Below are positions 1 through 39,556 of a stretch of DNA of 39,556 nucleotides, piece after piece. The first letter of the stretch is position 1. Every line of letters begins with the position of its first letter. The notes beneath the pieces are model-generated. The model was not told the DNA's origin and did no database searches. It worked only from the letters and a program-made list of their open reading frames with translations. This DNA is from Desulfovirgula sp. (GTDB lineage Bacteria; Bacillota; Desulfotomaculia; Desulfotomaculales; Desulfovirgulaceae). Position numbers and translations under genes: made by a program. The DNA lies in NCBI GenBank assembly GCA_020725525.1, contig DYEX01000162.1, positions 1-39,556 on the forward strand, read 5' to 3'.

Positions 1-33
1 CATGTCTTCGTCACCGTAAGGCCAATTAACTGA
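1..33 (+). CDS. 3' end of an upstream gene (partial)
   Basis: Frame 1 reads HVFVTVRPIN and stops at TGA 31-33. The next gene's ribosome site (GGGAGG) follows at once, so the two are probably in one operon. A ferredoxin subunit of this kind usually follows a molybdopterin or other redox catalytic subunit, but ten residues cannot identify the family. Confidence 0.4.
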   Translation, partial: HVFVTVRPIN

Positions 34-53
34 TACTGTTGGGAGGTTAATCC

Positions 54-572
54 ATGAGCAAGTATTACCTGTACCAGGACGAGAAGAGATGCATTTCCTG
101 CCGCAGTTGTGAAGTGCAGTGCAAGGTCAACAAGGGTCTTGGTGTGGGACCGAAACCCAACAAAGTTGTGGTGGTCGGTCCGGTTGTGCGGAATGGTCAA
201 CCGAGGGCAACGTATGTTTTTACCGCCTGCTTCCACTGCGAGGATCCCTGGTGCGTGGCAGCCTGTCCTACCGGGGCCGTGCAGAAACGTGCCAGGGACG
301 GGATTGTTTTCATTGACCAGGAGTTGTGTGTGGGGTGCAAGAGCTGCATCATGGCCTGCCCGTGGGGGGCGCCCCAATGGGATGAAGAAAAGGGTGTAGC
401 TGTGAAATGCGACTACTGTATGGACCGGATTGACGCGGGGCTCAAGCCGGCATGCGTTACCGCCTGTCCCACCAGCAGCCTTCTCTTTGGCCTGGCTGCA
501 CGCATGCCGGACATAAAACGGGTCCGCTATGCCCGCCGTAGATTTACCGATAATGCCTGGCTAAAGGAGTAG
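54..572 (+). CDS. Four-cluster 4Fe-4S ferredoxin subunit (HycB/CooF/DmsB type)
   Basis: A 172-aa electron-transfer protein. Four cysteine clusters are visible: CISCRSCEVQCK near residue 13, CFHCEDPWCVAACP near 60, CVGCKSCIMACP near 93, and CDYCMDR with CVTACPT near 123-140. This is the 16-cysteine arrangement of the beta subunits of formate dehydrogenases, DMSO-reductase-type enzymes and group 4 hydrogenases, which carry electrons between a catalytic subunit and a membrane or soluble partner. There is no signal peptide or membrane helix, so it is cytoplasmic or bound to a partner. The start is ATG 54 after GGGAGG. The partner subunit lies outside the window, so the exact complex is unknown. 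Confidence 0.85.
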   Translation: MSKYYLYQDEKRCISCRSCEVQCKVNKGLGVGPKPNKVVVVGPVVRNGQPRATYVFTACFHCEDPWCVAACPTGAVQKRARDGIVFIDQELCVGCKSCIMACPWGAPQWDEEKGVAVKCDYCMDRIDAGLKPACVTACPTSSLLFGLAARMPDIKRVRYARRRFTDNAWLKE

Positions 573-574
573 GG

Positions 575-603
575 TTGCTATTTCAAGATTATTATGCTAT
601 AAT
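575..603 (+). promoter_or_regulatory. Sigma-A-type promoter of the rpsF-ssb-rpsR operon
   Basis: TTGCTA at 575-580, a 17-bp spacer, then a perfect TATAAT at 598-603. It lies about 85 bp before the rpsF start in an AT-rich stretch, right after the ferredoxin gene ends. Confidence 0.65.
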
Positions 604-688
604 CTTCAAGTCAAATTTTTGACGTCATCCACCCTGCTCTACCCCAGGAAGGGTAGGGCCAGCAGTCCACAGGGAGGAGGTGTGTTCA

Positions 689-976
689 GTGCGCAGCTAT
701 GAATGTGTATTCATTCTGCGCCCGGATCTGGACGAGGAAAGGACCAGCGAGGTGGCGGAAAAGTTCAGGTCCCTCGTTGCAAATCACGGTGGAGAAGTCA
801 CCAGGCTGGAAAAATGGGGCAAGCGCCGCCTAGCCTACGAAATTGCCCACACCCGTGAAGGCCTGTATATGATCATGCAGTTCAATGCCTCGCCAGAAAT
901 AGCCCAGGAACTGGACCGGGTGCTCAAAATTACGGAAGACGTGCTGCGTCACATCATTGTGCGGCAGGTAGCTTAA
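689..976 (+). CDS. rpsF: 30S ribosomal protein S6
   Basis: The protein reads [18 protein letters not shown] and contains [19 protein letters not shown], the typical S6 signature. It binds S18 on the platform of the small subunit. The frame is open to a GTG at 680, but that codon lies inside the AGGGAGGAGG ribosome site. GTG 689 has an 8-nt spacer and gives the family's N-terminus, so I place the start there (95 aa). It heads the conserved rpsF-ssb-rpsR operon. Confidence 0.93.
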
Positions 977-1059
977 AAAGAAAAAATCTCCCGACAACCG
1001 ACCGGTTTCAAGACCGGCCTGCCCTGCCGGGGAGAAAATAAAACCGAGGCGGTGGAGAG

Positions 1060-1479
1060 ATGCTCAATAAAATCATTCTGATCGGGCGATTGGTCAGGGA
1101 GCCCGAATTGCGGTACACACCCAGCGGAGTGGCGGTGGCCAGATTTACCATGGCGGTGGACCGTCCCTTTGCCAACCGGCAGGGGGAGCGGGAGACTGAT
1201 TTTATTGACATCGTGGTCTGGCAGAAGCAGGCGGAAATTTGTACGCAGTACCTGGGTAAAGGTCGGTTGGTGGCCGTGGAAGGCCGCCTGCAGATCCGTT
1301 CCTATGACGATAGCCAGGGAGTGCGGCGCAAGGCAGCCGAAGTGGTGGCCGAGCAGGTGCGCTTCCTGGACCGGCCCCGGGAGGGCCAGGTCGCTGCGGG
1401 CGCCGGGAGCAATGACATTGCACTGGCTGAAAGTGGATACAGCGAAGTTAACTTCAGCGAGGACGATATACCCTTCTAA
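1060..1479 (+). CDS. ssb: Single-stranded DNA-binding protein
   Basis: A 139-aa SSB. The OB fold starts MLNKIILIGRLVREPELRYTP and includes DFIDIVVWQKQAEICTQYLGKG and the VAVEGRLQIRSYDD strand. After residue 110 comes a short acidic linker, and the protein ends in DDIPF, the conserved tail that docks replication and repair partners. It binds single-stranded DNA as a tetramer during replication, recombination and repair. A purine-rich site precedes ATG 1060. It lies between rpsF and rpsR, the standard arrangement. Confidence 0.95.
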   Translation: MLNKIILIGRLVREPELRYTPSGVAVARFTMAVDRPFANRQGERETDFIDIVVWQKQAEICTQYLGKGRLVAVEGRLQIRSYDDSQGVRRKAAEVVAEQVRFLDRPREGQVAAGAGSNDIALAESGYSEVNFSEDDIPF

Positions 1480-1505
1480 AAGCTATGCGGTAAGGGGTGA
1501 CTTCA

Positions 1506-1739
1506 TTGGCGAAGAGGGAAAGGGGACGCCGGGGCAAAAAACGCATCTGCAACTTCTGCGTGGACAAAATAGATATTATCGACTACAAAGATGTACCCCG
1601 GCTGAAAAAGTATATTACCGAGCGGGGGAAAATTTTACCCCGGCGGATTTCAGGGAACTGTGCCCGGCACCAGCGCATGCTGACCGTGGCCATTAAAAGG
1701 GCGCGAAACATAGCCCTCCTGCCTTTTACAGCCGAGTAA
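1506..1739 (+). CDS. rpsR: 30S ribosomal protein S18, cysteine-containing form
   Basis: The protein has [17 protein letters not shown], the [18 protein letters not shown] core, and [19 protein letters not shown]. CxxC plus the later Cys-x2-His fits the zinc-binding (C+) form of S18. The protein pairs with S6 on the 30S platform. The frame is open from GTG 1497. TTG 1506 has AAGGGG upstream at about 8 nt and gives [13 protein letters not shown], so it is the likelier start (77 aa). Confidence 0.92.
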
Positions 1740-1745
1740 AACACG

Positions 1746-1775
1746 AAGGGGAACTGCCGGTTCCCCTTAATTTAT
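1746..1775 (+). terminator. Hairpin after rpsR
   Basis: AAGGGGAAC at 1746-1754 pairs perfectly with GTTCCCCTT at 1760-1768 around a 5-nt loop, followed by AATTTATTTG. This is a probable intrinsic terminator for the ribosomal operon, though the T-tract is broken. Confidence 0.6.
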
Positions 1776-1956
1776 TTGTACCTCCCCTGGGTCTGCCTTT
1801 AATGTTATGGGACTGTCTGTGCATCAAAAGGTATCTAACCTTGAAGCCCCCTGCCAGCAGGGCCAGCAAATAACAGGCCCAAGTTCAGTCAAGGGGGCAG
1901 GAAAAGCCAGGCCACTTCGCGAATTTACTTCTGGATTACGCGAAGGGGGGCAACCC

Positions 1957-2274
1957 ATGTTCGGACCCCATCAGAATACTGATATCGCCAAAAACATACG
2001 GGTGATTGAGTGGTTAAAAGCAGATTTGCTAGCTTCCCTCTCTGCTTTGTTCAAGGCCATGCTGCGGGGCAGTGAAGAACGGCTCATGGATGCGTTGAGC
2101 AGCGTTATTATCACCTGTTACGTATTGGGGCGCCGGTTGGGGATTAGCTTTACCCGGGTGGATCTCAAGCTGGAGTCCAAACTGCGCCAGGGAATAGAAG
2201 AGGGGCATGAAATGGAACGGTGGTATGGAGATCTATCCGCCCTGCTGGCCCACCTGGTCGAAAAAAAGAGGTGA
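1957..2274 (+). CDS. MazG-like family protein
   Basis: A small all-alpha protein of 105 aa. It includes NIRVIEWLKADLLASLSALFKAMLRG, then SSVIITCYVLGRRLGISF, and ends EGHEMERWYGDLSALLAHL. It resembles the short MazG-like proteins found between rpsR and the yybS-type gene in Desulfotomaculum relatives, as I recall them. The acidic metal-binding set of true MazG pyrophosphatases is not obvious, so catalysis is uncertain. The frame is open upstream to 1807, but those 50 residues look non-coding, and ATG 1957 follows a GAAGGGGGG ribosome site. The next gene starts 5 nt after the stop. Confidence 0.7.
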   Translation: MFGPHQNTDIAKNIRVIEWLKADLLASLSALFKAMLRGSEERLMDALSSVIITCYVLGRRLGISFTRVDLKLESKLRQGIEEGHEMERWYGDLSALLAHLVEKKR

Positions 2275-2278
2275 TTCC

Positions 2279-3256
2279 TTGGTTTTCCGGTTGCGCTATG
2301 ACGCCCTGGTGGAGGGGGCGTTGTTTGCCGGCTTTACGGTGGTCATCGCCCTCTTCGGTCTGCTTGTGCCGCCACTGTTTCTTTTCAGCAACATCGTTAC
2401 CCCCCTGCCGCTGGCGGTGCTTGTCCGGCGGCGGGATTTGAAAACCGGTGCCCTGGCCCTGGTGGTGGCAGCGCTGCTTTTGCTGATGCTTTACGGGCGA
2501 CCGGTGACCGTACTTATGCTGGTCATCCAGATGGGCCCCCTGGGCCTTTTGCTCGGGTTGCTGTTTAAAAACCAGGTACGGGCCGGTGTTGCCGTAACAG
2601 TAGCGGGGGTTGTTGCGGCCGGGTTGACCTTACTAACTCTTGTTTTGGGCTTTTGGATTACCGGTATCAATCCCTTCGCCATCGGTCCGGAAATGCACCA
2701 GGGTGCAGAACATATCCTGGAATGGTATCGCCAGCGGGGCGTTTTAGAACCAGAAATGGAAGAGGAACTGCGCCACCTGCTTGGTGAAATGATGCAACTG
2801 GCAGGTCTTTTGCTGCCGGCCAACCTGGTCATCTGGTCACTGGTCTCCACCTTCATCACCTATTACCTGGGGCAGGTGGTTTTCCGGCGCCTGGGATACG
2901 TGGTCACGCCCCTGCCTGCCTTCAGGCTCTGGCAATTTCCCTGGTATCTTGTCTGGATCCTGATCCTGGGGCTGGTTTTCTTCATGGGGGGTGATGTCCT
3001 GGGGAGGCAGCTTCTTTCAGCCGTCGGGAAAAACCTTTTATACACCGGCGCCTTTCTTTATCTGGTATTGGGATTATCCGTGGTTAGTTTTTACTTTGCC
3101 CGGTGGCAGCTCTCCAGGCTGGTAAAAATGCTGCTGGCAGTGGCCCTTTTGCTGTACTGGCCCTTTGCCGTTATTATTCTGATTACCCTGGGTATACTGG
3201 ATTCCCTTGTCACTATCAGGCATCATCACGGGGATAAAGGAGGGGATGAAAAGTGA
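2279..3256 (+). CDS. YybS-like polytopic membrane protein (DUF2232)
   Basis: A very hydrophobic protein of about 325 aa with some eight membrane segments. The first is ALFAGFTVVIALFGLLVP and the last lies near the end before a basic-acidic tail (HHHGDKGGDEK). The family is known as DUF2232 or YybS and has a fixed place before rplI in many Firmicutes. It resembles transporter-like integral membrane proteins, but its substrate is unknown. The frame is open from 2207. TTG 2279 (MVFRLRYDALVEG) follows AGAGGTG, lies 5 nt after the previous stop, and matches the family N-terminus. The stop overlaps the rplI start by 4 nt. Confidence 0.8.
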   Translation: MVFRLRYDALVEGALFAGFTVVIALFGLLVPPLFLFSNIVTPLPLAVLVRRRDLKTGALALVVAALLLLMLYGRPVTVLMLVIQMGPLGLLLGLLFKNQVRAGVAVTVAGVVAAGLTLLTLVLGFWITGINPFAIGPEMHQGAEHILEWYRQRGVLEPEMEEELRHLLGEMMQLAGLLLPANLVIWSLVSTFITYYLGQVVFRRLGYVVTPLPAFRLWQFPWYLVWILILGLVFFMGGDVLGRQLLSAVGKNLLYTGAFLYLVLGLSVVSFYFARWQLSRLVKMLLAVALLLYWPFAVIILITLGILDSLVTIRHHHGDKGGDEK

Positions 3257-3702
3257 AGGTTATTTTACTGGAAGACGTGAAAAATCTCGGCCCCAGGGGT
3301 GCCGTGGTGAATGTTAGCGACGGCTATGCCCGGAACTTTTTAATACCCCGGCGGCTGGCGGTGGAGGCTTCGCCGGGAAAAATGAAGGAGCTGGCCCAGC
3401 AAAAGGCCGTCGAGGCCAGGAAAAAGGAAGAGGCCGAGGCACGGGCCAGGGACCTGGCCGCCCGGCTGGATGGAATAACGGTGGAGGTCAAGGCGAAGGT
3501 CGGCGAGGGCGGCCGGTTGTTTGGCGCGGTAAACAGCAAAGACATCGCCGAGGCCCTGGAACGGCAGCACCAGATTGCCGTAGACAAGAAAAAGATCCTG
3601 CTCAAGGAACCCATCAAACAGCTGGGTGAACAAACCCTGGTGGTTAAACTTCACCCCAGCGTACAGGCACAGGTCAAGGTAGCCGTAGTTCCCGCAGAAT
3701 AA
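3253..3702 (+). CDS. rplI: 50S ribosomal protein L9
   Basis: A 149-aa L9. The N-terminal RNA-binding domain reads MKVILLEDVKNLGPRGAVVNVSDGYARNFLIPR. A long charged connecting helix spans residues 40-75, and the C-terminal domain begins KVGEGGRLFGAVNSKDIAEAL. It binds 23S rRNA near the L1 stalk and affects frame maintenance. GTG 3253 overlaps the upstream stop (GTGA), so translation is coupled to the yybS-like gene. Confidence 0.95.
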   Translation: MKVILLEDVKNLGPRGAVVNVSDGYARNFLIPRRLAVEASPGKMKELAQQKAVEARKKEEAEARARDLAARLDGITVEVKAKVGEGGRLFGAVNSKDIAEALERQHQIAVDKKKILLKEPIKQLGEQTLVVKLHPSVQAQVKVAVVPAE

Positions 3703-3738
3703 TGCAGCAAGGTACGTAGAAAGGAGTAACCGGGGGCA

Positions 3739-5652
3739 ATGAAAGTATTCCTGCATAAATTCAAAGGCAGCAAGGAAGAACCCGGTGTCAGACTCAAGGG
3801 AGTGGAACAACTTCGCCGCCAGGTCAACGCCCTGTATGGCCTGGTGGCCAACATCTACGGATCGGATAAACTGGTTTTGCGGGCCGGGAAACTGAATGTC
3901 CTGCATTTAATGCGCTCTGAGCGTCTGGAAGACAGGGTTTTGGCCCTTCAGAAGCTGGTGTTTGAGGATCCCACCCTGGATACCGTCCCCACCATGGAGC
4001 AGATTCCGGCCATTCTGGAGCAGATAGAGGAAGAAATTGCCGATACCCTGGCCAGGCGTACGGTGGAAGATGAACTGGAGAAAAAAATCAGTGAAAAACT
4101 GCAGCAGCGGCATGAAGAGTACGTGAAAGAAATAAAAATGCAGGTACTCAAAGAAAATACCGGTCCGGAAAACGCCCAGACCTTAAAGAAGCTGGCCATT
4201 TTGGAGAAGCTGGAACAAAAGAAACTGGCCCGTTCGGCCATGGAAGTGCTCCGCCCGGGGGATTTTTCCGAACTGGTGGGCCAGGAAAGGGCCGTGAAGG
4301 CGCTGCTGGCCAAACTGGCCTCCCCCTTTCCCCAGCACATTATTTTGTATGGCCCGCCCGGGGTGGGCAAAACCACCGCCGCGCGGCTGGCTCTGGAAGC
4401 GGCCAAGAACATCAACGGCTCCCCCTTTGCCAGGGATGCTCCTTTTGTAGAAGTAAACGGCACCGCCCTGCGCTGGGATCCCCGGGAGGTAACCAACCCC
4501 CTGCTGGGTTCGGTGCACGACCCCATTTATCAGGGGGCACGGCGAGATCTGGCCGACAGCGGCGTACCGGAGCCAAAGCTGGGCCTGGTGACCGAAGCTC
4601 ACGGGGGCATCCTGTTCATTGACGAAATTGGCGAAATGGACTCCATCCTGCAAACCAAGCTGTTGAAGGTCCTGGAGGATAAGCGGGTGTTTTTTGATTC
4701 CCCCTACTACGATCCCCATGATCCCGCAGTTCCCCAGTATGTGCGCAAGCTTTTTGAGGAAGGAGCGCCGGCGGACTTCATTTTAATCGGGGCCACCACC
4801 AGGGAACCGGAGGAAATTAACCCGGCCATCCGCTCCCGCTGCGCGGAGGTTTATTTTGAACCCCTGACACCGCAGGACATCGAGCGCATCATCAGGCAGG
4901 CGGCAGAAAAACTGGGGGTGCGGATGGACGAGCAGGTTCCCGGGGTGATCAGCCAGTACACCATTGAGGGGCGAAAGGCCATTGGCATCCTGGCCGACGC
5001 TTACGGCCTGGCCTGCTACCGGGGCGGGGGAAAAGTGGGGGAAGAAGGCATTACCTTGCGGGATGTCCATGAGGTCATTCAGGCCAGCCGCTTAAGCCCC
5101 TACGTCCTGCATAAAGCCCGCCCGGAACTGGAAGTTGGCAAAGTGTTTGGCCTGGGGGTGATGGGTTTTGTAGGCTCCGTGCTGGAAATCGAAGCAGTGG
5201 CCTTTCCGGCCCGCAACCAGGGGCAGGGTACCATCCGCTTTAACGATACGGCAGGGAGCATGGCCCGGGACTCCGTTTTCAACGCCGCTTCCGTGATGCG
5301 CAAAATCACCGGCGAGGACCTGGCCAGCTACGACGTGCACATTAACGTGGTCGGTGGTGGACGTATTGACGGTCCTTCCGCCGGTGCAGCCATCTTCCTG
5401 GCCATTTTAAGCGCCGTTCAGGAGAGGCCCCTTCCCCAGGACGTGGCCATTACCGGGGAGTTGTCCATTCAGGGGCGCATCCGGGGCGTGGGTGGCATCG
5501 TTGAAAAAATTTACGGTGCCCGCCAGGCCGGGATGCGCCGGGTGATTATCCCCGCGGAAAACAAAAGCGATGTCCCGGCCGGTCTGCAGGGGTTAGAAGT
5601 CATTCCCGTGGCCACGGTGGAGGAAATGCTGCAGCATGTTTTCACAAGATAG
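3739..5652 (+). CDS. lonC: LonC-type ATP-dependent protease
   Basis: A 637-aa Lon-family protease. Residues 1-180 form an N-terminal helical region with a strong coiled coil (EQIEEEIADTLARR) and lack the classical LonA substrate domain. Walker A GPPGVGKT is at 205-212 and Walker B FIDEIGE has its Asp at 295. The C-terminal protease domain has catalytic Ser547 in GPSAGAA and Lys590 in VEKIYGA, 43 residues apart as in other Lon proteases. There is no membrane insertion, which separates it from LonB. LonC is associated with spore formers. ATG 3739 follows AAGGAG. The location between rplI and dnaB is typical for this group. Confidence 0.88.
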   Translation: MKVFLHKFKGSKEEPGVRLKGVEQLRRQVNALYGLVANIYGSDKLVLRAGKLNVLHLMRSERLEDRVLALQKLVFEDPTLDTVPTMEQIPAILEQIEEEIADTLARRTVEDELEKKISEKLQQRHEEYVKEIKMQVLKENTGPENAQTLKKLAILEKLEQKKLARSAMEVLRPGDFSELVGQERAVKALLAKLASPFPQHIILYGPPGVGKTTAARLALEAAKNINGSPFARDAPFVEVNGTALRWDPREVTNPLLGSVHDPIYQGARRDLADSGVPEPKLGLVTEAHGGILFIDEIGEMDSILQTKLLKVLEDKRVFFDSPYYDPHDPAVPQYVRKLFEEGAPADFILIGATTREPEEINPAIRSRCAEVYFEPLTPQDIERIIRQAAEKLGVRMDEQVPGVISQYTIEGRKAIGILADAYGLACYRGGGKVGEEGITLRDVHEVIQASRLSPYVLHKARPELEVGKVFGLGVMGFVGSVLEIEAVAFPARNQGQGTIRFNDTAGSMARDSVFNAASVMRKITGEDLASYDVHINVVGGGRIDGPSAGAAIFLAILSAVQERPLPQDVAITGELSIQGRIRGVGGIVEKIYGARQAGMRRVIIPAENKSDVPAGLQGLEVIPVATVEEMLQHVFTR

Positions 5653-5664
5653 CCAGTTGGACAA

Positions 5665-5720
5665 GGGCGGCAGTAGCCACCAAAGGAGCGGCTTGATAAA
5701 CTGCCGCCCGGGTATTTTCC
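5665..5720 (+). terminator. Hairpin between lonC and dnaB
   Basis: GGGCGGCAGT at 5665-5674 pairs perfectly with ACTGCCGCCC at 5700-5709 around a 25-nt loop, followed by GGGTATTTT. The T-tract is short, so this is either a terminator or an RNA-processing hairpin. Confidence 0.5.
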
Positions 5721-5765
5721 CCAACGTCTTTTTAGTTAGCTTACCAGGCGGACAGGTGAAGGACT

Positions 5766-7511
5766 GTGAGTGAAAAAAGACCGCCGCAAAACATAGATGC
5801 GGAACAATCGGTGCTGGGGGCCCTGTTCCTGGACCGGGAGGCCATACCCCGGGTGGCCCGGCTGCTCAAGCCCGAGGACTTTTACCTGGAGGCCCACCGG
5901 AAAATATATGAGGCCATTCTCGCCCTGGATGAAGCGGGCGAGCCGGTGGACCTGCTCACCGTGACCAACTACCTGCAGGAAAAAAAGCTCCTGGAACTCA
6001 TCGGCGGGGTTACCTATGTGGCCTCCCTGGCCAACGTGGTTCCTACCGCAGCCAATGTGGAATACTATGCCCGCATTGTCGAGGAAAAGGCCATCCTGCG
6101 CCAGTTAATAGAAGTGGCCGAGAGGATCGCGGGCCTGGGCTACGAGGGCGGCGAAGATGTGGAGCGGCTGATGGACGAGGCCGAAAGAATGATCCTGGAA
6201 CTGGCCGCCCGCCGTTCCACCGGCCTTTTTGTTTCCATAAAAGAAATACTGCAGCAAATTTTCGAGTACATCGAAGAGCGTTACCGCAACAAGGGAACGG
6301 TCAGCGGCATTGCCAGCGGTTTTGCTGACCTGGACCGGCTACTCTGCGGCTTTCAGCCCGGGGACCTGATCATCATAGCCGGCCGGCCGGCCATGGGCAA
6401 AACCAGCCTGGGCCTCACCATCGCCCACCAGGTGGCCCTGCAGCACCAGGTGCCGGTGGCCGTCTTTAGCCTGGAGATGTCCCGGGCCCAGCTGGTACAG
6501 CGGATGCTTTGCGCAGAAGCCATGGTGGACCAGCAAAAGGTGCGCAGCGGCTATTTATCCGCGGAGGACTGGGCCCGCCTTACCCAGGCGGCGGCCCGCC
6601 TGGCCAGGGCCCCCCTGTACATAGACGACACGGCCATTCTTTCACCCCGCCAGCTGCGGGCCAAGGCCCGCCGGCTGCAGGCGGAAAAGGGCCTGGGGCT
6701 GATCCTGGTTGATTACCTGCAGTTGATGCAGGGCAGCCGCCGGGCGGAAAACCGGCAGCAGGAGATCGCGGAAATATCCCGATCCCTGAAAGGGGTGGCC
6801 AAAGACCTGAACGTGCCCGTACTGGCCCTGGCCCAGCTCAGCCGGTCGGTGGAACAGCGGCAGGACAAAAGGCCCATCATGTCCGATTTGCGGGAAAGTG
6901 GCTGCCTGGCCGGTGAAACACTGGTGCAATTAGCCAGTGGACACCGGGTTCCAATCAAGGATTTAGTTCGGGAAAAGCAGCCTGTAAAGGTTATGGCACT
7001 TAATGAAATAACATGGAAATTAGAGCCTGCCGCGGTTAGCAAGGTGTGGTGTACAGGGGTGAAACCTGTATTTCGACTTTGTACCCAGCTGGGTCGTGAA
7101 GTGCGTGCTACGGTAAACCACAAATTCCGCACTTTAGAAGGGTGGAAATGCTTAGGTGAGCTACAGTCAGGAGAGTTCATTGCATTACCCAGGTCGCTGG
7201 AAGGCGGTGCTTTCTGGGATCGAGTGGTAAGCATTGAGCCCGATGGTATTGAAGAGGTATATGACCTTGAGGTTCCAGGGCACCACAATTTTGTTGCGGC
7301 CGATATCATAGTGCATAATTCTCTCGAGCAGGATGCGGATGTGGTTATGTTTATTTACCGCGATGAGTACTACCGGCCCGATACGGAAAAGCGGGGCATA
7401 GCGGAAATTATTGTGGCCAAGCAGAGAAACGGCCCCACGGGGCTGGTGGAGCTGGCTTTCCTGAAGGAATTCACCAGGTTCATGAACCTGGCCAAAGAGG
7501 AAGTACCGTGA
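5766..7511 (+). CDS. dnaB: Replicative DNA helicase DnaB with an in-frame intein
   Basis: The precursor is 581 aa. Residues 1-379 and 519-581 make up a normal DnaB of about 442 aa. The N-terminal primase-interacting domain starts NIDAEQSVLGALFLDREA. Walker A GRPAMGKT is at 206-213, followed by the PVAVFSLEMS, LILVDYLQLM and LAQLSRSVEQR motifs. Residues 380-518 are an intein inserted between SDLRESG and SLEQDADVVMFIYRDE, the same site used by the Synechocystis DnaB intein. After splicing the hexamer unwinds DNA ahead of the fork. The start is GTG 5766 after AGGTGAAGG. The intein coding stretch has visibly lower GC than the exteins. Confidence 0.95.
   Translation: MSEKRPPQNIDAEQSVLGALFLDREAIPRVARLLKPEDFYLEAHRKIYEAILALDEAGEPVDLLTVTNYLQEKKLLELIGGVTYVASLANVVPTAANVEYYARIVEEKAILRQLIEVAERIAGLGYEGGEDVERLMDEAERMILELAARRSTGLFVSIKEILQQIFEYIEERYRNKGTVSGIASGFADLDRLLCGFQPGDLIIIAGRPAMGKTSLGLTIAHQVALQHQVPVAVFSLEMSRAQLVQRMLCAEAMVDQQKVRSGYLSAEDWARLTQAAARLARAPLYIDDTAILSPRQLRAKARRLQAEKGLGLILVDYLQLMQGSRRAENRQQEIAEISRSLKGVAKDLNVPVLALAQLSRSVEQRQDKRPIMSDLRESGCLAGETLVQLASGHRVPIKDLVREKQPVKVMALNEITWKLEPAAVSKVWCTGVKPVFRLCTQLGREVRATVNHKFRTLEGWKCLGELQSGEFIALPRSLEGGAFWDRVVSIEPDGIEEVYDLEVPGHHNFVAADIIVHNSLEQDADVVMFIYRDEYYRPDTEKRGIAEIIVAKQRNGPTGLVELAFLKEFTRFMNLAKEEVP
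6903..7319 (+). mobile_element. Mini-intein in DnaB (139 aa, no endonuclease)
   Basis: Block A begins at Cys1 with CLAGETLVQL. Block B is EVRATVNHKFRT, with the TxxH signature. Block F is VYDLEVPGHHNFVAADI. Block G ends VHN, with Ser as the +1 extein residue. All the splicing residues I can check are present: Cys1, the block B Thr and His, the penultimate His, the final Asn and the +1 Ser. About 139 residues leave no room for a LAGLIDADG or HNH homing endonuclease, so this is a natural mini-intein. Confidence 0.93.
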
Positions 7512-7776
7512 GGGCCTGAATAGCAAGGTGTTCCGGTTGTAAAAAAGGGTTCCCTTTGCCCTGGCCCCTGTCATCTTCGCTGGTGACAACCGGGGAACTG
7601 TCGTGGGGCAGAAATACACACAACTGCATCACTTCCGTGAACTGGGTGCGGTCCAGTGCCGGTAGATGCATGTATCCCGGGCGCTGGCATTTCTTTTTCA
7701 AATTTAGTATGATAAAATAGTGGCGGATAAGCACCGGGGCTTCTGGCGGTTCCAGTTTGATTAAGGAGAGTTTCTC
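7512..7776. other. Intergenic region without a confident gene
   Basis: This stretch between dnaB and the next promoter has no convincing gene with a ribosome site. On the minus strand, around 7530-7690, one frame reads YMHLPALDRTQFTEVMQL and onward to a DSSPVV segment. It looks protein-like but overlaps the dnaB 3' end and has no clear start. It could be a remnant of a lost gene. Confidence 0.3.
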
Positions 7777-7805
7777 TTGACATACCCCTGCCGCTTTGCT
7801 AGAAT
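7777..7805 (+). promoter_or_regulatory. Sigma-A promoter for the oxidoreductase-purA pair
   Basis: A perfect TTGACA at 7777-7782, a 17-bp spacer, and TAGAAT at 7800-7805. Transcription would begin near 7812, leaving a leader of about 95 nt in which I recognise no known riboswitch. Confidence 0.75.
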
Positions 7806-7905
7806 CAGTGTGTTTGGCATGGTGACCCGGGCAGTTGGGTTCTTTTTATGCTCTGAGTGGTGAAAAAACGAACATGTCCCGGGGTTTGCTCAAGGAGGGA
7901 TGAAA

Positions 7906-9300
7906 ATGGAACAGGTTTACGATGTGATAATTGTCGGTGCAGGTCCCGCCGGCATTTTTACTGCCCTGGAGCTGGTCAGGCAAAAAAGCGGCTTGAAAAT
8001 CCTCATGCTGGAAAAGGGGCGGGATTTGGAACAGCGCAAATGTCCCTCCAGAGAAAAAAATAACGCCTGTTTTCACTGCAATCCCTGCTCCACCATCTGC
8101 GGCTGGGGTGGTGCCGGAGCCTTCAGCGACGGCAAGCTGACCCTATCCACAGAAATTGGGGGTAGCCTGGAGCAGTATATTGGGGAAGAAGCTCTTGGCG
8201 AGCTGATTGATTATGTGGATAGAATCTACCGGGAATTTGGGGCGCCGGAAATGGTCTACGGCCTGGAGCATGCGGAAGCCATCGAGGAGTTTCAGCACCG
8301 GGCCGCCCAGGCGGAACTGAAACTCATCCCCGTAGCCATCCGCCATCTGGGTACCGGCCGGTGCCAGGAGATCCTGGCCCGCATGAAACAATACCTGCTG
8401 GCCGCGGGGGTGGAAATCCGCACCTCTTACCCGGTGGAGTCCATCCTGGCAGAAAATAATGAAGTACGGGGTATAATTACCACCGGGGGAGAAATCATTT
8501 ACGGCCGCCATGTGGTTCTGGCCCCCGGGCGGGAAGGAGCCGAGTGGCTGGCCAAACAGGCCCAGGTGCTGGGGCTAACCACGGTGGTCAACCCGGTGGA
8601 TATCGGCGTGCGGGTGGAAGTGCCGGCGCCGGTGATGGAACCCCTGACCCGGGTCTTCTATGAAGCCAAGTTCATTTATTATTCCCGGGCCTTTGACGAT
8701 AAGGTGCGCACCTTTTGTATGAACCCCTACGGTGAGGTGGTCATGGAGAATAACGACGGTCTGGTAACCGTCAACGGCCACACCCATGCCTACCGTAAAA
8801 CCGGGAATACCAACTTTGCGGTTCTGGTTAGCAAAACCTTCACCGAGCCCTTTAAAGAGCCCATTGCCTACGGCAAGTATATCGCCAGCCTGGCCAACCT
8901 GCTGGGCGGCGGGGTTATCGTCCAGCGGCTGGGCGACCTCCTGGCCGGGAGGCGGAGCACGGAAGAAAGGATGCGCAAGTGCCTCACCGTTCCCACCCTG
9001 ACCAGGGCCACGCCGGGGGATCTGAGTCTGGTCTTTCCTTACCGGCACCTGGTGGCTATTGTAGAGATGTTGAAAGCCATGGACGAAGTCGCGCCGGGAA
9101 TTTATTCCCGTTACACCCTCCTTTACGGGGTGGAAGTGAAATTTTATTCTTCCCGCCTGGCCCTGACCCAGGGGCTGGAAACCCAGGTGCAGAATCTTTT
9201 TGCCGCCGGAGACGGGGCAGGAGTAACCAGAGGTCTGGCCCAGGCGTCGGTGTCCGGGATCGTGGCGGCGCGGGAGATCCTGAAAAGAGTGGGGGGATAA
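7906..9300 (+). CDS. FAD-dependent oxidoreductase (COG2509-like dehydrogenase)
   Basis: A flavoprotein of about 464 aa. The N-terminus has the dinucleotide-binding VIIVGAGPAGIFTALEL, with an acidic strand end at LMLEKGR. A cysteine-rich CPSREKNNACFHCNPCSTICGWGGAGAFSDGK follows (residues about 45-77). The C-terminus has an FAD-contact LFAAGDGAGVTRGLAQASVSG. This type is common in Firmicutes next to purA, and its substrate is not established. ATG 7900 abuts the AAGGAGGG site with no spacer. ATG 7906 has a 6-nt spacer and is the better start. The purA start follows 7 nt after the stop. Confidence 0.82.
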   Translation: MEQVYDVIIVGAGPAGIFTALELVRQKSGLKILMLEKGRDLEQRKCPSREKNNACFHCNPCSTICGWGGAGAFSDGKLTLSTEIGGSLEQYIGEEALGELIDYVDRIYREFGAPEMVYGLEHAEAIEEFQHRAAQAELKLIPVAIRHLGTGRCQEILARMKQYLLAAGVEIRTSYPVESILAENNEVRGIITTGGEIIYGRHVVLAPGREGAEWLAKQAQVLGLTTVVNPVDIGVRVEVPAPVMEPLTRVFYEAKFIYYSRAFDDKVRTFCMNPYGEVVMENNDGLVTVNGHTHAYRKTGNTNFAVLVSKTFTEPFKEPIAYGKYIASLANLLGGGVIVQRLGDLLAGRRSTEERMRKCLTVPTLTRATPGDLSLVFPYRHLVAIVEMLKAMDEVAPGIYSRYTLLYGVEVKFYSSRLALTQGLETQVQNLFAAGDGAGVTRGLAQASVSGIVAAREILKRVGG

Positions 9301-9307
9301 ATAGAGC

Positions 9308-10591
9308 ATGTCAACGCTAGTGCTGGTGGGTGCCCAGTGGGGAGACGAGGGGAAGGGAAAAATTACGGACTTTCTGGCCGAAAAGGCCGACCTCATTGTG
9401 CGTTACCAGGGCGGTAACAACGCTGGCCACACGGTGGTGGTGGCGGGCCAGCAGTTCAAGCTGCACCTGGTTCCTTCGGGCATCCTGTACCCCGATAAAC
9501 TGTGCTTAATTGGAAACGGTGTGGTGGTTGATCCCGAGGTCCTCCTGAACGAGCTCGATAACCTGGCTGCCCGGGGGATTTCCACGGCCAACCTGCGCAT
9601 CAGTTCCCGTGCCCATGTCATTCTCCCCTACCACCGGCGGCAGGACCGGTGCGAGGAAGAAAGAAAGGGCGCCTGGCGCATCGGCACCACCTGCCGGGGT
9701 ATCGGTCCGGCTTACACCGATAAGATTGCCCGGGTGGGCATTCGCATGGCCGAGCTGGTGGATGAGGAAGAATTTCCGGGTCTGTTGGAACGAAATCTCG
9801 AATACAAGAACCAGCTTTTCCGGGAGATTTACCACAGCGAGGAATTTAAGCTGGAGGGCATTTTGCCCACCTATTTAAGCTATGGCCGCAGGTTGAAACC
9901 TTTCGTGGCCGATGTGTCCGTCATCGTTAACGAAGCCATTGAGCAGGGCAAGAAGGTCCTTTTTGAAGGTGCCCAGGGGACCCTCCTGGACGTGGATCAC
10001 GGTACTTACCCCTACGTAACCTCGTCCCATCCCGTAGCCGCCGGGGCCTGCACCGGTGCGGGCATTGGTCCCACCCGCATTGACCGGGTGATGGGTGTGG
10101 CCAAGGCCTATGTTACCAGGGTGGGTGAAGGCCCCTTCCCCACGGAGCTAAAAGATGCCCTGGGGGACCATATCCGCACCCGGGGTGGGGAATTTGGCAC
10201 CACCACCGGCCGGCCGCGCCGCTGCGGCTGGTTTGACGCCGTGGTGGCCCGTTATGCGGTGCGGATCAACGGCCTGGACTACCTGGCCATCACCAAGCTG
10301 GACGTACTTACCGGTTTGGAGACCATCCGCCTGTGCACCGCCTACCGCTACAAGGGGGAAATCTTAACCGAGTTTCCGGCCACCCTCAAGGTGCTGGCGG
10401 CCTGCGAGCCGGTTTACGAGGAGTGGCCCGGCTGGCAGGAAGACATCAGCCGGGCCCGGCGCTATGAGGACCTGCCCGCCAGTGCCCGGCGGTACCTGGA
10501 GCGCATCACCGAGCTGGTGGGTGTTCCCATAGCCATTATTGGCGTTGGTCCCGGGCGGGAGGAAACCATTATTACCCGGGAGGTATTCTAA
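9308..10591 (+). CDS. purA: Adenylosuccinate synthetase
   Basis: A full-length enzyme of 427 aa that joins IMP and aspartate using GTP, the first step from IMP to AMP. The N-terminal [21 protein letters not shown] contains the P-loop and the catalytic Asp. [10 protein letters not shown] carries the catalytic His, and [14 protein letters not shown] the IMP-binding region. [22 protein letters not shown] and [16 protein letters not shown] complete the signature. It is co-transcribed with the flavoprotein just upstream. Confidence 0.97.
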
Positions 10592-10618
10592 TTTCCCTTT
10601 GCCCGGTGGAAAATATGA

Positions 10619-10649
10619 GGCCGGCGGTGGCGATAACGCACCGCCGGCC
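10619..10649 (+). terminator. Strong hairpin after purA
   Basis: GGCCGGCGGTG at 10619-10629 pairs perfectly with CACCGCCGGCC at 10639-10649 around a 9-nt loop. No T-tract follows, so termination may be imperfect or factor-assisted, or the hairpin may protect the mRNA 3' end. Confidence 0.5.
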
Positions 10650-10736
10650 ACAATACGTGGAAAATCGCCACCCTTAAATCGCTAAAACTTTTTGAACGAC
10701 ACTCCGGCCATGCAACAAACAACCATAAATTTTGTG

Positions 10737-10765
10737 TTGACACCGGTGTCCATCTATAGTATCAT
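10737..10765 (+). promoter_or_regulatory. Sigma-A promoter of the tRNA genes
   Basis: TTGACA at 10737-10742, a 17-bp spacer, and TATCAT at 10760-10765. It lies 21 bp before tRNA-Lys. Confidence 0.65.
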
Positions 10766-10786
10766 ATCTACCGGTAACGCTATCGT

Positions 10787-10862
10787 GAGCCATTAGCTCA
10801 GCTGGTAGAGCACCTGACTTTTAATCAGGGTGTCGGTGGTTCGAGTCCACCATGGCTCACCA
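10787..10862 (+). tRNA. tRNA-Lys (UUU)
   Basis: A 76-nt cloverleaf. The acceptor arms GAGCCAT and ATGGCTC pair perfectly. The D arm starts TAGCTCAG. The anticodon stem CCTGA/TCAGG encloses CTTTTAA with anticodon TTT. GGTTCGAGTCC forms the T arm. The 3' CCA is encoded. Confidence 0.97.
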
Positions 10863-10867
10863 AAATG

Positions 10868-10980
10868 GAAGTCAGAGGTCGGAAGTTGGAGGTCGGAGAA
10901 ATTATTTTTGACTTTGTTATTGCCGGACAGTTGTGCTCGGCAATAAATTTCTGACTTCTGACTTCCGACGACTGATGACT
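10868..10980. repeat. Nested palindromic element between two tRNA genes
   Basis: The left arm (10868-10896) repeats GTCAGAGGTCGGAAGT-like units. The right arm (10951-10980) carries the inverted equivalents ACTTCTGACTTCCGAC. Inside is a perfect 9-bp hairpin, TTATTGCCG (10917-10925) with CGGCAATAA (10938-10946). It codes for nothing convincing and resembles a small dispersed palindromic repeat. Confidence 0.5.
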
Positions 10981-10987
10981 GTTCTTT

Positions 10988-11063
10988 GGCCCCATGGTCA
11001 AGCGGCCTAAGACACCGCCCTTTCACGGCGGTAACGCGGGTTCGAATCCCGCTGGGGTCACCA
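10988..11063 (+). tRNA. tRNA-Glu (UUC)
   Basis: A 76-nt cloverleaf. The acceptor GGCCCCA pairs with TGGGGTC (one G-U). The anticodon stem CCGCC/GGCGG encloses CTTTCAC with anticodon TTC. The T arm contains GGTTCGAATCC, and CCA is encoded. Confidence 0.97.
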
Positions 11064-11069
11064 TTTTTA

Positions 11070-11106
11070 AAGCCCCGTGAACAAAGCACGGGGCTTAAGT
11101 TTTTTC
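11070..11106 (+). terminator. Intrinsic terminator of the tRNA operon
   Basis: AAGCCCCGTG at 11070-11079 pairs with CACGGGGCTT at 11087-11096 around a 7-nt loop, followed by AAGTTTTTTCT. This is a classic rho-independent terminator. Confidence 0.85.
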
Positions 11107-11188
11107 TGTTGACTTCCGATGCTTCTAAAAGTCAAGTAAGCCCGGGAGTTAGAAGCCACGGCTAGACCGGACATTTACGCGATAATAG

Positions 11189-13033
11189 CTACCTTACCAC
11201 TACCCGGTACTCCCTGAGCCAGGTGTCAACCTGAATGAGGTAGGCCAGGAGCTGCGGCCCGCGCATCAGCTGGCCGTACCAGGGCCTGTTCATGGCCAGC
11301 GCATCCAGCCGGGCAAACTGGCGCACGGCCTCCACGTTGATAAAGGGCAGCAGGGGGGAGGTGGAGTCGTCCAGAATATCCAGGAGCCACCGGCGGACGG
11401 CCGCGAAATAGGCCGGGTGATGGGTCTTGGGGTAAGGGCTCTTGCGCCGCAGGAGCACCTCCTGGGGCAGCACCCCCGCCAGTGCCCGGCGCAAGATACC
11501 CTTTTCCATCCCCCCGCAGCTTTTCATCTCCCAGGGGATGTTCCAGGCGTATTCCACCAGGCGGTGATCGCAAAAAGGCACCCGCACTTCCAGCCCGGTG
11601 GCCATGCTCATACGGTCTTTGCGGTCCAGGAGGGTGGCCATAAACCAGTTGATATTCAGGTAAAACATTTCACGTATGCGTGCTTCACGGGGGCTATCCC
11701 CCGGAAGGCGCGGTACTTCGGCCAGGGTATCCCGGTAGCGCTGCGCCACATATTCCTCCGGCCGGATCATGGCCAGCAGTTCCGGTGACAACAAACGGGT
11801 CCGCTCTCCAGTATCAAGCGCCCAGGGGAAGGTCTGGGCGGCCAGGGCATCCTCCCTCCGGAACCAGGGATAGCCGCCGAAAATTTCGTCGGCGCACTCG
11901 CCGGACAGGGCCACGGTGGCTTCTTTTTTGACCTCCCGGCAGAAGAGCAGAAGGGAAGCGTCCACATCGGCCATACCGGGCAAATCCCGGGCCCGCACGG
12001 CAGCGCTTAGCGCCTCCACCAGGCGTGGCGTGTCGATCAACACGGTCCGGTGGTGGACGCCCAGAAAGTGCGCCACCCGTTCTACCCACCGGGCATCGGA
12101 ATCGGGCTCGAATTGATTGGGCCGGAAGTGACGGTCGTTATCCACATAGTCCACCGAAAAGGTACGCAGTCGCCCCGTACCGTTTTGCTGGAGGGCAGCC
12201 GCGGCAAAGGCCGAAATGGCGCTGGAGTCAAGGCCGCCGGAAAGCAGGGTGCAGACGGGCACATCGGCCACCAGCTGCCGCCGGACCGCATCCTGCAAAA
12301 GCCAGCCTACCTTATCGGCAGTGGTGTCCAGGTCGTCCGGATGGGGGTGGCTTTCCAGGGTCCAGTACCGGTAAATGTGCATGCCCCGGCGGCCATAAAC
12401 CAGGCAGTGGCCGGGCCTCAGCTCCTTTACTCCCCGGAAAACGCCGTGTCCCGGCGTGCGTCCGGGACCCAAAACAAAGATTTCGGCCAGACCTTCGGCG
12501 TCCACCTCCGGCTGCACGCCTGGATGGGCCAGGAGCGCCTTCAATTCCGAACCAAAGATAAAAGCGCTACCCCTTTGGGTATAAAAAAGGGGTTTTACTC
12601 CCAGACGGTCCCGGGCCATAAACAGGCTCTGATCCGCTTCACTCCAGATGGCAAAGGCGAAAATACCGTTCAAGCGCGGCACGCATTCTTTGCCCCACTC
12701 CATATAGGCCGTGAGCAGCACCTCCGTATCCGAGTGGCCCTGGAAGCGATAACCCCGGGCTTCCAGCTCCGCCCGCAGCTCAGGGGTGTTGTACAGTTCA
12801 CCGTTATAAGTGATTATATACCTGTACTCCCCCTTCCGGCGGATCATGGGCTGCCCCCCGCCCGCGGGATCAACCACTATCAGGCGGCGGTGGGCCAGGG
12901 CGGCCCGGGAAGACAGCCACACGCCGGCTGCGTCGGGCCCGCGGCAGGCCAGGGTTGCCGCCATGTCCTCCAAAGTGGGGCGTTGTTGGGTGAGATCCAC
13001 ATCCCAGTCTACCCAGCCGGTAATTCCGCACAT
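11189..13033 (-). CDS. asnB: Glutamine-hydrolysing asparagine synthetase
   Basis: A 614-aa enzyme that makes asparagine from aspartate, ATP and glutamine-derived ammonia. The protein begins MCGITGWVDWD, so Cys2 is the glutaminase nucleophile. RRLIVVDPAGGGQPM and TYNGELYNTPELRAEL are glutaminase-domain motifs. The synthetase domain has the PPi-loop LLSGGLDSSAISAF, and VALSGECADEIFGGYPW further on. The frame is open for 47 more codons upstream, but ATG 13033 follows GGAGGGAG at 8 nt and is required to expose Cys2. It stands alone on this strand, facing the tRNA operon. Confidence 0.94.
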   Translation of the reverse strand: MCGITGWVDWDVDLTQQRPTLEDMAATLACRGPDAAGVWLSSRAALAHRRLIVVDPAGGGQPMIRRKGEYRYIITYNGELYNTPELRAELEARGYRFQGHSDTEVLLTAYMEWGKECVPRLNGIFAFAIWSEADQSLFMARDRLGVKPLFYTQRGSAFIFGSELKALLAHPGVQPEVDAEGLAEIFVLGPGRTPGHGVFRGVKELRPGHCLVYGRRGMHIYRYWTLESHPHPDDLDTTADKVGWLLQDAVRRQLVADVPVCTLLSGGLDSSAISAFAAAALQQNGTGRLRTFSVDYVDNDRHFRPNQFEPDSDARWVERVAHFLGVHHRTVLIDTPRLVEALSAAVRARDLPGMADVDASLLLFCREVKKEATVALSGECADEIFGGYPWFRREDALAAQTFPWALDTGERTRLLSPELLAMIRPEEYVAQRYRDTLAEVPRLPGDSPREARIREMFYLNINWFMATLLDRKDRMSMATGLEVRVPFCDHRLVEYAWNIPWEMKSCGGMEKGILRRALAGVLPQEVLLRRKSPYPKTHHPAYFAAVRRWLLDILDDSTSPLLPFINVEAVRQFARLDALAMNRPWYGQLMRGPQLLAYLIQVDTWLREYRVVVR

Positions 13034-13362
13034 AATGACTTTCTCCCTCCTGTAAAGCCCGTGCGGGCTGGCGTTTAGAAGCGGTCCGGTAAAAAGAAAG
13101 ACGCCCTCGCAAGGCAGTGGTTTGCTGCGCTGCGGGGGGCGCCTTTGCCCGGGCCCGTAGTTGCTTCGTGGCAATCCTTACGGCAGATCCCGTTATCCAG
13201 GTTCATATTATGCCGGGGAAGCGTAAAATGTGCGGTGAAATTTTTATGTGAAATGCAGGTTCATTCGTACCACTTTTTTGAGAGCGGAGGGGCAGCAGAG
13301 CATGGAATTTTTAAAGGGTGAGAGGGGATGCGTTCAGCTTTTAATTCAAGTCCAGAGACGAG
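13034..13362 (-). other. asnB upstream region and gas-vesicle cluster end
   Basis: No gene is supported here. Read in the asnB direction, GGCGCCC and GCAG near 13143-13130 can pair with CTGC and GGGCGTC near 13115-13101, giving an interrupted hairpin in the asnB leader. I looked for the T-box consensus expected of some asnB leaders and did not find it. The part nearest 13362 is simply the tail of the gvp transcript, with no clear terminator. Confidence 0.35.
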
Positions 13363-13614
13363 TCAATGAGCATCCGGTTCACAAATTTTCCGTCGTTCCG
13401 CATTTTTAGATAATGCCGGGTCATTTTCCCACCAGTCAATACCCATTTCCTTTGCTTTATCTACAGAAGCAATTAAGAGCCTGATTTTTATTTTTAAAAG
13501 TTCGACATCGGAAAGGCATACCGTAATATCCCCGGCAATTACAACCCCTTTATCCAATATCCTCTCCAATACTTCGAGGAGACTAGAAGTTTCCATGCTT
13601 TGTCTTACCGCCAC
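13363..13614 (-). CDS. GvpA/GvpJ-type gas vesicle protein
   Basis: An 83-aa member of the GvpA/J/M/S family. The core LLEVLERILDKGVVIAGDITVCLSDVELLKIKIRLLIASVDKA matches the GvpA fold (helix, two beta strands, helix). A charged tail with WWENDPALSK follows, so it is a minor or tip-associated variant rather than the main shell protein. The frame is open to 13644. GTG 13614 follows AAGGTGGG at 8 nt and gives a family-like N-terminus. It is the last gene of the gvp cluster. J versus S naming cannot be settled by eye. Confidence 0.82.
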   Translation of the reverse strand: MAVRQSMETSSLLEVLERILDKGVVIAGDITVCLSDVELLKIKIRLLIASVDKAKEMGIDWWENDPALSKNAERRKICEPDAH

Positions 13615-13675
13615 TATATTATCCCACCTTTTTAAAAAATACATATATCTGAATCATACTGGTTGTTAAAGTACT

Positions 13676-14017
13676 TTACATTAGATCTCCCAGGGGACCC
13701 AATTTCAAATTAAGATCTTCATCTTTTAGTCCAAAAAGCTGCTTTAATTCCTCCATTTTTTCCTCCAGTCTCATGAAAGTTAACCCCATTCTCTCGATTT
13801 CCTCAGAAGTAAGGGAACCGGCCTCCATTCTTTTGACTGCTTGCTTTTCCATTAACTTACGCAGAAGCTCAATCAAAGTCAGCACCAGTTTCGCCAATCC
13901 TTGTTCAATTTTTTCCGGGTCGACATTGATTCTCGGCTGGTTTATCTGTTGTCCCTGGAGCTCATCGATAAACTCTTCTAAAGCTTCCGGGTCTGATTCT
14001 ACATTCCTGGCAACCAT
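13676..14017 (-). CDS. gvpK: Gas vesicle protein GvpK
   Basis: A 113-aa protein with INVDPEKIEQGLAKLVLTLIELLRKLMEKQAVKRMEAGSLTSEEIERMG, the characteristic GvpK core. The helical middle is followed by a coiled segment, RLEEKMEELKQLFGL. GvpK is an essential minor assembly protein in cluster types studied elsewhere. ATG 14017 follows GGGAGGG. Its first 56 nt overlap the 3' end of the upstream gvpF/L gene in another frame, so the two are probably coupled. Confidence 0.92.
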   Translation of the reverse strand: MVARNVESDPEALEEFIDELQGQQINQPRINVDPEKIEQGLAKLVLTLIELLRKLMEKQAVKRMEAGSLTSEEIERMGLTFMRLEEKMEELKQLFGLKDEDLNLKLGPLGDLM

Positions 14018-14783
14018 TGCTATCCCTCCCGGTATTCATTAGAGATAACGGCCGCTCAAAAACAGCAAAATTATAAGGAGGCCAGGGGCCGCTATATAAG
14101 AACTTTAACTTCCGATACTGGTTCATTACCTGCCTCACTCTTTCCCTGAACTCACCAATACGGTCTTTATGCACCAGATAAGCGGCGTTGAGAAACAACT
14201 TTTCCGAGGGCAACTTTTTCAAACAACTGCCTTCAACGTAGGGACGGAGAGCCCCGTCGATTTCTGCAATCAGCTCATCGGCCCGTTTTTCTAAAGAAGT
14301 TTGTATAAGGTAATCCCGCATCCTGGCCAACATATACTTCTCTCCAGATAATTTTTTCGTTTCTTCCGTATCTCGCTCAAAGTTGCCGGCCTGCTCGTTA
14401 ATCATGATTTCTTCCCTGATTTCATCAACGGGCCATATTACCTTCAGGCCAAATTCCACTTTGTTTTCCAGCCTGGACAGCTTTTCGGTTAACTCCGGGT
14501 AAAACTTCTCCAATAAGGCTTTTACTGCTTCTGTATCCTTGAGAACGGTACCGAATTGCACCGGGAGGACCGTGTAATGGTGCATGACATCCTCAATAAC
14601 CTCTTCATGTAAAAGGATGTTCTCTTCATTTACTTCGTATATAAAGCCCGGGGTATCACTAACAACGGCTCCCAATTCACGATATGAAACATTGTAAACC
14701 CTCCGGCCGTTGAAACCCTTGCGGTCAAAATCAAGCTTTTGGCCTGTATTCACAATACAGTAAACATATACCCCTTCACCCAT
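13962..14783 (-). CDS. GvpF/GvpL family protein (third copy)
   Basis: A 273-aa protein starting MGEGVYVYCIVNTGQ and ending the family core with FLYSGPWPPYNFAVFE. The YTVLPVQFGTVLKDTEAV and GLKVIWPVDE segments are family landmarks. GvpF/L proteins are thought to chaperone GvpA and help nucleate assembly. ATG 14783 has GGAGG at 8 nt; the frame is open to GTG 14792. About 36 residues follow the usual end of the family and run into gvpK (56-nt overlap), which could be a lost earlier stop codon. Confidence 0.88.
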   Translation of the reverse strand: MGEGVYVYCIVNTGQKLDFDRKGFNGRRVYNVSYRELGAVVSDTPGFIYEVNEENILLHEEVIEDVMHHYTVLPVQFGTVLKDTEAVKALLEKFYPELTEKLSRLENKVEFGLKVIWPVDEIREEIMINEQAGNFERDTEETKKLSGEKYMLARMRDYLIQTSLEKRADELIAEIDGALRPYVEGSCLKKLPSEKLFLNAAYLVHKDRIGEFRERVRQVMNQYRKLKFLYSGPWPPYNFAVFERPLSLMNTGRDSNGCQECRIRPGSFRRVYR

Positions 14784-14796
14784 AAATTCCACCTCC

Positions 14797-14991
14797 TTAG
14801 CCTGGTAGATTCTCCTGCTTGAGAGACTGCATTTTTTCTACTGAGGAAAGGACGAGCCTCAAACCAAGGTAAATCAGATCTACGTCGGCCACGGAAATGG
14901 TAATGTCCCCGACGATAACCACTCCTTTATCCAGGACCCTGTCCAGTGTTTCCAGGAGAGTGATGCTTTTTTGCCGGCTCGCTTCACACAT
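14797..14991 (-). CDS. Short GvpA/GvpJ-type gas vesicle protein
   Basis: A 64-aa GvpA-family protein with LLETLDRVLDKGVVIVGDITISVADVDLIYLGLRLVLSSVEKM. It is shorter than the shell GvpA at 23038 and lacks its [23 protein letters not shown] strand pattern, so it is probably a minor component (GvpJ or GvpS type). ATG 14991 overlaps the stop of the upstream gvpL/F (ATGTGTGA), which indicates coupled translation. Confidence 0.82.
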   Translation of the reverse strand: MCEASRQKSITLLETLDRVLDKGVVIVGDITISVADVDLIYLGLRLVLSSVEKMQSLKQENLPG

Positions 14992-15853
14992 CCCCGCCCT
15001 CTCCTTTTATCTTTACAGAGGTAAAGTTATATGGCGGCCAGGGGCCGGAAAGGCTAAACTCAAGACCCTTTGGCTGATATTCCGATTGCAAATGGGCCAA
15101 CTCCCGCGAAAATTCCTTAATCTTTTCTTTCTCAACCAGGTAAGCCGCATTCAAAATCATCTCACTATCCTTTCCGGTTAGTTGCCTATCCATTAACTCA
15201 TTAAGGCGGGAATCTGCAGCCAGCTTACGCAAACTTTGGTGGCATTCCTCTGCATAAGTGAAAGATAAGCGTTCTACTTCCTCTTGCAACAGCTTCTCCA
15301 CCTTTTTCTTTAAGAAATATGCCATTCCCGTAGAACTTGAAGCCATCTCATTCTCCAACCGTGTTATTCCCTTATTGGATTCCCGTATAAATCTGGATAA
15401 GGTTTCCGGGTCATAGAATACCTTTAGGCCCCACTCCTCTTTATCCCTGAGCCTGTTGAAAACCTCCTGGAAACCTGCGTAGTTTTCCGCCAGGATTGCC
15501 AGTATCCGGTCTTCATTTTTATAGACGATACCGAACCTCATGGGGATCACTGTATACCGGGACATCACTTGTTTAACAACCCGCACGTGGAGAATCCCCT
15601 TCGCTTCGACCCAACTCATATCCTTCAATCTTTGGGCAAACCCTTCCTCGCCGAATTCGTCCAGTGATACTTTGCTGATCACTGCCCGGAGATCCCGGTA
15701 GGCAATGGAAAAAACCGTATTCTCAAGGTCAATTCCCTTGACCGCGAGCCCATCAATATACGCACCTGCTTTCGCTTCAGTGAGGCAGTACAAATACAGA
15801 CCTTGCTCCTGACATACTGACCTGGGGACATCTTCCGTTAGAAGCCTGGGCAC
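14984..15853 (-). CDS. GvpF/GvpL family protein (second copy)
   Basis: A 289-aa protein. The N-terminal domain reads GLYLYCLTEAKAG and includes YRDLRAVISKV, and YTVIPMRFGIVYKNEDRI follows. The C-terminal domain ends MILNAAYLVEKEKIKEFSREL and LEFSLSGPWPPYNFTSV. This is the standard two-domain GvpF/L architecture. GTG 15853 has AAGGAGGGGG upstream. It lies 17 nt after gvpG. Whether it does the F or the L job cannot be read from sequence alone. Confidence 0.9.
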   Translation of the reverse strand: MPRLLTEDVPRSVCQEQGLYLYCLTEAKAGAYIDGLAVKGIDLENTVFSIAYRDLRAVISKVSLDEFGEEGFAQRLKDMSWVEAKGILHVRVVKQVMSRYTVIPMRFGIVYKNEDRILAILAENYAGFQEVFNRLRDKEEWGLKVFYDPETLSRFIRESNKGITRLENEMASSSTGMAYFLKKKVEKLLQEEVERLSFTYAEECHQSLRKLAADSRLNELMDRQLTGKDSEMILNAAYLVEKEKIKEFSRELAHLQSEYQPKGLEFSLSGPWPPYNFTSVKIKGEGGDV

Positions 15854-15870
15854 CTGTAACCCCCTCCTTT

Positions 15871-16119
15871 TTAGCCTCCCTCTCTTTCAGCCATCTCGCG
15901 TTCCCTGATAGCACGCAGCCTTTCCAGAAGCTCAGCTTCCCTGACAATGTATTCCTCTTCGCTTATTTCATCCACTTCGTAGAGAAGTTGCAGCTCTAAG
16001 AGCTCCCGCTTTACTTTGTGTGGGTCATATAGTTCTTCTTGTGCCCGTTCTATAATCTGCTGGATCACCCATGCTGTTCCATAAAGCGGGAACAGGAGAA
16101 TGTCATCCACTAGAAACAC
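15871..16119 (-). CDS. gvpG: Gas vesicle protein GvpG
   Basis: An 82-aa protein, MFLVDDILLFPLYGTAWVIQQI, followed by a charged helix (AQEELYDPHKVKREL) and an acidic coiled tail. This matches GvpG, a small accessory protein that usually sits beside gvpF/L. It starts with GTG 16119 and shares one base with the TAG stop of the gvpF upstream (TAGTG), so translation is coupled. Confidence 0.92.
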   Translation of the reverse strand: MFLVDDILLFPLYGTAWVIQQIIERAQEELYDPHKVKRELLELQLLYEVDEISEEEYIVREAELLERLRAIREREMAEREGG

Positions 16120-16904
16120 TAACGCCTCACCTCACCAATTCCTTCCAGCTTCAGGAGCACCTTGACAAAGTTATAAGGCGGCCAGGGTCCGGTATATTTA
16201 AAATCCAGGATCTTATGATATTTCATGTAAAGCCGGTTTACCTGTTCGTCAAATTCCTTTTCGCGATTCCTATCCACCAAAAAGGCGGCGTTTAAAATCA
16301 TGCGTGGCGTAACCAGCTCGTTGGTGGTAGAAGCTGCGGCATACTTTTTCAAACCGTTATAGATTTCTCCAATGTAAACAGCTCTTTTTCTGGCAGCTGC
16401 CTCTTCTACCAGCTGACCCAACCTGAATTTTTTAGAATAAACCGACTCCTGGGAAGCTGGTCGCTGTCTGGCGACTTCCAGTTTGAGTTTTTGAAGTTCC
16501 CTGTGCCCCTTTTCAATTTCCTGGGCAAAACACTCCTTTTTCCAAAAAACCTTCAACCCTAATTCTATTTTGTTATCTATCTTTACCAGCGCTTCTTTTG
16601 CCTCTGTGTAAATTTCCTTCAATAATTCGTATACATCTTCTTCTGTTTTAAAGATCAGGCCAAAACTGGCGGGAATAACCGTATATTCTTCCATGACCCG
16701 GGCAATGACCCGCTCGTGCTGGATGGCATTTTTCCGGTCCGGGTCGTAAATAACTATTGGTGAATCACTGACCACCATGGCCAGGTCCAAATAATTGATA
16801 GTATATACCTCATCGTGACGGTTGCCCACCCCAATCGGTCCAAAACTTCTCGGTTCCAGCGACCTGATAGCACAATAGATGTATTTACCCTCTCCGCTTT
16901 TCAG
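16119..16904 (-). CDS. gvpF: GvpF family protein (first copy), apparent CTG start
   Basis: A protein of about 261 aa. The core contains YTVIPASFGLIFKTEEDVYEL, GLKVFWKKECFAQEI, MILNAAFLVDRNREKEFDEQV and FKYTGPWPPYNFVKV. The conserved first strand, GEGKYIYCAIRS, lies upstream of the first ordinary start codon (GTG 16829) in the same frame. No ATG, GTG or TTG lies between it and the upstream in-frame stop. CTG 16904 gives LKSGEGKYIYCAI and has GGGGTGA about 6 nt before it. I therefore place the start there. Starting at GTG 16829 would remove 25 conserved residues. Confidence 0.85.
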   Translation of the reverse strand: MKSGEGKYIYCAIRSLEPRSFGPIGVGNRHDEVYTINYLDLAMVVSDSPIVIYDPDRKNAIQHERVIARVMEEYTVIPASFGLIFKTEEDVYELLKEIYTEAKEALVKIDNKIELGLKVFWKKECFAQEIEKGHRELQKLKLEVARQRPASQESVYSKKFRLGQLVEEAAARKRAVYIGEIYNGLKKYAAASTTNELVTPRMILNAAFLVDRNREKEFDEQVNRLYMKYHKILDFKYTGPWPPYNFVKVLLKLEGIGEVRR

Positions 16905-16935
16905 TGCAGCTCACCCCGTTTCACCAGAAGAGGCA

Positions 16936-19131
16936 CTATCCGGGATCTTTTTTCATAGTTAGAACGCGAGTTTTTTGACTTTCCACTTGATCTGGCTCTG
17001 GTCTTATCACTTCTTCCAGGGCCATACTGAAATGCATAGCCCTGATCTGAAACAGGGAGTAATCAGTCATTTCATTCTGGTAGTCCTCCACAAACTCTCT
17101 AATCGCCAGCAGAGAAGCCCTGTTGCAGATTGCCTTGATATCGGCACCGGTTGCACCACCAGTTATAATGGCCAGATTGACCAGGTCGACATCTGCTGCC
17201 AGCGGCTTACCACTGGTGTGTATGCGGAATATCTCCAGACGTTCATCTTCATCAGGGACAGGGAGTTCGAGAAGGAGGTCAAATCTTCCAGGTCTCAGAA
17301 GTGCCGGATCAATTAGTTCCAGCCGGTTCGTGGCAGCCAGCACTACCACTCCCTTCAATTCTTCCACCCCATCCATTTCAGTTAGTAGCTGGCTGAGTAC
17401 CCGTTCCGCAACATGAGCATCCCCACTCCCGGTTCCCCTGACCGGTACTAAAGCATCTATTTCGTCAAAGAAAATAATACACGGTGCCGCTTGTTTTGCT
17501 TTTTTGAACACTTCCCGCACACCTTTTTCCGATTCTCCAACCCATTTGGAAAGCAAGGCAGGCCCTTTCACCGAAATAAAATTCACTCCACTTTCATTGG
17601 CCACTGCTTTGGCAATCAGGGTTTTCCCTGTACCCGGGCTACCATAAAGCAAAATACCTTTAGGAGGTTCCGTTTTCGCGTAGGTGAACAACCCGGGATA
17701 TTTTAAGGGCCATTCCACAGCTTCCTTGAGTTCCTGCTTGACCTTATCCAGACCACCTACATCGCTCCAGCGCACATCCGGTACCTCCACGACAACCTCC
17801 CGGATGGCGGAAGGTTCGATTTCTCTAAAAGCTTCCGCAAAATCTGCCATGGTTACTTCCAGTTCCGCAAGGACTTCATAGGGAAGATAATTATCTTGAA
17901 AGTCTATCCTGGGGAAAATTTTCCTTAAGCAGGCCATGGCGGCCTCTTTACACAGAGCTGCCAGGTCTGCCCCTACATAACCGTGGGTAATTTCAGCAAT
18001 CTTTTCCAGGTTCACATCTTTTGACAGAGGCATGCCGCGGGTATGAATTTGCAGGATTTCTAGCCTGCTGTTTCTATCAGGAATATTGATGGTAATCTCC
18101 CGATCAAAACGACCCGGGCGTCTGAGCGCCGGATCCAGGGAGTTGGGAATATTGGTTGCCCCGATAACAATAACCTGGCCCCTTGATTCCAGGCCATCCA
18201 TCAGCCCCAGTAATTGCGCTACAACCCGTTTTTCTACTTCGCCGACGACTGCTTCCCGTTTCGGTGCAATAGCGTCGATTTCATCTAAAAAAATAATACT
18301 GGGAGCATTTCTAGCGGCCTCCTCAAAAATCCCCCGTAGTTTTGCCTCACTTTCCCCGTAAAACTTGTGGATAATTTCCGGGCCGTTTACATGGAAAAAA
18401 TGGGCATCGGTTTCATTGGCTACTGCCCTGGCAATTAACGTTTTACCTGTGCCCGGGGGGCCGTGGAGCAATACCCCTTTTGGTGCCTCAATCCCCAGTC
18501 TGGCAAAAATTTCAGGATACTTCAGCGGCAGTTCAATCATTTCTCGTATTCTTTGAATTTCCTTGTGTAACCCACCGATATCTTCATATGTTACCAGGGA
18601 TTGCTTTTTTATAGATCCCTCCTCGGGCCTCACCTTAACGATAGTACCGGCATGAACCATCACCACACCTTTCGGAATGGTCTCTACAACAACAAACTCC
18701 TGAGGACGGGATCCAAAAAGATTAACCCTGACTTTACTGCCTTCCAGGAGCGGAAAGCCTTCCATCAATTTCCCGATGTACCTGCTGTCCTTATCTCGAG
18801 AACCGGCACGGAAACCAGTGATAGGAGCCAGGATTATAGTCGATGCGGTTTTAAACGGTATTTTTTTAACCTGTACCTTATCTCCCAACCCAATCTGTGC
18901 ATTTTCACGGATGATACCGTCTATTTGAATGATATTTTTTCCCCGGTGTTCCTGGTAAGCAGGCATAACTTTGGCCACGGTTTTTTTATTACCCTTGATT
19001 TCAATAACATCGCCAATAGAGATATCTGCTTTTTCCATATCCTGGGGATCAAGTCTGGCAATTCCCCTTCCCACATCTTTGGTTAAGGCTTCTGATACCC
19101 GTAAAAACAAACTTTTAGTCTCGGTATCCAT
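16936..19131 (-). CDS. Cdc48/VAT-like double AAA+ ATPase in the gas vesicle cluster
   Basis: 731 aa. A Cdc48 N-terminal substrate or adaptor domain comes first ([20 protein letters not shown], residues 5-90). Two AAA+ modules follow, with Walker A GPPGTGKT at 224-231 and GSPGTGKT at 497-504. Both have Walker B IIFLDEID or IIFFDEID and arginine fingers (RRPGRFD, LRPGRFD). These hexamers unfold or extract proteins from complexes. ATG 19131 follows AAAGGAGGC; the frame is open 19 codons further up. It sits between the ArsA-like ATPase and gvpF, so a role in vesicle assembly or quality control is inferred. The archaeal-like domain layout suggests transfer but does not prove it. Confidence 0.9.
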
Positions 19132-19168
19132 TCTTTTCGCCTCCTTTTCCTCTCTTTCTATCTGTATA

Positions 19169-20116
19169 TTAACTCTGCAGTAAAGCACAGTATCTGGACA
19201 CTTCTTTCAGACTTTCTAATCCTTTAACTTCAGAAACCTGCAGTGGTACCTCCACAATCCGACAAAAACCAAGCTCCCGATAGATCACTTGCAGGTGCCT
19301 TTGCTGTTCTTTCCTCCTGGCCATGCAAAAATTACAATCTCTATTTTCAGGAATAACATTGTTGATAATCAGGTGTCTCACCGGTATCCCATAGGATTTA
19401 AGGGCTGCAAACATCCGTTTCGTTTCATTGATGGCCATAGCTTCTGGAATGGTTACCGCAATAAATCTATTTCTTTCCGGCGTTCGCAAAAAAGTCCCCA
19501 CCTGGCGAATCGTTTTCTTCATCATCAATAAAAAGTCATCCGTTTCATCAAAGATATCCTTTCTTGAAAACCGCCCTACGATATACCTGTATTTCCAGCG
19601 CATCCTGGCCAGTACTTTAATCCAGTCATCAAGTATGTTGGGTAAGGTTAATAAACGGAGGGTATGACCTGTTGGGGCGGTGTCCCAAATATATAAATCA
19701 AATTTACTATCTTTCATAAAATCCATAATTTGCTTTAAACCCATCATCTCATCTAATCCGGGTATGGTTAACCTGTAAATATTATCGATATCATCCTCAT
19801 CAAGATAGGTGGTAGTAGTTAACATATTTAAGATTTCTTCTCCGTATTCTTCCTTAAATCTGTTTAACATTTTTTCAGCATTTAACTCCAGGGCGGCCAG
19901 ATTTTTAATTTTCGTTACATCTGTAATATCATCACTAATTTCCTGTCCCAGAATATCCGATAAAGAATGAGCCGGATCGGTGGAGAAGAGCAAGGTTTTC
20001 CTGCCCAGGCTTGCATAATGGACAGCAGTGGCCGCCGCACAGGTTGTTTTCCCCACTCCACCCTTCCCGCTGAATAAAAGAAACTTTGTGCTGATACCGG
20101 TTAAATGAGACACCAT
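19169..20116 (-). CDS. ArsA/Get3-like ATPase in the gas vesicle cluster
   Basis: 315 aa, one NTPase domain. The deviant P-loop [11 protein letters not shown] is at 15-25, [13 protein letters not shown] is switch I, and [15 protein letters not shown] is switch II. CNFC at 261-264 matches the CxxC that binds zinc at the Get3 dimer interface. Get3 delivers hydrophobic tail-anchored proteins and acts as a holdase; bacterial relatives are less well studied. GvpA is strongly hydrophobic, so a role as GvpA chaperone is a reasonable inference. ATG 20116 follows AAGGTGG. No arsenite pump or ars regulator is nearby, which argues against arsenic resistance. Confidence 0.88.
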
Positions 20117-20161
20117 CGTTAACCACCTTTTAAACGATCCAAACCTGAAGCCTGCTCCGGA

Positions 20162-20491
20162 TCAATTGCAGGCCAGTCTTTCTCCGATTCTCTGAATCTC
20201 CCTGAGGAGCGCAAGCTTATCCTGTTTAATAATGGCTTGCATTAAAAGCAACTTTTTCCGCTGCCTGCCCAGGTTTGATTCTTGTCGCCGTACCCACTCC
20301 AGCCGTGCCATAATTATACATTGCCGCCGATTCAACACCTCTTCCCGGTGTATTAAACTCTTCAACTTATGCAGCTGCAACTGAATTTTTGAAATTCGCT
20401 TTCCCGAACCGGGGAGCGAACCTGCATGAATAGTTAATACGGTACGAATATCACCCAGCGAACGAAGATCATTTATCCCGCGAACATCCAT
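20162..20491 (-). CDS. Uncharacterised helical protein of the gvp cluster
   Basis: 109 aa, family not recognised. After a short N-terminus (MDVRGINDLRSLGDIRTVLT) the rest is basic and helical, with heptad-like patterns such as IQLQLHKLKSLIHREEVLNRR and RQRKKLLLMQAIIKQDKLALL. It has no signal peptide or membrane segment. ATG 20491 follows AAAGGAGG. It lies between gvpH and the ArsA-like gene in the same operon. It might be a distant GvpV-like coiled-coil protein, but I cannot show this. Confidence 0.7.
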   Translation of the reverse strand: MDVRGINDLRSLGDIRTVLTIHAGSLPGSGKRISKIQLQLHKLKSLIHREEVLNRRQCIIMARLEWVRRQESNLGRQRKKLLLMQAIIKQDKLALLREIQRIGERLACN

Positions 20492-20520
20492 GGAATACCC
20501 TCCTTTTCTCTCTAATGAGA

Positions 20521-21057
20521 TTACCCATTATCAGAGGTTTTCGTCTTCGGCAATCTGAGCTCTATGATCCCATTTTTGAAAATAGTTGTCGCGCCTTCCG
20601 GATCTACCACTACCGGCAGCAGCATTTCTTTGCGATATTTTCTATCTTTCCTTGAAGCTGTAATGACCAGAATATCACCATTTACCTGGAAATGAAAATT
20701 ATTTTCGTTTACGCCGGGAAGTTCCGCAATCACCAAAATATCATCGCTCTCATCAAAAACATCCACAATTGGTTCTACAACTTCTTCAACGACAAGGCCC
20801 TCTTCGTTTTTTCTAATATTGCCGAAAGGTTTTATCCTGGGAGAACCTTCATTGCCAATTTTGATATCGATACCGTAGATACCCTTTAATCCTTTGACCT
20901 CATCTAATCCGGTAATTTCACCGATATGGGAAATTTTTGCCTTGCCTTCTGCTTCCATCTGTTGTATTAGATCAATAAAATTACCGAGTCCTTTCAAAAG
21001 ATCGCCCAGCCCAACATTGATTTTGATATCCCCTGAGGAATCTTTTTTACTGGTCAT
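20521..21057 (-). CDS. gvpH: Hsp20-domain gas vesicle protein GvpH
   Basis: 178 aa. The N-terminal half (DIKINVGLGDLLKGLGNFIDLIQQME) is characteristic of GvpH-type proteins. The C-terminal half is an alpha-crystallin domain: VFDESDDILVIAELPGV, then FHFQVNGDILVITASRKDRKY, and ends GIIELRLPK. Small heat-shock proteins of this type are thought to keep gas vesicle proteins soluble. The C-terminal I-x-I tail is absent. ATG 21057 follows AAAGGAG. It lies between gvpN and the 109-aa gene. Confidence 0.9.
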   Translation of the reverse strand: MTSKKDSSGDIKINVGLGDLLKGLGNFIDLIQQMEAEGKAKISHIGEITGLDEVKGLKGIYGIDIKIGNEGSPRIKPFGNIRKNEEGLVVEEVVEPIVDVFDESDDILVIAELPGVNENNFHFQVNGDILVITASRKDRKYRKEMLLPVVVDPEGATTIFKNGIIELRLPKTKTSDNG

Positions 21058-21138
21058 GGTATGCTCCTTTCCGTATGCTCAATTTTTGCCGGGGAAGGAT
21101 GTCTGACCCTATCCCCACCCGTCCCCGGCCTTTACCAA

Positions 21139-22053
21139 TTAAGAATAGTATTGGTTAAGGAGTTCCTGAATCAGCGTGGCTGCGTTATTTCTCGCTTTCC
21201 CTTTTATATTGCCTGTACTAACGGTACTGCCGGATTCACTCGTCAATACATCTAAATATATCTGCCTCAGGAAAGAGTTGCTGATATCCCGTTTATCTTG
21301 AAGGCTGATCACCCTGGCGATGGCAATACTGGCACGAACCGTTGGGGTAAATTCATATTCCCCTTTTTCCCGAAACGAACGTACAATTCTGACAACCCGT
21401 TCTGCCTCCTCGACCGGAAGCCCGGATTTGGCTGCAGTTATCGCAATTTCCGTCTCTTCATCAAAATAGTCTAAATCGAGAGTAATCATCCGGTCCCGTA
21501 AGGCGTCCTGACTTTTGTAAACTCCGGCATATTCCGCCGGATTGCTGGTAAAAATAGCCCTGAAGTCGGGATGAATCTGGAGGTATCGTTCTCCCTTTCT
21601 AGCCGGCGGTAGCTCCAGTATTCTTTCTTCCAAAATTGATAACAAGATGTTGTTTGCTTCTGGTCTTGATCTGGTAAATTCGTCGTAGATCAAAGTATAA
21701 CCGTTTCTACAGGCCTCGGTGATACAGGCATCCTGCCAGCGCAGACTCATTTGTTCTTCTGTTTTTAAAACCGAATGGATAAAGTTATCAATCACCCTGC
21801 TTATTTTATAACCGTGGAGGCCCCCAATAAGGTCGGTAGGAGTGAAATCGTCATTCCCGTGGAGCAGTACCACCGGACGGCCAATCTGGCTTGCCAGATG
21901 CAGGGCCAGCGTTGTCTTACCTGTACCAGCAGGTCCCCGAAGATGTACCGGTAAACCTGCCCGGATGTAGGCCAGGGCACGTGCGGTCAGATCTTTTATA
22001 TAAGCAGTTTGTACGAAATTTCCCATTACCTGGGCATAAATCTTATCTACCAA
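21139..22053 (-). CDS. gvpN: Gas vesicle AAA+ ATPase GvpN
   Basis: 304 aa, MoxR-like AAA+ protein. Walker A lies in LRGPAGTGKTTLALHLA. HGNDDFTPTDLIGGLHGYK and YTLIYDEFTRSRPEANNILLSILEE (Walker B and sensor region) are typical of GvpN, as is IFTSNPAEYAGVYKSQDALRDRMITLDLDY. In other systems GvpN enlarges or promotes vesicle growth. It starts at TTG 22053 after GGGAGG and GAGGGAAG purine runs. It follows gvpO by about 20 nt. Confidence 0.94.
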   Translation of the reverse strand: MVDKIYAQVMGNFVQTAYIKDLTARALAYIRAGLPVHLRGPAGTGKTTLALHLASQIGRPVVLLHGNDDFTPTDLIGGLHGYKISRVIDNFIHSVLKTEEQMSLRWQDACITEACRNGYTLIYDEFTRSRPEANNILLSILEERILELPPARKGERYLQIHPDFRAIFTSNPAEYAGVYKSQDALRDRMITLDLDYFDEETEIAITAAKSGLPVEEAERVVRIVRSFREKGEYEFTPTVRASIAIARVISLQDKRDISNSFLRQIYLDVLTSESGSTVSTGNIKGKARNNAATLIQELLNQYYS

Positions 22054-22074
22054 TCTTCCCTCTACCTCCCGACT

Positions 22075-22371
22075 TTACATTATTCCCCGATCAGGATCGG
22101 CCGGGTCCTGCAGGATACCCTGAAGCTTACCTCTCTCTCTCAATTCCTTCCGCGTGAAGCATACTACCTCGCGTTTTTCATTTAATTCCACTTCGTAAAC
22201 TCCCAGCAACTCATTACGCCCATGCCTGCGCATGTACTCGTCTTCTTCCGTTACTTCTATTTCCACGATCCATCTGCCGTCTCGTATACACGCGCCGACT
22301 ACCTGCCCGGGCTTATTCAGGACAGTGGCAAAAAAATCCTTTACAATATTTATGATATTTTCCAAACCCAA
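22075..22371 (-). CDS. gvpO: Gas vesicle protein GvpO
   Basis: 98 aa. VVGACIRDGRWIVEIEVTEEDEYM followed by ELLGVYEVELNEKREVVCFTRKELRERG matches the GvpO core, a strand-rich domain of about 60 residues whose GW-x-VEVEV and YEVELD patterns are seen in haloarchaeal and actinobacterial proteins. GvpO has been linked to expression of gvp genes. It starts at TTG 22371 after AGGAGG at 9 nt. An intrinsic terminator and a structured leader lie directly upstream. Confidence 0.85.
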   Translation of the reverse strand: MGLENIINIVKDFFATVLNKPGQVVGACIRDGRWIVEIEVTEEDEYMRRHGRNELLGVYEVELNEKREVVCFTRKELRERGKLQGILQDPADPDRGIM

Positions 22372-22463
22372 TGTTTAGAACCTCCTTATTTTTCAATTTT
22401 TGGGGTATCAATTAGTTAGCTATTCACTTAGTTTTTCTTCACTTATTTTTCTTTATGAAACAT

Positions 22464-22488
22464 AAAAAAACAGAGCAAAAGTTACTCT
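22464..22488 (-). terminator. Intrinsic terminator upstream of gvpO
   Basis: Read on the minus strand, AGAGTAA (22488-22482) pairs with TTGCTCT (22478-22472) across a CTT loop, with one T-G pair. Seven T residues follow at 22470-22464. It lies between the structured leader and gvpO, so it would cut transcription before the assembly genes unless antiterminated. Confidence 0.6.
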
Positions 22489-22518
22489 ATGATCTCGCCC
22501 TATCTGTTATTCCTGGCG

Positions 22519-22616
22519 CTGGGTAAGCCCACTACCGGCAAAATCTCTGCCGGCCGTCAAAGGCAACGGCGTGTTGCGGCTGACGACCATGACGGCCGGC
22601 ATTTTCTGCCACCCAG
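22519..22616 (-). ncRNA. Candidate structured leader RNA (attenuator or riboswitch) of gvpO-gvpN
   Basis: An outer stem is possible between CTGGGT (22519-22524) and ACCCAG (22611-22616). A perfect 12-bp stem joins TGCCGGCCGTCA (22548-22559) and TGACGGCCGGCA (22590-22601). Inside it GCAAC (22563-22567) and GTTGC (22573-22577) form a small hairpin. CCGGCAAAATCTCTGCCGG offers an alternative pairing that would break the main stem. I recognise no known riboswitch class. Its order before a terminator and gvpO suggests control of that part of the operon. Confidence 0.5.
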
Positions 22617-22681
22617 ACACAATTAATATTTCGTTTTTACCTGTTCAGTACCGGTGGATAAGTGATCTGGCTGCCTGCTAA

Positions 22682-22927
22682 CTAATTATAGAGCCGTCTC
22701 TTCTTCATCATGGTAGCCCATAATTTTTGCAGTATCTCATGCACTTCTTTTCGTACGGCTCGACCTTCCCGTTTCATTTCATGCCACCTTTTTGTTCTTG
22801 CTGCTTTTTTCTCTTCAAACTCTTCAAACAACTCTTTAAGTCTCTCTTTTCTGCTGTCAAAGGAAGCAGGAATTCGCTCGGCAAGGTTTCGGGCCTTCTC
22901 AACACGTGAAATCATGTGAACACCCAT
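22682..22927 (-). CDS. Small charged helical protein of the gvp cluster
   Basis: 81 aa, family not recognised. It is almost entirely helical and highly charged: RKERLKELFEEFEEKKAART, then EVHEILQKLWATMMKKRRL. There is no signal peptide or membrane segment. ATG 22927 follows GGGGAGGG at 6 nt; TTG 22933 is an alternative. It is the second gene after gvpA and lies between two RNA structures. It may be an accessory vesicle protein, but this rests on position only. Confidence 0.7.
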   Translation of the reverse strand: MGVHMISRVEKARNLAERIPASFDSRKERLKELFEEFEEKKAARTKRWHEMKREGRAVRKEVHEILQKLWATMMKKRRLYN

Positions 22928-22960
22928 TTTCAACCCTCCCCTCAGTGGGCAAATTTATGG

Positions 22961-23006
22961 GTTTGTCGAGGTATACCGGAAAATGCCGGGATATACCTCG
23001 ACAAAC
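22961..23006 (-). promoter_or_regulatory. Long hairpin after gvpA
   Basis: GTTTGTCGAGGTATA (22961-22975) pairs perfectly over 15 bp with TATACCTCGACAAAC (22992-23006). CCGG and CCGG near the loop extend it after a 2-nt bulge. In the gvp direction no T-run follows, so it is more likely a partial terminator or a 3' stabiliser for gvpA mRNA than a full stop. Confidence 0.7.
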
Positions 23007-23037
23007 GTTTTTCCATCAATCCTGAACTGGCGATTAC

Positions 23038-23262
23038 TTATACAGCTACAGCCCTGTTTTCTTCAGCCGGGAGCAGACCAATTGCTTCTGCGTAGAGGAG
23101 GAAGGTTTCCACGCTGGCAATGACCACCCTTGCCTCGATGCCGATCAGGTCGATTCCTACCAGAGATACCCTTACCCAGAGATCAATTACGATTCCCTTG
23201 TCGAGAATCCGGTCAATTACCTCGGCCAGGCTGGATACATCCAGGTTCTTTTTTACAGACAT
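23038..23262 (-). CDS. gvpA: Major gas vesicle shell protein GvpA
   Basis: 74 aa, the canonical shell protein. [54 protein letters not shown] follows the conserved helix, beta hairpin, helix order, with the IDAWxRVSLVGIE-type strands nearly intact. Many copies stack as ribs to form the gas-permeable, water-excluding wall. ATG 23262 follows GGGGGG. It is the first gene of the cluster, and a hairpin after it probably allows far more GvpA than downstream proteins. The later GvpA-like genes at 14797 and 13363 lack these strands and are minor parts. Confidence 0.96.
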
Positions 23263-23301
23263 CTTGTAACCCCCCTTCTTTATTTTTCAGGCTGCTTGCT
23301 G

Positions 23302-23330
23302 AGTATAGATTTCGTACCTTTGCGCAAAAA
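23302..23330 (-). promoter_or_regulatory. Possible gvpA promoter
   Basis: On the minus strand TATACT (23307-23302) makes a good -10 box about 40 bp before gvpA. The -35 position, 17 bp upstream, reads TTTTTG, a weak match. A TTGG...TTGC pair nearby has a 9-nt gap between GG and GC rather than the 10 needed for sigma-54. Confidence 0.3.
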
Positions 23331-23458
23331 CTAACCAAAGTTGCTAACCTGTAACTCTGGTAATAAAATATTCCAAAACAAGCCTTTTGGTTACAATTCC
23401 TGCCCGGTACTTTTTTTGAATTTAAAGGCTCAGTAGAGATACCATAACCCAATGAAGC

Positions 23459-23760
23459 CCTGTGGAGAGAAGTCCGCTATGACGGCCAATACATGCTGAG
23501 AACCAGTACCGACCTTTCTGCAGACCAGGTAGCCCTGACGTATAAAGTGCCCCGGCAGGTGGGAAAGGCTTTTGTGAAACCGGGATGCGGGCTGGAATTA
23601 GCCAATTTACTACTGGACCGACACCCGGGTCAGGGGACAGATCATGGTCTGTTTCCTGGTTTTGGTGCTGGAGATCGCCCTTATACGCTGTTTGAAAGAA
23701 GACGAAAAACACCCCGATACTCTATATCACAATATGCACCTCAGTCATTTGTATGACAGC
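23459..23760 (+). pseudogene. Decayed IS1634-family transposase fragment
   Basis: One frame reads LWREVRYDGQYMLRTSTDLSADQVALTYK (23466 onward). After a frameshift, another reads WTDTRVRGQIMVCFLVLVLEIAL (from about 23620). These join into the C-terminal catalytic part of an IS1634-like DDE transposase; the E-containing VEQAFRELK segment is degraded. The N-terminal two-thirds and both insertion-sequence ends are missing. It lies 200 bp upstream of gvpA, at the edge of the low-GC cluster. Confidence 0.75.
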
Positions 23761-24094
23761 TTTCGCGTAAAATTTTACTCAAGCTTAAACACCTTCTATG
23801 GCTTTCTTCTTTCGCCGGGAGGAAATCAATTGCCCGTACGTACAGCGGAAAAGATTCTCGTTGCCTACCCTACCCTACCCTACCCTGAAATACCTCTTGC
23901 TGTTCTCCCTACCGGAAGCCAGCCTATGACAAAAATAACCTTTGCGCTCGCAAAGGTGCCGGGTGTCCATCCCATGGTTGGATTAAGGATAAAAACCTCA
24001 AAGGGCATTATCTATTTGCAATATGGCACAACTACCTTTCCGTCTTCATAAGCTGGTGTTAGGCTTGATCTTTCCAACGTTAAAGGGGGTGGTT
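23761..24094 (+). other. Remnant region with a TACCC repeat
   Basis: A frame remains open through here (to 24051) but has no resemblance to a known protein and continues from the transposase remnant. TACCC is repeated four times at 23866-23885. No promoter or RNA gene is evident. The next gene starts at 24095. Confidence 0.4.
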
Positions 24095-26323
24095 ATGGTG
24101 ACCTTTGCCCGAAACCAGCATTACCTGGCCAGACGCCGTACAGGGGAACTGTGGCACATCTTTGTGGAAGGCGGTACGCTTGGCTACCGGGTGCTCTCCC
24201 CGGTTTGCCACGGATTGCCCGTCGTCCGGTCTTTAGTGGAAGATCCTGTTTTGGACTTCGATGTGGGCCTTGATCCTGGAGATTACATTCATCTGGTATG
24301 CCTGACCAGGGAAGGTCAGCTGAAGTATTACATCACTAAGCCCGAGGGAGGTTGGAACATCGCGGCGCTGGCCCGGTTCGACCTGAAATCACAGGTTTTC
24401 CGCTGTCTGACCTTAAAACTTTTTCCCGGCCGTGTGCATATCTTTTGGGCCACTGCCAGTGTGACCAATTACTTTCTCTGGGCCATCCAGCATTCCTGCT
24501 GGTTGGGGAACGAATGGCAGGATGAACAGGTGGCGGAAATCATCGCCGGAAAAAACCTGCCTCCTTTTTACCTGGCTCATGACAGCCAGGGAAACCTTCA
24601 TCTGGTCTATACCAGCGCTCCCGGAGGCAAAAATTACGAAGCCTTTTACCGCAAATTCAATGCCAGCTTTGGACTGTGGAGTCATACGGAGAAAATTGAC
24701 CTGCCCGTTGAAAGTATTCAAGGAATCTACTGTCTGGTAGACAACAGGGATATCCTGCACCTTGTCTGTACCGGTTTCGGAGATAGAGATCGCAGCCGGG
24801 TAATTTACCGGCAGCGCCGGGAGGTAATCCGGGGTACAGCCCGGTGGGAAAAGCAACAGATGCTTTACCAGGGCCGCCAGAATTGCCTGCAGCCTTTTCT
24901 TTTTATTCGTGACCGGTACTTACAGTCTTCATGGCGGGAAGGAAACGGTTATGCAGGCTGCCGTTCCAATGACCTGGGTGAAACCTGGGAACAGGCACAG
25001 CCGTTTACACTCAGGCAGGGTAAGTCCGCACTCTTTACCTATCTTACCGGTGTTCCTTCAGGTCGCAGTTTTCAGGCCGGTACCATATGTGGAGTAATAA
25101 CGGCTCAGGGCATAAGTATACCCTTTAACGAACTTTTAGAAGTAATCGAACCTCCCGGAAGAGTGTCGGATATGGATAGGGCTTTCGGCGGGTTATTAAA
25201 TACGGCTCCTTTTTCCGATTCAGCAACACAGCCGGTAACGCAGTCCACAACTGCACAGCCAGCCGGTACTGCGCCAGAAACCGGGTATGGGGAAGATAGG
25301 TCCTGTACCGGGGAGGGGGAGCCCGTAACGGAGATGGTATTACGTGTGGAGGCGCTGGGAAAAGAACTAAATAATCTAATGGAGGAATGGAAAATGGAAA
25401 AACGCACATTAAAAGAAAGCTTAACCGAACTGGAAAAAAACCACAATGAACTGCGAGAAGTATTGGCTTCCCTTCAAGAAAAAATTGATCAACTCTGTAA
25501 GGGGGAAGAGAAAGGAAAGTTACTCCTTGGACAAATGGAAAAAAGGCTGGCAGATTTTAAGCAGCGGGAAGAGGCTTCCTTAAGCCACCTGGGTGAAAAA
25601 TTGACGGAACTGTCACAAAGGCAGGCAGATATGGAATCCCTCATTTCCTATCTCAGGGAGGAAATGGGGAATTTCCGCCAGCAACAAGATGAACTGGTAA
25701 GTTCCTGGGCTTGTATGAGTGAGTCCCATAATAACCTGGAAAAGGGCCTGGGAAATCTTTATTCCCGGGTTGACGGCCTCGCCGGGTCCATGCAACAGGT
25801 TGAAGAAACGCTCAAAAAACAGGAGCAAAAGGAGTGGCTCCCTTTATTGGAAAAATTATCAGAAGATGTAATGAGGCTTGATCGGGATCTGAGGGCAGTA
25901 AGGGAAGAAAACGAGCAGCTGGTACTGGCGCAAAGGGAGTTTCAGGAATTCTGGCAACAGGCGCAGATAAACAATAAACGCTCTCAAGTTGCATGGGAAA
26001 AACAATGGCAGGAATTAAGAGAACATGTAGAAAAAGAGATTAACCGGCTGATAGGGGATCTAGAACGGTACAGAGAAGAGCAGGAGCGACAAATAACGGC
26101 TGGAGCACAAGCCCTGTTGCGACAGGAGGAGTCACTGAAAGATATATTGGAAAGTTTACGCACCGTCAGGGAGGAGACGGGAGATAGTCTGGATTCGCTG
26201 GCCGCCCGGCTGGATGAACTGGATAAAGGGGTGGCGGAATTGGCCGGGCAACAGCAGCAGTTGCAGTCCGAACAAGAGCGCTGGCGTAAGGCCGGATTTT
26301 TCCAGCGGCTGTTCGGCTCATAG
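24095..26323 (+). CDS. Asp-box beta-propeller protein with a long coiled coil
   Basis: 742 aa. Residues 1-350 contain repeats of about 50-60 aa built on strands such as YIHLVCLTREGQLKYY, NLHLVYTSAPGGKNY and ILHLVCTGFGDRD. A clear Asp-box SNDLGETW is at 291-298, as in sialidase-type propellers. A Pro/Thr/Ser-rich linker follows. From about residue 410 to 730 it is a long acidic coiled coil (LREVLASLQEKIDQL; LDSLAARLDELDKGV). It ends FFQRLFGS. No signal peptide is visible, so it is intracellular or exported by another route. The frame is open to 24023, but ATG 24095 follows AAAGGGGGTGG. Function unknown. Confidence 0.78.
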   Translation: MVTFARNQHYLARRRTGELWHIFVEGGTLGYRVLSPVCHGLPVVRSLVEDPVLDFDVGLDPGDYIHLVCLTREGQLKYYITKPEGGWNIAALARFDLKSQVFRCLTLKLFPGRVHIFWATASVTNYFLWAIQHSCWLGNEWQDEQVAEIIAGKNLPPFYLAHDSQGNLHLVYTSAPGGKNYEAFYRKFNASFGLWSHTEKIDLPVESIQGIYCLVDNRDILHLVCTGFGDRDRSRVIYRQRREVIRGTARWEKQQMLYQGRQNCLQPFLFIRDRYLQSSWREGNGYAGCRSNDLGETWEQAQPFTLRQGKSALFTYLTGVPSGRSFQAGTICGVITAQGISIPFNELLEVIEPPGRVSDMDRAFGGLLNTAPFSDSATQPVTQSTTAQPAGTAPETGYGEDRSCTGEGEPVTEMVLRVEALGKELNNLMEEWKMEKRTLKESLTELEKNHNELREVLASLQEKIDQLCKGEEKGKLLLGQMEKRLADFKQREEASLSHLGEKLTELSQRQADMESLISYLREEMGNFRQQQDELVSSWACMSESHNNLEKGLGNLYSRVDGLAGSMQQVEETLKKQEQKEWLPLLEKLSEDVMRLDRDLRAVREENEQLVLAQREFQEFWQQAQINNKRSQVAWEKQWQELREHVEKEINRLIGDLERYREEQERQITAGAQALLRQEESLKDILESLRTVREETGDSLDSLAARLDELDKGVAELAGQQQQLQSEQERWRKAGFFQRLFGS

Positions 26324-26338
26324 GAAGTATAACAACAG

Positions 26339-26363
26339 GGGGTGGGTTTATTATACCCACCCC
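26339..26363. terminator. Hairpin after the coiled-coil gene
   Basis: GGGGTGGGT at 26339-26347 pairs perfectly with ACCCACCCC at 26355-26363. It lies 16 bp after the stop. There is no T-run on the plus side, so it may work together with the next hairpin. Confidence 0.45.
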
Positions 26364-26405
26364 GGTTGCTGTTCGATGCAGGCTCTGCTGGTGTTAAAAT
26401 TGTGA

Positions 26406-26434
26406 GTGCCCCGCGGTTGCGGGGCACCCGGTTT
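26406..26434. terminator. Terminator between converging genes
   Basis: GTGCCCCGC at 26406-26414 pairs perfectly with GCGGGGCAC at 26419-26427 around GGTT, then CCGGTTTTTA on the plus strand. It ends the plus-strand coiled-coil gene and probably also the minus-strand propeller gene. Confidence 0.75.
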
Positions 26435-28021
26435 TTACTTCTGGCACAGCAGGTCTTCCAGCTGGGGCGGGAAGAAGTCGGTGGGGAAGGGAGTCTTGAC
26501 CGGATTGAGGAAGTTGGCGCATACATCGACCTTTTTCTCGAAAAAGGGCTCGCAAGGCGGCGGTTCGGGACAGAACCCGAAGGCGGGCACCAGCAGCTGT
26601 ACCTTGCCGAGCACCTTGATCACCAGGAAGACACCTACCTGAATAGTCAGGGTAAGGTCGCTGATGACGGGGGTGCAGAGAAGCTCGGAACGGGTTTCCA
26701 CGGCGATGGTCAGTTCCACCTCGTCCCGGGCGGGTGGGATAAACAGGACGATGTCCTTTAAGATGTTCGGTAGTGTGCCGTCAACGGTAACGGTGGCCCC
26801 GGTGCTGGTGTTAAGCACGGTGGCGGTAAAGGCGATGGAGACGGTCATTTGCACCCGGGAGAAGTTTGGCCTGCTGAGGATGGGCGTGATCACCAGGCTG
26901 CCCGGAACAATGGTGCCGTTGTAGAAACGGATACTCTGGAACACATAGGGACCGCCTGGCGGCAGGGTTATATTTACTTCCGGGAAGCACTCACGCTGTT
27001 CGCAACTGGTATAGACTTTGTCGACCAGGATGCACACGGATTCCTTAATTTCCTCAAGTACATAAGGGTCGGTCATGTCAATGGGTTCACCGGGGCTCTC
27101 CACCGCACCCAGCCGGCCGATGTCAATTCCTCTGGGTCCGCCCACAAAGGCCACGTTCGCGATGGTGCCGATTACCGTATTGGTGGTGGTGTTGATGATG
27201 GAAATATCGTTGCTGCCGAAGTTGGTTACAAAGGCTCGCACGAAGGCCACTTCGGGGTTGGTGTCGAAGTCCAGCCGGTCGGGGGTCGTTCCCACCGGGA
27301 TGGTTGTGGTTACGGTAAAGCTGGCGGTACTGATTACCGATACGTTGTTGGATCCGCTGTTGACCACATAGGCAAAGGTACCGGAAGGGTTCACCTTTAC
27401 CGCAGTGGGATTGGTACCTACGGCGACAGTGGCAATAACGGTGTTGGTGCCGGGGTCAATGACAAAAACGTTATTGCTGCCAGAGCAGGCCACCCATACC
27501 CGTCCGTCGGGGGCTACATCAATGAACCGCGGGTCGTCACCTACGGCGATGGGAGCACCTACCACCGCATTGGTGGCGGTGTTGATCACCGTTACGTTAT
27601 CCGAACCGCTATTAGCTACATAGACCCGGGTGTCGTCAGGTGAAATAGCTACACCGATGGGAGCAGTGCCCACTCCCACGGTGGCCACCACCGTATCCGT
27701 GGTTGCATCGATAACCGACAGGGTGTTGTTACCCGAGTTGGTGACATAAACCCTGGTGCTGGTGGAGTTAACCGTCACATCTGCCGGAGCATTGCCTACG
27801 GTGATGGTGGTGATGGGCGTATTGGTTTCAGCACAGATGACACTGACGGTGTTGCTCCCGTTGTTTGTGACGTACACCTTGCTGCCGTTGGGTGCGAGAC
27901 GGACGCTGTTGGGGCCCGTTCCGGTGGATACCCGGGCGATAATGGTGCCGGTGGTGGTGTTGAGTACGGCGATAGAGTTATCGCCGGGATTGGCTACGTA
28001 GCCTCGAAAAGCCGCTAGCAT
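26435..28021 (-). CDS. YVTN beta-propeller protein with a conserved C-terminal surface domain
   Basis: 528 aa. Residues 5-300 hold about seven repeats of some 42 aa on the pattern YVTNxGSNTVSVIDxxTNTVxATIxVGxxPxxVxxxP, forming a propeller. From about 330 a separate domain runs from VDKVYTSCEQRECFPEVNITLP through SLVITPILSRPNFSRVQMTV and AFGFCPEPPPCEPF to a FPTDFFPP end. The protein at 31741 repeats the plan of this domain. The propeller begins right after MLAAFRG, with no signal peptide, although such propellers are usually exported. ATG 28021 follows AAGGAGG at 9 nt. A spore or cell surface role is inferred only. Confidence 0.85.
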   Translation of the reverse strand: MLAAFRGYVANPGDNSIAVLNTTTGTIIARVSTGTGPNSVRLAPNGSKVYVTNNGSNTVSVICAETNTPITTITVGNAPADVTVNSTSTRVYVTNSGNNTLSVIDATTDTVVATVGVGTAPIGVAISPDDTRVYVANSGSDNVTVINTATNAVVGAPIAVGDDPRFIDVAPDGRVWVACSGSNNVFVIDPGTNTVIATVAVGTNPTAVKVNPSGTFAYVVNSGSNNVSVISTASFTVTTTIPVGTTPDRLDFDTNPEVAFVRAFVTNFGSNDISIINTTTNTVIGTIANVAFVGGPRGIDIGRLGAVESPGEPIDMTDPYVLEEIKESVCILVDKVYTSCEQRECFPEVNITLPPGGPYVFQSIRFYNGTIVPGSLVITPILSRPNFSRVQMTVSIAFTATVLNTSTGATVTVDGTLPNILKDIVLFIPPARDEVELTIAVETRSELLCTPVISDLTLTIQVGVFLVIKVLGKVQLLVPAFGFCPEPPPCEPFFEKKVDVCANFLNPVKTPFPTDFFPPQLEDLLCQK

Positions 28022-28194
28022 AACCTGATGCCTCCTTATAATGTGATTTGTTTATGGGTTTTATAGAAATTTACCCACCGGTGGTGAGTAAAGGTCCATC
28101 GCGCATTTCGGCATGGGGGTCTTTTGAACCATGATTTGTTACATAATATGTGGAGAAGGAATAAATGGTTACATGTGGCATAAATGGTAATTGA

Positions 28195-29193
28195 TTATTT
28201 GCCGGAGAGGCACTTTTGATAGGCTATCAATGTTTCCTCTGCTACCCGTTGCCAGGTGAAATGCCGCTGAATATGTTCCTTTAGCCTGTAATTTGGTGGG
28301 GATTGCAGGGCATCCATTACTGCCCGGCGGATGGAAGAGGGATCGTCCGGCTGGCAGTAAAAGGCCAGGTGGCCGAAATATTCTTTTGCCGTGCCCCGGT
28401 CGGTGCTTACAACCCGACAGCCGGCCAGGCCGGCTTCCAGGCTGGCCAGGCCCGGGGTTTCAAACCAGCCGGGCAATACATGTACCGCTGCTGCTGCGTA
28501 GGCCGCAGCCAGCCGGTTGTGTTCCATGAAAGGCAGCATTATTACATGGGACCCGGCAGCGGCGCATTGTGCGGCATAACTGGCATCGTTTGCCGGCCCA
28601 AGCAGTACTAAAGTCAGGCCGGTATCCCGTAAAGCTTCCGCCAGGGTCAGTTGATTTTTGCGGGGAGCTATGCGTCCTACGCACAGGATAAAATTACGCA
28701 GTCTATAGGTGCGTGTGAAGGCATCGGGTCTGGCACGGGCAAAGAATTCCTCCACCCCGTTGGGGACGATGTGATGGGGGGCTACCGGGCCGAATTGCCG
28801 GGCAATAAGCTCCATTTCTTCCCGGGCGTTGGGCAACAAAATGGTGGCTTCCTGAAACACCCGGCGTCGTAGCCTGTGTGCGGAGGCCCAGGCTGTGGTT
28901 GCTCCAGAAGAACTACCGGTACGGGCAAGAAATTCGGCTGCATCCCAGTAGATGGTGGATACGGCCACAGGCTTGCCCTGTTGCCTGGCTTGCCTCAGAA
29001 AAATGTAAGTTTCTCTTACCCGGGTGGTATTGAACAAATGTACCAGGTCATAGGGCTTTAAATCTGTCAGGGTTGTACTTACGTCCACCCGTACTCCCAG
29101 CCGCTCCAGGTATTGCCTGGTTTTCAGCATCTGGATACTATCCCCGGCCATATTGGTGAGGTAGTCAGGCCGGATCTGGAATAAAACGCGCAT
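28195..29193 (-). CDS. Glycosyltransferase, GT4-like
   Basis: About 332 aa, GT-B fold. MRVLFQIRPDYLTNMAGDSIQML opens the acceptor domain. FILCVGRIAPRKNQLTLAEAL and LVLLGPANDASYAAQC start the nucleotide-sugar domain. FETPGLASLEAGLAGCRVVSTDRGTAKEYFG is the GPGLxxLEAxACG-type E-x7-E donor motif. It transfers a sugar from a nucleotide donor in surface polysaccharide or protein glycosylation. The frame is open upstream to GTG 29292 and beyond, but ATG 29193 gives the family N-terminus. Its GGAGGGG is 17 nt away, so the start is not secure. Confidence 0.82.
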   Translation of the reverse strand: MRVLFQIRPDYLTNMAGDSIQMLKTRQYLERLGVRVDVSTTLTDLKPYDLVHLFNTTRVRETYIFLRQARQQGKPVAVSTIYWDAAEFLARTGSSSGATTAWASAHRLRRRVFQEATILLPNAREEMELIARQFGPVAPHHIVPNGVEEFFARARPDAFTRTYRLRNFILCVGRIAPRKNQLTLAEALRDTGLTLVLLGPANDASYAAQCAAAGSHVIMLPFMEHNRLAAAYAAAAVHVLPGWFETPGLASLEAGLAGCRVVSTDRGTAKEYFGHLAFYCQPDDPSSIRRAVMDALQSPPNYRLKEHIQRHFTWQRVAEETLIAYQKCLSGK

Positions 29194-29402
29194 GATGTTT
29201 CGAGGTTCACCCCTCCCCTGGATGATCACAGACAATAAGTCTTTTGCCCGCTGCAACATCTCAAAAGGCCGCAGGCTGGCCGTTCTCTCCACTACAAGAA
29301 AGTCCGGGCGGTGAGCGATTATTTGCCCCTGCAGGTAATCAGGATTGGAAACTTAAACATTATCCATTCCTCCCGGTCTTTCCACATGTAGCGGATTTGG
29401 CA

Positions 29403-30230
29403 CTACCGGCTCGTTACCGGTTTCGGTAACGAGCCGGTACGACCCTGGGGCGCCGGGAGGTGGTAGCGGGCCTGCCAGATGCCCGGGTTACTGCGGATGC
29501 GTCCGGGTGGGGGCTTGAAAACCGGGGAACCCCAGGCGAAGAGCCCCTTTTCGTCCATTTTGATAATGTTGTCCGCCGCATGGCCGAAATCAAACCCCAC
29601 CCGGCCCAGGTCCATGGCTGCCACGGCTACCATTTTGGCATTGGCCCCGGCAGAAATCAGAGCCAGCTCGAAATTAAACCGGGGCAGTTGTGCCAGCACC
29701 CGGTCCAGGTCGTGGTAATTGCGCAGATCGAGGACACCCATTATACCGGTAAATTGATAGCGCCGTTCCAGTACCTCCCGCAAGCGGGCCATGGGTCTGC
29801 CGATTAAAAGAATCCGGGTGTGCCGGAAAAGTTCATAAAACAAAGGTGTGTTTGCACAATAATGATTGATAAAGGCATAGCAGGTCAGGCGGGGGGTAAT
29901 CCGGTAATGGGAGAGGATTTTTTCCGTCAGGGGGTACCAGCAGTAGCAGTCGGTCTGGTGAAGGAGCCCCAGAACCGTGGCCCGGCGTACCGCCTGGAGC
30001 AGGCGGTCCCGGGCCTCCAGGTTGGGGATGGCGATGCCGGAGTAACGGTCACTGGCCACTACATTATACATGGCAATTAAATCCTGCACCGGATGAATGC
30101 TTTCCTGGGCCAGGATGAAATTTTCCCCGTCACCGATGCGCACAAGGGAAAAGGGCCTGCGCTGGTCCAGGTGCTCTTTCACCAGGTAAAGCAGTTCCCG
30201 GGCGTCGGGTATGGTGAACTGGTTGGCCAT
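29403..30230 (-). CDS. GT-D fold glycosyltransferase-like protein
   Basis: 275 aa. PFSLVRIGDGENFILAQESI near residue 35 is the hallmark of the GT-D-type domain, whose DGE acidic group is proposed to bind metal and donor. ILLIGRPMARLREVLERRY and FELALISAGANAKMVAVAAMDLGRVGFDFG follow. The last 30 residues are Pro/Arg-rich and overlap a hairpin. ATG 30230 follows GGGGGGTC; the frame is open about 74 codons further, but those read as an out-of-frame shadow of the next gene. It follows the DUF1858-like gene by 16 nt. The substrate is unknown. Confidence 0.8.
   Translation of the reverse strand: MANQFTIPDARELLYLVKEHLDQRRPFSLVRIGDGENFILAQESIHPVQDLIAMYNVVASDRYSGIAIPNLEARDRLLQAVRRATVLGLLHQTDCYCWYPLTEKILSHYRITPRLTCYAFINHYCANTPLFYELFRHTRILLIGRPMARLREVLERRYQFTGIMGVLDLRNYHDLDRVLAQLPRFNFELALISAGANAKMVAVAAMDLGRVGFDFGHAADNIIKMDEKGLFAWGSPVFKPPPGRIRSNPGIWQARYHLPAPQGRTGSLPKPVTSR
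29405..29438. repeat. Perfect 14-bp hairpin at the end of the GT-D gene
   Basis: ACCGGCTCGTTACC at 29405-29418 pairs perfectly with GGTAACGAGCCGGT at 29425-29438 around a 6-nt loop. It covers the last codons of the GT-D gene. No T-run follows on the minus strand. Confidence 0.65.
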
Positions 30231-30246
30231 TTTTTTGACCCCCCAT

Positions 30247-30525
30247 CTAAATCTTTTCGATAAAAGGGAGACCGGTGCCGGCTTTTTTGAGCAGGTGACG
30301 GGGAACCCTGATTTTAATTTTAGGTGTCTGGTCGGGATTTTGTGCCCAGTAGTACAGGTTGAACAGGAAGTCGTCCAGGGGGATTTTTCTTTGCCGGGCA
30401 GCCTGCCCGACGGTGAGTTCTTCCCCTCCTCACCCGAAACAACCAATGCCATACAGGTCGAAGAACCGGCGTGTGCCGGGGAAACGGTTGATCACTTCAG
30501 AGATACGCATCTGTGGGCTAATCAT
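30247..30525 (-). CDS. DUF1858-like small protein with in-frame TGA: candidate selenoprotein
   Basis: 92 codons. ATG 30525 gives MRISEVINRFPGTRRFFDLY at residues 6-25, then GIGCFG and an in-frame TGA at 30432-30430 (codon 32). The same frame continues with GGEELTVGQAARQRKIPLDD and stops at TAG 30247. DUF1858 proteins normally have GIGCxGC here, so TGA replaces the second Cys of CxxC, as in redox selenoproteins. CGGGCA and TGCCCG, with GGC between, form a hairpin whose loop starts 26 nt after TGA, within the range reported for bacterial SECIS elements. The start overlaps the stop of the upstream glycosyltransferase (ATGATTAG). A Cys-to-stop mutation is the alternative. Confidence 0.7.
30385..30405 (-). 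promoter_or_regulatory. Candidate SECIS hairpin
   Basis: In the gene's direction, CGGGCA-GGC-TGCCCG lies inside the coding sequence, with 26 nt between the TGA at 30432-30430 and the apical GG. Bacterial SECIS elements have a short loop with G in its first two positions, 16-37 nt after UGA. The loop here is GGC (or AGGCU with one pair open). Confidence 0.45.
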
Positions 30526-31549
30526 TTTGGCTAACCCATCCTTTCTTTTTCAGTGTTTCTTCTATTACCCCGATGGCCAGTTGGGCCCGGTGGGCCCAGG
30601 AGTTTTCCCGGGCCAGCGCGATGCGCCTCTCCCGGGCTCCCGGTGAATCCCCGTTCAGGGCGCGATGGATTAATTGATTAAACTCCTCCGGTGTACGTCC
30701 CACATATATTTCCGGGTGGAACAATACTTCCGGCAGGGGAGTAGATACCACCGGCTTGCCGGTGCTGAGGTACTCGTACATTTTAATCGGGTTGCACCCC
30801 TCGGTCATTGGGGTAATCTTGAAAGGAATCAGGCAAACGTCGAAGCATTGCAAATAATTGGGCAGCCAGCGATAGTCCCGGTAGCCCAGGACACTCATGT
30901 TCGGCCTTTGAAAGGGCAGGGAAATGTTATACAGCGGGCCCACAAAAACAAAGTGCAGCCTGGGGTTGGTGTCAGTTATGTAATCCAGCAGTTCCCAGTC
31001 CAGCCAGGTGGCCAGGGCGCCGCAGTAACCTGCCACAGGCCGGCCGTCAGCCGGCAAATCCGGTGGCCTGGGGAGGTTACCGTACAGGGCCGGGTGAAAA
31101 TGGGTGTAGTCCACTCCGTTGGGACACAGATACACGTTGGGGTGGTGCTGCCGGTTGGTTTCGTAGAGTTTTCTGGAGGTGGCGAAAATTACATCGGCCC
31201 GGGCGCGCAGTTCTTCCACGTAAGGGGCCCAGCTGCTGAATTCTTCCGCCGGCTCGTCTAAAGCATCGTAGACCACCAGGTGGGGCCGGTAGCGCTGGAT
31301 ATGTCTTACCATCGCAGGGGCGGAAACCCACAGGATGCGTGGCTCCTCGTGCGGGATGGTCAGGGGATCGACCCCCGTACAAATGTACAGGTTTTTCGCC
31401 AGCCGGAAGGCCCCACGTGGTTCGTTGGGGCGCCGGGGGTTGCAGTATATGGCCTGGTAGCCCAGGCGGGCAAATTCCCTGAACATTTGCTGGGGACGCT
31501 GGCACATCCAGTTAAAGCGCAGCGACGGCGGATGAATGATAGCAGGCAA
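30518..31549 (-). CDS. Glycosyltransferase, GT1/GT4-like (TuaH-type)
   Basis: 343 aa, GT-B fold. FNWMCQRPQQMFREFARLGYQAIYCNPR and the VVYDALDEPAEEFSSW acceptor-side motif resemble TuaH-like enzymes. VPICPNGVD-type text (VYLCPNGVDYTHFHP), VAGYCGALATWLDWELLDYI and NPIKMYEYLSTGKPVVSTPLPEV form the donor domain. It probably adds a sugar in surface glycan synthesis. The start is TTG 31549, with AAAGGAG 9 nt before it. The 3' end overlaps the start of the candidate selenoprotein gene by 8 nt. Confidence 0.85.
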   Translation of the reverse strand: MPAIIHPPSLRFNWMCQRPQQMFREFARLGYQAIYCNPRRPNEPRGAFRLAKNLYICTGVDPLTIPHEEPRILWVSAPAMVRHIQRYRPHLVVYDALDEPAEEFSSWAPYVEELRARADVIFATSRKLYETNRQHHPNVYLCPNGVDYTHFHPALYGNLPRPPDLPADGRPVAGYCGALATWLDWELLDYITDTNPRLHFVFVGPLYNISLPFQRPNMSVLGYRDYRWLPNYLQCFDVCLIPFKITPMTEGCNPIKMYEYLSTGKPVVSTPLPEVLFHPEIYVGRTPEEFNQLIHRALNGDSPGARERRIALARENSWAHRAQLAIGVIEETLKKKGWVSQND

Positions 31550-31740
31550 AAATTATTCTCCTTTCGTTACATGAATCTTGATGCCAGTATATGCAACTTT
31601 TGCCAGGACGGTTCGCCATACCGGTTGCTGCAGCCGTTCATGGGAAAAGCCGTATTTTTGCTGAATGACCTGTCATAGAATGTAGCAGCGCGGGTTTTCT
31701 GGCTGTCTCATCTCAGGGGTGGGCAGGGGGTAGTTGTCCC

Positions 31741-32340
31741 TTGTTTCAGAGTATCTTTACCTACGAGTCTATCTTTACAGATACCGTGGTACATCTGGTG
31801 ACGATACCGTTGCCGCCGGAGGCAAGCTACACCCTGGCAGAAATTAATTTTCCGCCCGGAGTAAAACAGCTGGAAAACCTGGTGCTGGCGCCCCTTCCCG
31901 GGTCGCCGGATTATTCCGTGGTGCAGTTTGTTTTGCGGGTGCCCTTTGAAGCCCGGCTTACCGTTGCCAATGCGGAGGAGGAGCTGGCTCTGGACGGTTA
32001 CCTGCCGGATACCCGGATTCATACAGTGCTCTATACCCCACTGGCCGGTAAAGGCCGGTTGCCTCACGTAACGGTAGAGTCCGCCAGCCGGCTTCTCATG
32101 CCGCCGGGAATAACTGCGGAAAAACTGGAACTTATCGTAGATCTGCATGTGGTGGTCAGGCTTTCAGGTAAGCACCAGCTCAATCTGCCCCTTGATTTCG
32201 GGTCGGGAGGAGAGGGGCAACCCCATCGTTTAAACCGTACCTGGAGCGAAGCATGCCGGAAATTTAGCGACCCGGGGCAGACGGAGTTTCCCCGGGACTT
32301 CTTCCCCATTCCGCCCGAAAACAAGGGTACAGAATATTAA
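31741..32340 (+). CDS. Stand-alone copy of the propeller protein's C-terminal domain
   Basis: 199 aa, no named family. It follows the plan of residues 330-528 of the protein at 26435. IFTDTVVHLVTIPLPPEASYTL matches the KVYTSC...NITLPPGG start, LVLAPLPGSPDYSVVQFVLRVPFEA matches LVITPILSRPNFSRVQMTVSIAFTA, LDGYLPDTRIHTVLYTPLAGK matches VDGTLPNILKDIVLFIPPARD, and FPRDFFPIPPE matches the FPTDFFPPQ end. The cysteines of the longer protein are mostly lost. There is no signal peptide. It starts at TTG 31741, with GGGGGTAG upstream. It is divergent from the glycosyltransferases on the minus strand. Confidence 0.72.
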   Translation: MFQSIFTYESIFTDTVVHLVTIPLPPEASYTLAEINFPPGVKQLENLVLAPLPGSPDYSVVQFVLRVPFEARLTVANAEEELALDGYLPDTRIHTVLYTPLAGKGRLPHVTVESASRLLMPPGITAEKLELIVDLHVVVRLSGKHQLNLPLDFGSGGEGQPHRLNRTWSEACRKFSDPGQTEFPRDFFPIPPENKGTEY

Positions 32341-32433
32341 TGGTAATCAATTACTATTTGTTTCACCTATAGCATAAGGAAAAAGAGCATTGAGCCGCTA
32401 AAACGTGGATAATGGGTTATAGTAATGTTTCAG

Positions 32434-32500
32434 GCAGGACAGGAAAGTACGGGCTTTTGGAAAAAGGGATGGGTTCGTAAAACCTGTCCTTTTTTGTTGT
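32434..32500 (+). terminator. Terminator after the 199-aa gene
   Basis: AGGACAGG near 32436 pairs with CCTGTCCT near 32481-32488 across a loop of about 40 nt, followed by TTTTTTG. The long loop lowers certainty. Confidence 0.5.
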
Positions 32501-32562
32501 GGGGAAGGGACATTTTAGAAGCAATTGCATATAGTGGGTAATAATCCCAGTAGGTGGTTGCC

Positions 32563-33291
32563 GTGTCCGGCTTGACCAGTATTATCATACTCACCTTAAA
32601 CGGCCTTGGTTACACCCGGCAGTGCCTTAACAGCATCCGGAAGTTTACCCCGCAGCCCTATGAATTAATTCTGGTGGATAACGGTTCCACCGACGGTACT
32701 CCTGATTTTCTATTGCGGGTGCCGGGAGCGCGGGTGATCCTGAACCGGTATAACCGCGGTTTTGCCGGCGGGTGCAACCAGGGTTTGGCCGTAGCCAGGG
32801 GAGATAACCTTTTGTTACTGAACAACGATACCGTGGTCACGCCGAACTGGCTGGGGAACATGCTGGCCTGCCTGTACAGCAGGCCTGATATTGGTCTGGT
32901 CGCCCCTTATTCCAACTGTGCCGGTTCGGGTAATCAATTATCCATAAACTACAGTAATATCGGGCAAATGCTTGCCTTTGCCCGGCAATTTAACCGCCCT
33001 GATCCCGCCAGGTGGCGGGAACACCCTGCTGACTGGCTGTCGGGATTTTGTTTATTGACCAGGCGGGAAGTGGTAGAGCGCGTAGGCCTGATGGATGAGC
33101 GCTTTACCTTCGGCGGGTGGGAGGATGTGGATTACTGCCGCCGGGTGAAGGCAGCCGGCTATAAATTGTACCTGGCCGGGGATGTTTTTATCCACCATTA
33201 CGGCCACCGTTCCTTTGTAGCCAACAATATTTCCCTGGGGCGGGTGATGGCCCACAATGCTGCCCTCTTTGCAGAAAAGTGGGGTGGGTAA
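32563..33291 (+). CDS. Family 2 glycosyltransferase
   Basis: 242 aa, GT-A fold. TSIIILTLNGLGYTRQCLNSI opens the fold. LILVDNGSTDGTPDFL and VARGDNLLLLNNDTVVTPNWL carry the donor-binding Asp and the DxD-like NND motif. FTFGGWEDVDYCRRVKAAGYKLYLAGDVFIHHYGHRSF is the typical ED-containing acceptor end. It resembles rhamnosyltransferase-like enzymes. The frame is open to GTG 32554. GTG 32563 has TAGGTGG at a better distance. Confidence 0.88.
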   Translation: MSGLTSIIILTLNGLGYTRQCLNSIRKFTPQPYELILVDNGSTDGTPDFLLRVPGARVILNRYNRGFAGGCNQGLAVARGDNLLLLNNDTVVTPNWLGNMLACLYSRPDIGLVAPYSNCAGSGNQLSINYSNIGQMLAFARQFNRPDPARWREHPADWLSGFCLLTRREVVERVGLMDERFTFGGWEDVDYCRRVKAAGYKLYLAGDVFIHHYGHRSFVANNISLGRVMAHNAALFAEKWGG

Positions 33292-33393
33292 GCGCTACAT
33301 TGAACCCGTTGCGCCAATTGCATGGCAACCTTATCCTTCAGCTGAATTAGAATTACATATGGAAGGCGTACATATCCTGGATGTGGTGGTTTT

Positions 33394-34047
33394 ATGGAAC
33401 ACTTTGCTTTTATAATTTGCAGCCGGGATGATGCACGTTATGCCCACTGCCTGCAATATCTGTATGCTCTGGATCGCAGCAATGTAAAAATGGAGATCTG
33501 GCGGGTATCATCCCGGCGCAGTATTACCGCGGCGTATAACCGGGCCATGCGCAGGAGCAGCGCGTCCTATAAGGTTTACCTGCACGATGATGTGGCTATT
33601 TTAAACCGCCGTTTCTGTCGGGATGTGCTTAAGGTTTTTAAGGCCAACCCCTCGATAGGCCTTTTGGGTATGTGCGGTTGTAAGCAGATACCGCCCAGCG
33701 GGATATGGTGGGAAGGGGTGTCTTACGGTATGGTCTATCACGGTGAGCCACCCCGGCCGCTTCTTTTTAAGCAGCCCACGGGTCTTTACGAGAGGGTAGC
33801 AGCGGTGGACGGTTTGCTTATGGTTACCCGTTGCGATGTGCCCTGGCGGGAAGATATCATTGATGGCTTTCATTTTTACGACTTATCCCAGTGTATGGAA
33901 TTTGCCCGCCGGGGTTATTGGGTAGTGGTACCCTGGCAGAGTAAACCCTGGTGCTACCATAAGAGCACAGGCAAATTGGATGAGGAATATCACCGCCTGC
34001 GGCAGGTTTTCTTAAAGGAGTATGCCCCGGAATTATCCGGCGGGTAG
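33394..34047 (+). CDS. Glycosyltransferase-like protein (family 2 related)
   Basis: 217 aa. FAFIICSRDDARYAHCLQYLYAL is a short GT-A-like opening. RRSITAAYNRAMRRSSASYKVYLHDDVAILNRRFC contains the HDD metal-binding motif. IGLLGMCGCKQIPPSGIWWEG and VDGLLMVTRCDVPWREDIIDGFHFYDL follow, the pattern of Glyco_tranf_2_5 proteins. A conserved FYD plus a His near the end would complete the site. It is 102 bp after the previous gene and 11 bp before the next. Confidence 0.75.
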   Translation: MEHFAFIICSRDDARYAHCLQYLYALDRSNVKMEIWRVSSRRSITAAYNRAMRRSSASYKVYLHDDVAILNRRFCRDVLKVFKANPSIGLLGMCGCKQIPPSGIWWEGVSYGMVYHGEPPRPLLFKQPTGLYERVAAVDGLLMVTRCDVPWREDIIDGFHFYDLSQCMEFARRGYWVVVPWQSKPWCYHKSTGKLDEEYHRLRQVFLKEYAPELSGG

Positions 34048-34058
34048 GTGGATAACAG

Positions 34059-35180
34059 ATGGCCAGTGTGTTGTTTATTGACGGAGTGCTACCTTCTTTT
34101 CCCCATCCCAACCGGGAGTGGCGTGTTTTACGCATTTTACAAGCCTTTGCAGAGGCCGGCCACCGGGTGGTTTACCTCTTGCTCCAGGGAGAGCGGTACC
34201 AGATTTACCGTCCTGCCTTTGAGGAAGCGGGTATTCAGTTTTACCTGGAAAGGGGAGCCCGGATCTGCCGGCAGAGGGAGGTGGACTGCCCGGTGGTGGG
34301 GTTGGACCAGTTGCTTCAGGAAATCCCCTTTCATCTGGCCTGCATTCATTTTGTAAACAACGCTCTGGCTTGCATTCCAGTGATCCGCCGCCATTCGCCC
34401 CGCACCAGGATTGCCGTGGATACGGTGGATCTGGCCCATCTCAGAGAATGGCGGGAAGCCCTGGTTACCGGGCGGCGGGATTTAATGGCGCAGGCCTACC
34501 GCACCCGGCAGAGGGAAATGTATGTTTTCCGGCAGGCCGATGTGGTCATTGCCGTCACCCCTTTGGAAGCAGAAATGATTGCCCGTATGGTGCCCGGGAC
34601 CAAAACCGCAGTTATTCCGGTGCTGGCCGACCCATGGCCGCAGGTAAATCCCTTTGCCTGCCGGGAGGGCCTGTTATACGTGGGGAACTTTCTCCACCAG
34701 CCCAATGTGGATGCGGTAATTTATCTGGTTCATCATATCTGGCCCTATTTACAGAAACTCCTGCCCGCGGTGGATCTCTATATTGTGGGCGATAATCCCC
34801 CTCAAGAAATCCGGGCTCTGTCAAAAGCAGGAATAAAGGTAACCGGTTATGTGCCGGCATTACGTCCTTACCTCGAGCAATGCCGCCTTATGCTGGCTCC
34901 TGTGCGCTACGGAGCGGGCCTGAAGACGAAAATAGTGGAGGCCCTGGCGGCAGGATTACCGGTGGTGACAACCAGGATAGGTGCTGAGGGAATGGAGCTA
35001 CGGGCCGGCGAAAATGTGGTAGTGGCCGATGATCCAGTATTCTTCAGTCGGGCGGCGGCTGCCCTCTACCGGGATGAGGCACTGTGGGATCGCCTTTCCC
35101 GGGGAGGGCAGGAACACGTGCGCCGTCATTACAGTTTCCCCGTGGTGGCTCCGGCAATTTACGGCTTGCTGTTAAATTGA
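34059..35180 (+). CDS. Glycosyltransferase, GT4 family
   Basis: 373 aa, GT-B fold. SVLFIDGVLPSFPHPNREWRVLRILQAFAEAGHRVVYLL opens the acceptor domain, and DVVIAVTPLEAEMIARMVP ends it. GLLYVGNFLHQPNVDAVIYLV and LAPVRYGAGLKTKIVEALAAGLPVVTTRIGAEGM form the donor site with the E-x7-E-like glutamates. This layout is common in bacterial polysaccharide loci. ATG 34059 lies 11 bp after the previous stop. Confidence 0.87.
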   Translation: MASVLFIDGVLPSFPHPNREWRVLRILQAFAEAGHRVVYLLLQGERYQIYRPAFEEAGIQFYLERGARICRQREVDCPVVGLDQLLQEIPFHLACIHFVNNALACIPVIRRHSPRTRIAVDTVDLAHLREWREALVTGRRDLMAQAYRTRQREMYVFRQADVVIAVTPLEAEMIARMVPGTKTAVIPVLADPWPQVNPFACREGLLYVGNFLHQPNVDAVIYLVHHIWPYLQKLLPAVDLYIVGDNPPQEIRALSKAGIKVTGYVPALRPYLEQCRLMLAPVRYGAGLKTKIVEALAAGLPVVTTRIGAEGMELRAGENVVVADDPVFFSRAAAALYRDEALWDRLSRGGQEHVRRHYSFPVVAPAIYGLLLN

Positions 35181-35232
35181 GGGCTTAATAAATCCTCCAG
35201 AACAATGAGAAGTTCGAGGGGTGAGGCCGGTC

Positions 35233-36036
35233 ATGCTGGTTTCCATAATCATACCGGTACACAACCAGCTGGAACATATCCAAAGCTGCCTTGAGGCTTT
35301 GTGGCGGAATACCAGCCGCACCTTCCCCTGGGAACTGACCCTCGTGGACGACAACTCGGACAGGGAAACGGCGACCTGGCTCCAAACACTGGGCAGTGCG
35401 GTGCGCTTAATTTCCAACTCTACCAACCTGGGTTTTGTCCATGCCTGCAATCAAGGGGCGGCGGCGAGCCGGGGCAAATACCTTCTCTTTTTAAACAGCG
35501 ACACCCGCCCTCTCCCCGGCTGGCTGACGGCCCTGGTGGCGGCTCTGGAAGAAAATTCGCGGGCGGGGGCGGCGGGTGCCAAGCTGCTTTATCCCGGCGG
35601 GAGGCTGCAGGAGGCCGGTTCCATCATCTGGCGGGACGGCAGCGGCTGGAACTACGGCCGGGGCGACGATCCCGCCTTGCCCAAGTACAATTACCCCCGC
35701 CCGGTGGATTACTGTTCCGGGGCCTGCCTGATGGTAAGGGCAGATCTCTTCCGTAGTCTGGGAGGTTTTGATCCCCGCTATGCTCCCATGTACTACGAGG
35801 ATGCCGATCTATGCTTTGGCCTGCGTCAGGCGGGATGGGCCGTGCTTTACGTTCCGGGGGCTGCGGTCATCCATTACGACGGCGGAACCGCCGCAGCCGG
35901 CAGCGGGGGATGGCGGCGTTACATGGCCGTGAACAGGGAAAAATTTGTGGCCAAATGGAAAGATGTCCTACGCTATCATTATCCGCCTTCCCCGGAGAAC
36001 GTGGAGCGGGCCTGCTGCCGCCCTCTGGACGCATAA
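35233..36036 (+). CDS. Family 2 glycosyltransferase
   Basis: 267 aa, GT-A fold. VSIIIPVHNQLEHIQSCLEAL opens it. LTLVDDNSDRETATWL and SRGKYLLFLNSDTRPLPGWL hold the donor and DxD-type (NSD) motifs. VDYCSGACLMVRADLFRSLGGFDPRYAPMYYEDADLCFGLRQAG is the acceptor-side ED motif region. ATG 35233 has GAGGGGTGAGG upstream; GTG 35221 is too close to it. It lies 13 bp before the gmd gene. Confidence 0.88.
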   Translation: MLVSIIIPVHNQLEHIQSCLEALWRNTSRTFPWELTLVDDNSDRETATWLQTLGSAVRLISNSTNLGFVHACNQGAAASRGKYLLFLNSDTRPLPGWLTALVAALEENSRAGAAGAKLLYPGGRLQEAGSIIWRDGSGWNYGRGDDPALPKYNYPRPVDYCSGACLMVRADLFRSLGGFDPRYAPMYYEDADLCFGLRQAGWAVLYVPGAAVIHYDGGTAAAGSGGWRRYMAVNREKFVAKWKDVLRYHYPPSPENVERACCRPLDA

Positions 36037-36043
36037 GGGGTGA

Positions 36044-37060
<1,017 letters not shown>

Positions 37061-37171
37061 CTCAGAATAAAGAAGCAGTCCGGTAATCTATAACCCCGGC
37101 TTTTGTGGCCAGATGATAGGAGCGCACGGTGGTGTGATGCTACTTTTGCCCTGTTTTTAAGGAGGTAGTCT

Positions 37172-37825
37172 ATGCTCACGGAAAAAATCGGACGTTCCAA
37201 AGAAATCATTGCTGCCGCGCTGGAGCAGGCCAAAGGGGCCATGGTGACCTTTTCCGGCGGTAAGGATTCCCTGGTGCTGCTTCACCTGATCCGTTCCGTT
37301 CAAGGCGGGGAGATAGCCATACCCGTGTTAAACATTGACACCGGGGTGAAATTTCCGGAAATTTACCGGTTTATTGATAAGATGCAGCGTCTCTGGCGGT
37401 TTAACCTGGTGCGGGAAAATAACATCGGGGCCATTCCCCCGGAAGAAATTGGCCGGGACCGGGTTCAATGCTGTTGCCAGCTGAAGACCGTTCCCTTGAA
37501 GCGGGCACTGGAAAAATACCGCGTCTCCCACCTTTTCACCGCCATCCGGCGGGATGAGCACCCGGCCCGGGCCGGCGAGGATTATATTTCCCCGCGGGAA
37601 GACCATATCCGCGTGCAGCCCCTGCTGCATTTCACCCGGGAGGATATCTGGGCCTATATCCGCCTGCACCACCTGCCCTACTGCTCCCTTTATGACCGGG
37701 GATATGTCAGCCTGGGCTGCCGGCCCTGCACCGGCCCGGCCGGTCCCGGTGAAGCGGAGCGCTCCGGGCGGGCTGCGGCCAAGGAAAGGGCCATGCCCGA
37801 TTTAAGGCAACTGGGGTATTTTTAA
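37172..37825 (+). CDS. PAPS reductase-family PP-loop protein
   Basis: 217 aa. VTFSGGKDSLVLLHLIRS is the SGGKDS PP-loop that binds ATP or adenylyl groups. VLNIDTGVKFPEIYRFIDKM follows, and then CCCQLKTVPLKRAL and CRPCTG give two cysteine pairs, as in APS/PAPS reductases with a 4Fe-4S cluster. The KRECG...C-terminal redox Cys of PAPS reductase is absent. ATP sulfurylase subunit CysD and tRNA-modifying relatives share this fold. It sits between gmd and a sulfatase-fold gene, so sulfate activation for a glycan is possible but unproven. ATG 37172 follows AAGGAGG. Confidence 0.72.
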   Translation: MLTEKIGRSKEIIAAALEQAKGAMVTFSGGKDSLVLLHLIRSVQGGEIAIPVLNIDTGVKFPEIYRFIDKMQRLWRFNLVRENNIGAIPPEEIGRDRVQCCCQLKTVPLKRALEKYRVSHLFTAIRRDEHPARAGEDYISPREDHIRVQPLLHFTREDIWAYIRLHHLPYCSLYDRGYVSLGCRPCTGPAGPGEAERSGRAAAKERAMPDLRQLGYF

Positions 37826-37840
37826 GCGGGAGGAGTCTGC

Positions 37841-39037
37841 ATGTTCTTTTCCATACTGCTGATTACCGTTGATACCCTGCGGGCGGATCACCTGGGGTGC
37901 TACGGTTATCAACGGGAAACCTCGCCCCACCTGGATGCGCTGGCCCGGGAAGCCATTCTTTTCCGCCGGGCCTACTCTCCCTGTTCATATACTTTGCCGG
38001 CCCATGCCTCCATTATGACGGGGAAATATGTGCCCCATCATTCAGTTGGTTACAGGCAGGGGGACGGAAAAATGGACCCCGACCGGGAAGTGACCCTGGC
38101 CGAAATCCTCCTGAGCCTGGGCTGGTCCACCGCGGCCTTTGTCAGCTGCGCCGTTCTGGATGGCCGCCGGGGGCTTTCCCAGGGCTTTGTGTTGTATGAC
38201 GACGAGATGACCAGGGGAGAAGAAAACAGACCCCATGAGCTGGTGCGGGACGGTCCCCTTACCACGGCACGGGCACTGGCATGGTTAAAAGACAACACCG
38301 GCAAACCGTTTTTTGCCTGGATACACTATTTTGATGTACACGGCCCGTATATACAACCTGCTCCCTTTAACACTTTTTTTAAGCCGGAGGATTACGGGAA
38401 CAGCTCCCTCCTGTTGCCGGTGGTAAACGAAGGGGAGACCGGGGGAATTCCCCGTTACCAGCTGCTGGCCGGTGATTCCGGCGGTGTGGCCAAACACCAG
38501 CATGATGCCCGCTTTTACCTGGCCCGATATGATTGCGGTATCCGGTATGAAGATCACATCGTGGGTGGCTTGTTCCGTGCCCTAAAGGAAATGGGCCTCT
38601 GGGATGAACTGATGGTCGTTGTCACTGCCGATCACGGCGAGGCCCTGGGGGAAAACGGCGTCTACTTTTACCACGGTCTCACTTTGACCCCCGACCAGAT
38701 TCATGTGCCCCTGATCGCCAAAATGCCCCGATCCACTGGTCCGGCCGGCGTGCAGGTAGACGTGCCGGTGAGTACGGTGGATATTATACCCACGGTCCTG
38801 GAATTAATGGGGTTCGACTACAGCCACCTGGCTTTAGACGGGTTGCCACTGCAGTTTGTTCTAAACACACCGGATCTTGTGGCCCGAAGGGCCGTCCATA
38901 GCGATCTGGAATGCCAGGGAGCGCTTATCTGCGGAAAGGAGCTCCACCTCTGGCCCCGCACCCCGGGCATCAGCTCACCCGGGCCTTTGTATAACCCTTT
39001 ACTGGTTTCTGAAGAGGTCAAAGTATACCTGTTTTAA
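37841..39037 (+). CDS. Sulfatase-fold hydrolase with Thr in place of the formylglycine Cys
   Basis: 398 aa, alkaline phosphatase superfamily. ILLITVDTLRADHLGCYGYQRETSPHLDALAREA supplies the first metal-binding Asp residues. YTLPAHASIMTGKY (Thr51) replaces the CSPSRASLLTG motif, so neither Cys nor Ser is available for formylglycine. FFAWIHYFDVHGPY and VVVTADHGEALGENGVYFYHG carry the other metal ligands. This TLPxH form is common in proteins annotated as sulfatases. A Thr nucleophile is used by phosphoethanolamine transferases of the same superfamily. There is no signal peptide or membrane anchor. ATG 37841 follows GGGAGGAG. Confidence 0.82.
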   Translation: MFFSILLITVDTLRADHLGCYGYQRETSPHLDALAREAILFRRAYSPCSYTLPAHASIMTGKYVPHHSVGYRQGDGKMDPDREVTLAEILLSLGWSTAAFVSCAVLDGRRGLSQGFVLYDDEMTRGEENRPHELVRDGPLTTARALAWLKDNTGKPFFAWIHYFDVHGPYIQPAPFNTFFKPEDYGNSSLLLPVVNEGETGGIPRYQLLAGDSGGVAKHQHDARFYLARYDCGIRYEDHIVGGLFRALKEMGLWDELMVVVTADHGEALGENGVYFYHGLTLTPDQIHVPLIAKMPRSTGPAGVQVDVPVSTVDIIPTVLELMGFDYSHLALDGLPLQFVLNTPDLVARRAVHSDLECQGALICGKELHLWPRTPGISSPGPLYNPLLVSEEVKVYLF

Positions 39038-39063
39038 ATTTGGAACTGAAAGGAAGTATCAAC

Positions 39064-39556
39064 CAATGAGCAATCCCGTGATAAGCGGTGAAAGGGCAGT
39101 TCCCGGGTTTAGTGACCCGGTTACCATGGCCGAACACCTGGCCCGCTACGAGTTTGCCCTGGCTTTCGTGGCCCGCCGGGAAGTGCTGGATGCGGCCTGC
39201 GGGGTGGGTTACGGCAGCCGGATGATGGCCGGGCGGGCCATGAAGGTGGTGGGGGTGGATATTGATCAGGAGTGCCTCCAGTATGCCCGGAAAAATTATG
39301 CCCATCCTCGAGTTGTTTACCAGCAGGGGGATGTCTGCGCCCTCCCTCTCCCCGGCGGGAGCTTTGATGTGGTGGTTTCCTTTGAAACCATCGAGCACGT
39401 TGCCGATGGGGAGGCCTGCGTCCGGGAAGCCTGGCGGGTGCTAAGGCCGGGGGGCCTTTACCTGGTTTCCACGCCCAACCGGCTGCTCATTTCACCCGCC
39501 CGGGGACCCCAGGATCCACCGGCTAACAGCTTCCACGTGCGGGAATACACCCTGGA
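39064..39556 (+). CDS. Class I SAM methyltransferase (3' truncated by window end)
   Basis: At least 164 aa; the gene runs off the window. VLDAACGVGYGSRMMAGRAMKVVGVDIDQE contains motif I (DAACGxGxG) and the acidic motif II. VVYQQGDVCALPLPGGSFDVVVSFETIEHVADGEACVREAWRVLRPGGLYLVSTPN gives motifs III-IV. It methylates a small molecule or glycan end. ATG 39064 is 26 nt after the sulfatase-fold gene, in the same direction. Confidence 0.85.

Follow-up and report, generated by a model that had tools for sequence, protein, structure and literature searches.

We predict that the minus strand of the window (the whole stretch of 39,556 nucleotides that was analysed) encodes a small DUF1858-domain selenoprotein in which UGA codon 32 stands for selenocysteine (Sec). 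Taken as a whole, this is very probably the best explanation of the locus. The Sec reading is strong because an open frame, a conserved TGA, purifying selection, a hairpin and the Sec machinery, all of them computed, point the same way. The features of the predicted gene are as follows.

30247..30525, minus strand: predicted DUF1858 selenoprotein gene, 92 residues from ATG to TAG, recognised by its frame, Pfam match and orthologs.
30430..30432, minus strand: in-frame TGA, codon 32, predicted to be read as selenocysteine (CFGU); same codon in 4/4 subfamily members.
30393..30411, minus strand: putative bacterial SECIS hairpin GTCGGGCA-GGC-TGCCCGGC, with the loop from 26 nt after the TGA.

The minus-strand frame starts with the ATG at 30525 and reads MISPQMRISEVINRFPGTRRFFDLYGIGCFG, TGA, GGEELTVGQAARQRKIPLDDFLFNLYYWAQNPDQTPKIKIRVPRHLLKKAGTGLPFIEKI and TAG (30249-30247). 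The TGA at 30432-30430 is the sole internal stop of the 92 codons, and 60 sense codons follow it. A preliminary description of this DNA had reported such a TGA-interrupted frame with its 60 further codons, which we confirmed; the strand, absent from that description, is the minus strand. Gene calling with table 11 splits the frame at the TGA, and no 92-residue ORF was present among the listed ORFs. The locus is an example of a gene cut at a TGA by table-11 gene callers. With C written for U, the translation clears the cut-off of the Pfam DUF1858 model (PF08984), at 34.7 versus 32.2 bits, so that the proposed DUF1858 membership was borne out; in the genome scan, where the stop was left unread, the match reached 30.3 bits, just under the cut-off. 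The proposed CxxU motif was likewise found, as CFGU in the window protein and as CYGU in its orthologs.

The first protein search of 113 genomes of the class gave three far relatives, each with one internal TGA. They come from Peptococcaceae bacterium BRH_c4b (L013/L021), BRH_c4a (L015/L022) and Desulfocucumis palustris (L014/L023), and share 39%, 40% and 35% identity with the window protein, respectively. In all four members of the subfamily, the Sec codon occupies one alignment column after C-F/Y-G, with C-Y-G in the three orthologs. The homolog search allowing U or C, proposed in the preliminary description, thus returned three orthologs, and in each of them this codon is TGA. Close homologs that all carry Cys and lack the hairpin had been named there as the case against selenocysteine; the three orthologs carry both the TGA and the hairpin. 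A profile built from the four rows matched 19 of the 113 genomes at E <= 0.001. The TGA genes are found in four genomes, the window's own included, at E <= 3.8e-39, and the other matches are at 4.7e-11 or weaker. This profile search revealed no Cys member of the subfamily in the 113 class genomes, nor did a scan for exact matches to two patterns, run over 84,980 species genomes. In the pattern scan of genome contigs, 4 of 232 stretches were confirmed, three of which are the orthologs. The fourth, L024 from Rhizobium anhuiense, was rejected, as it contains TVGQAARQ in frame but no CxxC/U motif. The protein was unmatched in phage and plasmid records, and none of the 37 pattern stretches from IMG/VR viral contigs was confirmed.

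Substitution rates were estimated by the Nei-Gojobori method for the closest pair (L013 and L014), on which the dN/dS value rests, the more distant pairs being near saturation. After the TGA, dS was 1.57 and dN 0.27 (dN/dS about 0.17); before the TGA, the values were 1.15 and 0.19. The excess of synonymous change is missing from the other two frames of this pair. These values indicate purifying selection after the TGA, as before it. The conserved C-terminal residues include P64, P68, K71 and I72, and C29 and G31 are kept. The results bear directly on the simplest rival explanation, namely that the TGA is an ordinary stop, so that the locus would be a pseudogene, a gene for a 31-residue peptide or the site of a sequencing error. 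The splitting of the frame by the table 11 gene caller agrees with such a stop, and the full-length product is a predicted one. On the other side stand the recurrence of this TGA in three independent genomes whose proteins show 35-40% identity, the purifying selection and the conserved residues (P64, P68, K71, I72) downstream of it, and the hairpin described below. A sequencing error, in particular, is hard to hold because three independent genomes share the same TGA. We regard an ordinary stop as extremely unlikely. Given the cost of selenocysteine, a gene in which it persists at 35-40% protein identity can be expected to depend on it.

The preliminary description had also placed a hairpin about 20 nt after the TGA. 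We confirmed its position, with CGGGCA beginning at 20 nt and the loop at 26 nt, and the folding that had been suggested gave a strong hairpin: the 42 nt 3' of the TGA fold with -18.9 kcal/mol (z = -2.5 in 200 dinucleotide shuffles). In bacterial SECIS elements, the loop lies about 16-37 nt after the UGA and has a G among its first two bases. Here, the loop lies at 26 nt and reads GGC; a stem-loop of this kind recurs in 4/4 subfamily members, and the hairpin is at the same place in all three orthologs. It exceeds chance given the encoded protein. When synonymous codons of the window gene were redrawn 5000 times with the amino acids fixed, an equally good hairpin appeared in 0.4% of draws; in the same test, 6.1, 2.3 and 1.3% of draws matched the hairpins of the three orthologs. 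Redrawing scored by the folding energy of 45 nt (2000 draws) gave 2.2, 1.7, 2.3 and 9.5% for the window gene and the three orthologs. The codons of TVGQxAR (TVGQAAR in the window gene) underlie the hairpin, and the conservation of this motif may stem partly from the RNA rather than from the protein. No SECIS family was matched at the Rfam gathering score in the window and ortholog loci.

The hairpin was then compared across the DUF1858 family. The comparison covered, among the matches listed, 18 Sec-type genes (four from the subfamily, plus 14 that belong to other families within the phylum) and 43 Cys-type homologs, in which Cys takes the place of Sec, all outside the subfamily. The 61 rows consist of the best-scoring loci and 17 loci fetched mostly for their TGA, which means that the 18 Sec forms among 61 should not be read as a frequency. 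L017, L018, L059 and repeat subfamily loci were left out as duplicates, and L065, L085 and L090 because no domain was parsed. PF08984 is matched by 4/4 subfamily members at E <= 0.1. To count as matching, a hairpin needed 5 or more stem pairs, a loop located 22-30 nt past the codon and a G within the first two positions of that loop. It was found in 17 of the 18 Sec-type and 4 of the 43 Cys-type genes (Fisher p 2e-10, the rows being related and chosen in part for their TGA). Inspected by eye, L027, the lone Sec form outside this definition, has this element too, containing an A-C mismatch. Stem cells were paired in 86.5%, compared with at most 48.4% in slid alignments. The covariation score of 0.189 was reached by 3 of 500 shuffles. 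Covariation is modest and adds little to the pairing itself, because only 2 pairs changed on both sides, against 3 after a +1 slide, and the score of 0.189 compares with 0.167 after that slide.

In a tree of the same 61 rows (70 columns), the subfamily forms one clade with support of 99/97. A 12-row Sec group (99/98) is separate from it, as are L027 and L092. The branches of the window gene, L015 and L027 are long in this analysis, and the tool cautions that such branches meet. The fewest Sec/Cys changes on the tree are 4 (bootstrap range 3-4), while the starred branches force only 1. An independent gain of Sec in the subfamily is possible on this tree, and one origin is likewise possible. One genome, G169, contains two Sec-type DUF1858 genes, L092 (G169:C13) and L040 (G169:C1). 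The former groups among Cys-type rows and has a hairpin of different sequence, GCCGC(AGGT)GCGGC, at the same place.

A search for selA, selB, selC and selD had been proposed as well, and all four were found in the genome to which the window belongs (G000; 3.24 Mb, 191 contigs). The selA and selB genes are adjacent on contig C102; SelA scored 541 bits (637 bits with NCBIfam selA) and SelB 376 bits against a cut-off of 242. A tRNA-Sec with the anticodon TCA (UCA) lies on contig C59 (RF01852, 74.9 bits), and SelD, on contig C148, scored 406 bits. Together with the TGA in three orthologs and the hairpin at the same place, this machinery supports the proposed selenocysteine reading. The selD gene (L094; G000:C148:2016-2939, minus strand) itself has one internal TGA and reads KAAGUAAKVGP, which we take to be the usual Sec/Cys site of SelD; selD is probably a second Sec gene of the genome, and SelD itself a selenoprotein. 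SelA was present in 8/8 relatives without the selenoprotein described here (five of the same genus and three others of the same family). In the Desulfocucumis palustris genome (G037, 84% complete), where SelA alone was looked for, it was not found.

The same genome has a tRNA-Cys at G000:C85:26579-26671 (L004 1500-1593) with a GCA anticodon, a U before the CCA and a long variable arm, which passes the Rfam tRNA-Sec cut-off (52.6 versus 47 bits). It fits the known selC* tRNA-Cys described in PMC7609411. There, selC* tRNA-Cys is proposed to have, in some delta-proteobacteria, a second SelB as its partner. That proposal, the long variable arm and the 52.6 bits with the tRNA-Sec model would favour a TGA read as cysteine, for instance by this selC-like tRNA-Cys. 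Its anticodon, however, is GCA and not UCA, and it should therefore read Cys codons; moreover, a true UCA tRNA-Sec is present along with SelA, SelB and SelD. We find the insertion of cysteine hardly credible and retain selenocysteine as the predicted residue.

The predicted selenoprotein gene lies between two glycosyltransferase genes, and a further conserved ORF is found nearby.

30518..31549, minus strand: upstream GT4-type glycosyltransferase, TuaH-like, whose end overlaps the selenoprotein start by ATGATTAG.
29403..30230, minus strand: downstream GT-D-fold glycosyltransferase (PF22882 201 bits, NF040628 185 bits).
31741..32340, plus strand: conserved ORF with relatives near the three orthologs (39-44% identity), listed with no implied role in the mechanism.

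The overlap between the start of the frame and the upstream glycosyltransferase stop had been noted before and was confirmed. The GT4-type ORF matches PF13692 with 32.4 bits, and its nearest NCBIfam model is TuaH, at 74.5 bits far below the cut-off of 550. The order GT4, selenoprotein, GT-D is kept in 4/4 genomes, and the flanking genes are 62-67% (GT4) and 59-64% (GT-D) identical to those of the three ortholog loci. GT-D matches occur in 5 of the 113 class genomes, namely the four selenoprotein carriers and G057 (35%), and in 36 of 398 genomes of the phylum. The selenoprotein is absent in 5/5 other genomes of the genus and 3/3 further ones from the family. Because these genomes do have SelA, the distribution of the cassette is patchy, which would be expected of genes for surface glycans. 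The ORF at 31741-32340 has no Pfam or NCBIfam match; its relatives are located at L021 2941-3510, L022 3160-3732 and L023 3029-3604. A beta-propeller protein at 26435-28021 (minus strand) has a C-terminal domain related to this ORF (30% over 170 residues). Elsewhere in the window, a gas vesicle gene cluster occupies 13363-22371 (minus strand), with Gas_vesicle, GvpK and two GvpL/GvpF matches over the cut-off and weaker GvpO and GvpH-like matches.

Other DUF1858 genes were also inspected for this context. By eye, no glycosyltransferase was recognised beside five other Sec-type DUF1858 loci (L027, L032, L040, L050, L054). In the flanks of the loci returned and in four fetched regions, DUF1858 was found near GT-D in two genomes of one genus; these genes are Cys-type and ordinary in length, and they do not directly adjoin GT-D. 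They are found at L126 about 3106-3318 and L127 8496-8690, near a cluster with GT-D genes, which is a weak hint.

The close spacing of the cassette raises the question of whether the Sec codon is mainly a selenium-dependent switch. According to this explanation, UGA would act as a stop when selenium is scarce, and GT-D would not be reached by coupled translation. Only 16 nt separate the selenoprotein TAG from the GT-D ATG at 30230 in the window, and the two BRH_c4a ORFs share 8 nt. However, in L023 and L021 GT-D can start no earlier than about 73 nt and 119 nt after the stop, respectively, so tight coupling is not conserved; in addition, the protein appears to be under purifying selection, with C29 and G31 kept. 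A role mainly as a switch is very unlikely, and a functional selenoprotein remains our preferred reading.

The structure was modelled with AlphaFold from the four-row alignment, with U entered as C. The model has a mean pLDDT of 76.8 and four main helices; its C-terminus is unsure, with pLDDT <50 from residue 84 onwards. Helices 16-24 and 39-45 flank the CxGU motif. The top Foldseek matches were 2k5e (prob 1.00, E 0.05) and 2k53 (prob 0.99, E 0.11), solved DUF1858-type proteins that were matched by the sequence search too.

Based on these data, the following mechanism can be proposed. SelB and tRNA-Sec would decode UGA codon 32 as selenocysteine, directed by the stem-loop inside the coding sequence (TVGQAAR codons, loop 26 nt downstream). 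The product would carry its CxGU motif in a loop between two helices, where Cys29 and Sec32, by analogy with general Sec chemistry, may form a reversible thiol/selenol (selenylsulfide) redox pair. Judging from the genomic context, the protein may serve the flanking GT4 and GT-D enzymes, for example by acting as their redox partner, or by sensing redox state, during the making of a surface glycan. A more specific idea, that the CxGU protein physically partners GT4 and GT-D and ties surface-glycan making to redox state or selenium supply, is a tentative one, which we consider rather doubtful. If true, a selenoprotein would be built into the glycan assembly of these anaerobes. The co-occurrence with glycosyltransferases offers a testable handle on the role of DUF1858, a domain of unknown function.

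Sec-containing DUF1858 proteins are already known, since the selenoprotein listings of two reviews (PMC9312934, PMC13188914) include a "DUF1858 domain-containing protein, PF08984, CxxU"; this is not a new selenoprotein family. For DUF1858, the review listing cites ISME J 2016 (PMC5029168) and PLoS Genet 2008; the word DUF1858 is absent from the main text of the former. The new-family table of the deep-Sep paper (PMC12013277) does not contain the window protein. What looks new is the subfamily, with its own clade, longer C-terminus and glycosyltransferase-flanked locus. Among open-licence papers, we found no description of a glycosyltransferase-linked subfamily and none that joins selenocysteine, DUF1858 and glycosyltransferase.

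Three known systems resemble the predicted protein. The iron-sulfur cluster repair domain ScdA_N / YtfE N-terminal (PF04405) shows weak similarity both in sequence (18.3 bits; 9r7j, E 0.0046) and in fold (5fnn, prob 0.41), but the window protein is below the Pfam cut-off of 32.5 and has no di-iron domain following. TIGR03980, the hybrid-cluster-protein-associated redox disulfide domain, is the best NCBIfam match of 4/4 subfamily members; the window protein, however, reaches 31 bits where the cut-off is 44.95, and we recognised no gene for a hybrid cluster protein next to its own gene. The closest likeness is to the DUF1858 CxxU selenoproteins (type WP_012065717.1), with the same domain and a Cys, two residues, and Sec in place of the second Cys; WP_012065717.1 was likened by its listed domain and motif, and the sequence comparison was made with the 14 other Sec-type genes. 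In 13 of these 14, the hairpin is at nearly the same place (L027 has one mismatch). Unlike most Sec-type DUF1858 proteins, which have about 65-75 residues, the subfamily members have 83-92, with a longer C-terminus. They also differ from the other Sec-type genes in being one codon shorter between Sec and the hairpin, in branching apart (99/97) and in sitting in a glycosyltransferase cassette.
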